The notes under the pieces were generated by a model. It was not told the DNA's origin, searched no databases, and was given only the letters and a program-made list of their open reading frames with translations. This document shows positions 1-38,022 of a DNA stretch of 38,022 bases, piece by piece. The DNA is from a virus. Within the stretch, counting starts at the first letter, position 1; every line of letters begins with the position of its first letter. The position numbers and the translations under genes are program-made. Location: positions 1 to 38,022 of IMG/VR virus record IMGVR_UViG_3300049057_000114. One strand, 5' to 3'.

Positions 1-79
1 CATCCCAGGTCGCATCCCCGGTCGCATCCCCGGTCGCAGCCCAGGTCGCATCCCCGGTCGCAGCCTCGGCCGCAGCCTC
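1..79. repeat. 12-bp tandem repeats inside the DUF6745 gene
   Basis: About 6.5 copies of a 12-bp unit are seen on the + strand, variants of CATCCCCGGTCG and CAGCCCAGGTCG. On the coding (minus) strand each unit gives a four-residue repeat such as ATGD, ATWD or ATWA. The last copies (CAGCCTCGGCCG and a partial) are degenerate. The same repeat recurs at 37983-38015, which is why the two window ends belong together. Confidence 0.9.
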
Positions 80-349
80 CACGTCCTGTTTTTTGTTTTT
101 CCTTAACCACCAAATAGCCGCCGCAAATCCTCCGGCAAACCGCATGATGAATGGAGATGCGACAAACACAATGCGATCTGGCGGCGGTGGTTTTAGATTT
201 GCCGCTTCGTAAAGGCCCTTAATCGCCTCGCGCATGATCGCTTTGTCGGTGTCATCCATGGGCTTTGTGCTCATGGCGTTAGCGATCCATTTGTCACGCC
301 ACGGCTCAAGCTGGGCGCGGTGTTCTTCGGTTAGTTCGTACTTTTTCAT
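1..349 (-). CDS. DUF6745-family protein, N-terminal part (gene continues at 38022)
   Basis: The reading frame starts at ATG 349-347 behind a good AGGGAG ribosome site and runs off position 1 without a stop after 116 codons. The first ~80 residues (LTEEHRAQLEPWRDKWIANA, then AMST...YEAANLKPPPPDRIVFVASP) match the N-terminal domain I recall for DUF6745 proteins. A helix ending WWLRKNKK follows, then an AATGDATW repeat region encoded by 12-bp repeats. The matching C-terminal half lies at 37216-38022 on the same strand, so the gene is cut by the ends of the window. Joined directly, the halves are out of frame by one base, so repeat sequence is probably missing or misassembled at the junction. Function unknown. 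Confidence 0.8.
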   Translation of the reverse strand, partial: MKKYELTEEHRAQLEPWRDKWIANAMSTKPMDDTDKAIMREAIKGLYEAANLKPPPPDRIVFVASPFIMRFAGGFAAAIWWLRKNKKQDVEAAAEAATGDATWAATGDATGDATWD

Positions 350-415
350 TTTGTCTCCCTGTCTTTCATTCTGCCCGCCCCGATTCATTTTGCTCGCCAA
401 ACGCATCACAATTGA

Positions 416-676
416 TCATTTTCTTTTCTGCACTTTCGCCAATTTGTCCTTGCTGAACGTGTACAAGATGTCGAGCGGGCCGCCCTCTTTTTCCAAGCGC
501 GCTTGCACTTGCAGATCAATCAAAACTTTGAGCACCTCGTTCATGTCGCCGGCCTTCACATGACTGGTCTTGCCCTCGATGTTCAAAAGCGCTTTAAGCA
601 CGTTCTTTCGGCTGGTGCCTGCGGTGACCGCCCATTTTTTGATTTGCTCTTTGTAGGTGAGTTTTTCTTTAGCCAC
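416..676 (-). CDS. Small basic hypothetical phage protein (86 aa)
   Basis: Not recognised. Lysine-rich (MAKEKLTYKEQIKKWAVTAG...) with a predicted helical body and a basic tail (KLAKVQKRK), which would suit a nucleic-acid-associated protein. It starts at GTG 676 behind AAAGGAG and overlaps the end of the RusA-like gene by 8 bp, so it is translated as part of the early leftward operon. The N-terminal half (residues ~10-50) has a helix-turn-helix-like pattern, but this is not strong enough to call. Confidence 0.7.
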   Translation of the reverse strand: MAKEKLTYKEQIKKWAVTAGTSRKNVLKALLNIEGKTSHVKAGDMNEVLKVLIDLQVQARLEKEGGPLDILYTFSKDKLAKVQKRK

Positions 677-1046
677 TTGCCCGCTCCTTTAGTTGGTTTA
701 AGTCTCTCACTTCAATCGTTATAAACCCTTTATGTTGTTTTCCCTTGGCCCACTTGTACTCAGCCGTAAGGCATGACGGCTTGTCGTTTGCGAGCACACC
801 GCAAATCACAAGGGCATCCGCGCACGGCTTGAAGCTGATTGCGAGATTATCAAAATCAGGCTCCATTGTGGAATACCGTGTGAACACCACATGCGCTTTT
901 TGAATTGGCCTTCGCGGAATCTGGCCCGATAGCGCATAACCCACAAGCCGCTTCCACTTGGTCGCGTTTTGCCACGCCACGCGCCAATGGCCGTGCGAGC
1001 CGTTGGATAAAATCTTTGGCAGGCCGGGGATGGTGAGGGAAATCAT
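669..1046 (-). CDS. rusA: RusA-like Holliday junction resolvase
   Basis: RusA-type enzymes are dimeric, metal-dependent endonucleases that cut four-way DNA junctions arising from phage recombination or replication. At 125 aa it has the usual length (RusA of E. coli is 120 aa). The key stretch is residues 60-92, TMEPDFDNLAISFKPCADAL followed by VICGVLANDKP: Asp64, Asp66 and Asp88 fit the acidic active site, in the order D-x-D-N then ND. It starts with ATG at 1046 and overlaps the upstream adenine methyltransferase by 4 bp. Its position in the early operon beside replication and recombination genes supports the assignment. Classical RusA has two adjacent acids (DD) at the third site; here it reads ND. 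Confidence 0.85.
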   Translation of the reverse strand: MISLTIPGLPKILSNGSHGHWRVAWQNATKWKRLVGYALSGQIPRRPIQKAHVVFTRYSTMEPDFDNLAISFKPCADALVICGVLANDKPSCLTAEYKWAKGKQHKGFITIEVRDLNQLKERASG

Positions 1047-1879
1047 GCGCCCTCCAAATTAAACGAATGCTGCTCTTGTTTTTCGTAGGCGGCACTATTA
1101 AGCCAAATAATCTCTTTGCGTCTTTTGGCCCCATCGGCAAAGGTTTCCCTGGCCTCCCTGGCCCAGCCCAGACTTTCATAAAACTGGTTTTCATAGCCGC
1201 ATAGAATGACCATGCCTTTAAGTGATTTAAGAAACCCGCAAAGTTTAACGTGGTCTGCGTCGGACATTTCAAATCGGTACCTGTGTTTGTGCCGGCCTCT
1301 AGTTGATTGAACGTATGGCGGATCCACAAAATGCAGTGTCTCGAGGCTATCTTGTTGAGCCATCACTTCACATGCGTCTCGATTTTCAATAACTACGCCG
1401 GCCAATCGTTCAGTGAATGCTTTGATTTGATCGGGGAAATTCGCCCAGTCATGAGCCGGCGTGGTGCCGGACTTATTTGAGTTTGCTCTAAATCCAGTCA
1501 CGCCGAGTTCCAGATTGTGCCCATCCGATCCAAAGCCCATGTAAGAGCGAATTATCAACCGCCTGGCGCGTTCAACGGGAATAGCTGAAGGACGATATGC
1601 AAATTCAAATTCAGCTCTTGAAAATGGCGTAAGGCACAGCAGTCGCTCAAGTCTTTCGGCCTTGGCGTGACACCTTAAAACTTGAAACAGATTTACAATC
1701 TCACCGTCTAAGTCATTGTAAACTTCGGCATAAGAGCGCGCCTTTCGCATAAGAACACTTGCCGCCCCGCCGAAAGGTTCCACATACACTTTATGCGGTG
1801 GGAACCGCTCAATAATCCATGGTGCCAGCAACCACTTGCCGCCAAAGTACCTCAACACTGGTCTGGTCGGTTCAGTCAT
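1043..1879 (-). CDS. D12-class DNA N6-adenine methyltransferase (Dam-like)
   Basis: It transfers a methyl group from S-adenosylmethionine to N6 of adenine in DNA. The 278-aa product has the family's two signature motifs in the D12/Dam order: YFGGK at residues 11-15 (cofactor binding) and DPPY at 186-189 (catalytic). VYVEPFGGAASV (31-42) and VYNDLDGEI (53-61) are the other typical blocks. Length matches Dam (278 aa in E. coli), but whether the target is GATC cannot be told from the sequence. It overlaps the cytosine methyltransferase by 4 bp upstream and rusA by 4 bp downstream. A likely role is protecting phage DNA from host restriction or mismatch repair. Confidence 0.9.
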   Translation of the reverse strand: MTEPTRPVLRYFGGKWLLAPWIIERFPPHKVYVEPFGGAASVLMRKARSYAEVYNDLDGEIVNLFQVLRCHAKAERLERLLCLTPFSRAEFEFAYRPSAIPVERARRLIIRSYMGFGSDGHNLELGVTGFRANSNKSGTTPAHDWANFPDQIKAFTERLAGVVIENRDACEVMAQQDSLETLHFVDPPYVQSTRGRHKHRYRFEMSDADHVKLCGFLKSLKGMVILCGYENQFYESLGWAREARETFADGAKRRKEIIWLNSAAYEKQEQHSFNLEGA

Positions 1880-2709
1880 TTGAGCCCACTCAAGCGCATG
1901 AACGCCTCCCTTGCGACTTGAGGAACAACTCCGCCGCCCAGGGTTTCAATTTGACAGCGCCATTCGGCAGGCCCATCAGCCTTTCCACAAAGCGTGGGTT
2001 CACATATCCCTTCAGGCCAAGGCGACTCAGGTGAAGTGGTAACGAAGAGGAGTACTGGCCATGCCTGTTCGGACTCGAACCATCCTTCCAATCGCGTGCT
2101 GTTGGTGTCGGTAACAGTCCGTGTCTTGCCATATACGCTAGCGTCCCCCTGATTCTTGCGTTTTTGCCGACGGAGCGGTTTCGCCCCCCCCTGTGCGCTT
2201 CCGATGCGACTGGAGTCGGCAACAAATCCCCAGATGCGTTCTCTTTGGTGCCAGGCCGGTCCCACATCACGACATGATAAACTCCCGTATCGTCCCACAT
2301 ACCCATTCTTGGCAAAGTCACTGACGACGGCATCAAGTCCTGACTCAAGTACCCCTGGGACGTTTTCAAAGAAAATGAATTTGGGTCGAAGCTCGCAAAC
2401 AATCCGAACGAATTGCTCCGCCAACTTTGACTCGACATGATCCAGGCCCGTTCTAGTTCCCGCGCGACTGTGGCCCTTGCAAGGCCAGCCTCCGGTGACA
2501 ATGTCGATTTCAACTCCGATGTGCTCTGCTCGCAGTGTTCGCACGTCATCCCAGATTGGGGCTCGATCAATACGGCCCCGTTGCATTTCGCACATAAGTG
2601 CAAGCTGGCGGTAGTGGTCGTTTTCACAATAGGCGACGGTTCTAACCCAAGGGCTAAGTGCTCTGGCGATACCGGCGTATCCTGAAAAAAGATCCAGCCC
2701 ATTCAACAC
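1876..2709 (-). CDS. C5-cytosine DNA methyltransferase
   Basis: It methylates cytosine at C5 in a sequence-specific way. Conserved motifs appear in order over 277 aa: LDLFSGYAGI at 5-14 (motif I), GGWPCKGHS at 73-81 with catalytic Cys77 (motif IV), FENVPG at 114-119 (motif VI), QRERIWGFVAD at 155-165 (motif VIII), and GGGVVPQVA at 258-266 (motif X, more often GNAVPP). The target-recognition stretch (residues ~166-255) is short. Start is GTG 2709, a few bases after the stop of the replication gene. It overlaps the D12 methyltransferase by 4 bp. Its 3' two thirds also encode a second protein in the +1 frame (1890-2438). Confidence 0.9.
   Translation of the reverse strand: MLNGLDLFSGYAGIARALSPWVRTVAYCENDHYRQLALMCEMQRGRIDRAPIWDDVRTLRAEHIGVEIDIVTGGWPCKGHSRAGTRTGLDHVESKLAEQFVRIVCELRPKFIFFENVPGVLESGLDAVVSDFAKNGYVGRYGSLSCRDVGPAWHQRERIWGFVADSSRIGSAQGGAKPLRRQKRKNQGDASVYGKTRTVTDTNSTRLEGWFESEQAWPVLLFVTTSPESPWPEGICEPTLCGKADGPAEWRCQIETLGGGVVPQVAREAFMRLSGLK
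1890..2438 (-). CDS. Overlapping phage protein in the +1 frame of the methyltransferase gene
   Basis: The +1 frame is open from 2702 to 1890. Its C-terminal ~180 residues read like a separate phage protein I recognise from other phage and prophage genomes, often misnamed as a DNA methylase. The order is SFSLKTSQ, LPRMGM, a first LPTP box (SGDLLPTPVASEAHRGGRNR), MARHGLLPTPTARDWKDG as a second LPTP box, and VNPRFVERLMGLPNG near the end. The start is uncertain; ATG 2438 gives 182 aa, without a convincing ribosome site. The part upstream of 2438 looks like mere shadow of the methyltransferase. Function unknown. The alternative is a by-product of codon use in the methyltransferase, but the family-like C-terminus argues against it. 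Confidence 0.55.
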   Translation of the reverse strand: MSSQSWRSNSFGLFASFDPNSFSLKTSQGYLSQDLMPSSVTLPRMGMWDDTGVYHVVMWDRPGTKENASGDLLPTPVASEAHRGGRNRSVGKNARIRGTLAYMARHGLLPTPTARDWKDGSSPNRHGQYSSSLPLHLSRLGLKGYVNPRFVERLMGLPNGAVKLKPWAAELFLKSQGRRSCA

Positions 2710-2712
2710 CCC

Positions 2713-3321
2713 TCACCCCGCCGGCGGGAGGTCGTCACGCTCACCGCCGCCCTCGAAACATGCTTTCCAAAAGTCTTTCGACTCGTTCACAATGATTTTC
2801 CAAAGTGCAATTTTCTCATCAAGCTGGCCCATACCACGCTCAGGCTTCCACCCTTCATCCGGCTTCCAAATCAAGTACCGCTGGTTATGGCCCATAAAGA
2901 TCGGCGTAAACTGGTTTCCAAACTTAAGAGCGTTCCACTGAGGAAAGTCCCGATGAATGGAGTCTTTGCCCATTTCGCAGTCGCACCGAATGAATACAAT
3001 CTGGCGGGTCTTATCGTGCTGGACTTCAAAGACGCCTGCATCGCAACACTTGTTGCACTCAGGTTCATGCGACGCAGCCGACTCCTCAAATCGCCGTGGG
3101 CTCATGCCGGCACGCTCTCTGATTGCGGCCTCAATGAAATCCTTAGGCAAAGGCGCATGGCGAAAGCTTGAGGCAAAGTGGTCAATGATTTTTGTGAACG
3201 ACCGGTCCGGCAAGTCCTTGCACGTTTGCCAAACGATTTTAAGCCTCTCTGCCGGGAATGCCTTGTCGCCAAAGAGCGAGTAAATGCGGCCCATTTGCGC
3301 GTTGTAATGCTCTTGCGTCAC
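2713..3321 (-). CDS. Probable replication accessory protein with Cys cluster
   Basis: 202 aa from GTG 3321, whose GTGA overlaps the stop of the replication initiator; this overlap, rather than the longer open frame from 3432, decides the start. The product has an N-terminal helical part (IYSLFGDKAFPAERLKIVWQ), then a CNKCCDAGVF...IRCDCEMG segment with Cys pairs that could bind zinc, and a Trp-rich C-terminal part. No Walker A is seen, so it is not a classic DnaC-type ATPase loader. Position directly after the initiator is that of lambda P-type helicase recruiters; that role is inference from context only. Confidence 0.7.
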   Translation of the reverse strand: MTQEHYNAQMGRIYSLFGDKAFPAERLKIVWQTCKDLPDRSFTKIIDHFASSFRHAPLPKDFIEAAIRERAGMSPRRFEESAASHEPECNKCCDAGVFEVQHDKTRQIVFIRCDCEMGKDSIHRDFPQWNALKFGNQFTPIFMGHNQRYLIWKPDEGWKPERGMGQLDEKIALWKIIVNESKDFWKACFEGGGERDDLPPAG

Positions 3322-4052
3322 GCGGCGCCCCCGTTTTCTTCCTGCGCCAAAATGTCTTGAATTCGCGGAGGCCCCTTGGGGGCAATCGAGACTGCGATTG
3401 TGCCGTGCTCCGGATCCAGCCAGTCGCGCCATTGGTTCGCCCAGGTTGAAAAGTGAAGGACAAACTGGGGCTCTGTGCGGGCGCGCTTTAGGTGCGCCAC
3501 GTAATTGTCTCGAGCCTGAACCATGGCCTGGATTGATTCGCCAGATTTCAAATCGGCTTTTAGGCGCCTAAGGCCGGAGGACTTGCCCTGCTTCCGGGGG
3601 TAGCCGAGGTACAAAGCCTCGATCTGTGTTTTCCCCTCACACTCCCCTTTCTTTTCTTTATCCTTATCCTTATCTTTATCCTTAGCCCCTTGTATGGGGC
3701 TTGCAAGGGGCTTGTAAGCCCCATATTTTTTGAGAATGTTTATCACCGACAGGTGGACTTTGTTTTCAGGATTGAGGTTATTGACCGAACACGAGTACTG
3801 AAATTCTACGAAGCCGCGAACGAATATTTTGTCCGGTTTTACAAACTCGATTTGGTCCCCAAAAGCCTCGCCCAAGTCCTCGGCCGTGACCACCTCACCG
3901 ACGTAGTGGGTCATTGTGGCCATATCCACGTCCCAAATCCCGGCGTGATCGCACCGGTCGCAAAGAAACCGCCAGGCCTCTTTTAACCGCGGCGGCAATT
4001 CCCTATACCAACGCTTGTCCCAAATACTCGTATCCGTAAACCGCTTTGCCAT
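3318..4052 (-). CDS. Phage replication initiator (lambda O-like / replisome organiser)
   Basis: 244 aa, start ATG 4052 behind GGGGGAG. The N-terminal ~110 residues (MAKRFTDTSIWDKRWYRELP, then EAWRFLCDRCDHAGIWDVDM) match the winged-helix DNA-binding domain of phage replication initiators. A charged linker, KDKDKDKDKEKK at about residues 124-135, joins it to a C-terminal domain (LYLGYPRKQGKS...VAHLKRARTEP...WANQWRDWLDPEH) of the type that contacts the helicase or its loader. The DNA encoding the linker carries hexamer and GC-rich repeats and is a candidate origin. The gene is first after the attP region, and the next replication gene overlaps its stop. Confidence 0.75.
   Translation of the reverse strand: MAKRFTDTSIWDKRWYRELPPRLKEAWRFLCDRCDHAGIWDVDMATMTHYVGEVVTAEDLGEAFGDQIEFVKPDKIFVRGFVEFQYSCSVNNLNPENKVHLSVINILKKYGAYKPLASPIQGAKDKDKDKDKEKKGECEGKTQIEALYLGYPRKQGKSSGLRRLKADLKSGESIQAMVQARDNYVAHLKRARTEPQFVLHFSTWANQWRDWLDPEHGTIAVSIAPKGPPRIQDILAQEENGGAA
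3652..3721. other. Candidate replication origin inside the initiator gene
   Basis: Within the initiator gene, a strand-asymmetric TTATCC/TTATCT hexamer array (about 3658-3684) sits next to a GC-rich cluster. That cluster is a tandem 11-bp repeat, GGGGCTTGCAA (3696-3706) and GGGGCTTGTAA (3707-3717), with overlapping inverted repeats GCCCC...GGGGC (3685-3700) and GGGGCTT-GT-AAGCCCC (3707-3722). Lambda-type phages carry their origin as iterons plus an easily melted tract inside gene O. The same arrangement here suggests ori. The hexamers could simply encode the Lys-Asp linker. Confidence 0.4.
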
Positions 4053-4191
4053 TCCCCACTCCCCCGATGCCTTCAGTGCTGAAACTTGTCGCGCCCCTCA
4101 AAACGTGTGATGATTAACCAATCATCCGGCCGACCTGGCCGCGAATGTTGCCAATCCCAAAAACAGCAAACGCAAATCACTCAAAAAACAA

Positions 4192-4211
4192 TTTCCACGG
4201 ATTTTCCACGG
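4192..4211 (+). repeat. Putative integrase arm-type sites, distal pair
   Basis: Two direct copies of TTTCCACGG (4192-4200 and 4203-4211), 11 bp apart, lie about 110 bp from the attP core on the side away from the integrase gene. Three further copies in the same orientation lie on the integrase side. Short directly repeated sites flanking the core are typical of tyrosine integrase arm binding. Confidence 0.6.
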
Positions 4212-4230
4212 CACCCACCGATAAAGATGG

Positions 4231-4260
4231 GCAATAATGGGCCATAATGAGCAATAACGA
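4231..4260 (+). repeat. Three 10-bp direct repeats near attP
   Basis: Three head-to-tail 10-mers: GCAATAATGG, GCCATAATGA, GCAATAACGA. A 10-bp period is close to one helical turn, so a protein could bind all three on one face. Candidates are excisionase-type or integrase co-factor sites, by position between the arm repeats and the core. Confidence 0.5.
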
Positions 4261-4319
4261 GGCACACCGATTTGGTGTGTTTTCAGAGGAGAATTGATAG
4301 TTAAATTAGATACTTGAAG

Positions 4320-4368
4320 TGGTCGGGGCGACTGGATTCGAACCAGCGACCTTTTGCTCCCGAAGCAA
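4320..4368 (-). other. attP core: 3' half of a tRNA-Pro(CGG) gene
   Basis: Read on the minus strand, the segment contains an anticodon loop TTCGGGA with stem TTGC/GCAA, variable loop, T-arm GCTGG-TTCGAAT-CCAGT, the 3' acceptor strand CGCCCCG, discriminator A and an encoded CCA. No D-arm or 5' half is present, so it is not a functional tRNA. A tRNA 3' half beside an integrase gene is the classic form of a phage attachment core: it restores the tRNA after integration. The CGG anticodon (proline) follows from the loop sequence. Confidence 0.85.
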
Positions 4369-4393
4369 TGTGGTTTCCGTAAAATTACTAGGC

Positions 4394-4423
4394 TTTCCAC
4401 GTTTTTCCACTGTCTTTCCACGG
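4394..4423 (+). repeat. Putative integrase arm-type sites, proximal triplet
   Basis: Three direct copies of TTTCCAC(G), at 4394-4401, 4404-4410 and 4415-4423, about 10-11 bp apart and in the same orientation as the pair at 4192-4211. They lie between the attP core and the 3' end of the integrase gene. Confidence 0.6.
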
Positions 4424-4438
4424 TAGCAATTGCGTCAA

Positions 4439-5455
4439 TCATGGCGCCCCCACCAAGGTTGAAATGATCTTGGTGTCCTCGCGAGTGAAGTGCAGGTAGG
4501 TCTTTTGGGCCACGTCCATCGATAGGCCGGCATACTCGCAAATCAGCGCGGGGTTGGCCGACTCCTTAAACGCCAGCGTCAAAAACGTGTGCCTAAGATC
4601 ATGAAAGCGACCGCGCACCTCGGCCCGTTTTTTACATGTGGCCCAAACTTTCCTAAAGTCGCCCTGTGGCTTGTTTTGATCACTGCGCGAAGGAAATACC
4701 CAATCTGACTTCGCGTTCCGCCTGCGGGCGATTAGAGCCGTTAAACACGAATCGGAAATTGCAAACTCTCGGGGCTTTCTAATCTTGGTGTCCTCGGCCC
4801 GAAGCGTTATGTAGCCGTGTTTAAGGTCCACCCGATCCCAAGTGAGGCCAAGAATTTCCCCGCGGCGCATTCCCATAGTCAGCGCCATTGTGATCATGAG
4901 CTTTAGGTCCTGGCCGGCCGCGCCGATCAGGCTACCAACCTCAGTGTCCGAATAGACGCGACCAGCCTTAATCATTGGATCCGGGTTCCTAAACTTCGGC
5001 CGGCGCTGAATGAGCCCTTGGTTCATTGCCTGAACGAACATCATTGCAAAGCACTTACGATCATTGAACAGCTTGCGCCCGGGCGTGAGTTTCTTGGCTC
5101 GAGCAATGTATTTTTCCCAGTCCGCCTCGGTGACCTGATCTAAGAACATTTCGCCAAAAAAGGGCATCAAGTGTTTACGCCCCTGGACTTCCATGGATCG
5201 ATACGTGGCCGGCGCTTTGGTTTCATTCATCGCCAAAAACTGGTCCCAAAAGTCTAGCACCAAAGCCCTGCCGTTGGTTTTCTTAACCCCCAGAAAATCT
5301 TGGACCAGGCGATCGGCCTTAATGCGGGCCTCTGAAATTTTGTCGGTTTTAAGTGATTTAAAAAGCTTACGGTCTTTTCGCTCAATACGAATATAAAACA
5401 CGCCGTTATCGGCCTGGTAAATGTATTGAAATTTAGTCCGCTGCAAAGCCTTCAT
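4439..5455 (-). CDS. int: Tyrosine-type site-specific integrase
   Basis: 338 aa with the phage integrase layout: N-terminal arm-binding region (YIYQADNGVFYIRIERKDRK, residues 11-30), a SAM-like core-binding domain (~65-155), and a C-terminal catalytic domain. Catalytic residues visible are Arg197 (MGMRRGE), a Lys near 224-227, His285 and Arg288 (FHDLRHTF), and nucleophile Tyr320 (KTYLHF). The usual LGH histidine about nine residues before Tyr reads AGLSMD, so that position is Leu311. It recombines attP with the host tRNA-Pro gene. ATG 5455 overlaps the excisionase-like gene by 4 bp; attP lies 70 bp past its stop. Confidence 0.92.
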   Translation of the reverse strand: MKALQRTKFQYIYQADNGVFYIRIERKDRKLFKSLKTDKISEARIKADRLVQDFLGVKKTNGRALVLDFWDQFLAMNETKAPATYRSMEVQGRKHLMPFFGEMFLDQVTEADWEKYIARAKKLTPGRKLFNDRKCFAMMFVQAMNQGLIQRRPKFRNPDPMIKAGRVYSDTEVGSLIGAAGQDLKLMITMALTMGMRRGEILGLTWDRVDLKHGYITLRAEDTKIRKPREFAISDSCLTALIARRRNAKSDWVFPSRSDQNKPQGDFRKVWATCKKRAEVRGRFHDLRHTFLTLAFKESANPALICEYAGLSMDVAQKTYLHFTREDTKIISTLVGAP

Positions 5456-5634
5456 GCTGATTTAATTGTGTGCCTCAAAAGATGTTTCTTAAGACTGTCC
5501 CAGTAAATCAAAACCTCTTTGCCGGGTTTGCTTCCCTGAATGCGGCCCTCTTTGAGAAGTCCAGAGAGGACCTTTTTAGAAAGCCCGGTTTTTTCCGACG
5601 CCGTTTTTAAAGTCAAAGTTAACGGTTCACTCAT
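5452..5634 (-). CDS. Excisionase-like small HTH protein
   Basis: 60 aa, basic, with a MerR/excisionase-type winged-helix pattern: LTLKTASEKTGLSKKVLSGL (residues 6-25, helix-turn-helix) followed by LKEGRIQGSKPGKEVLIYWD, the 'wing', and a short helix. Such proteins bind beside attP and steer the integrase toward excision. The product fits by size, fold pattern and its 4-bp overlap with int. It could instead be a general DNA-binding adaptor, since such HTH_17-like proteins have several roles. Confidence 0.75.
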   Translation of the reverse strand: MSEPLTLTLKTASEKTGLSKKVLSGLLKEGRIQGSKPGKEVLIYWDSLKKHLLRHTIKSA

Positions 5635-5715
5635 TTACCCCGCCCCCACCATAAACGAAAAAACCCAAATCGCGCCCATTAGACAAACGTAAAGGGCAAC
5701 CGTGCGAACGCTCAT
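5635..5715 (-). CDS. 26-aa single-span membrane peptide
   Basis: A tiny frame, MSVRTVALYVCLMGAIWVFS plus FMVGAG, that is almost entirely one hydrophobic segment. ATG 5715 overlaps the stop of the upstream gene (ATGA) and is preceded by AGGAG; its stop (TAA) is immediately followed by the ATG of the excisionase-like gene. This tight packing on both sides supports translation. Function unknown; it would sit in the inner membrane. Confidence 0.55.
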   Translation of the reverse strand: MSVRTVALYVCLMGAIWVFSFMVGAG

Positions 5716-5945
5716 CCCAACTGACTCCTGTGTTCCTCAGCCATTTTAGCAAGCGTATTCAAAATCAACTGGGGCAACTCCTCAGGCTGACACGACCACT
5801 GGCCGTTATAGCGTTCCAGCAGTTCCCATGCGGCATTGCCAACCGGGCCGTGGCATAGGCACTCGATCACGTGCTGAGCCGCCTCGGCGCGCGGGACGGA
5901 CAAAAGATAACGCTCGAATGCGTTGTTTCGTCCGATTGGGGTCAT
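5712..5945 (-). CDS. Hypothetical phage protein (77 aa)
   Basis: Not recognised. A mixed-charge, probably helical protein (MTPIGRNNAFERYLLSVPRA..., AAWELLERYNGQWSCQPEEL) with two Cys near residue 30 and one near 53. ATG 5945 overlaps the previous gene's stop by 4 bp, and its own stop overlaps the 26-aa membrane peptide. It is part of the cluster of small early genes between recombination and integration functions. Confidence 0.7.
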   Translation of the reverse strand: MTPIGRNNAFERYLLSVPRAEAAQHVIECLCHGPVGNAAWELLERYNGQWSCQPEELPQLILNTLAKMAEEHRSQLG

Positions 5946-6229
5946 TCGTCCCGCCCTTCGGCTTTGGCGATTGCCCGTTCGATCCGTAGGTACGCCGATG
6001 CTAGGTGTACCGGCATATTGTTCTCGTCGTACTGATCTAGCTCCGCCTCAAGAGACACTTGTACTGCCCTTAGCGCCTCAAGCAACTCCGGCGCCGCAGC
6101 TATGAGGCGGGCGTTTGCTTCAGTATAGGGACTTCCATGAGCAGAACCGTCGTTTTGCACGAAATAACATGACCGATTCCCAATACTACTTGTCGAAATA
6201 TTCCAGGGCCCCGGCGTGTGCTTACTCAT
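5942..6229 (-). CDS. Small conserved phage protein of the HTPGPW...ANARLIAAAPELLEAL type
   Basis: 95 aa. It begins MSKHTPGPWNI and carries YTEANARLIAAAPELLEALR in the middle, a signature seen in small early-region proteins of many phages; the function is unknown. The C-terminal half is helical (VSLEAELDQYDENNMPVHLA) and ends ERAIAKAEGRDE. ATG 6229 has a strong GGAGG site and overlaps the upstream stop by 4 bp. Confidence 0.8.
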   Translation of the reverse strand: MSKHTPGPWNISTSSIGNRSCYFVQNDGSAHGSPYTEANARLIAAAPELLEALRAVQVSLEAELDQYDENNMPVHLASAYLRIERAIAKAEGRDE

Positions 6230-6441
6230 GCGACCTCCGCTAAGTGCTGATTGATTTCATCGTAAATGTAGGCTTGCGCGCTCTCGCGCAGCTTGTCGAA
6301 AATCTCAACCTCGCGGTCATTGAAATTGATGAACACGCGCACGTCACACACGCCAGCCGCCTGCGGCTCGGTGCAGTTTTTAAAGAGCACTCGCGCTTCG
6401 AAATAACCTAGGTCGCCCAGATCGAGGTCGACGCAGATCAT
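6226..6441 (-). CDS. Hypothetical protein (71 aa)
   Basis: Not recognised. Start ATG 6441 is chosen because it has AAGAGGA six bases upstream and overlaps the previous stop (ATGA); the longer open frame from 6504 lies wholly in the upstream gene. The product is acidic with an alternating beta pattern, MICVDLDLGDLGYFEARVLF, then DVRVFINFNDREVEIF and a helical end, which suggests a small alpha/beta fold. Confidence 0.7.
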   Translation of the reverse strand: MICVDLDLGDLGYFEARVLFKNCTEPQAAGVCDVRVFINFNDREVEIFDKLRESAQAYIYDEINQHLAEVA

Positions 6442-7271
6442 GAAATCCTCTTGGTTTCGAAGGGCAATCCACCGGCCTCTGCGGGCGTGATTTGCTTGAT
6501 CCACTTTTTATTGTTTTTGTCCCATTTGAATCCGGCCTCTTTGACCAAATGACGGTCATCATATTCGGTCATTGCTTCGGCCCAATAAACGCCCTGGTCT
6601 TGATTGTCGTGCTTCATTTGGGTTTCGGATGTGACCCTGGTCACCGTCGGCACGGCATTGGGCGTGTCCTTGATTTCCGGCGTTGCACCAATGTTTTTCG
6701 CGTCGTCGGCGTCGTCAATGTCCTGAGTGAAAAAGTCCGACGCGCCCGTGGCCAGAATGACAGCGCCCACATAGGCGCGCTTTTGGGCCATTTTTTGAAG
6801 GGTGTTCAGAATGTCGTAAACGGCCGTGGCCTCTTTGCGAGGCTCCTTTTTGCGCGCCCTTTCGCTCCACTCCCAAACGGTGCGTTCTTTGTACTTTTTC
6901 TCTTGGCTATTGCAAGTACCCTCGCACTCTGCAATCACATGATTGGTCTTTAGGTGATACACAATGCACTTATATGTGTAGAGGGCGAAATTACCCTGAC
7001 CATCAAGGACCTTGTCCACCATTGCGAATCGAGCACCCAAACCAAAAAGCCGCGCCAACTTTTCAGCACCCGGCTTATAGAGTGAATTTTTGTTGGTCCC
7101 TGGCACAATGCCGTAGTCGACGTCCTTTCGCATTTGCTTGGCGACAAACTCCACCAGCATTTTGCGCTGCTCAGAAAGCGTATCAAAATCGGCGCGCGTG
7201 ACCGGCAAATTGGCGCCTGAGTATTCGGGCTCCTGCACAATCTGCGGAGTCAGTGCTTTTTCGTTTTTCAT
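6438..7271 (-). CDS. Probable single-strand annealing / recombination protein
   Basis: 277 aa from ATG 7271 (AAAGGA site, 4-bp overlap with the exonuclease stop). The core, residues ~28-185, has the pattern QRKMLVEFVAKQM...DYGIVPGTNKNSLYKPGAEKLARLFGL...NTLQKMAQKRAYVGAVILATGASDFFTQDI. I know this pattern from a broad phage family next to RecB-like nucleases, probably RAD52/Erf-type annealing or ssDNA-binding proteins; I am not sure of the exact fold. The C-terminus, DDRHLVKEAGFKWDKNNKKW, resembles a small DUF5710-like module. With the upstream nuclease it would form an exonuclease-annealase pair. Confidence 0.6.
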   Translation of the reverse strand: MKNEKALTPQIVQEPEYSGANLPVTRADFDTLSEQRKMLVEFVAKQMRKDVDYGIVPGTNKNSLYKPGAEKLARLFGLGARFAMVDKVLDGQGNFALYTYKCIVYHLKTNHVIAECEGTCNSQEKKYKERTVWEWSERARKKEPRKEATAVYDILNTLQKMAQKRAYVGAVILATGASDFFTQDIDDADDAKNIGATPEIKDTPNAVPTVTRVTSETQMKHDNQDQGVYWAEAMTEYDDRHLVKEAGFKWDKNNKKWIKQITPAEAGGLPFETKRIS

Positions 7272-8035
7272 TTTTTTCCTTTGCATTGAGACCAGTACCC
7301 GCACCAATCCTTAGAGCACCACCAGGCGCCCGGGGCTGCGTACTGAAACGCCCCTTGCTGAATTGAATTGTGCATTAGACTGATCGCTTCAAATAGCTGC
7401 TGCGTTTGGGCTTCGCTGACACGGCCCTTGACCTCTTGATAGCGTGGTTCCTTATGCTTTGTGACCACGTCAAAGGCGAAATCTGGCTTCACGCCGTGCT
7501 TTGCCTCGTAGGCAAATGAGTACACGGCGGGCTGGATTTCAACCTCCACCGCATCGGCGGCGTATTCGCCCTTTGATGTCTTTTGATCACGAACGACGTG
7601 GCCCTCTTCGACAACGTCAAACGTGCCCCCAAGGGCATAGCCCGCATCGGTTTCGAGACGAAACGATTCTTGTACGGTCACGGGCTTGATTTTCGGCGCG
7701 CCCTTTTCATGAAACACGGCGACCATTTTGGCGCCCATGTCCTTTTGTTTGCTCGGATCATCATCAGACCAATCCGTTTGCGGCGCATGCTTGTCGAATT
7801 CGGTTGAGTAGGCGTCCAACACGTCGGCGGTTTTCAGGTCCTCTTTGGTCTCGATTTTCTGTTTGAAATTGTGGCCGGCGGCCGCGTCGAATGCGATGCC
7901 CACCGTGAGCGCCGCCTTTGGCTGTACCCGCATATTCATCAAATACCGAAACATGTATTGTCGCGGGCATTTGAGAAACATGTTGATTGCGCTTTGATGA
8001 TACTCGGGAATGGCCAGTTTTTTGGTGTCGCTCAC
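7268..8035 (-). CDS. RecB/Cas4-like PD-(D/E)XK exonuclease with Fe-S type Cys set
   Basis: 255 aa from GTG 8035, with GTGA overlapping the previous stop. Motifs are SAINMFLKCPRQYMFRYL (15-32), GGTFDVVEEGHVVRDQKTSK (136-155; Asp140 and the Asp150-Gln-Lys152 active site) and IQPAVYSFAYE (167-177, the QxxxY-type motif). Four cysteines, Cys23, Cys240, Cys245 and Cys251, are spaced as in Cas4/AddB, where they hold a 4Fe-4S cluster. It probably resects DNA ends, feeding single strands to the annealing protein encoded next. A stand-alone Cas4-like role without CRISPR genes is common in phages. Confidence 0.82.
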   Translation of the reverse strand: MSDTKKLAIPEYHQSAINMFLKCPRQYMFRYLMNMRVQPKAALTVGIAFDAAAGHNFKQKIETKEDLKTADVLDAYSTEFDKHAPQTDWSDDDPSKQKDMGAKMVAVFHEKGAPKIKPVTVQESFRLETDAGYALGGTFDVVEEGHVVRDQKTSKGEYAADAVEVEIQPAVYSFAYEAKHGVKPDFAFDVVTKHKEPRYQEVKGRVSEAQTQQLFEAISLMHNSIQQGAFQYAAPGAWWCSKDWCGYWSQCKGKK

Positions 8036-8277
8036 TTCTCACCTACAACTTTCTTGAAAAAATCATCTAGAAAGGCCGTTAGGCCCGGTGTCTGCAAAAG
8101 AGCCACCTGAAACCGCTGGGCCAAATAGTCCTGAATCACGGCCTTAACGTGCTCATCGCACCGGGGGCCCGCTGGGGCTGAAACAATTGCCAAACGGCAA
8201 GCATCCAAAAGCGTTTTGGGCGTGCCCTCTATAGAATTTTCAGTCTTTATTAAAGCCACGTTAACTCCGTTGGACAT
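8032..8277 (-). CDS. Hypothetical early protein (81 aa)
   Basis: Not recognised. MSNGVNVALIKTENSIEGTP is followed by a helical body, DEHVKAVIQDYLAQRFQVAL, and LTAFLDDFFKKVVGEK. No strong ribosome site precedes ATG 8277. Its stop overlaps the exonuclease start by 4 bp, so the two are translationally coupled. Second gene of the early leftward operon. Confidence 0.65.
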   Translation of the reverse strand: MSNGVNVALIKTENSIEGTPKTLLDACRLAIVSAPAGPRCDEHVKAVIQDYLAQRFQVALLQTPGLTAFLDDFFKKVVGEK

Positions 8278-8335
8278 AGCGTCGCAAAAAGTCTAAAGTC
8301 GTTGAGGCACAGTACTTGCCCGTCCGAATTGGGTT

Positions 8336-8545
8336 TTACGAGGCCTGCTCTGCAAGCTTGGCAATTGCGGATTCAATTGCCCTTACTAGCGTCAACCTCG
8401 GCTCGCCCGTGTGCTGGCCATTTGCGAGCCTAATAGCGGTGTAGGGGGCAACCCCTGCCCGTATTAGGGCGATTACGACCTCGTCCGCCCCGATTTTCAG
8501 GGCTACTTTATGCACGTCCTGGAGGACTTTAGCCTTGTCAGTCAT
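8336..8545 (-). CDS. Cro-like small HTH regulator
   Basis: 69 aa from ATG 8545. The stretch DEVVIALIRAGVAPYTAIRL (residues ~21-40), then ANGQHTGEPRLTLVRAIESAI, has the helix-turn-helix pattern of small Cro-type proteins. It is the first leftward gene, back to back with the XRE repressor, which is exactly the Cro position. A promoter TTGAGT-17 bp-TACATT (8575-8580 and 8552-8557) would start RNA at about the ATG itself, and no ribosome site is present, so the message may be leaderless. It would repress the repressor promoter in lytic growth. Confidence 0.65.
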   Translation of the reverse strand: MTDKAKVLQDVHKVALKIGADEVVIALIRAGVAPYTAIRLANGQHTGEPRLTLVRAIESAIAKLAEQAS

Positions 8546-8635
8546 GGAGATAATGTAACGTAATCGTATACAAAACTCAACAAGTTTCAGTCGATTTGTG
8601 GGCTGTATGCACATAAATCGGCTGGCAAGCTGTAA
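8546..8635. promoter_or_regulatory. Divergent lysogeny-switch control region
   Basis: 90 bp between the Cro-like and repressor genes. Features: the leftward promoter described under the Cro-like gene; an imperfect inverted repeat TGTAACG-TAAT-CGTATACA (8554-8572) between its -10 and -35; and a second inverted repeat CGATTTGTG...CACATAAATCG (8592-8620) in front of the repressor. These are likely operators. No clear rightward promoter was identified. Confidence 0.55.
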
Positions 8636-9142
8636 GTGGTGAAAAATGTTAAGAGATCGGCCTTCGCCCAAAACATCATTACGAGGCGAAAGGCATTAGG
8701 ACTAAACCAGGCCGATTTGGCCCACAAAGCCGGGATACACCGCAATTTTTTGGCTCGAATTGAGACAGCCAAATCCGCCGGAAGCGAGGCCACTAAAGAG
8801 GCCATTGCGGGCGCATTGGGCTGCTCGGTCGAGGACCTATATCGCACAGTCAAGCCAATCCGACCCGACCACGTCACCCTAGCCGACTTGGCCCGCGGCG
8901 AAGCCCGCATACTCGAGCTATTGGAAACCCGCCTACCGCCCGCCCCGGCTATTCCTCAGGAGCTTGTCGAGGCTTGGACTGGGGCTCTTCCGGCGGCTCA
9001 GGTTTTTGCTCTTTGGATTCTGACTGGGCTTGAAAAGTACAAATTTGAACTTGAGACCCGATGGCCCGGGGTTTATCGAGTGCTTCAGGATTTTTTTGGG
9101 GCCCGTGACAGTATTCTAAAAGCAGTCGACGAAAAGCCGTGA
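8636..9142 (+). CDS. XRE-family phage repressor (CI-like)
   Basis: 168 aa with an N-terminal XRE helix-turn-helix (FAQNIITRRKALGLNQADLA, then HKAGIHRNFLARIETAKSAG, residues ~9-48). The C-terminal region contains HVTLADLARGEARILELLET, a Pro/Ala linker and an aromatic helical end; there is no LexA-type Ser/Lys peptidase signature, so inactivation is not by classic RecA-driven self-cleavage. Start is GTG 8636 (or GTG 8639), with little ribosome site. Orientation opposite to the early operon and the operator-like repeats upstream mark it as the lysogeny repressor. Confidence 0.8.
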   Translation: MVKNVKRSAFAQNIITRRKALGLNQADLAHKAGIHRNFLARIETAKSAGSEATKEAIAGALGCSVEDLYRTVKPIRPDHVTLADLARGEARILELLETRLPPAPAIPQELVEAWTGALPAAQVFALWILTGLEKYKFELETRWPGVYRVLQDFFGARDSILKAVDEKP

Positions 9143-9314
9143 GTTTGCACTTTTTCATTTTTCCTCCAACGTCCCACGATTGATAACTACTCATCGGCAG
9201 GACGTTGGTCCAAAACAGTGGTTAACGAACAATTAGGGCGCCCTTAACGCCCATGGGCCAGAATATGCGTGATCGAGCATACGCTTTAACGGGCGTATCC
9301 CGAAATATGCCAAT
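9143..9314. promoter_or_regulatory. Operator-like repeats before the second XRE gene
   Basis: 172 bp without a gene on the + strand. A perfect ATACGC-8 bp-GCGTAT inverted repeat (9279-9298) and an overlapping GCGT...ACGC pair (9267-9284) lie just upstream of ATG 9315, with further ATATGC half-sites at 9263 and 9304. A GGGCG...CGCCC hairpin precedes them (about 9236-9252). Likely binding sites for the small XRE protein itself. Confidence 0.45.
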
Positions 9315-9545
9315 ATGGGCAAGCGCAAATTCAACCCAGAGAAAGCCTCAAAGGCCATTGGCCTAAGGGTTCGTGAGCTCCGTGAGCAACGGGGCTGGAC
9401 ACTTGAGGATACCGAGGAACACGGATGGAAGGAATGGACCCACCTTCAGCGCATTGAATCTGGCAAAAACATCACCGTTCATACTCTAATTAACCTCGCA
9501 AATCTCTTTGGGGTACACCCCTCAGAATTTTTCAGTGACCTCTAA
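9315..9545 (+). CDS. Small XRE-family HTH regulator (76 aa)
   Basis: A stand-alone helix-turn-helix: IGLRVRELREQRGWTLEDTE (residues ~15-34), WTHLQRIESGKNITVHTLIN, LANLFGVHPSEFFSDL. This is the pattern of host-type XRE regulators such as those of restriction or toxin systems. No ribosome site is visible before ATG 9315, and palindromic repeats lie just upstream, suggesting autoregulation. It is the second DNA-binding gene of the + strand lysogeny cluster and may be expressed in the prophage state. Confidence 0.82.
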   Translation: MGKRKFNPEKASKAIGLRVRELREQRGWTLEDTEEHGWKEWTHLQRIESGKNITVHTLINLANLFGVHPSEFFSDL

Positions 9546-9601
9546 AGTTTACTTGTTTTGAAGCCGATAAAATATCATTAACCGCGACACGAGGGGTGTG
9601 A

Positions 9602-9991
9602 ATGCGCAGGCTATTGGTCTTATTAACGGTCGTTCAATTCGGATGTGCCAGCATGTTTTCTGGCACTAAGGCCACGGTCTCTATCCACTCTGAGGAGCCG
9701 GATTCACAAATATTTGTTAACAATGTATCCGTGGGCAAAAATACGGCCATAGTCCCTCTTTCAAAAAAAGGCTACCACACGATTAGGGTTTCCAAAGAGG
9801 GCTGTACCGATGCCGTCGCAACGACTGGCTCACAGTTTGATGCCACATCATTGCTTGGCATTTTGATAGACTTTGGCATTGTCTCTATGCTGATCATCGA
9901 CGGCGCGGCAACCGGCGCCATTACTGACATTGAGCCGAAGAATTACATTGTGACGCCAACCTGTAATCGGGCGCCGGCCGCAGTGAGATAA
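9602..9991 (+). CDS. Secreted lipoprotein, candidate lysogenic conversion gene
   Basis: 129 aa from ATG 9602 behind GAGGGG. A signal peptide (MRRLLVLLTVVQFGCAS) ends in a lipobox-like FGC, so Cys15 would be lipidated. The mature part begins MFSGTKATVSIHSEEPDSQI followed by FVNNVSVGKN, the pattern of PEGA-like or similar cell-surface lipoproteins. A hydrophobic stretch follows (LLGILIDFGIVSMLIIDGAA, ~95-114). It is transcribed with the repressor side rather than with the lysis genes, so it may be made by lysogens and change the host surface, for instance to block superinfection; that role is inference. Confidence 0.75.
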   Translation: MRRLLVLLTVVQFGCASMFSGTKATVSIHSEEPDSQIFVNNVSVGKNTAIVPLSKKGYHTIRVSKEGCTDAVATTGSQFDATSLLGILIDFGIVSMLIIDGAATGAITDIEPKNYIVTPTCNRAPAAVR

Positions 9992-9992
9992 A

Positions 9993-10021
9993 GGGGCCCC
10001 CGGCCCCATGCCAAGGGCCCC
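9993..10021. terminator. GC-rich hairpin between convergent genes
   Basis: GGGGCCC (9993-9999) and GGGCCCC (10015-10021) pair around a 15-base loop, between the end of the lipoprotein gene and the end of the amidase gene, which converge. On the minus strand the stem is followed by TTTAT; on the + strand there is no T-run. A probable transcription stop, mainly for leftward reading. Confidence 0.4.
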
Positions 10022-10066
10022 CCAAGCCTTGATTGGATGGGCATCCTGACTTAGCCAATTCTAGCA

Positions 10067-10675
10067 CTAATTTAGGCCGGGGTTTGTTTCGCGCTCAATC
10101 TGCGCCTCTTTGGCTTTCATGAATTTTATTGTAGCGTTCACAAGCGCCAGCGCGTAGGCGAACTTGTTCGATGCGCCAAGCTTAGCGTCGTCGGGATTGT
10201 CGCAAAAAAAGGGCTCGCAGAGCACCCCGGTGATTTCACACGCACTCATGTTCCGGTGCCCGCGGTCGCCTGGCTCTAAAAGCTTTAACCCCCGGTTGGC
10301 CTTACCCTCGCGCTTAAACACCGAGCACACGGCCTGCTGCACTTCTCTGGCAAATTCGACGTTGTCGGCCGGCTCTTTGTCCCAGAGCGTTTCCGTGCCG
10401 CGGGTCTTGCCGTTGAAAGCGTTTAGATGAAGCTCGATCGCACACACCAGGTCCGCGTCCTTGGCCCATGAATTCACTTCCAGATAGCAGCCCTCAATGC
10501 CGACGCCGTTTCGAAGAAAAATGCGAGCATCTAGACCCATTTCGCGGGCGTATCGATAGGCTGCAGCGGCCACTTCGCAATTGTAGTCGTATTCAGTGGA
10601 GTTGATTGGGCCAACAGCTGGGGCGCCCTTGGCGTCTATAGAATGGCCTACGATAAGGCAGAGCTTGCGGATCAT
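10067..10675 (-). CDS. N-acetylmuramoyl-L-alanine amidase (endolysin, Amidase_3 type)
   Basis: 202 aa. It cleaves the bond between N-acetylmuramic acid and the peptide stem of peptidoglycan to release progeny. The zinc site is visible: His11 (LIVGHS), Glu28 (STEYD) and His83 (AIELHLNAF), with catalytic Glu154 (VLCEPFFCDNPDDA). No signal peptide or binding domain is seen, so it needs a holin to reach the wall. It is the last gene of the late operon; ATG 10675 overlaps the 54-aa gene before it. Confidence 0.88.
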   Translation of the reverse strand: MIRKLCLIVGHSIDAKGAPAVGPINSTEYDYNCEVAAAAYRYAREMGLDARIFLRNGVGIEGCYLEVNSWAKDADLVCAIELHLNAFNGKTRGTETLWDKEPADNVEFAREVQQAVCSVFKREGKANRGLKLLEPGDRGHRNMSACEITGVLCEPFFCDNPDDAKLGASNKFAYALALVNATIKFMKAKEAQIERETNPGLN

Positions 10676-10836
10676 GGCTCGGCCTCATACTTGATTTTGC
10701 TCTCGCGAATGACCGGCCCAATTTGCCAGCCGCGTTTCCCGCGCATGACGCCGGACTCGTCCTCAAACGTGTAGCCCCATTTGCGAAGGCGCCAATTGAA
10801 CCATTGAAACGACCAGTAGACTTTCCAAAGTGGCAT
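10672..10836 (-). CDS. Small Trp-rich hypothetical protein (54 aa)
   Basis: MPLWKVYWSFQWFNWRLRKW then GYTFEDESGV...; seven tryptophans in 54 residues and a basic middle. ATG 10836 has AAGGGGG about seven bases upstream, and its stop overlaps the amidase start by 4 bp, so the two are coupled. Not recognised; a membrane-active accessory to lysis is possible from composition and position. Confidence 0.6.
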   Translation of the reverse strand: MPLWKVYWSFQWFNWRLRKWGYTFEDESGVMRGKRGWQIGPVIRESKIKYEAEP

Positions 10837-10851
10837 CCATGCCCCCTTAAG

Positions 10852-10876
10852 AAAAAAGGGCCCGAATAACGGGCCC
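10852..10876 (-). terminator. Intrinsic terminator
   Basis: On the minus strand: GGGCCCG-TTATT-CGGGCCC followed by six T. A textbook rho-independent stop at the end of the gene at 10890-11450. The 54-aa gene and the amidase lie beyond it, so they depend on read-through, antitermination or their own promoter. Confidence 0.85.
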
Positions 10877-10889
10877 CCGTGAATGGTGA

Positions 10890-11450
10890 TTAGGCTGCGG
10901 GCTCATGCGGCAGCGGTTCCGGCTCTGGAACGGGCTCCGGGACCGGCTCCGGGACCGGCTCAGGCTGGGGCTCCGGTTTGACCTCAGGTTGGGGCTTAAC
11001 CACGGCCGAGAGTTCAACTTTTTCGGCCTCAAGCGCGCTAACCTCAACATCCAGCTCGCCGATGATATCGCGCTCGCCCTCGGTCATGTCGGCATCAGCC
11101 TTCACTTGAATGACGCCCTTGCCAACGCCCTTGGGCACAAACTTGGCGCTTAGGCCATCGTCCGCCACAGAGAGGCTGCCAAGGCTCTCATCAGAGATAG
11201 CCCATTTCGGAGCGCCGTCGACTTTAGCCTGGTTGCCCTTGCGGTCCTTAAACGCAACCGCGAGCTCCAGCATCTCGTCTACTTTTAAAAACATTTTATC
11301 CACCTTTACCCTTTCCCCGTTTGATTTGATTTTAAAAAACTCAATGACTCTTGCCGGGTCAACGGGAGTAAGAACCCTTAAGATGCCCTTGAGTAAAGTT
11401 TCAATATTGTTAACTGTCCGGAGTAGTTCGATCTCCTGCCTCGAATTCAT
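10890..11450 (-). CDS. Ig-like domain protein with proline-rich repeat tail
   Basis: 186 aa. The N-terminal ~35 residues are helical (NSRQEIELLRTVNNIETLLK). Residues ~38-142 fit a bacterial Ig-like (BIG2-type) beta domain: AVAFKDRKGNQAKVDGAPKW, then SLSVADDGLSAKFVPKGVGK. The end is a (PEPV)n stretch with PQPEPVPEPV and PEPEPLP, encoded by imperfect 12-bp repeats at about 10920-10975 and likely an extended spacer. Similar small Ig-domain proteins sit in phage lysis or late regions and may decorate the virion. ATG 11450 overlaps the previous stop by 4 bp. Confidence 0.7.
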   Translation of the reverse strand: MNSRQEIELLRTVNNIETLLKGILRVLTPVDPARVIEFFKIKSNGERVKVDKMFLKVDEMLELAVAFKDRKGNQAKVDGAPKWAISDESLGSLSVADDGLSAKFVPKGVGKGVIQVKADADMTEGERDIIGELDVEVSALEAEKVELSAVVKPQPEVKPEPQPEPVPEPVPEPVPEPEPLPHEPAA

Positions 11451-11578
11451 AGGCCTCCCGTCACGGGCAAAAATAAATCCCAGAAAGAGGAGCAGAATAA
11501 TTGTAAGCTCGCCAAAAAGATCAATAGGCCCACCCCCACAAAAACGACCGCTAAAAAAATCCTCTCGTCAAAGCTCAT
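11447..11578 (-). CDS. 43-aa single-span membrane protein
   Basis: Start ATG 11578 is chosen because it overlaps the lipoprotein gene's stop (ATGA). MSFDERIFLAVVFVGVGLLI is followed by more hydrophobic sequence (FLASLQLFCSSFWDLFL), giving one long or two short membrane spans. Its place in the lysis region and size would suit a small holin or pinholin-like protein, but no family is recognised. Confidence 0.6.
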   Translation of the reverse strand: MSFDERIFLAVVFVGVGLLIFLASLQLFCSSFWDLFLPVTGGL

Positions 11579-11913
11579 TTGCAGTTCATTTGGATATACC
11601 GTTCCAACCCGTCTATATAGTTTCGGACCTTGACCCACTCGTCGGGCCGAATAGCGACGCCGCGGTCGACATAAGAAATTGGTTTCCGCTCAACCGGCCC
11701 ATTGGGCGCCTGCATGAGAAACATGATTTGAGACAGGGACAGCTTTGAGCCATGTTTCTCGACTTGCTCGCTGCTTTGGGTTTGACCGCAAATGGCCTCT
11801 TGGGCCGGCACGTCCAGCGTGCAAAGCTCAACCTTTGGCTTTTCCGGCAGCATTCCGCAGCCACAGAGGAGCAGGACATTAAAAGTTGTCCAAAACGCTT
11901 TTGGCGGCGTCAT
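11575..11913 (-). CDS. Lipoprotein of the lysis cluster
   Basis: 112 aa from ATG 11913 behind GAGGAG. The N-terminus FNVLLLCGCGML is a short signal with lipobox (LLCGC or CGC), so it should be an outer-membrane-directed lipoprotein. The mature part (PEKPKVELCTLDVPAQEAIC...) has further Cys. Small lipoproteins in this place are often o-spanins (Rz1), which fuse inner and outer membranes; this one is longer and less proline-rich than Rz1. The gene starts inside the upstream membrane-protein gene. Confidence 0.7.
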   Translation of the reverse strand: MTPPKAFWTTFNVLLLCGCGMLPEKPKVELCTLDVPAQEAICGQTQSSEQVEKHGSKLSLSQIMFLMQAPNGPVERKPISYVDRGVAIRPDEWVKVRNYIDGLERYIQMNCK

Positions 11914-12097
11914 CGCGCTCCTCTTTTGTATTTGCGTTTTTCATGTCCTCGCCTACGGCTTCGTTGGCCTTTTCCTCTGAGCGTTTGCGGGCGTAGACTT
12001 TAGAACCCCACAAAATGAGGCTCGCAATCTTGTCCCAAATCCAACTAAGGGCCGGTTGGACGATGATTCCAACCAGCCAGCCAAGAATTGCCGTCAC
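11879..12097 (-). CDS. Membrane-anchored protein with charged cytosolic or periplasmic helix (72 aa)
   Basis: GTG 12097 overlaps the upstream stop (GTGA). One N-terminal span (TAILGWLVGIIVQPALSWIW) and then a strongly charged helix (YARKRSEEKANEAVGEDMKN...ERDDAAKSVLDNF). The layout, one span plus a charged coil, resembles i-spanin or class III-like holin proteins. The lipoprotein gene begins inside its 3' end, as Rz1 does in Rz, which gives some support for a spanin pair. Confidence 0.6.
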   Translation of the reverse strand: MTAILGWLVGIIVQPALSWIWDKIASLILWGSKVYARKRSEEKANEAVGEDMKNANTKEERDDAAKSVLDNF

Positions 12098-12315
12098 CTA
12101 GGAATCATCGCCAAAAGGGCATCGAAAATCAGATCATCGACTTTGCCCGGGATGGCATCCTTGAGTTTTTGAACGAAGTATTCCGGGCTCACGGCCGCGT
12201 GCACGCCAACTTCGGCGCCCTTGCTTGCATGAGCCACTTCGATCTTTACCTTGCCGCCCTCAAGCTTAATGGCAAAGCCGCCCTCAGCGCCCAGCGGTTT
12301 TTGTACTAGATCCAT
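12094..12315 (-). CDS. Hypothetical protein (73 aa)
   Basis: Not recognised. MDLVQKPLGAEGGFAIKLEG then GKVKIEVAHASKGAEVGVHA is a beta-rich half, followed by a helical half (SPEYFVQKLKDAIPGKVDDL). AGGAGG precedes ATG 12315. No signal or membrane span. Sits between two membrane-protein genes of the presumed lysis cluster. Confidence 0.65.
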   Translation of the reverse strand: MDLVQKPLGAEGGFAIKLEGGKVKIEVAHASKGAEVGVHAAVSPEYFVQKLKDAIPGKVDDLIFDALLAMIPR

Positions 12316-12603
12316 TTATTCCTCCTGTTTGGTTTGATTCTCCACGGCCGACACTCGGCCCTGAAGGTCGGTTACATTTCCCTCTAACTTTTGAAATCTT
12401 GCCTCGCCTGCGGCAAACCCTTCGCGTACGGTTTCATTAAGCGCCTCTAGCCCCCGCGCCACGCCTGTCATTTGACCTTCCATGAGCTTTAAATGCGGCT
12501 TCAATTTCCACCAAACAATCATGTAAATTAAAAAACTCTCGGCAAAGCCAATAGGATTCCCTTTTCTAAAAACCTCCTCTATCAGAGGAACCACGAAATC
12601 CAT
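12316..12603 (-). CDS. Membrane protein with coiled coil, holin-like
   Basis: 95 aa: one membrane span around residues 18-33 (IGFAESFLIYMIVWWKLKPH) and a coiled-coil tail (LEALNETVREGFAAGEARFQ, KLEGNVTDLQGRVSAVENQ). The layout resembles small phage holin or haemolysin XhlA-like proteins, though in XhlA the span is C-terminal. GGAGG-type site before ATG 12603. First of the small lysis-region genes after the fibres. Confidence 0.6.
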   Translation of the reverse strand: MDFVVPLIEEVFRKGNPIGFAESFLIYMIVWWKLKPHLKLMEGQMTGVARGLEALNETVREGFAAGEARFQKLEGNVTDLQGRVSAVENQTKQEE

Positions 12604-12640
12604 TTCTCACCCCTCCATGGGTTGAATTTTCAATCGCCCA

Positions 12641-13237
12641 TCACTCTCCGATGGAAGATGCCTTGTGCCACACTTGCAAAGTTCCAGCCGTCAACAGGTC
12701 GAGTGTTCCCGCAGTGACCGAAAGCGTGACATTGATGTAGTCGTCATCAAGAACAAGCTCGACGCCAAAATTTTCAAATCCGCGCCCCCCGCTGGCCGCT
12801 TTTGGAGATTCCGCGCCGGCCAAAATGTCATATGGAACATTTATTCCGGAGCCCGTGATATCAGTCAGTGGGTAAAACGTCCCGCCACTATCCTTTGCAA
12901 CCAAGACGTTGATGCTCTCGCCGCCCTGGGAGCTCGTAAACTCTTCCGTGATGTTAATGACCATGTATTCAACAAACGACATTGCAGCGAGTGGAATTTG
13001 GAGGGTTTTACTTTGGCCCGGATCTGAGAAATCTGAAAAGCTATATTCCGTCTTGACCCATGTCTCGCCGCCAGCGCTCGCCAGATCATCCGGCAGAGTG
13101 ATAGTTTGCCCGCTGGCCTGGATGACCACTGGATCATCTCCGCCATCAATGAGATTTGTTTTTAATCCGTCTGAGGCATTTAACCCGCCAGGAGTGTCGG
13201 GAAGCTTTGTCTCCAATGGGTCAATTGAGTTGTTCAT
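12641..13237 (-). CDS. Putative virion surface protein (198 aa)
   Basis: Start ATG 13237 is chosen for its GGGAAC site and closeness to the fibre gene stop; the longer frame begins inside that gene. A short N-terminal linker (NNSIDPLETKLPDTPGGLNA) leads to a beta-rich domain with spaced aromatic and Thr/Ser residues (WVKTEYSFSDFSDPGQSKTL..., VWHKASSIGE). Not recognised. Position after the fibre gene suggests a fibre tip, decoration or assembly factor. Confidence 0.6.
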   Translation of the reverse strand: MNNSIDPLETKLPDTPGGLNASDGLKTNLIDGGDDPVVIQASGQTITLPDDLASAGGETWVKTEYSFSDFSDPGQSKTLQIPLAAMSFVEYMVINITEEFTSSQGGESINVLVAKDSGGTFYPLTDITGSGINVPYDILAGAESPKAASGGRGFENFGVELVLDDDYINVTLSVTAGTLDLLTAGTLQVWHKASSIGE

Positions 13238-13244
13238 ATGTTCC

Positions 13245-15926
13245 CTATTTGGCCCCAATACAATACAAGTTCACAGACATGTCGGTTTTAGTGGAAGTTG
13301 TCGATGTTCGGCAAACGATCCAAACGCTAGTGGTGCCTGTCGTGTCGGCTGTGCAGATATATGAGAGGTCCGAATCTGGAGTCACGAAGCACTTGGGCTC
13401 CTCGGAAAACACGCCCGATTGGAACGTGCAAGTCGATTCCCCCGCATCTGCATCGGTACAAGATCCATTTATCCAGTCGCCATCCTCCAGCGTCACAGCA
13501 TCGCCGCTTGTGGCGATGCGCGCCGAGACGATGCGGGTCACGGCGGTGCGGGAGTTGACCACTGAGTTAACCAATATAGGAGACGTCACCTGGGCATCGG
13601 CATATCGCGCGGTAAAATGAACATCGCGCTGACCGTTGTTCGTTCCCCCATCAGCTAATACTTGATTGGTTGTTACCGTGGCCGTTGTTGCCTGCTCTCG
13701 CATGAGACGAATGGTTTTTTTGCCGCTGGAAGTAAAGTTGAAAATGCCGCACACATGAACTGGGAAAGTCGCCGTGTTGCTGGCTACCTGAAAGCCAACT
13801 TGAACCCTTGATCCCCCCTCTAGCACTGGCGTCGCATCGCCGTTGGCAGTATTGACCAGTTGCCAAGTCGAGTTGACCACGCCAGAGGCACCCAGGACGA
13901 TTTGTTGCGCGAATTCAGAACAAACCTCTATGGCGCCAGCCCGCGGCAGGTTAAAAATTATTCCAAACTCTTCGTTTCCTGCGGAGCAAGTCGTTGCCCC
14001 CACCGTGTTGTCGTTGCTGGCGGAACATGAAATGCCAACCGAATCCGACCCAGTGTTTTGAGTCATGGTCAGACCAGAGTCACTTATGGCCACATACGAC
14101 GTGGCGTTGCCCGTGCCAGCCGTTACATTGGCGCCAGAAATATTGGCGTCGATTCGCCATGCCGAAACGTTGGGGGTGAGCACCTTTTGAGTTTCGTTTG
14201 GCCAGCGCACTATTGTGAAATGCAATCTCTGATTTGATGTCGTATTGGTGATGTTGAATGTGTTCGCGGCCGAGGAGGCATATAGCTCAAAACTGCGGTC
14301 CCCGGTGGTCGTATAGGTAAACACCCCCGAGACAGAAAAAGGAGACGAGGCGGTAGAGTTATTGGCCGCGACCTGGCCGCGCGTATCGGTGCCGTCATTG
14401 ATGGCGACCGCAGATAGTTGAGCGCCTGTGCCAATGTTATTGACGCCGCGGAAAATCACTTGATAGGTGCCAGGCGGCAAACCGCTAACAGTTACCTTTG
14501 GAGCATCATAGTCGGTGGTCTGAATAACCCCTGGGCCGGGGTTATATTCAACCGTTGCACCTGGACAGTCCGTATCAGCGAGCGAACCCAAGGCCGTATT
14601 GGTCCTAGTGAAAGTACAGCTAGCCGTTGACGCAAAATAAGCCGACCCAACAAATTGAGCCTGAGACACATTGGTTATATTTAGGGCCGATCCCAAATGC
14701 ACTTCGTCGACATAGCCTATCGCCGCATCGGCCGAGGCTAGGAATCTAAGCTGAAGTGTTCCGGAGGCGGGGCAAATGAAATTCAATTGGACTGGTGTAT
14801 AATTGGTCGCGGCCGTTAGGGCCTGGCTCACCAGCACGTTGGTTCCGTCGTACACCTGGGCCGTTATGTTCGCGTCAAAGCCTTGGTAGTAAAACTGTGC
14901 CAAACAGTCTTGGGAGAAAATCCCGGCCTGAATTGTAACGGCATCATTGGCCATATAATCGTTGTTTGCCGAAGCGTCGTAGGAAAAGGCGTATCCGCCG
15001 TTGCCGACGTTGGCTGCGGTGGAGGTAACGGCAAGCGTGCCCCCGCCTGACTCACTCCAATAGGTTGTCGCGCCAAGCTCGGCATTATAGTTATAGAGGG
15101 CCAGCAAATTGATGCCAAATGACCCGCCGCTGTTTGGAGCCTGGCCCCATGTCGGTGTTCCAGCTCCGCCAGACAACAACACTTGACCAGTGGTGCCTGC
15201 GCCCATGTTCATGAGCTTTGAACCGTCGGCATACACGACACCGCCTGCCGTAACCGCAAGGGAGCCATTGTTGGTGCCGCCGCGGGAGATAGCAAGTGCC
15301 GCCTCAGAGCTCATTACCCCAGAGCCATCGTTGATCAGGACATGGTCGGCCGTGCCAGAGGCTAGCTTGTCTCTGGCAATCGCAGCGCCAGCCTTGATAT
15401 CAGAATTTTCAATGTTGGTGATTGAGTTTCCAGAACCATCGGCATCAATGGTCTTATTGGTCAGCGTGTCGGTCGTGGCCTTGCCGACCAAGGTATCGGT
15501 GCCATTTGGAACCGTCATTGTGCCGGAAGTGTTTAGAACCAAGGTGCCGGCGCCGCTGATCAGGCTAACAGCGGTGTTGCCAGTGAGAACCTTATTGGTG
15601 AGCGCGCAAGACTGGTTAATTCCGCAAAGTGCAGATGTAACACCCGACGAATAACCAAGCTCCGTTGGCGTCACCGCACTCGACGTTAGCTGTTTGTCAG
15701 CATCAAGATATGGCACAGTCGTTGCCGTGAGATCGTTGAAAATGACAGACCCAGACCCGTTCATGTCGAGCGTCAAATCGCCATTGGTGTTGGTCGTTGA
15801 AATGGTGTTGCCGTCGATTTGAATATTGTCGACATTAAGCTTTGGCAGCCAAGCTTGCGCATAGGCAACGGCCGAGACCAAGAGGGCCATGAGTGCGATT
15901 TTTTTGGGAGTGCTCACTTTAATCAC
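13245..15926 (-). CDS. Large fibre-like protein with a signal peptide
   Basis: 893 aa. The N-terminus STPKKIALMALLVSAVAYAQ is a good secretion signal with an AYA|QA cleavage site. A fibre-type region of short beta repeats follows (residues ~35-280; LTNKVLTGNTAVSLISGAGT, ISRGGTNNGSLAVTAGGVVY), then several beta domains with paired Cys (CSASNDNTVGATTC, CTDADAGESTC). Possible starts are GTG 15926 and GTG 15917. It lies downstream of two fibre-anchor proteins. Phage fibres normally assemble in the cytoplasm and lack a signal peptide, so this may be a host-derived surface protein or be exported on purpose. Confidence 0.75.
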   Translation of the reverse strand: MIKVSTPKKIALMALLVSAVAYAQAWLPKLNVDNIQIDGNTISTTNTNGDLTLDMNGSGSVIFNDLTATTVPYLDADKQLTSSAVTPTELGYSSGVTSALCGINQSCALTNKVLTGNTAVSLISGAGTLVLNTSGTMTVPNGTDTLVGKATTDTLTNKTIDADGSGNSITNIENSDIKAGAAIARDKLASGTADHVLINDGSGVMSSEAALAISRGGTNNGSLAVTAGGVVYADGSKLMNMGAGTTGQVLLSGGAGTPTWGQAPNSGGSFGINLLALYNYNAELGATTYWSESGGGTLAVTSTAANVGNGGYAFSYDASANNDYMANDAVTIQAGIFSQDCLAQFYYQGFDANITAQVYDGTNVLVSQALTAATNYTPVQLNFICPASGTLQLRFLASADAAIGYVDEVHLGSALNITNVSQAQFVGSAYFASTASCTFTRTNTALGSLADTDCPGATVEYNPGPGVIQTTDYDAPKVTVSGLPPGTYQVIFRGVNNIGTGAQLSAVAINDGTDTRGQVAANNSTASSPFSVSGVFTYTTTGDRSFELYASSAANTFNITNTTSNQRLHFTIVRWPNETQKVLTPNVSAWRIDANISGANVTAGTGNATSYVAISDSGLTMTQNTGSDSVGISCSASNDNTVGATTCSAGNEEFGIIFNLPRAGAIEVCSEFAQQIVLGASGVVNSTWQLVNTANGDATPVLEGGSRVQVGFQVASNTATFPVHVCGIFNFTSSGKKTIRLMREQATTATVTTNQVLADGGTNNGQRDVHFTARYADAQVTSPILVNSVVNSRTAVTRIVSARIATSGDAVTLEDGDWINGSCTDADAGESTCTFQSGVFSEEPKCFVTPDSDLSYICTADTTGTTSVWIVCRTSTTSTKTDMSVNLYCIGAK

Positions 15927-15970
15927 CCTACGGATAAAAATAGTTTAAAAAAGTTTTAGTTTTTGTTTAA

Positions 15971-16582
15971 TCACGCAGGCACCAGTCGTCGTGATAGCTT
16001 TATCGTTCCACTTCCTGGCCCCGTACTTAAGGCCGCTTTTAATTGCCATACTTGCCCCGAATTTGAGAGTGACCAGGTGACGCCGTGAGCCTCTTCGGCC
16101 ATGAACAACCCCTCAACCACGCGCCCCGTGCCGTTGACATTTTGAATAGCGATTTGGCCGCTTGCGAAATAGGCCGTGCCGCGGATGATTTCGACGTCGT
16201 AAAGGGCCGAAGAGTATGTCGCAAAGTCTACTGTCTGGCCTACGAGATTTGCCGCCGCTTGGCCGTCGGTGACGGCGTGCTCAGCCCATCCAGATTCATC
16301 GTCTGCGGTGCCAGCGGCCGTGATGTCGTCGACGCTGTAGATTTCAACAAGATCAGCGTCTTTTAGCACAAATTTATAAGCGCCAGAGCCAAGCCACACC
16401 TCGGCCCGTCCATCGGCATCGAGTTCAATTGGGTTGGTGTTTGGGGTGTCGCCAGATTCGTCCGTGTAGGTTGAAAGCGGCGTCGACGTGCCTGCGATAT
16501 AGGTGTAAAGAAATCCCCCAGCTAAGGGGGTGCCGTTGCCGTCGCAGAATTGTTGTTTGGCTACTGGCGCTAGTGATGCCAT
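15971..16582 (-). CDS. Tail fibre/spike protein with conserved N-terminal anchor, short form
   Basis: 203 aa. The N-terminal ~80 residues (MASLAPVAKQQFCDGNGTPL, GGFLYTYIAGTSTPLSTYTD, NPIELDADGRAEVWLGSGAY) are a common phage fibre-anchor module of short-tailed phages. The C-terminal ~110 residues (VEIIRGTAYFASGQIAIQNV...LSRRLVPA) form a small beta domain. It is a paralogue of the next gene upstream through the N-terminal module. ATG 16582 overlaps that gene's TAA; AGGGGG upstream. Confidence 0.8.
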   Translation of the reverse strand: MASLAPVAKQQFCDGNGTPLAGGFLYTYIAGTSTPLSTYTDESGDTPNTNPIELDADGRAEVWLGSGAYKFVLKDADLVEIYSVDDITAAGTADDESGWAEHAVTDGQAAANLVGQTVDFATYSSALYDVEIIRGTAYFASGQIAIQNVNGTGRVVEGLFMAEEAHGVTWSLSNSGQVWQLKAALSTGPGSGTIKLSRRLVPA

Positions 16583-18006
16583 TAGACAACCCCCTGTGCA
16601 TTCATTGAGCGGGCTACGCGGCTAGTCCCGCCTAGGCACACACCGACAAATCGGCCGGCGCCAAAGCAAACGCTGGAAATAGAGCCGACGTTTGGAGCCG
16701 GGAAGTTAGACCACGTCAATCCAAGGTCGCCAGACACCCAAAGGCTAGCCCCGTCATTCCCAATGAAAACACCATTGCCATAAACAACGCTTCCCACATT
16801 TGTCGTCTGCGCGACGGAGGACCACGTTACCCCGCCGTCCGTTGATCGCATTATTAGATTGGTCCCGGTCCCAGCACTAGCCACAAAAACACCATTGCCG
16901 TAAGCAACCGAGGCCCATGCGCTCGCCTCCGATGCGGCAACTGCCGACCAGCTGGTGCCTGAATCTGTTGATCGCATCACTCGATTGGTGCCCGTCGTTG
17001 CGACAGCAACAAAAACGCCGCCGCCATAGGCAATAGAGCTCCAGGGGTTTGCCTCTGCCGCAGACCTAGCTGTCCATGAGCTAGCATTTGTGGACGTCAT
17101 GACACGGTTTGTGCCGCTTGATGCAACGGCAACATAGGTTGTGCCATCAGTTGTAATTGCGCACCATGGATTGGCTTCCGCCGCTGCGGCTGCATTCCAG
17201 CTGCTTCCATTCGCCGTCGCCCATTGCACCCGATTGGTGCCGTCTGTTGATACTGCGACCCATCGGCCAACTGAGCTTGCGTAAACAATGGCCGCCCATG
17301 AGTTGGCTTCGGCCGCAGCCACGGCGGTCCAAGATTCTCCGGCAGTAACCGATTTCATAACTCGATTGGTCCCGTCGCTTGAAACGGCAATGAGTATGCC
17401 GGCCGTTAATGAGTTTCCGCCGACAGCAGTCCAAGTATTCGCCTCAGCCGCAGAGTGAGACGTCCAGTTCATATAAAACGATTGGACAAATGCAAACGTG
17501 GCGTTATCGGCCAGCTTTTCGAGCGTCACCGCCCCATCAGAGATTTTATCCTCTGTCACCGCATTGTTTGCAATTTTGCCCTCCGTGACGGCATTGTCCT
17601 GAAGCTTTTCCGCAGACACACTGTTTCCGGCAAGCTTTGCCTCATTGACAAACCCGTCCGCCATTTTCGCGCGGCCCGGGACATCGGCAGTCAAAATTCC
17701 GGCCTCAAGCATACTCAATGTGATTTGGCCGTTGCTTAAGTGTGAAATGGCATCGACGGTTTTAACCGTCACGTCGGCTGCGGTCTTAATCACGAACTTA
17801 TATGCACTCGATCCAAGCCAAATGTCCGCTTCGCCGTTTGCATCAAGAATCACCGGGTTGGTGTTTTGAGACGACTCACTCTGGTTTTGATAGGTGACAA
17901 GAGGCGTGCTCCCGCCCGCCGCATAGGTGTACACTTTGCCAAGCGCCAAGGGGTCGCCATTGGAGTCGTAAAACTTTGCTCTCACTACGGGCGCAAGATT
18001 CGCCAC
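16582..18006 (-). CDS. Tail fibre/spike with anchor, fibre repeats and Asp-box beta-propeller
   Basis: 474 aa from GTG 18006 (GGAGGAG). Residues 1-85 are the same anchor module as in the neighbouring 203-aa protein. Residues ~105-165 are short coiled or fibre repeats of the form NAVTEGKIANNAVTEDKI. Residues ~175-470 are six or seven ~43-residue repeats with GTNRVM and W(T/S)AVAAAEANSWA, some carrying Asp-boxes (STDSGTSW, STDGGVTW, SGDLGLTW) as in sialidase-type beta-propellers. It probably binds glycans on the host surface. DNA repeats in 16850-17400 reflect the propeller blades. Confidence 0.85.
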   Translation of the reverse strand: MANLAPVVRAKFYDSNGDPLALGKVYTYAAGGSTPLVTYQNQSESSQNTNPVILDANGEADIWLGSSAYKFVIKTAADVTVKTVDAISHLSNGQITLSMLEAGILTADVPGRAKMADGFVNEAKLAGNSVSAEKLQDNAVTEGKIANNAVTEDKISDGAVTLEKLADNATFAFVQSFYMNWTSHSAAEANTWTAVGGNSLTAGILIAVSSDGTNRVMKSVTAGESWTAVAAAEANSWAAIVYASSVGRWVAVSTDGTNRVQWATANGSSWNAAAAAEANPWCAITTDGTTYVAVASSGTNRVMTSTNASSWTARSAAEANPWSSIAYGGGVFVAVATTGTNRVMRSTDSGTSWSAVAASEASAWASVAYGNGVFVASAGTGTNLIMRSTDGGVTWSSVAQTTNVGSVVYGNGVFIGNDGASLWVSGDLGLTWSNFPAPNVGSISSVCFGAGRFVGVCLGGTSRVARSMNAQGVV

Positions 18007-18007
18007 T

Positions 18008-19807
18008 TCACTCCTCCATTGTTGCTAGGTCTGGCTTTTGCCCCAGAATCTCAGTAAGCAACTTATCTAAAGCCTTTGAGCCAGGCTTAAGGTCGGAAGC
18101 CTTGATCAAAAGCTCTTTAAGCTTGGGGTTTTTGAGCATTTCGCCGCGCATTTTTTCTAAAACCGCCCGCTTATCGGGGCTAGAATGCTCAACGATATTG
18201 TCAAAGCCGTCGGCGGCCCATCGCTCGGGGCCTTTTTCGGGGCGCTGGTCCGCCGCACGCCCAACCGCATCGTTCGCTGTGCGCGTAAATCGCGATATCG
18301 CAGCGCCAGCAATGCCCGGGTTGGCCTGCGCGAGCTTTGAGATATTGGCTGGGGTCGCAATGCCCTTGGCCACTTTATTCAACAACAATGCGGCATTCTG
18401 AGCGCCGTATTTCTGCAAACCCTTTTTTGCGGCGACAACGCCGGCTGCGGTCTCCCAATCACCGGTCGCGCCGCCGTAACCAAGGGCCGCGCCACCTGTG
18501 ATCGTGTCAGTGAGACCAAAGAATTTATTACCCTGCTCTCTAGCCTGTTTGTTTTTGAGAAGTGTTGATGCGGTTTTTCCGTGCTGATAGGTTTTGTTTG
18601 CGTTCTCGATGATTTTGCGAAGGCCGGGAGCGCCGATCTTGTCCGCGCCCTTTTCGGCCGCCTCATTGATTGAATCACGCACTGAGTGATAAACGGATTT
18701 CGCAACTTCATTGGCCTGCTGACTTCGAGAGGTGTCAAACTTCGCCTTTTTGCCAAGCGCCTCAACCAGATCTTGGGCCTCGGCCATTGAAATATTGCTC
18801 TCGCCGCGAGAAAGAATGTTTTGAACGTGGGGCTCAAGGGTTTGCACGAGCTCTTGTACGTCTTGATGGGAGCGATTTAGCCCGCCGACAACCTTTTCCT
18901 CGGCTTTCGCCGCAACTTCGAGCGGGTTAAACGTTGAGCCGCCAACATCATCGATCTTGTCATAGGCGGCTTTTCTGGCGTTCATGGCGGCTTTTTTCAC
19001 ACCCTCGTTTCGGGCGATAAGATCATCCGTTGATGCGAGCGGGCTCAAGACCCCCCGATCTAATACCTGAGCACCTGCCGCCTGCACTTCCTTTTGGCCA
19101 ATCTTTTTGATCGTGCCACGCTCTGCGCCGATGGCGCGTGCGGCGAGCCGCTCGGCAATCTCCCTAGTTTTCCCGCCGACCTTTTCTGCAACTTTATTCA
19201 CAATGGGCGTGGCGATTTCAGCTGCCTTGTCGATGCCCTTGCCGACCACAAGCCCAGTGCCAGCCCCAAGGGCCGTATCCGCCGCCATGCCTTTTAGGTC
19301 CTTGGCCTCGCTTTGGCCCAATCCTGTGATGCCGCCAATCACTGCGCCGCCCTTGGCAAGAGACATGCCCTTGGCCAGTTTATTCACGGGCGAAATCACA
19401 GCGCCGGCCACATTACTTGTGGCAGCCACGGCGGGGCGCTGTTTGGCCTGCTCTTTTAGAATTCCGCGTTTCTTGTCGCGCGCCGATCGGTATGCATCGC
19501 GCAGAGTTTCCCAATCAAGGGTCGGGCCGTCCTCGGCCACACCAACGTCGCTAAAAGATCCGCCAAGGCCCTTAAGTCCAATGGCGCGCCCCGCAGCCTC
19601 AACACCACCTGCGATTTCATCGGAATATCCACCCGTGGCCCCCTGAAGCCCGTGCATGATTGCCGTTTCCCCCGCGCCATGGCTCGGAGGTTTCGATTCA
19701 GCCTCGTCATGCGATCGAAGCGCCTGAATCATTTCATCTCTCGATGGCCTTTTGATGCTTTGGTCCTGGTCCCTCAGGGCCTTAAGCATTTCATCGCGAG
19801 TTGGCAT
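18008..19807 (-). CDS. DNA ejection (internal virion) protein, P22 gp16-like by position
   Basis: 599 aa from ATG 19807, which overlaps the upstream gene by 17 bp; AAAGGG lies upstream. It starts with a tandem motif, PTRDEMLKALRDQDQ and PSRDEMIQALRSHDE, seen in phage ejection proteins. Gly/Ala-rich amphipathic segments (AVIGGITGLGQ, LGAGTGLVVGKG, residues ~165-210) could insert into membranes, and long helices follow. Located third in the ejection block, as gp16 is in P22. It would leave the capsid with the DNA and help it cross the envelope. The sequence link to gp16 is not strong. Confidence 0.7.
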   Translation of the reverse strand: MPTRDEMLKALRDQDQSIKRPSRDEMIQALRSHDEAESKPPSHGAGETAIMHGLQGATGGYSDEIAGGVEAAGRAIGLKGLGGSFSDVGVAEDGPTLDWETLRDAYRSARDKKRGILKEQAKQRPAVAATSNVAGAVISPVNKLAKGMSLAKGGAVIGGITGLGQSEAKDLKGMAADTALGAGTGLVVGKGIDKAAEIATPIVNKVAEKVGGKTREIAERLAARAIGAERGTIKKIGQKEVQAAGAQVLDRGVLSPLASTDDLIARNEGVKKAAMNARKAAYDKIDDVGGSTFNPLEVAAKAEEKVVGGLNRSHQDVQELVQTLEPHVQNILSRGESNISMAEAQDLVEALGKKAKFDTSRSQQANEVAKSVYHSVRDSINEAAEKGADKIGAPGLRKIIENANKTYQHGKTASTLLKNKQAREQGNKFFGLTDTITGGAALGYGGATGDWETAAGVVAAKKGLQKYGAQNAALLLNKVAKGIATPANISKLAQANPGIAGAAISRFTRTANDAVGRAADQRPEKGPERWAADGFDNIVEHSSPDKRAVLEKMRGEMLKNPKLKELLIKASDLKPGSKALDKLLTEILGQKPDLATMEE

Positions 19808-21032
19808 TCTTTGTCCCTTTGATGCGTTGATCGAAAAGAGCACTTAGCTCTTCGTCACTCATGCCATCGTATTTATCAGCCGTTTTTTGCTGGTCCCCGT
19901 CTTGAGGCCCAAGACCAGATGCTAATCGAGCGTTCTGGGCTTTTTGCGCACGCAGTGCCGCCTTATTTTCAATCACTTGTTGAGTGTCACCAGGCTGAGG
20001 AAAAAAGTCCTTCGCATAATAGAGGCGCTCACTTGGCGGAATCGCCGCGCCGGATGCGTCTCGCAAAAAGGCCTCAACCCATGCGGCTTGCGCGGATTGG
20101 GCTTCAATTGCCTTGTCGTTTTTCATCCAGTTCGGTGCCCATTGTCCGTTGTCAATAACCTGGCCAATAGCAGTTGGGTCATAGTCGTTTTTGTCGGCAA
20201 TGGCCTTTAGATACTGCTGCTCAGCCTTGACGCCCATTTCATAAAGACCCCGCTGCTTGGCCTCGGCAACGGTCATATCGGCGCTCTTTTCAGCCTTTTT
20301 GTTTTTCGCTCCTTCCGCAATCGCCCGATACCGGGCCTGCATTTGATCCATGCCCTGTTGGCCTCGAATGCCCTGCATTTCCTTTTCATGGGCGAATTGT
20401 CGGCCTTGACTCTCCACCACGCGCCCGTGCCGAGCGGCTTCCATTGCGGCCTCATGGGCCATTTGCTCGCGCTTCATCCCTTGGCCGGATTTAAACTCCT
20501 CAGCCGCGCGCTTTTCTTGTTCTTCTTTGAGCCTTTGCGCCAGCTGCTCTTGGCCGGTCATTGATTGATACAAGTGGCTTTTGACCACATTGGGGTCGTA
20601 TTGAGGTGGAAATTCCGACGTATCGAACCCGGCCTTGGTCAAATTGCCAACAGCGCTAGTGTAGCTCGCCTGATCTTGGGCCGCGCCCAAATGCTGCGAA
20701 ATGAAATTGAGCTTTTTAATGGCCCCCTCCATTTGACCTGCTTCATTGGCGCGGAACTTCTCTTGCGCCTGTTGATAGGCTTCGGGATTGGTTTTTGCCA
20801 AATCAGCAAGCACGCCTTTTTGATTGTAGGACACGGACCCATCGGGACTGGTCATGGTGTTTTTCGTATAGGCGTCCTCTACGGATTGCCTTTTCAAAAG
20901 CTCTTTTTGCTTGAGTGCCCTGGCGTCGACCATGTCTCGAAGCTTCATTCCCTGTTCAACGCCGCTTGCAATGGATTCGGCAAACTTAGGGGTTTTCAGC
21001 TGGAAATAGATGTCCGAATCGAGTTGCGCCAT
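19791..21032 (-). CDS. DNA ejection (internal virion) protein, P22 gp20-like by position
   Basis: 413 aa, largely alpha-helical and rich in Gln, Ala, Lys and Glu, with a long coiled-coil (RLKEEQEKRAAEEFKSGQGM, KREQMAHEAAMEAARHGRVV at ~185-245). The block AFLRDASGAAIPPSERLYYA...DFFPQPGDTQQVIENK near residues 330-370 is a motif seen in phage DNA-transfer proteins. ATG 21032 has AAGGGGG and overlaps the preceding stop. It forms a block with the 407- and 599-aa proteins. Confidence 0.72.
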   Translation of the reverse strand: MAQLDSDIYFQLKTPKFAESIASGVEQGMKLRDMVDARALKQKELLKRQSVEDAYTKNTMTSPDGSVSYNQKGVLADLAKTNPEAYQQAQEKFRANEAGQMEGAIKKLNFISQHLGAAQDQASYTSAVGNLTKAGFDTSEFPPQYDPNVVKSHLYQSMTGQEQLAQRLKEEQEKRAAEEFKSGQGMKREQMAHEAAMEAARHGRVVESQGRQFAHEKEMQGIRGQQGMDQMQARYRAIAEGAKNKKAEKSADMTVAEAKQRGLYEMGVKAEQQYLKAIADKNDYDPTAIGQVIDNGQWAPNWMKNDKAIEAQSAQAAWVEAFLRDASGAAIPPSERLYYAKDFFPQPGDTQQVIENKAALRAQKAQNARLASGLGPQDGDQQKTADKYDGMSDEELSALFDQRIKGTKNANSR

Positions 21033-22255
21033 TAGGCAGCCCCCTTGGCGAGCGTCGCCAACAACAAGGAATTCAGTTTGATTTGATCAATGCAGAGCTT
21101 GCCCTGGTGCCTGAACACGACCAATCGGCCCAACTTGGACCTGAGTAAATCCTGCGCCATGACCCCGATCCACTCACCCCTGCCGTGTTCTTCGGATAGA
21201 TATTTAAACGTGTAGGGCTTAAGAGTGCGTCGGAGTTCCGCCAGATCAGCCTCTGACACGGGTTTTACGTCCGTCTTAAGTCTAGCATCCGAGAATGCCA
21301 ACAGCTGCGCACCCGTTTGTATGCCCTGATTAATGAAATCCACTGTGCGCTGTCCCCTGGCGATGTTCGCTGCCCCCGCCGCATTTCCGTATCCAATTTG
21401 ATTGGCGGAAACGTTGTTGCCGTAGTTCTGACCGGCTTGCATAAGTTGACCTGATGCCGTTTGGCCAATGCCCGCCAGGCTTGAGAGGCGGTTAAATCTG
21501 CGGTCACGGTCGGAGTTAAACCGATTGTAAGCGTTGGTGTATTCATTAGAGGCGAAATCCTGGCCATAGCGCGAGAGGGCTTTTAGAGTTGCGCCGGAGT
21601 TTAAGCCTCCGCGCGCGGCGGCGGAACGTTCAATTGCTTTTTGCCCCTCTTGCATCCTGAACTGATAACCTGGGTCTTTTTGAAAGTCGGCCATTGAAAA
21701 GTCACGGGTTAGATCCCCCTGACCATCGCCCCGCACCAGACCCGATTCATATGCGCGCTGCCGGTCCTGAAGGCCCGACAATTCCTTTTGTTGCGCGGCC
21801 GTGAGCCCGCGGGCTGCGGAAGCAGCGCCTTGGCGGCCTACTATGGCCGCGACCGCAGAGCCAATACCACCCGGCCCATGAGCTTCGCCCCAAAGCTGGG
21901 CTGCAGATTTCCCGCCCCCAGCGTCAACGGGCAGGCCTGTTTGCTTTGATGTACTCGCGCTGTTTTGAAGCGACAACAATTCTGACAGTCTTGTCGACTC
22001 GGCTTGTGATAGCCCTGGGGCCGACGACGTTTGATGACCCATTCCATAAAGCAGATCGCGCAGGGCATAGCCGCCGGCATCGCGCCAGGGCTGCTGATCG
22101 GCTCGGGTAGTGTCGTAAATGTATCTTTGCGTGGCGTTGGCAGCAGCCGTGGCGTCTCGCTGTTCGCGCAAGGCCCTATCAGTCGAGCTCGTCGCGCCGA
22201 TATTTATGCCAGTGACATCCTCAACCACGCCGCCGATCGAATCAAATAACCCCAT
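21032..22255 (-). CDS. DNA transfer protein with C-terminal S74-like chaperone domain
   Basis: 407 aa. The middle (residues ~190-265: DPGYQFRMQEGQKAIERSAA, ARGGLNSGATLKALSRYGQD) is a conserved phage DNA-transfer motif, in the gp7 position of P22. Residues ~321-407, SDARLKTDVKPV...YTFKY...EWIGVMAQDLL...IDQIKLNSLLLATL, match the intramolecular chaperone (peptidase S74) domain of endosialidase-type fibres; Ser322-Asp323 is the usual self-cleavage site. Such a domain normally trimerises fibres. Here it sits on a presumed ejection protein and may aid its folding before being removed. Confidence 0.78.
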   Translation of the reverse strand: MGLFDSIGGVVEDVTGINIGATSSTDRALREQRDATAAANATQRYIYDTTRADQQPWRDAGGYALRDLLYGMGHQTSSAPGLSQAESTRLSELLSLQNSASTSKQTGLPVDAGGGKSAAQLWGEAHGPGGIGSAVAAIVGRQGAASAARGLTAAQQKELSGLQDRQRAYESGLVRGDGQGDLTRDFSMADFQKDPGYQFRMQEGQKAIERSAAARGGLNSGATLKALSRYGQDFASNEYTNAYNRFNSDRDRRFNRLSSLAGIGQTASGQLMQAGQNYGNNVSANQIGYGNAAGAANIARGQRTVDFINQGIQTGAQLLAFSDARLKTDVKPVSEADLAELRRTLKPYTFKYLSEEHGRGEWIGVMAQDLLRSKLGRLVVFRHQGKLCIDQIKLNSLLLATLAKGAA

Positions 22256-22264
22256 TTACCCCCC

Positions 22265-22603
22265 TCATGTGCATTCCCGCCCGCTTGCGCGAATGACGAT
22301 TGCGCTGCCAGCAGAGGCCACGCAGCTTATAGAATCACCCTCGTTTAAAATTTGATTTTGAATCTCAGTAAAATCGTATGTGTCGCCGGCACTAATTGAG
22401 GTTGTTTTCATAATCAAATTACTGCTGCCAACCGACCCGCCACTTGACACGATGTTAATTGAAATTGTGCGCGCAGATGCGTCGACGTTTGTCGCCGTAA
22501 ATTTGTCAATAATGGTTCTGGTGCCCGTCGGCGCAGTGTACTCGGTCGTGTCCGAATTCGACGCATACTTGGCTTCAATTAGATTCATCGCCGTAACAGC
22601 CAT
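22265..22603 (-). CDS. Small beta-rich virion protein (112 aa)
   Basis: The layout AKYASNSDTTEYTAPTGTRT, IIDKFTATNVDASARTISIN, SNLIMKTTSISAGDTYDFTE, LNEGDSISCVASAGSAIVIR is a conserved beta-sandwich pattern found in small phage structural proteins next to tail genes. It may decorate the tail or head. Function not established. ATG 22603 overlaps the stop of the 94-aa gene. Confidence 0.65.
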   Translation of the reverse strand: MAVTAMNLIEAKYASNSDTTEYTAPTGTRTIIDKFTATNVDASARTISINIVSSGGSVGSSNLIMKTTSISAGDTYDFTEIQNQILNEGDSISCVASAGSAIVIRASGRECT

Positions 22604-22887
22604 TAAAGCACCGGTCCTTGCAAGAGCCCGTCAACTAGTTCCTCAAGGTCAGAGATTCGGCTAGTGTGCGATTCCGAAGTGGTTGAAAGGGCATTGATGC
22701 TTGCCTCGTGCGAATCCGTGAGTGATTGAAGCTCATCAACGTCCGATGATAAGTCCGTGATAGTCGCGCCTTCGGATCCGCCCAGGCGCTCGAACAATTC
22801 CCGAAACCATTTTTCCCAAACCGTATTAAGCAGGCCCGTTCGGCTCGCCAGGGGGCTTTTATAGGGAACCGGAGGAAGCGTTGCCAT
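22603..22887 (-). CDS. Small tail-associated coiled-coil protein (94 aa)
   Basis: Residues 5-35 (PPVPYKSPLASRTGLLNTVW, EKWFRELFERLG) are a motif found in short phage proteins encoded beside tail genes of podoviruses. The rest is a heptad-rich coil (LSSDVDELQSLTDSHEASIN, SRISDLEELVDGLL). It may be a fibre connector or a trimeric neck fibre. Start ATG 22887 overlaps the gp10-like gene's stop. Confidence 0.65.
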   Translation of the reverse strand: MATLPPVPYKSPLASRTGLLNTVWEKWFRELFERLGGSEGATITDLSSDVDELQSLTDSHEASINALSTTSESHTSRISDLEELVDGLLQGPVL

Positions 22888-24317
22888 TATGCGGCCCCCG
22901 GTTGAAGGTCGATCTCAGCGCCCACAATGGCCACTTTCACAGGGTCCGTGATTGTGACTTCAAACACTCGGTCCCGGGCCATGCCGAGCCTACGCCAAAT
23001 GGCTCTGGTTTTTGTTTGCCCAATGGCTCCAAAGCTAACCCATTTTTCATTGGACCACGTGCGCCCGCCATCGTCTGACCAGCGAAGCATGGCTTGCGGG
23101 TCATCGCCCTGGCCTGAGCCGTCGATGCCAACGCCGGCCTCAATGTCGAGCTGCAGACTGTTATAGGTGACTCCCTTAAGGCCAGATGAGACGTGCGGCG
23201 TGATTCGCTGCCTTGTGATTTCATCCCCGTTGTCTGAGTACGTCGATGGTGAAAGCTCATAGAGTCGGCCTGTCACGTAGTCGCCCACAACGTGCGTGCC
23301 GTGGGCAAATGCGTGATTGTCAGCTCTGTGGCGCTCAAATTGGCCATCATTGGTGTAAACTCGCTCATGCCACATTCCAGTTGAGGCGTCATAGACCCAA
23401 GTGGTGCTGGCCGAGCTAAAATTCAATACGTAAAAGTGATGACCGTCTTGCTGATAGCAATAGGCGACGGCGTCGGAAATATCGTCATAGCTTTGAATGG
23501 CCTGCTCAACCGGGTGAGTAGAAATTCGCTGGGGCTGATATCCTTGCGCCATGTAAACGACGCCCTGACCCTTGTCGTCCCGACCAAGCCAAAAAACGGT
23601 GTTGTTCATCTTGGCGACCGAAAAGGTTGCAGCACACCCATGTTCAATGAAAGCGCCCTGTACGCGCTGAAACGGAAAGTCCGCGTCGCCGGAGTTGAAA
23701 AATACTTCCGTCGTTTGCGCATTGAAAAGCCATAGGTCGCGGTGGTCACTCAAAATGGCAATGATCGGGTCCGGCTGGCCCTCTGATGTTGCAATGTCGA
23801 GGGCGTCAAAGTCCGTGCTGTTTAGGCCTGAAATGAAAAACTGCCCTGTGCCGGAGCGATTGAAAATGAAATAGCCGTCTTGAAACACGACCTGATCGGC
23901 CGGCAAAAAGTCTCCGTCCGAAATCTCGGCAAACGCGTCGGACGATAGGGTCACAACATAGCCCTTGATGCCGTCGACAATCACAAGGCTGGTGCCGTTG
24001 TCAGCCATCGAGACCGGTCCGGCCCCAGTGTCGAGCGTACCAATTTCCGTTCCATTCCAGCCCGAATCGAGCTTATAAACGGTGTCGCCGCTCACCACGT
24101 AGTAGGCACCCGTTGACGTCCACCACTGGCCCCGAATAGACCCGTCACCAATGGTCGAAAGGAGTAATAGCCCGGGAGTTGCAATCAAGGCCGTTACCTC
24201 GCCCTCTTTACCACGGCCGGATTCAATCGTCTCTGGATAAAGATTAATGCACCTTTCGCACTCGATATTGAGTGAACGATGCTTATAGCTTGGTCCAACG
24301 AACCCCTGAAACCTCAA
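22887..24317 (-). CDS. P22 gp10-like tail hub (packaged DNA stabilisation) protein
   Basis: 476 aa, close to P22 gp10 (472 aa). It starts at TTG 24317 (RFQGFVGPSYKHRSLNIECE then RCINLYPETIESGRGKEG), and the first 35 residues (SxNxxxxRCxNLYPE-type) are typical of the family. A beta-propeller-like body follows (FNRSGTGQFFISGLNSTDFD..., LWLFNAQTTEVFFNSGDADF). In P22 this protein forms the tail hub that plugs the portal after packaging. The next gene downstream of gp4-like, in the order gp4-gp10, supports it. Confidence 0.88.
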   Translation of the reverse strand: MRFQGFVGPSYKHRSLNIECERCINLYPETIESGRGKEGEVTALIATPGLLLLSTIGDGSIRGQWWTSTGAYYVVSGDTVYKLDSGWNGTEIGTLDTGAGPVSMADNGTSLVIVDGIKGYVVTLSSDAFAEISDGDFLPADQVVFQDGYFIFNRSGTGQFFISGLNSTDFDALDIATSEGQPDPIIAILSDHRDLWLFNAQTTEVFFNSGDADFPFQRVQGAFIEHGCAATFSVAKMNNTVFWLGRDDKGQGVVYMAQGYQPQRISTHPVEQAIQSYDDISDAVAYCYQQDGHHFYVLNFSSASTTWVYDASTGMWHERVYTNDGQFERHRADNHAFAHGTHVVGDYVTGRLYELSPSTYSDNGDEITRQRITPHVSSGLKGVTYNSLQLDIEAGVGIDGSGQGDDPQAMLRWSDDGGRTWSNEKWVSFGAIGQTKTRAIWRRLGMARDRVFEVTITDPVKVAIVGAEIDLQPGAA

Positions 24318-24320
24318 GCC

Positions 24321-25028
24321 TCATTCTCCCGTATAAATATTGTATCTAGCCCCACCGGCAAGCGCCGGATCAAAGCTCATTAGCGTCGGGCCAGAGTTTC
24401 GCCGCTGGATTTTTTCCATTCCATCGGCTGCAATCATCAAAATTTCATTCGTCGCCGTTTTGCCGTACTCAGGGCACAGACGAAGCGCCAAATTATATTT
24501 GAGCGCCTCTGCGTAGCCCGGCGGCAGATCAACGTCGTCGCTAACGCTTGAAAATGCAGTTAAGGGCTTTAGCGAATGAAGCACCGCTTTGTTTGTGCTG
24601 CTGGGCGTGGGCCAAAAATAAAGCGTTAGCGTCGGGTGCGTATCCTCAACAAATAGAAGTTGCGGCACGTCGGCCGTTTGGCTTTTAGGCGAGACTTGCG
24701 CCCATTCCTGAACCGAGAGCATTTGAAGGGGCGTCTCCAGGTAATTACCCGATGACTGCTCCTCAATCATAGCCTCTTCAATAAAGGCCGGCTTTGACGT
24801 GTTGAAATTGGCGCCCGTGCCCATGGTGCGCGACTGCTGGCCCGAGACTAGTGAAAACTCCTCGCGCACTTTTTTAAAAATGAAAAGCTTGTCCGAAGAC
24901 CAGCTGTCCAGCATGTCGTTTAGGCTCAAAAGCGCATCGGCCTGCTCATCGGCTGAAGGCGTTTCACCCGCGGCCAGCGCGCCGATAAGTCGCATTGAGC
25001 CCTTGATAAGATCACGCGCGGTTGACAT
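24321..25028 (-). CDS. P22 gp4-like tail accessory factor
   Basis: 235 aa (P22 gp4 is 166). MSTARDLIKGSMRLIGALAA, GETPSADEQADALLSLNDML, DSWSSDKLFIFKKVREEFSL is the conserved N-terminal helical bundle of the head-to-tail adaptor that binds the portal ring. The C-terminal extension (PPGYAEALKYNLALRLCPEY) fits the long variant common in non-enteric podoviruses. A GGGGTGAG site precedes ATG 25028. It lies just past the terminator at 25042-25074, so an additional promoter or read-through is needed. Confidence 0.85.
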   Translation of the reverse strand: MSTARDLIKGSMRLIGALAAGETPSADEQADALLSLNDMLDSWSSDKLFIFKKVREEFSLVSGQQSRTMGTGANFNTSKPAFIEEAMIEEQSSGNYLETPLQMLSVQEWAQVSPKSQTADVPQLLFVEDTHPTLTLYFWPTPSSTNKAVLHSLKPLTAFSSVSDDVDLPPGYAEALKYNLALRLCPEYGKTATNEILMIAADGMEKIQRRNSGPTLMSFDPALAGGARYNIYTGE

Positions 25029-25041
25029 GTCTCACCCCTCA

Positions 25042-25074
25042 CAAAAAGCCCCGAGAGAATGGCTCTCCCGGGGC
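25042..25074 (-). terminator. Intrinsic terminator between head and tail genes
   Basis: Minus strand: GCCCCGGGAGAG-CCATT-CTCTCGGGGC then TTTTTG. A strong stem with a T-run. It follows the 110-aa head gene and precedes the gp4-like gene, so it may trim tail gene expression relative to the coat protein. Confidence 0.85.
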
Positions 25075-25081
25075 ACGCACA

Positions 25082-25414
25082 TTAGTTGGAGGCGCAAAGA
25101 CCTTTTTCTTCCAGAATGGCCTCGATTTCGAGCATCCGCGTCTGGAGATTCTTAATCACGTACAAAAGCGTGATCGCTTCGGCCTGCGTCGCCAGGCCGT
25201 AGGGTGACGTTGTCGTCAACGCCGACAATGCGTAGTCGGGCGTGCCAGCTGCGTCCGCAATGGTGATTGTGGTCAGCTGAGCGGTCAACGCCGCGCACTG
25301 ATCGGTGGGCGTGGACCCGTGAAAGGCGACCAAGTCGGAAGAGGATTGGCCAATCTTGTGGCCCCCACCCGTTTTAGGATCATTTGTAGTCAAAGCGTCG
25401 GTTGCGGTATTCAT
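25082..25414 (-). CDS. Small head or head-fibre protein (110 aa)
   Basis: Directly after the coat gene. It contains KIGQSSSDLVAFHGSTPTDQ, a motif of small phage head proteins in this position; Ala/Thr-rich middle and a C-terminal helix LLYVIKNLQTRMLEIEAILE that may trimerise. AGGAGAG precedes ATG 25414. Probably a decoration or head fibre protein; the role is inferred from place and motif. Confidence 0.65.
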   Translation of the reverse strand: MNTATDALTTNDPKTGGGHKIGQSSSDLVAFHGSTPTDQCAALTAQLTTITIADAAGTPDYALSALTTTSPYGLATQAEAITLLYVIKNLQTRMLEIEAILEEKGLCASN

Positions 25415-25491
25415 TTTCTCTCCTTAGAAAATTGTTTTTCAGTTTCAGGCAGCCCAGGGAAATCCCCAGGCCGCAAATTGCCGTTTGATTA

Positions 25492-26733
25492 TTAAGCGGG
25501 CTGACCCACAACGCGGCAGGCGAGCTCCGGGTAGATGCATTTCCAACCACCCAAGAAATCCACCCGCGTGATATTTCGATAGTTCGTGATGTCGAATTGC
25601 GACGTCATGACCAGCGAAAGTCCAGCGTCCTCATCAACCGCGCGCGACGCCTGAGCGCCATCAGACGGCAGTTCCAAATCGGCAACGCCGATTGCAAAAG
25701 CGTCCTTATGGAATACCAGGTTTTGCGGGGCGACCACACTGGCATAGCTGGTCGCATGGCCAAACAACGTCACTGCATCCTCATCCGTGGGGAAGCGGTT
25801 AACGTTCTGGTATTGACCAGAGGCATAGATTGCCGGGCTGATCGGTAACGACGCAATCGAGCCGCTTGAGGAGTCGGTGTCAGCGGTCACGACGAAATCC
25901 ATCAGCTGACCCGTGCTTTGGCGGGTCTGCGGATTGACTGCGTAAACGCTTGCAATCTGGATGACGTCGCCCTCTTTGTAGCATCCGGTGATTGAACCCG
26001 TGATGCCATCAAGCGCCAGAGTGGCCGTGCCGTTGGCCGCAACCGTAGTGGCGATTTTCGCAGTACCCGCAACGGCGCCAGCTGTGTGCTTGGCAACGCT
26101 CGCGCTGGAGGAAAACTTGCATCCGGCCGCAATACCCATGAGGCCCGACTCATACTGATCGGCGATTTTCTCGCTGGATTGGAACAGGCTCTTAAGCCCT
26201 TCAACCAGAGACGCCTGCACAAGCGGATCAACAACGGCGTTGTACTGACCCTTGGGCGCGCCCAAGAGCTCGCACTTGGCCTTGGCCTGAGTGAAGCCCT
26301 TAAGGGTAGACGGCAGTGCACTTGCCGACGGCACGCCAACTGAACTGTACACACCTTTGTACATATCAGCGTAAAATTGATAATCGATCTTGCTGGCCAA
26401 GGCGATCATGGCCGGATCGATATAACGCTCACGGAAGCGGTCAACGGACAAGGTCCGGTCCACTTGTGAAAACGCCATGCCGACATGATAGTGCTTGTCC
26501 AGGGTCAGCGCGACTGACTGGTCCTGGCTGTCTTGAATGGTCAGCGCCGCGCCGGAAGTCACTTCATAGCGCGAGGGCTTGCGGAAGTTGAACACGTTTC
26601 CGATCTTGGCGCCGCTCTTTGCGTATTCCTTAGAATACGAGCGGTTTACAGACCTGGTAAAAACCAGGTTGTTTTTCAGCGACATCAAGCATTCCTTTGC
26701 AATGACGTCGTTGGTTAAAAGACTGTTGCTCAT
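25492..26733 (-). CDS. Major coat protein, P22 gp5-like
   Basis: 413 aa (P22 coat, 430). MSNSLLTNDVIAKECLMSLK, NNLVFTRSVNRSYSKEYAKS, GNVFNFRKPSRYEVTSGAAL and VDRFRERYIDPAMIALASKI are typical of the P22-like coat family (HK97 fold). A beta-domain insert is likely at ~215-290 (KHTAGAVAGTAKIATTVAAN). Start ATG 26733 follows AGGAG; the longer frame from 26766 would cover that site. It follows portal and scaffold as in P22. Confidence 0.92.
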   Translation of the reverse strand: MSNSLLTNDVIAKECLMSLKNNLVFTRSVNRSYSKEYAKSGAKIGNVFNFRKPSRYEVTSGAALTIQDSQDQSVALTLDKHYHVGMAFSQVDRTLSVDRFRERYIDPAMIALASKIDYQFYADMYKGVYSSVGVPSASALPSTLKGFTQAKAKCELLGAPKGQYNAVVDPLVQASLVEGLKSLFQSSEKIADQYESGLMGIAAGCKFSSSASVAKHTAGAVAGTAKIATTVAANGTATLALDGITGSITGCYKEGDVIQIASVYAVNPQTRQSTGQLMDFVVTADTDSSSGSIASLPISPAIYASGQYQNVNRFPTDEDAVTLFGHATSYASVVAPQNLVFHKDAFAIGVADLELPSDGAQASRAVDEDAGLSLVMTSQFDITNYRNITRVDFLGGWKCIYPELACRVVGQPA

Positions 26734-26787
26734 TTTGAAAACTCCTGGCCGGTTGTTATCCGGCAACGGTTAAAAACTAGTTGTTCA

Positions 26788-27720
26788 TCAGCCCCATGCC
26801 GATGAACGCTTCATTTGCTCGCGCCGCAATCGCTCGTACTCGGCTTGAGAGATGTCCGGGTCGTAAATGGACTTGCGCCCACCAGCGCCCGTGCCTTTCC
26901 CAACCGTCTTGATCGGCGGCGGAGCACTTGTGGTCTTCTTGACCTCCGTGGTTTCCTTTGATTTTTCGGCATCGATTTTGGCCTCAAAACGACCGATTGC
27001 ACGGGCGGCATCGACGGCGGACATTTTGCAAATCTTTGCGTATTCCGCTTTATCTTTTGCCAGCGCGTACATTAGCTCGGGTCCGTTTTCAGAGCGCAAA
27101 ATCACGTCCCGCACAGTGATCGACATGTCAACGTCACTCACTTCTTCGAGCACGTCCTCAAAGTCGTCATGTGATTCGGCGAAAGTGTTGACCCGCTTTT
27201 GGTGCGCCTCAACCACGCTTTGAAACTCAGTCTTTATCTGCGTTTCCTTTTGCTTGGCCTCTTGCGCTTTAAAGCGTTGTTCGACTTTCCAATCCGCGAG
27301 GGCTTCAACGTAGTCCTCGTGTTTTTCAAAGTCGTCGGCCTTTGGGCGGCCCTCGGGCATAGGCATTTCACTAGCTTGTTTTTTAGGCTCGGGCTGGCCC
27401 TTCATGGCCTGTTCGCGCCAATACTCAATTTCTCGCTCTCGTTCTGAAAGCTTTCGAGTGAGTTTATCAACACGCTTTTGAAATCCGCTCTTGCGCTTGG
27501 GTTTTGCCTCATCGCCTTCGCTTGATTCCGCATCATGCTCGTCCTTGGCATTTAGCTCGGGGACTGCCTCTTCCGACGCATCCGACGCGTCTTGCGTTTC
27601 AGCCTCGCCCTCCGTGGGGGCCGCGGATTTTTCCTCAACCGTTTCCTGTAATGCTGCCTCACCCTCTTTGGGCGGGGCCTGGACTACAGTATTCGGTGTG
27701 GACGTGACTACAATTGACAT
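26788..27720 (-). CDS. Capsid scaffolding protein, P22 gp8-like
   Basis: 310 aa (P22 scaffold 303). Highly charged and helical. An acidic N-terminal part (EKSAAPTEGEAETQDASDAS, residues 30-49) leads into a coiled coil (FQKRVDKLTRKLSEREREIE) and a basic C-terminus (QAEYERLRREQMKRSSAWG), which in P22 scaffold is the coat-binding helix-turn-helix. ATG 27720 overlaps nothing but starts 3 bp from the portal's stop with a GGAG site. The portal-scaffold-coat order supports the role. It would guide coat assembly and then exit. Confidence 0.85.
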   Translation of the reverse strand: MSIVVTSTPNTVVQAPPKEGEAALQETVEEKSAAPTEGEAETQDASDASEEAVPELNAKDEHDAESSEGDEAKPKRKSGFQKRVDKLTRKLSEREREIEYWREQAMKGQPEPKKQASEMPMPEGRPKADDFEKHEDYVEALADWKVEQRFKAQEAKQKETQIKTEFQSVVEAHQKRVNTFAESHDDFEDVLEEVSDVDMSITVRDVILRSENGPELMYALAKDKAEYAKICKMSAVDAARAIGRFEAKIDAEKSKETTEVKKTTSAPPPIKTVGKGTGAGGRKSIYDPDISQAEYERLRREQMKRSSAWG

Positions 27721-27722
27721 GG

Positions 27723-29840
27723 TTATTGCTCCATGAGTTGGCCTGATGAATTCCCATCAGTAGGTTGGTTAAAGTCCGCCGGCGCGCCCTGATCAGGGGC
27801 TGCAAGCGGTTCGTTTCCAAAATCAGAAAGGCCGGCCGATGCCTCGGCCATGTGAAGCCGATCAAGCTGCGCCTCAATCTGCGCAACCTGGTGCTGAAGC
27901 AGCGCTAAAGACTCCTGAGACCCAAGTTTCGCCATTTCAAGCTCTGCGTTGGTCGCAAGCTTCGCCATTTCAATGCGTTCTCGGGATTCGAGCTCCAAAG
28001 TCTTTTGGTCAATCTGCTCGGTCTTGTGCTTAAGCTGCTCGGTGAGCTGCTCAATCATTTGATTCATTTGCGCCATTTGGTTTTGCACCTCAGGCGGCAG
28101 GGGCTGTTGATCCTTTTCGTCGGGCTCGGCAATGCCGGGGGGAAGTGTTTTCTTAAGCCGCTCGGCAATCTCTTTGGCGCCCGGCCAGTCCATGTTTTTG
28201 ACCATTAGATCGCCCGCAACGCCGGCCACTTGCGGGTATGCCTTGGTCAGCTGAAGCATGGATTCCACGGCCTCTTGGCGTTTTGTGGCAAATGACGGGC
28301 CGGTTTCAACCGTGACGTCATATTTGCCGGCGCCAAGGTTGTATGATTTAGGCTTCCCGTTTTCTTGAAAAATCTGATTGATCTGCACTATCTGCTGCTC
28401 GCCATCCTCGCCGATCACGCGCACGGCTCTAGCCGTGTCGTAAACATGCGGAATCAGTTCAACGAGAATTCGACCCGTATGGCGAATGGCCCGGGACAAG
28501 TTGTCGACGAAATGAAAGTTGGACGTTTGCGCTTGAATGTTTCGGCGCTGAATCGCAATGCCGGAATTTTCATTCGAGCGATTGCCAAGGGCTGCGTCGT
28601 AAATGCCCGTGGTCGCCTTTAAGTCCTCACTCGACAAAGCCCTAGCGTTCGTGATGGCGCCCGTGTCGACTGTCGCGTGGTTTCGCTGCGGCGGGGGCAC
28701 GGCCACGCCGCCAATGGTTTTTGGCACGTACTGCAAAAAGGCAAAAGATCGCTGGTTCGCGGTCGCCCATTCTTTTTCATAGCCCTTGAATTGGCCTTCG
28801 GCGCCAATAAAGGGGGCTTTCGGCGCCAGCGCAATCGCCTCAGTCTCGGCCGAAGCCCAATAGTTATACATGCGCTGCGGATCTTTGGCGTGTCGAATGA
28901 CGCCCTCAAAAATACGCTTTCCCTCTAGTTCAATCTCATCGCCATGGACCGGAATGATCGGGATCCATTGGCCCGGCCAATCGGTTTTTTCCAACACGCG
29001 AACGGCGTTGATTTTGCACCACTTGATTTTGGGAATAAGTGACTGCCTCTCGGCCACGACCGCAACGCCGTCTGGCAGCATGACACCTTCAAGGTCACTC
29101 TTAAGAACCACTGTTTTATCGGAGAGCAAACAAAGCGTGGTATTCTCGTACTCTTTATAAAAGTACTCAGCGACTCTGATCGTTTTGCCATTGGCCCAAT
29201 CGGCCGCTTCATCGCCGCTCGCACGCCACGCCTCTAGGCTTTCTAAATCCTCTTCCCCGTACTCCGCCTTGTAGTCGTCCTCTGGCACGTCCTCGAATAT
29301 GAAACCCCAGTTCATGTCAGAGCCGTCGGGCTCCTGATACGAGGGGTCCACATAGACGGACATCGAGTTTCGAATGCTCTTTATGAAAATGTCTTGTTCG
29401 AAACTTGTCGGATCACAGTAATCTGTGATCACGCGGAAATATCCGCGGCCCTTGGTGACTGCGCCCTCAAACGCCCGGTCATAGGCAACATCGGCGTTTG
29501 AATTGTACTCAATGTGTCTGATCAACCCTTGCAGGATTTTGGCCGTGTCGACGTCCGCACCGTCGTCAACGGGTGATACTTTGATTGACGGGCGGTTTTG
29601 CCGCTGGTCATTTGTGATTTGATGAATGAACTGCGGAAGGCGGTTGATCGTGAGACACGGGCGCTTATCGATATTTCGGGCGCCTTGCACGTCGGCGGGC
29701 CATTGCTCGCCGGCTCGAAATCTTAAATCCTCAATCTCAAGCTTGCGAATTTCGCTTTCGGCCTCTTCGGCCAATGAAAACCGCTTTCGCGCAGTCTCAA
29801 GCAGTGACTTGTCGTCGGATTGATCGGATTTTGTGGCCAC
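27723..29840 (-). CDS. Portal protein, P22 gp1-like
   Basis: 705 aa (P22 portal 725). RLPQFIHQITNDQRQNRPSI, YNSNADVAYDRAFEGAVTKG, RGYFRVITDYCDPTSFEQDI, PVHGDEIELEGKRIFEGVIR and KATTGIYDAALGNRSNENSG are conserved blocks of the family. The C-terminal ~110 residues form a long coiled coil (LKHKTEQIDQKTLELESRER) like the P22 barrel. It is the dodecameric ring at the DNA entry vertex. Start is GTG 29840 with only a weak ribosome site. Confidence 0.93.
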   Translation of the reverse strand: MATKSDQSDDKSLLETARKRFSLAEEAESEIRKLEIEDLRFRAGEQWPADVQGARNIDKRPCLTINRLPQFIHQITNDQRQNRPSIKVSPVDDGADVDTAKILQGLIRHIEYNSNADVAYDRAFEGAVTKGRGYFRVITDYCDPTSFEQDIFIKSIRNSMSVYVDPSYQEPDGSDMNWGFIFEDVPEDDYKAEYGEEDLESLEAWRASGDEAADWANGKTIRVAEYFYKEYENTTLCLLSDKTVVLKSDLEGVMLPDGVAVVAERQSLIPKIKWCKINAVRVLEKTDWPGQWIPIIPVHGDEIELEGKRIFEGVIRHAKDPQRMYNYWASAETEAIALAPKAPFIGAEGQFKGYEKEWATANQRSFAFLQYVPKTIGGVAVPPPQRNHATVDTGAITNARALSSEDLKATTGIYDAALGNRSNENSGIAIQRRNIQAQTSNFHFVDNLSRAIRHTGRILVELIPHVYDTARAVRVIGEDGEQQIVQINQIFQENGKPKSYNLGAGKYDVTVETGPSFATKRQEAVESMLQLTKAYPQVAGVAGDLMVKNMDWPGAKEIAERLKKTLPPGIAEPDEKDQQPLPPEVQNQMAQMNQMIEQLTEQLKHKTEQIDQKTLELESRERIEMAKLATNAELEMAKLGSQESLALLQHQVAQIEAQLDRLHMAEASAGLSDFGNEPLAAPDQGAPADFNQPTDGNSSGQLMEQ

Positions 29841-29877
29841 ATTCCGAAATTAAGGCCACATGTAGTTTAAGAAAGTT

Positions 29878-30252
29878 TTACTTCTTGTTTAACAACGCCA
29901 ATGCTTTTCGCATGAGGGTGCTGACCAAATAAGCCAGTGGTTCATCGTTGCTGGGATCTAACTTTACGCCTCTGGTGTCGAGGCACCGAACGGCGGCGTG
30001 CACGCATTCGTGAGCCAAAACCTCATAGAACAATGCGCCCGCCTTGTTGCGGGTCCAAATGAGAATGGTGGATGCGCCGTCCTCGGTCTCAAGCCAATAG
30101 GTCGCGCCGTCAGTTGTGTGCGTGCCCTCGATATCATGATTGAAATTTCGTTTCATGAACCTGGCAAAGGCCGCGTCTGACCAGCCAATGAGAAAATAAA
30201 AGCCCTGCTTCCAGCACTCGTCTACGTATAGGTGGACTTTCTGTTTTCTCAT
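29878..30252 (-). CDS. HExxH zincin-like protein between terminase and portal
   Basis: 124 aa. Residues 76-106, YEVLAHECVHAAVRCLDTRG...NDEPLAY, contain His81-Glu82-x-x-His85 and a downstream Glu104, the layout of small metallopeptidase-like proteins. The rest is mixed alpha/beta. Similar HExxH proteins of unknown function occur in this position in other podoviruses. ATG 30252 overlaps the terminase stop by 4 bp. It may process a virion or host protein; no substrate can be named. Confidence 0.6.
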   Translation of the reverse strand: MRKQKVHLYVDECWKQGFYFLIGWSDAAFARFMKRNFNHDIEGTHTTDGATYWLETEDGASTILIWTRNKAGALFYEVLAHECVHAAVRCLDTRGVKLDPSNDEPLAYLVSTLMRKALALLNKK

Positions 30253-31682
30253 CCCATCCAGCTCGTGCCCATACCATTGGAGTATTGCACGGGTTGATCT
30301 GGTTTTTCGATAGGCTTTGTTTTAGCGCGGTCTCGGCCGGACATCACTAGGTACCTGGTGCAGTCCATTAAGTGGTCGTTTTCTTTAACTACGCGCCCCT
30401 TGTCATCGCGTCGGTACAACCGAAACTCTGCAATCCAATTCTGTAAACTTTTAAACACCTTAAGTCGCCCAGTTGACATGCGCGACCACACTTCATAAAT
30501 GCCCGACTCTACGCCATTGATCGCGACTTCCAAATCAAGACCTAAGTCCTTGTACATTTCCAAAAGCTGCCCGCCGTCTTTTTGTGATCGCCCGCGGGCG
30601 GCCGGATCAATTACACCTGGCATCCAGTCACCGCGGGAGCGAATCGCCTGCGCATGAATCGCTGGCTCGGCTTGGCTTCGATAGTGCTCGCTATAGAGAT
30701 AAAGAACGTCCGACTCAGGATCCCACGCGCCCCAAATGGCGGCCGTTCTGTTCCAGCCAACGTCTAGCGCATAGACGCGCGGCCAGTGCGGAGGTATTGT
30801 CTCTAGATCAGCAATAACAATGTCAGATTCGGCCACGGGGTAAATCGCGCCCGACCCCAGCTGCGGGATGCCCTTGGTTCTTGCGTCCCGCTCGTGCGGC
30901 GGATACGAGGCAATGAGCTTGGTCTTTGACTCCTCTGATAAGTGCGGCACATGGTCAAAGCCCATTGTGAGCGTAAACCTGTTTGGGTTTTGCTCGTTTA
31001 AGTACATGAGCACAACGGCCGACATGCCCTTTAGGGGCGTAAACGTGCAAAGCATAGTGCCGTCTTGCTCGCCTGGCTTTGTCGCCATAACACGGGTCAA
31101 GCACTCGGTGTAAACGCCCATGTCAGGCTCTTCATCAAGCTGCACGCCGTGCTTTTTGGTTCCTTGGAATTTGGCGCGCCCCTGGTCATAGCTTTTAAAT
31201 GAAAGGGTCGAAATGCCGCCTGATTTGTGTCTGACTCGCACGGTATCGATGGCCTCGGCAATCCCGCGGCGCCTGGAGGGGTCGCCAATGATTAGGCTCC
31301 CTGGAATCATGCCGGTGCCCAATCGATCAATTGGGCCCATGAGCTCCAGCTGCAAAATGTCTCTAGTGGTTTCGCCTGTGTCCGATGCCGACCACCAATT
31401 TACCGGCTCATCAAAGCGCCGGCCGTTCCACCACTCTGGATATAGCCCCGTTAAGTGAAGCGTCGTCTCATAGCATGACATCGTTGTTTTGCCAGTTCGG
31501 TTGGCCGCAATGGCCGCGCGTTCCAGATAAGTGCGGCCCGCTTCGAAAAACTCCATATGTTTTCCGTATTCGGCGCGCGAGAGCTGGCCCAGTTCAGGAT
31601 AAAGCGAATAAAACTTCTGCCCTTGGCGCCGGCTCAGTTCTTCTAAAAGCCCGCAAAGCTCCGCCTCATCTTGCTCACTCAT
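30249..31682 (-). CDS. terL: Terminase large subunit, P22-like
   Basis: 477 aa from ATG 31682; the frame extends to TTG 31706, so the start is uncertain. ATPase motor motifs are ANRTGKTT (Walker A-type, residues 60-67) and GVQLDEEPD (Walker B and catalytic Glu, 179-187). The C-terminal nuclease has acidic positions at YALDVGW (Asp307) and GVIDPAARG (Asp359). It pumps DNA into the head and cuts it. P22-like terminases package by headful, which gives circularly permuted ends and would explain why the genome assembles as a circle. It is followed by portal, scaffold and coat. Confidence 0.93.
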   Translation of the reverse strand: MSEQDEAELCGLLEELSRRQGQKFYSLYPELGQLSRAEYGKHMEFFEAGRTYLERAAIAANRTGKTTMSCYETTLHLTGLYPEWWNGRRFDEPVNWWSASDTGETTRDILQLELMGPIDRLGTGMIPGSLIIGDPSRRRGIAEAIDTVRVRHKSGGISTLSFKSYDQGRAKFQGTKKHGVQLDEEPDMGVYTECLTRVMATKPGEQDGTMLCTFTPLKGMSAVVLMYLNEQNPNRFTLTMGFDHVPHLSEESKTKLIASYPPHERDARTKGIPQLGSGAIYPVAESDIVIADLETIPPHWPRVYALDVGWNRTAAIWGAWDPESDVLYLYSEHYRSQAEPAIHAQAIRSRGDWMPGVIDPAARGRSQKDGGQLLEMYKDLGLDLEVAINGVESGIYEVWSRMSTGRLKVFKSLQNWIAEFRLYRRDDKGRVVKENDHLMDCTRYLVMSGRDRAKTKPIEKPDQPVQYSNGMGTSWMG

Positions 31683-31881
31683 TTGGTTTGCACCATTTGG
31701 TTTCAAGTCCGCGGCGTACGTGTTTAAATTCGTACCGATTCAAGTGGGAATTGAAAATACGGGCCGTTGCGACCTTGCCGCAAAATGGACATATGACCGG
31801 CTTTTTAATCGCCAGTTCAAGGGCCAAGTAGTGGTCGGCCAACACCTCGTCATGATAGACTCTCGTGTCTTTACGTCTCAC
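31675..31881 (-). CDS. Small protein with a Cys pair (68 aa)
   Basis: Start GTG 31881 is preferred because it overlaps the stop of the zinc-ribbon gene before it; the longer open frame to 32085 only shadows that gene. KKPVICPFCGKVATARIFNS holds a Cys-x2-Cys pair with His residues around (NSHLNRYEFKHVRR), suggesting a single zinc finger. Not recognised. It overlaps the terminase start by 8 bp. Confidence 0.55.
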   Translation of the reverse strand: MRRKDTRVYHDEVLADHYLALELAIKKPVICPFCGKVATARIFNSHLNRYEFKHVRRGLETKWCKPNE

Positions 31882-32119
31882 TTGCCTTTGCCTCGGCGAC
31901 CATTTCTTTAAGTCGACCGCTGATTTCAAGCGCCTCCATGCCAAGCCGATAGATTCGATGAGGCTCATTCTTATCCACGTAAGCGGTCGCCATGTATCGG
32001 CTCTGGCACGATGGACAAGTGATTTTAGCCAAACGGTGCTCAAACCTTGTGGGCTTGCCGATTTTAAATTCGAGGCTGCCCCCACACGCGCACACGGTTT
32101 TAAGGCTGGTCGATTTCAT
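31871..32119 (-). CDS. Zinc-ribbon-like protein (82 aa)
   Basis: MKSTSLKTVCACGGSLEFKI (Cys-x-Cys) and ITCPSCQSRYMATAYVDKNE (Cys-x2-Cys) form a probable zinc ribbon; a C-terminal helix follows (RIYRLGMEALEISGRLKEMV). It lies between the small and large terminase genes and overlaps the small-terminase gene's end by 20 bp. A role in packaging is possible by position only. GAGGAAAAG precedes ATG 32119. Confidence 0.65.
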   Translation of the reverse strand: MKSTSLKTVCACGGSLEFKIGKPTRFEHRLAKITCPSCQSRYMATAYVDKNEPHRIYRLGMEALEISGRLKEMVAEAKASET

Positions 32120-32561
32120 TTTTCTTTTCCTCTAATTGCGGCGGCTCGGGTGTGACGTCCTTAAGCTCGCCTTTTAATTTTTCCTGAAGCTCGGCAATGC
32201 GCGCCTTTATTTTCTCCGGCGACAAATCGGAAAGCGTGTTCAGGTTCATGTTGTTGATGACGCTCTTGTCGACTTCCTCCTCTTGGCGGTCCCGCCAGCC
32301 GCAGAGGTTCTTAAGGCAGAAAATCAAAATGGCGTCTGAGGTTTTTGAACGCTCAATCGCTCGCCTTATCATTTCAAAGCGCGTATGCACCATGCCGGCG
32401 TCGCGAAATTCCGCATACGTTTGCCCGTAGTTGTCGCGGATGAATCGATCAATTGTGCTAGGCGAGCACTGGAAAAATGAGGCCGTGTCCTCTTTTGTTG
32501 GCTTAAGGCGCATTAGCGCTTCAAGGCGATGTGGGTCGATGACGGTGGGCGGCCTAGCCAT
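32100..32561 (-). CDS. terS: Terminase small subunit-like protein
   Basis: 153 aa. The N-terminal half is a helix-turn-helix (DPHRLEALMRLKPTKEDTAS, FFQCSPSTIDRFIRDNYGQT) that in small terminases recognises the packaging site. It contains YAEFRDAGMVHTRFEMIRRA then AILIFCLKNLCGWRDRQ, common in this family. A C-terminal coil (LSPEKIKARIAELQEKLKG) may oligomerise it. It lies two small genes upstream of the large subunit. GAGGG precedes ATG 32561, which overlaps the preceding stop. Confidence 0.85.
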   Translation of the reverse strand: MARPPTVIDPHRLEALMRLKPTKEDTASFFQCSPSTIDRFIRDNYGQTYAEFRDAGMVHTRFEMIRRAIERSKTSDAILIFCLKNLCGWRDRQEEEVDKSVINNMNLNTLSDLSPEKIKARIAELQEKLKGELKDVTPEPPQLEEKKNEIDQP

Positions 32562-33333
32562 TGGCGGCCCTCACTATTCGCTTCATCTTTCTTAAGGCAT
32601 TGCCCTCAAATATCCACTCTTGAAACATGGCTCTAGCCGCAATTAGCATTTTTAGCTCTTTGGCGGTTTTAAGGCGCTTAGTCTTTATTTCTTGATCGAG
32701 CCAGACCCAAGGAATGATTTTCCATCGGGTTGGCAAGGACGTTTTTGCTCCGCCATCGGGGCCAGCGTCGGTTTGCAAATAAAATTCAGGCTCATGCCCA
32801 AAGGCCTGCCTAAACTGGGAGAGCGTTATCCCCTGAAGCGTTCGGCTTGAAAGGCCGAGCGTTTGAAGGCGTTCTTTAATACAGCAGACATTATTGCCGC
32901 GTCCGACCTGCTTTAATATCCATTTACGTGGCCTAAGCCCTGCATGTGTGAGCAAAAACTTTAATTGTTTTGCCGACCATGCCGAGTGGTCCCTTGTTTC
33001 TTTTCTTAAATGTTTAAGCTGGGGCATCCTATAGCCGATTGTGAAAAGAGACTTTAGCTCTGATTTGGTGAGGCCAAAGTGTTTTCGGGTCTCTTCCCAT
33101 GAGTGGGTCATGAAATACTTCATAACCTGAGGGCGCAAATGACAGTGCTTTGAATTCCATTTTCCAAAGCGGTGTTTAAGAGTCTTTTGAGTCGACTTAA
33201 GCCCCAATTGCCTGGCCTTCCAGCGAACGGCTTGGACTGGTCGACCAAGAGCCTTAGCAATTTCCGTATAGAAAAATTTGTTTTGACTCGCCATACGCTT
33301 AAGCTTGGCAATATCGCCCTCTGTCCAAATCAT
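32554..33333 (-). CDS. Myb/SANT-like DNA-binding protein (259 aa)
   Basis: The N-terminal 45 residues (MIWTEGDIAKLKRMASQNKF, YTEIAKALGRPVQAVRWKAR) have a Myb/SANT-type helix-turn-helix, and a second comparable segment recurs at ~117-160 (SAWSAKQLKFLLTHAGLRPR). The whole product is strongly basic. The C-terminal half is not recognised. It is placed just before the small terminase, so it may regulate late genes or act in packaging. It overlaps the genes on both sides by 4-8 bp. Confidence 0.65.
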   Translation of the reverse strand: MIWTEGDIAKLKRMASQNKFFYTEIAKALGRPVQAVRWKARQLGLKSTQKTLKHRFGKWNSKHCHLRPQVMKYFMTHSWEETRKHFGLTKSELKSLFTIGYRMPQLKHLRKETRDHSAWSAKQLKFLLTHAGLRPRKWILKQVGRGNNVCCIKERLQTLGLSSRTLQGITLSQFRQAFGHEPEFYLQTDAGPDGGAKTSLPTRWKIIPWVWLDQEIKTKRLKTAKELKMLIAARAMFQEWIFEGNALRKMKRIVRAANG

Positions 33334-33563
33334 TTGTCACTCAAATATCTCGCCGCCTGAATGGCGGTCTTAATCGTTAAATTTAAGTTTTGAACACAGT
33401 TGCAGGCGGCGTTTACCGAATCGGGGGTAATTTCCTTTTTTGTGACCTCTTTCATCATGTGCTGAAGTGTTCGAACTGTGTCCACGACTCCGAATCGGTC
33501 GCTGATTTCTCGCAGTGCAACTTGTTTTCCTTTATCAATAACTTCCACATTCTTGTCAGCCAT
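33330..33563 (-). CDS. Hypothetical helical protein (77 aa)
   Basis: Not recognised. Helical, with a basic patch (ADKNVEVIDKGKQVALREIS, HMMKEVTKKEITPDSVNAAC, LNLTIKTAIQAARYLSDK). Its segment MKEVTKKEITPDSVNAACNC is the kind found in small phage proteins near terminase genes. GAGGAG precedes ATG 33563. It overlaps the next gene by 4 bp. Confidence 0.7.
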   Translation of the reverse strand: MADKNVEVIDKGKQVALREISDRFGVVDTVRTLQHMMKEVTKKEITPDSVNAACNCVQNLNLTIKTAIQAARYLSDK

Positions 33564-33585
33564 CGCGTCTCCTCGTGGTTAAAGC

Positions 33586-33918
33586 CTAAAGCAAACAAAT
33601 ACCCATATATTTTTTCTTGAGCTTCGACTCCAGGTTCCTCAAGCTCAGGTCCGCATTCCAAATCTCGTCCATCACATCCTGCAATAAGATCCGCAAATGT
33701 TCCGGGTCCATCTTCTCTAATTTGTTGGTCCAGTCGGACCTGTGCCCTAACGAGAGTGTTGCGAGCAGCCCCTTTGCGATTGATATGCTTGAATTCAACT
33801 GCGCCAGATTTTCCTTCACGCTTAAGCCATTCTTGGATGAGCTTTTCTTGCTCACAGTCTTCTTCGTCTTGGGCGCTAATCCAGTTTGACCCGCCTGGGT
33901 CTTTGGGGTTTCTGACAT
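33586..33918 (-). CDS. Hypothetical basic protein (110 aa)
   Basis: A low-complexity basic N-terminus (PKTKKTVSKKSSSKNGLSVK, residues 16-35) is followed by a helical part (AQLNSSISIAKGLLATLSLG, PEHLRILLQDVMDEIWNADL). GGAG lies seven bases before ATG 33918. A rival frame in another phase (33455-33931) covers the same DNA, but it would also overlap most of the next gene and lacks such a site. Not recognised. Confidence 0.65.
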   Translation of the reverse strand: MSETPKTQAGQTGLAPKTKKTVSKKSSSKNGLSVKENLAQLNSSISIAKGLLATLSLGHRSDWTNKLEKMDPEHLRILLQDVMDEIWNADLSLRNLESKLKKKYMGICLL

Positions 33919-33930
33919 ACGGCTTCTCCA

Positions 33931-34158
33931 TTACCCGAGTAATTTAATAAATTCTTGCACTTCGGCCAGAGTCGGACGCTCATCTGTTTCAGCCACAATT
34001 AACTCCGCTCTGGTGGTCACGTTTTTTTTGGCAAAGATTTTTGTCAGGTGAAACTTCACGGTCTTTTCGGTGACGCCAAGGCATCGGCTAATTTCTCTAT
34101 TTGAAAAACCTTTAAGGAGCAGATTGCATACGGCTTGCTCGCCGGGGCTCAGGCTCAT
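33931..34158 (-). CDS. LuxR-type helix-turn-helix regulator (75 aa)
   Basis: Almost the whole protein is a GerE/LuxR HTH: SLSPGEQAVCNLLLKGFSNR, EISRCLGVTEKTVKFHLTKI, FAKKNVTTRAELIV. There is no receiver or ligand domain. ATG 34158 overlaps the ParB-like gene's stop (ATGA), with GAGGTG upstream. Second gene of the late leftward operon, so it may regulate late transcription. Confidence 0.8.
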   Translation of the reverse strand: MSLSPGEQAVCNLLLKGFSNREISRCLGVTEKTVKFHLTKIFAKKNVTTRAELIVAETDERPTLAEVQEFIKLLG

Positions 34159-34646
34159 TTCGCAAACACCTCGCCACAGGCGGGACATTCAATTTCGCTA
34201 TTTTTCTTGGGCTCATCGACTTCCGGGATTTCGCTTGGATCAAGCTTGAAATCCTTAATCCCCAGCATGTCGATGTCAAAATCTGGCCCCAGATCCGGCA
34301 GCTTGGCGTTGATGAATGAGAAATTGAGTTCAGACCATGCGCCAACCGCATTGTCGGCACAGAGGTCGCTATATTCATGCTCCTCGGTCTCGTAGTCCTG
34401 ATAGTCGACAGGGTACTCAGTCATTCCAGCCTTTTCAGCCGCAAGCACCCGCCCATGTCCGGCGGTGAGCCGGTCAGATCGCTTGCTTATGACTGCGGGC
34501 TTTCGCACCCCCTGGTACTCAAATATGCGCGCTAGGCGCTCAATCTGGGCGTCGGAATGCGTGTTTGGGTTGTCCGGGTGGAATTTGGATTTGAGCTCTG
34601 AAATCGGTAAAAGCCTATGGTGCGCACAGTGAATTTGAATTTCCAT
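34155..34646 (-). CDS. ParB/Srx-fold protein
   Basis: 163 aa from ATG 34646. The ParB nuclease-type domain is clear: LLPISELKSKFHPDNPNTHS, QIERLARIFEYQGVRKPAVI, RLTAGHGRVLAAEKAG (the box that reads GERR in ParB, here GHGR), EYPVDYQDYETEEHEYSDLC, ADNAVG. The C-terminus ends in a Cys-x2-Cys, SEIECPACGEVFAK, that may bind zinc with a partner. Such proteins are frequent beside terminase genes of phages, with roles in DNA binding or nicking. It is the first gene of the late operon; there is no ribosome site, so it may be leaderless. Confidence 0.8.
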   Translation of the reverse strand: MEIQIHCAHHRLLPISELKSKFHPDNPNTHSDAQIERLARIFEYQGVRKPAVISKRSDRLTAGHGRVLAAEKAGMTEYPVDYQDYETEEHEYSDLCADNAVGAWSELNFSFINAKLPDLGPDFDIDMLGIKDFKLDPSEIPEVDEPKKNSEIECPACGEVFAK

Positions 34647-34739
34647 ATGGGCCAACTTTAGCCGCACCGCTAGTTTACAAAAGCTAAACTTGAAGATTTT
34701 TGTTTTCAGTCTGCGAAACTCGTGTCTACACTTAAACAC
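34647..34739. promoter_or_regulatory. Divergent control region before the late operon
   Basis: About 93 bp between the ParB-like gene (left) and the small + strand regulator. AT-rich, with a GTGTCTACACTTAAACAC stretch (about 34722-34739) that carries short inverted repeats. No clear -35/-10 pair could be fixed. It must hold promoters for both directions. Confidence 0.4.
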
Positions 34740-34988
34740 ATGGATAAAAACTTGAATGCAGCCATCGGCGATTTAGTCGACAACCTCAACTTGTCGGACT
34801 ACGCGCCGCCGCCGAAGGACCGCTTTGCGGTGACCACGTGGCTACCGCTAGAATATGAGCAAAAACATGAAGCTATCAAACGCCGTTCATCCAGACGTGA
34901 CCTGGCAAACCTCATGCGTCAGGTGTTCATGATGGTTTTGGACAAAGCCTATGACCGCGTCGAGCAGGACCAGAACAAAGCGTCCTAA
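34740..34988 (+). CDS. Small regulator, probably ribbon-helix-helix
   Basis: 82 aa from ATG 34740 (GTG 34722 also possible). The segment RFAVTTWLPLEYEQKHEAIK, RRSSRRDLANLMRQVFMMVL has the strand-helix-helix spacing of Arc/CopG-type proteins. It is the only + strand gene in this part of the genome and faces the late operon, so it may repress or activate late genes. No ribosome site is visible. Confidence 0.6.
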   Translation: MDKNLNAAIGDLVDNLNLSDYAPPPKDRFAVTTWLPLEYEQKHEAIKRRSSRRDLANLMRQVFMMVLDKAYDRVEQDQNKAS

Positions 34989-35089
34989 AATATTTCACAC
35001 ATTTTAAGATTTTTGATTCACAATCCAGTCAGTGGGATCAAGGACGAAACCAAAGCGAGCGGAGACGCTGGGCCCTGGCGAATTCTATA

Positions 35090-35179
35090 ATGAACCGCGC
35101 ATACCGGCGCTATCAATGCATGGATTGCGGCGCGTGGTCGCGAACGGACATACAGGATAGAATGCCGAGGCCGCTTTAG
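35090..35179 (+). CDS. Possible 29-aa Cys-x2-Cys peptide
   Basis: MNRAYRRYQCMDCGAWSRTD followed by IQDRMPRPL. It looks like half a zinc ribbon. No ribosome site is seen; the end overlaps the convergent gene by 4 bp. Could be a decayed fragment or a real small protein. The remaining stretch 34989-35089 shows nothing clear. Confidence 0.3.
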   Translation: MNRAYRRYQCMDCGAWSRTDIQDRMPRPL

Positions 35180-35598
35180 GCCCCCTGAGCGCCGCGCCCT
35201 CGCCCGATCACCTGCAAATGACCCCCACGGCCCAGGCCCCTCCCCTTGCGGCGGCTAGCGTTTGGTTGGGCCCTATGCCCCAATAGTCGCGCTGTGGCTT
35301 TTATCCTGGACCGTGAGGGCTTTTTTAAACCTCTAAAATCAGCAGTCGGAATCTCAGGCCAAAATTCAGTATGCGGTAGGTCAAAAAAAGCCCAGTACTT
35401 GCCGCCAAACGTCACGGCCTGCCACGGCACGCGCACGGATCTGGCAAGGCCTGCCTTGATTAAAATGGCGCGGATCTGTTGGCGCGAGGTTGAATCATGC
35501 GATGAGCCTTCAACCATGCGAATGAGGCTGTGGTTAAGGTAAAATAGGATTTTAATGCGCTCACCGCCAGCTGAGTGCAGTTCAATCTTTCGGGTCAT
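35176..35598 (-). CDS. Hypothetical protein, end of the early operon (140 aa)
   Basis: Not recognised. The first ~85 residues (MTRKIELHSAGGERIKILFY, RVPWQAVTFGGKYWAFFDLP, EIPTADFRGLKKPSRSRIKA) look like a compact alpha/beta domain. The last ~45 residues are basic and Gly-rich (RRKGRGLGRGGHLQVIGRGR), which may bind nucleic acid. ATG 35598 overlaps the upstream stop by 4 bp. It is the last leftward gene of the early region that continues over the window junction. Confidence 0.65.
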   Translation of the reverse strand: MTRKIELHSAGGERIKILFYLNHSLIRMVEGSSHDSTSRQQIRAILIKAGLARSVRVPWQAVTFGGKYWAFFDLPHTEFWPEIPTADFRGLKKPSRSRIKATARLLGHRAQPNASRRKGRGLGRGGHLQVIGRGRGAQGA

Positions 35599-35945
35599 TT
35601 GAAAAAGCCGTTCTCCAAATTTTCCTTGGTCACTTGAAATCCAGGGTCAGAATTGTCCTTTGCTTTGGCGATCGCTTCACACACATCGCACGGCCCTTTT
35701 CCGCGCTCTTCAAATTCGCAAACGTGGATTTGCTTGATGTCCGCAAGCGCCTTAGCGAGGCGGTCGCGTTCGGCATCCATTTCGCAGCAGAACTCCTCGA
35801 CGTTGAACGGCAAGTCGATTGTGCCCATGTCGACTGGACCAGCCTCGGGTATTTCGGCCGTCCAATGATTCATTAACTTAGTCAGCGTCCAGCTAAACTG
35901 CGCATCCCTCGGCTTCGCTGGCTGGTCGGTGGGGGTGTGGGTCAT
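35595..35945 (-). CDS. Internal-start protein (116 aa) within the fused ORF
   Basis: From ATG 35945, with the best ribosome site of the region (GGAGA). Residues 60-105 (NVEEFCCEMDAERDRLAKAL, ADIKQIHVCEFEERGKGPCD, VCEAIAKAKDN) have a coiled helix and Cys/His residues, including Cys-x2-Cys, that could bind a metal. Not recognised. It shares a 16-bp leader with the start of the longer ORF (35923-35938 and 36244-36259). Confidence 0.5.
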   Translation of the reverse strand: MTHTPTDQPAKPRDAQFSWTLTKLMNHWTAEIPEAGPVDMGTIDLPFNVEEFCCEMDAERDRLAKALADIKQIHVCEFEERGKGPCDVCEAIAKAKDNSDPGFQVTKENLENGFFK

Positions 35946-36269
35946 GTTAGTTCTCCGTTTCCGGTCCCCTTTGCCGATGGCGGCGCGGTAGGCGGTGAGT
36001 ATCTCGTCAATGTGCTCAACCTCTTTGCTAGCCACACGTGAATAGGTTTGCATTGCGTGAGTCGAGACCCAGCCGCGTGCAGATTCCAACGCCGCCGCCA
36101 TCTCAGTCACGACCTTTGATTTCAAGGCGGCGTCCCAGCCGTCAGCAAAGTCCGACATGGCTATTTTATCCTCAACCGGAGTTCCATCTAAATTTGAGCG
36201 CGTATTCCTTGAATGTCGTAATGCCGCCTCATCCCGTTCGGCGTGGTCGGTGGGGGTGTTAGTCGTCAT
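35595..36269 (-). CDS. Long fused ORF (224 aa) of two similar-leader proteins
   Basis: The frame from ATG 36269 runs through without stop. The first 108 residues begin MTTNTPTDHAERDEAA and contain MSDFADGWDAALKSKVVTEM. The second 116 begin again with MTHTPTDQPAKPRD. A strong ribosome site (CGGAGA, six bases ahead) precedes the inner ATG 35945, so the region probably yields the full protein, a shorter C-terminal one, or both. The upstream part may once have been a separate gene whose stop was lost. Function unknown. Confidence 0.6.
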   Translation of the reverse strand: MTTNTPTDHAERDEAALRHSRNTRSNLDGTPVEDKIAMSDFADGWDAALKSKVVTEMAAALESARGWVSTHAMQTYSRVASKEVEHIDEILTAYRAAIGKGDRKRRTNMTHTPTDQPAKPRDAQFSWTLTKLMNHWTAEIPEAGPVDMGTIDLPFNVEEFCCEMDAERDRLAKALADIKQIHVCEFEERGKGPCDVCEAIAKAKDNSDPGFQVTKENLENGFFK

Positions 36270-36915
36270 TGTACTTTCCCTTCATCTCATCAATTTCGCG
36301 CACCACTTCATTGGACTCACGAAACTCCCCCCCCCCCCCCTCGCCAGCTAGGGCGGCCAACATCTCATCAGCCATTTGATGATAGTTCGCGGTTTTCATA
36401 TAGCTTGAGTACTGCTTAATGATACCAACAAGCCTTTCGTTTTCTTCTCGGAAGCGGTCGTAATCATTCAAGGCATTGAGGCAAGCTTGCTGAATGCCCT
36501 TGAGATGATCCAACTCCTTATTCAGCCGCTCAACCTCCCGCTCCGCATTCTGAATGCGCTCCCAGTCGGTCTCGTGGTCTTTTAAGTGCCCTTTAAGCCG
36601 CTCAATCTCCTCCGCGAGCTGGGCCTTTTCTTCTTTGAGGGCTTTGGTATTCTGATGAATCAGGTGCGCCGGGAACGAGTAGCTCTCACAAACTAAGCCA
36701 TCAATTCTCGGAACCATGATGCTGGTGATAGGTCGTTTATATCCATTCGGCCCGTGCGCCTCAATTTTAATATGGTCAAATGCGGTGAAGGTTCCGCTTC
36801 CGCGCTCGGACTGAACGTGTAACCACCAGTTATCGTAACGCGGCCACTCGTCGACTTTCGCAACTTGTTGCTCATCAAACCCCGGCGCCTGGGGAGGGGT
36901 GGTCTGCTGGCTCAA
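36259..36915 (-). CDS. Coiled-coil protein with a G14 tract near its end (218 aa)
   Basis: Starts at TTG 36915 (TTGA overlap with the upstream stop), without a better site. Residues 1-85 form a globular part with Trp and Tyr (DEWPRYDNWWLHVQSERGSG, TFTAFDHIKIEAHGPNGYKR). Residues ~90-165 are a long coiled coil (LKEEKAQLAEEIERLKGHLK, EREVERLNKELDHLKGIQQA). The C-terminus includes AGEGGGGEF, coded by fourteen consecutive G. Function unknown. Confidence 0.7.
   Translation of the reverse strand: MSQQTTPPQAPGFDEQQVAKVDEWPRYDNWWLHVQSERGSGTFTAFDHIKIEAHGPNGYKRPITSIMVPRIDGLVCESYSFPAHLIHQNTKALKEEKAQLAEEIERLKGHLKDHETDWERIQNAEREVERLNKELDHLKGIQQACLNALNDYDRFREENERLVGIIKQYSSYMKTANYHQMADEMLAALAGEGGGGEFRESNEVVREIDEMKGKYNDD
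36327..36340. repeat. Homopolymer of 14 C (G on the coding strand)
   Basis: A run of 14 C inside the coiled-coil gene at its 3' end. A one-base length change would shift the last ~23 codons. Such runs slip in replication and are also common sequencing-error sites. Confidence 0.95.
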
Positions 36916-37241
36916 TCAATCACCCGCTTAGACTCCTCGGCCTCATAGTCCCACTGCTGAACAATCCCAATGCGATAATCGCCTGGCGGAATTGTCCTCG
37001 TGTCGTGCTCCTCATGCTTGAGCGCCGTGGGCGTGATTACGCGAAGGCGAATTGCGTTTGCGTTGTCTTGATAGACCTCAAACTCACCCTCACTTAGGCG
37101 ATGGGCGTGCCCGGTTAACTCGCCCTCTTGGACGACATCGGTGTTCAAGCGGGTGAGCCCTTCTGGCAAAGCCTCGGGGAATAACTGCACGTCGCCTTGC
37201 TGAAAGACAATTTCCTTAACTGATCCATTGCGGTTGTTCAT
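36912..37241 (-). CDS. Partner protein of DUF6745 (GELTGHAH family)
   Basis: 109 aa from ATG 37241 (AAGGG, seven bases upstream). IVFQQGDVQLFPEALPEGLT, VVQEGELTGHAHRLSEGEFE and HEEHDTRTIPPGDYRIGIVQ followed by QWDYEAEESKRVID agree with a small family that I recall beside DUF6745 genes in many bacteria (QGDVLL...EGEVTGHAH...HEEH...LPPG.Y.V..Q.EY). It probably is a small beta-barrel with several His. It starts inside the last codons of the DUF6745 gene, so the two are coupled. Function unknown. Confidence 0.75.
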   Translation of the reverse strand: MNNRNGSVKEIVFQQGDVQLFPEALPEGLTRLNTDVVQEGELTGHAHRLSEGEFEVYQDNANAIRLRVITPTALKHEEHDTRTIPPGDYRIGIVQQWDYEAEESKRVID

Positions 37242-38022
37242 ATACATACCCTTTCTTTTTCCAGGTTAAATCTTGCATTCCAAAGCGTCTAAATCCCAAT
37301 GCCTGATCTACAGTTTTACAGTCCGGGTGAACTGGTTCAATATGCACGTCACCCAAAGATGGATTGTTCATTTTAAGATAGACCCGCTCTGATCCAGTCC
37401 AGTCAACCGATAACAGCTCATAGCGCCCGCCTACTTTCTTGTCGGCAGAATCAATCACCTTCCCGCCAACTGATTTGATCAAATTCGCGGCGCCGTATTT
37501 CTTGATAGCTTCGCGTTTGGCGTCGGCAGATTCAATTTCTAGAATACGCTTTGGGTCCATCTTGTCGGCCGGCGTCTCAACTACCCACATCGGCACGCGA
37601 ATGCCATTAAGCGCGTAAAGGCCAGACCCATCACGCCAGCGGCAGAACGGGCCAGTCTCGCAGTGTGGACGGTTTTGAGCGTCGACGAGGAGGATTTCCG
37701 GCCGATCCGAGACAATGCAGAATTCAGAGTGCATGATGCGCGGCCCGCCGTGGATCGTTGCCTTTTCATAGTGATCGAATTTGGAATAATCCAAATTCAG
37801 CTGTGCGACGTGGCGAAAGAAGCTTAAGAACGCGACCCAGCCGGACCATTGGTTTCCACCTTGCCACATGTTGTATGCGTGGGCTGCACACTGAAGGCCG
37901 AATTCGCCCAAGTGCAGAGCGGTTGAGAGTTTACGCATGGTCGAAAAATTAAAGTTGAACCACCTTGATTGATCGACTTGCGCATCCCTGGTCGCAGCCC
38001 AGGTCGCAGCCCACGCATACAA
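37216..38022 (-). CDS. DUF6745-family protein, C-terminal part (gene begins at 349)
   Basis: 268 codons from the window's right end. It enters in the middle of the AAT(W/R)(A/D) repeat, then shows FGLQCAAHAYNMWQGGNQWS, FLSFFRHVAQLNLDYSKFDH, ADKMDPKRILEIESADAKRE and SERVYLKMNNPSLGDVHIEP, VHPDCKTVDQALGFRRFGMQ, matching the C-terminal region of DUF6745 as I remember it. With the N-terminal part at 1-349 it would make about 385 residues plus missing repeats. The true start is ATG 349. Function unknown; no catalytic signature is recognised. Confidence 0.8.
   Translation of the reverse strand: MYAWAATWAATRDAQVDQSRWFNFNFSTMRKLSTALHLGEFGLQCAAHAYNMWQGGNQWSGWVAFLSFFRHVAQLNLDYSKFDHYEKATIHGGPRIMHSEFCIVSDRPEILLVDAQNRPHCETGPFCRWRDGSGLYALNGIRVPMWVVETPADKMDPKRILEIESADAKREAIKKYGAANLIKSVGGKVIDSADKKVGGRYELLSVDWTGSERVYLKMNNPSLGDVHIEPVHPDCKTVDQALGFRRFGMQDLTWKKKGYVYEQPQWIS
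37983..38015. repeat. 12-bp tandem repeats, right-end copies
   Basis: CATCCCTGGTCG, CAGCCCAGGTCG, and CAGCCCACGCAT in tandem, the same unit as in 1-79. They code for AT(R/W)(D/A). The window breaks in this array. Confidence 0.85.

Follow-up and report, generated by a model that had tools for sequence, protein, structure and literature searches.

The sequence examined is the 38,022-base IMG/VR virus record IMGVR_UViG_3300049057_000114 (positions 1–38,022), referred to here over its whole length as the window. The virus is probably a tailed phage with a temperate lifestyle, since its genes include those for an integrase, a portal, a scaffold, a terminase, and head closure. Scanning the window for tRNA genes gave none. 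Positions 1–90 hold a short tandem repeat of GTCGCATCCCCG-like units, which ends an ORF that exits the window. Immediately downstream of a cytosine-5 (C5) DNA methyltransferase gene, here called alpha (1876–2709), lies a gene for a D12 adenine methylase (1043–1879), whose start overlaps the alpha stop. An adenine methylase also adjoins the corresponding gene of Salmonella phage S9-5, and this arrangement, together with the start–stop overlap in the window, suggests that the adenine and cytosine methylases form a joint modification cassette. A second gene, here called beta, is nested in the +1 frame of alpha. The features of the two frames are the following.

1876–2709, minus strand: alpha, gene of the putative catalytic subunit of a C5 methyltransferase, with motifs I–VIII and X (PF00145, phrog_363, AlphaFold2 core like that of M.HhaI)
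2479–2484, minus strand: catalytic Pro-Cys of alpha motif IV (GGWPC), both residues invariant across the alpha alignment
2359–2367, minus strand: ENV of alpha motif VI, seen in the sequence; the beta reading there is SLKTSQ
2236–2247, minus strand: QRER, alpha motif VIII; a few codons beyond it, beta takes over from alpha as the constrained frame
1915–1950, minus strand: alpha motif X (ETLGGGVVPQVA), a confident AlphaFold2 helix; in the family, constraint past the beta stop is on alpha only
1890–2438, minus strand: beta, nested +1-frame gene from an ATG (MSSQSW), 182 amino acids; phrog_1008; conserved at +1 wherever a relative has an overlapping alpha
1890–2513, minus strand: beta including its probable start zone (TTG 2511–2513 and TTG 2499–2501, ~6–10 codons before the catalytic Pro-Cys), from the family-wide onset of stop depletion and the start-codon excess
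2211–2222, minus strand: first LPTP box of beta, inside the segment constrained in beta only
2103–2114, minus strand: second LPTP box of beta (LPTPTARDW), inside the same segment
1965–2000, minus strand: methylase motif IX in the beta frame (NPRFVERLMGLP), from a profile match to motif IX of single-chain relatives; both frames constrained

Alpha (277 amino acids, listed start codon GTG) matches PF00145 (E = 2.3e-24, covering profile positions 2–166) and phrog_363 (E = 1.2e-37), and its profile matches M.HhaI at 2e-35. It has the elements that make up a C5 catalytic core, with DLFSG as motif I, the motif IV Pro-Cys in GGWPC, the motif VI ENV in FFENV, and QRER as motif VIII; its motif X (LGGGVVPQVA), with a G instead of the usual N, is still recognizable as such. 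AlphaFold2 predicts a confident catalytic core, matching M.HhaI and M.HaeIII across ~171 columns of the large domain only, then a low-confidence stretch predicted to be disordered (residues 172–244), and finally a confident motif X helix. A preliminary description of this DNA had taken the methylase frame to be intact with all its motifs. The frame is indeed open and carries motifs I, IV, VI, VIII, and X, but motif IX occurs only in the +1 frame, and a recognition domain and motif IX are not found together in the alpha chain. A single-protein search with the alpha of the window found no relatives in viral contigs.

The +1 frame of alpha is open for 270 codons (1890–2702) and, as had been reported, contains two LPTP boxes and a conserved ending (LLPTPVASE, LLPTPTARDW, and NPRFVERLMGLPNG lie near its end). 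This length means little alone, because stops occur at chance level upstream of the beta start zone. More informative are a match of the window's beta to the PHROG family phrog_1008 (E = 1e-19), also matched by the beta of relatives (8.5e-35, 1.6e-24, and 2e-68), and the presence of relatives at the same offset. The box NPRFVERLMG of the +1 frame corresponds to methylase motif IX. The family consensus of this box is NPxWVEWLMGxPxGW; in actinobacterial relatives, a box of the same type lies in the alpha frame ~20 residues before motif X, which is the usual order, and profile comparison links the beta box to this actinobacterial motif IX box with 97% probability. Compared with the family, the window has GG in place of GN in motif X and GA in place of GW after motif IX, and given these two changes its copy might be weakened. 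Modeled alone by AlphaFold2, beta gave a poor prediction (pLDDT 66, pTM 0.28), and neither structure comparison of this low-confidence model nor a profile search against the PDB found a solved fold like it.

Using tblastn with the two frames separately, we found both at the same +1 offset and in the same places in Synechococcus phage S-H1, Microcystis phage Mwe-JY08, and Streptomyces phage Samy (~30–36% identity). A scan of viral contigs with beta yielded 165 loci, phage records and the window included, and the comparison set overall comprised >200 relatives. In three of the 165 loci no overlapping alpha ORF was found; in the other 162, all of them found through beta, beta lies at +1 without exception (162/162). 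Alpha is open past the motif IX of beta in 155 of these 162 loci, and 152 have the standard motif X (GN). After removal of near-duplicates, alpha is open past motif IX in 108/116 loci, where ~6–11% would be expected to be open; three of the eight loci not open past motif IX are those with no overlapping alpha ORF found.

The +1 shift allows each base change to be classed as silent or nonsilent in each frame, so that, with the class in one frame held constant, the effect of the other becomes measurable. We estimated relative rates of amino acid change (omega) from 31 independent related pairs, with limits obtained by resampling pairs, on gap-free, frame-keeping blocks, since over the recognition segment protein-guided alignments gave noisy position counts. 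These figures describe the family, as the window copy has no close relative and selection on it alone is not measurable. Upstream of beta, omega is 0.15 for alpha and 0.56 for beta, the latter serving as background. At motifs VI–VIII the values are 0.26 and 0.47, beta not being clearly under its background. Over the target-recognition segment they are 1.59 (1.21–2.28) for alpha and 0.11 (0.08–0.15) for beta, at motif IX 0.41 and 0.13, and past the beta stop, motif X included, 0.08 and 2.98. This pattern is unchanged at transition weights of 1, 2, and 4. In a profile with 10-codon steps, constraint passes from alpha to beta ~50 codons past ENV, just after motif VIII, and returns to alpha ~20 codons past the start of motif IX. 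These figures and the hand-over profile show alpha to be constrained at motifs I–VIII and X, and beta at the recognition segment and motif IX; residues under double constraint are located at motif IX, and at motifs VI–VIII weakly if at all. The earlier proposal that both frames are selected, mainly over the recognition part, thus holds for motif IX but not for the recognition segment, where the constraint is on beta only. A further measure, the similarity of beta compared with synonymous shuffles of alpha, was discarded as circular, the loci having been chosen by beta.

Stop codons were used as a second source of evidence. Alpha has no stop in the 8,159 codons of the recognition segment from 93 non-redundant loci, against 246–300 expected from shuffling synonymous codons of beta, a set that was preselected for an open alpha and whose unselected counterpart is the 108/116 given above; the third frame of this segment contains 355 stops versus 344 expected. 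Kept stop-free where its residues lack constraint, alpha is, to judge from its stops, translated through the segment as a chain of unconstrained residues. To this extent the overprinting proposed earlier is borne out, both frames being conserved, open, and nonrandomly free of stops. The start zone of beta was located by anchoring the loci at the catalytic Pro-Cys (PC) and testing for stop depletion. Beta-frame stops occur at the chance rate upstream and are nearly gone from just before PC, with two stops at codons PC-10 to PC-6 where 32.5 would be expected. In the same zone start codons are in excess (131 vs. a synonymous expectation of 84), a start codon is found at PC-13 to PC-3 in 88/95 loci versus 73 expected, and in 37 loci, against 23 expected, a Shine–Dalgarno (SD)-like four-mer precedes it. 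The start codon itself is not conserved and the SD support is modest; with ENV as the anchor, no conserved start/SD pair was found for beta. Candidates in the window are TTG 2511–2513, TTG 2499–2501, and ATG 2436–2438, the last being the start chosen previously. The stop depletion, the start-codon excess, and the SD-like four-mers near PC favor internal initiation of beta from weak, variable starts.

The relatives show three layouts, which differ by lineage: recognition segment and motif IX in beta with motif X in alpha, as in the window; recognition segment alone in beta, alpha having both IX and X; and recognition segment, IX, and X all in beta. The second, actinobacterial layout, with IX and X in the alpha frame and a +1 ORF matching the recognition part of the beta profile, was seen in L196, L199, L209, L213, L215, L217, and L219, and likewise in L228, L230, L235, L239, L243, and L247. 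The third layout, with an alpha terminating after motif VIII and a beta that includes the recognition segment, IX, and X, was seen in L003, L041, L073, L140, L150, L168, and L242. In Samy, L041, and L242, where alpha also stops after VIII, the single beta frame with these three elements matches methylase PHROGs. Since its box corresponds to motif IX and since the beta of Samy, L041, and L242 carries recognition segment, IX, and X, beta is most likely part of the methylase. The segment constrained only in beta would be the recognition domain, judging from its position between VIII and IX and from the general layout of C5 methylases, which have a variable region between these motifs (PMC3404938).

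Taken together, the comparative sequence evidence points to a two-polypeptide cytosine-5 DNA methyltransferase encoded by two overlapping genes on the same strand, alpha and the nested +1 beta, a reading to which we assign a probability of roughly 0.84. Alpha would provide the catalytic large domain (motifs I–VIII and X), with a linker that is open but functionally empty where the recognition domain normally sits, and beta would provide the recognition domain and motif IX. Translation of beta, which we infer to take place in the window's phage, would most likely start internally, just upstream of the motif IV Pro-Cys, and its product would bind alpha to give the active enzyme. Such an enzyme would presumably protect phage DNA from restriction, with a presumed DNA specificity of its own.

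The preliminary description had instead regarded the +1 product as a separate phage protein, and had considered that a frameshift might join the two frames. The fact that beta is conserved and open would also be expected if it were an unrelated protein lying over a complete, ordinary methylase, both frames then being under constraint throughout the recognition region. Against this, motif IX is absent from alpha, whose recognition segment shows no constraint and is predicted to be disordered, beta itself holds motif IX and in some relatives also X, and no beta occurs without a methylase frame alongside, except at the three loci in which no overlapping alpha ORF was found. We consider this explanation highly improbable, the +1 product being most likely the recognition and motif IX half of the same enzyme. 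Programmed frameshifting, in which the ribosome would leave alpha for beta once past motif VIII and return ahead of motif X to make one normal chain, would account for the sharp hand-over points, just after VIII and ~20 codons past the start of motif IX, and for the lack of conserved beta start codons. It would require two opposite shifts, and a hop needs neither an alpha that stays stop-free through the entire segment up to motif X nor a beta that is stop-free from ~100 codons ahead of the point at which it takes over; frameshifting is therefore not favored and seems unlikely. Finally, the +1 frame might be a coding shadow, its ORF and motifs an echo of conserved alpha codons and base composition, and it is true that this frame is often open upstream of the beta start zone, where stops are at chance level. 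Yet the frame constrained across the recognition segment is beta and not alpha, and beta stops drop from chance to almost none at one point, so that the substitution and stop tests contradict a shadow at the family level and leave it scarcely credible.

The two-chain methylase thus proposed has counterparts among known enzymes. In M.EcoHK31I, the gene of the large chain also encodes the small chain, in another frame, and the window resembles this gene arrangement, beta being nested at +1 with the same offset in every overlapping locus of the scan. Long overlaps in which both frames are functional are rare and difficult to prove, and to our knowledge only isolated M.EcoHK31I-type cases had been described. 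M.EcoHK31I (YGGCCR) is a two-chain C5 methylase in which the large chain has motifs I–VIII and X and the small chain motif IX, both being needed (PMC3404938). Compared by layout, this enzyme, which is grouped with M.EaeI, has the same distribution of motifs as alpha (I–VIII and X) and beta (IX). A published prediction placed its recognition domain in the large chain (PMC3404938), whereas selection in the alpha–beta family places this domain in the small chain. M.AquI (CYCGRG) is likewise a C5 methylase naturally split into alpha and beta chains; its small chain contains both IX and X, as in the Samy-type relatives, whereas the window keeps X in alpha, and the recognition region of M.AquI is split across both chains, unlike that of the alpha–beta family. 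The phrog_1008 family (DNA methyltransferase), which includes Samy gp50, is the same protein family as beta; unlike in the window, where X is in alpha, the Samy beta has both IX and X and the Samy alpha ends after VIII. Another phage methylase gene with a second protein in another frame is that of the ShiLan domain, an HNH endonuclease (PMC11855218); this is an inserted endonuclease, whereas the second frame of the window would be part of the methylase itself. In the open-access literature we found no published description of the alpha–beta overlap in phages, an absence that weighs little.

The alpha–beta layout also occurs in bacterial genome contigs from Proteobacteria, Nitrospirota, Bacillota, Bacteroidota, Actinomycetota, and others. 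Its occurrence is scattered: of 185 gammaproteobacterial genomes sampled, four in addition to the seed gave a match, and several of these four have beta stops. The odds seem to us about even that these genes represent a class of phage methylases that is old and widespread. In this class, overprinting within the catalytic gene would have given rise to the specificity subunit, the alpha frame would have been retained as a stop-free linker, and motifs IX and X would have settled in either frame depending on the lineage. The family-wide test locates the informative frame position by position, and its prediction is a naturally two-chain enzyme. Annotation of such phage cytosine methylases is only half complete: in the records inspected, only alpha is annotated in S-H1 (L001), ABMM1, and S9-5, only beta in Pseudomonas phage phPA-G (L169), and only a C-terminal piece of beta in Mwe-JY08 (L002); in Paenibacillus phage Jacopo (L166) both nested genes are annotated, as DNA methyltransferase. 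Cloning a recoded version of the annotated frame only would destroy the other subunit. Two loci show additional features. The methylase frame of L005 has, at about 1300–1450, a VVHN just before the catalytic Cys-Gln, which resembles the C terminus of an intein, with motif IV as its insertion site. The prophage copy of E. coli PCP07014 (L252, 1501–2262) is annotated as a pseudogene, and its alpha and beta have premature stops at about one site, near the ENS motif of alpha.
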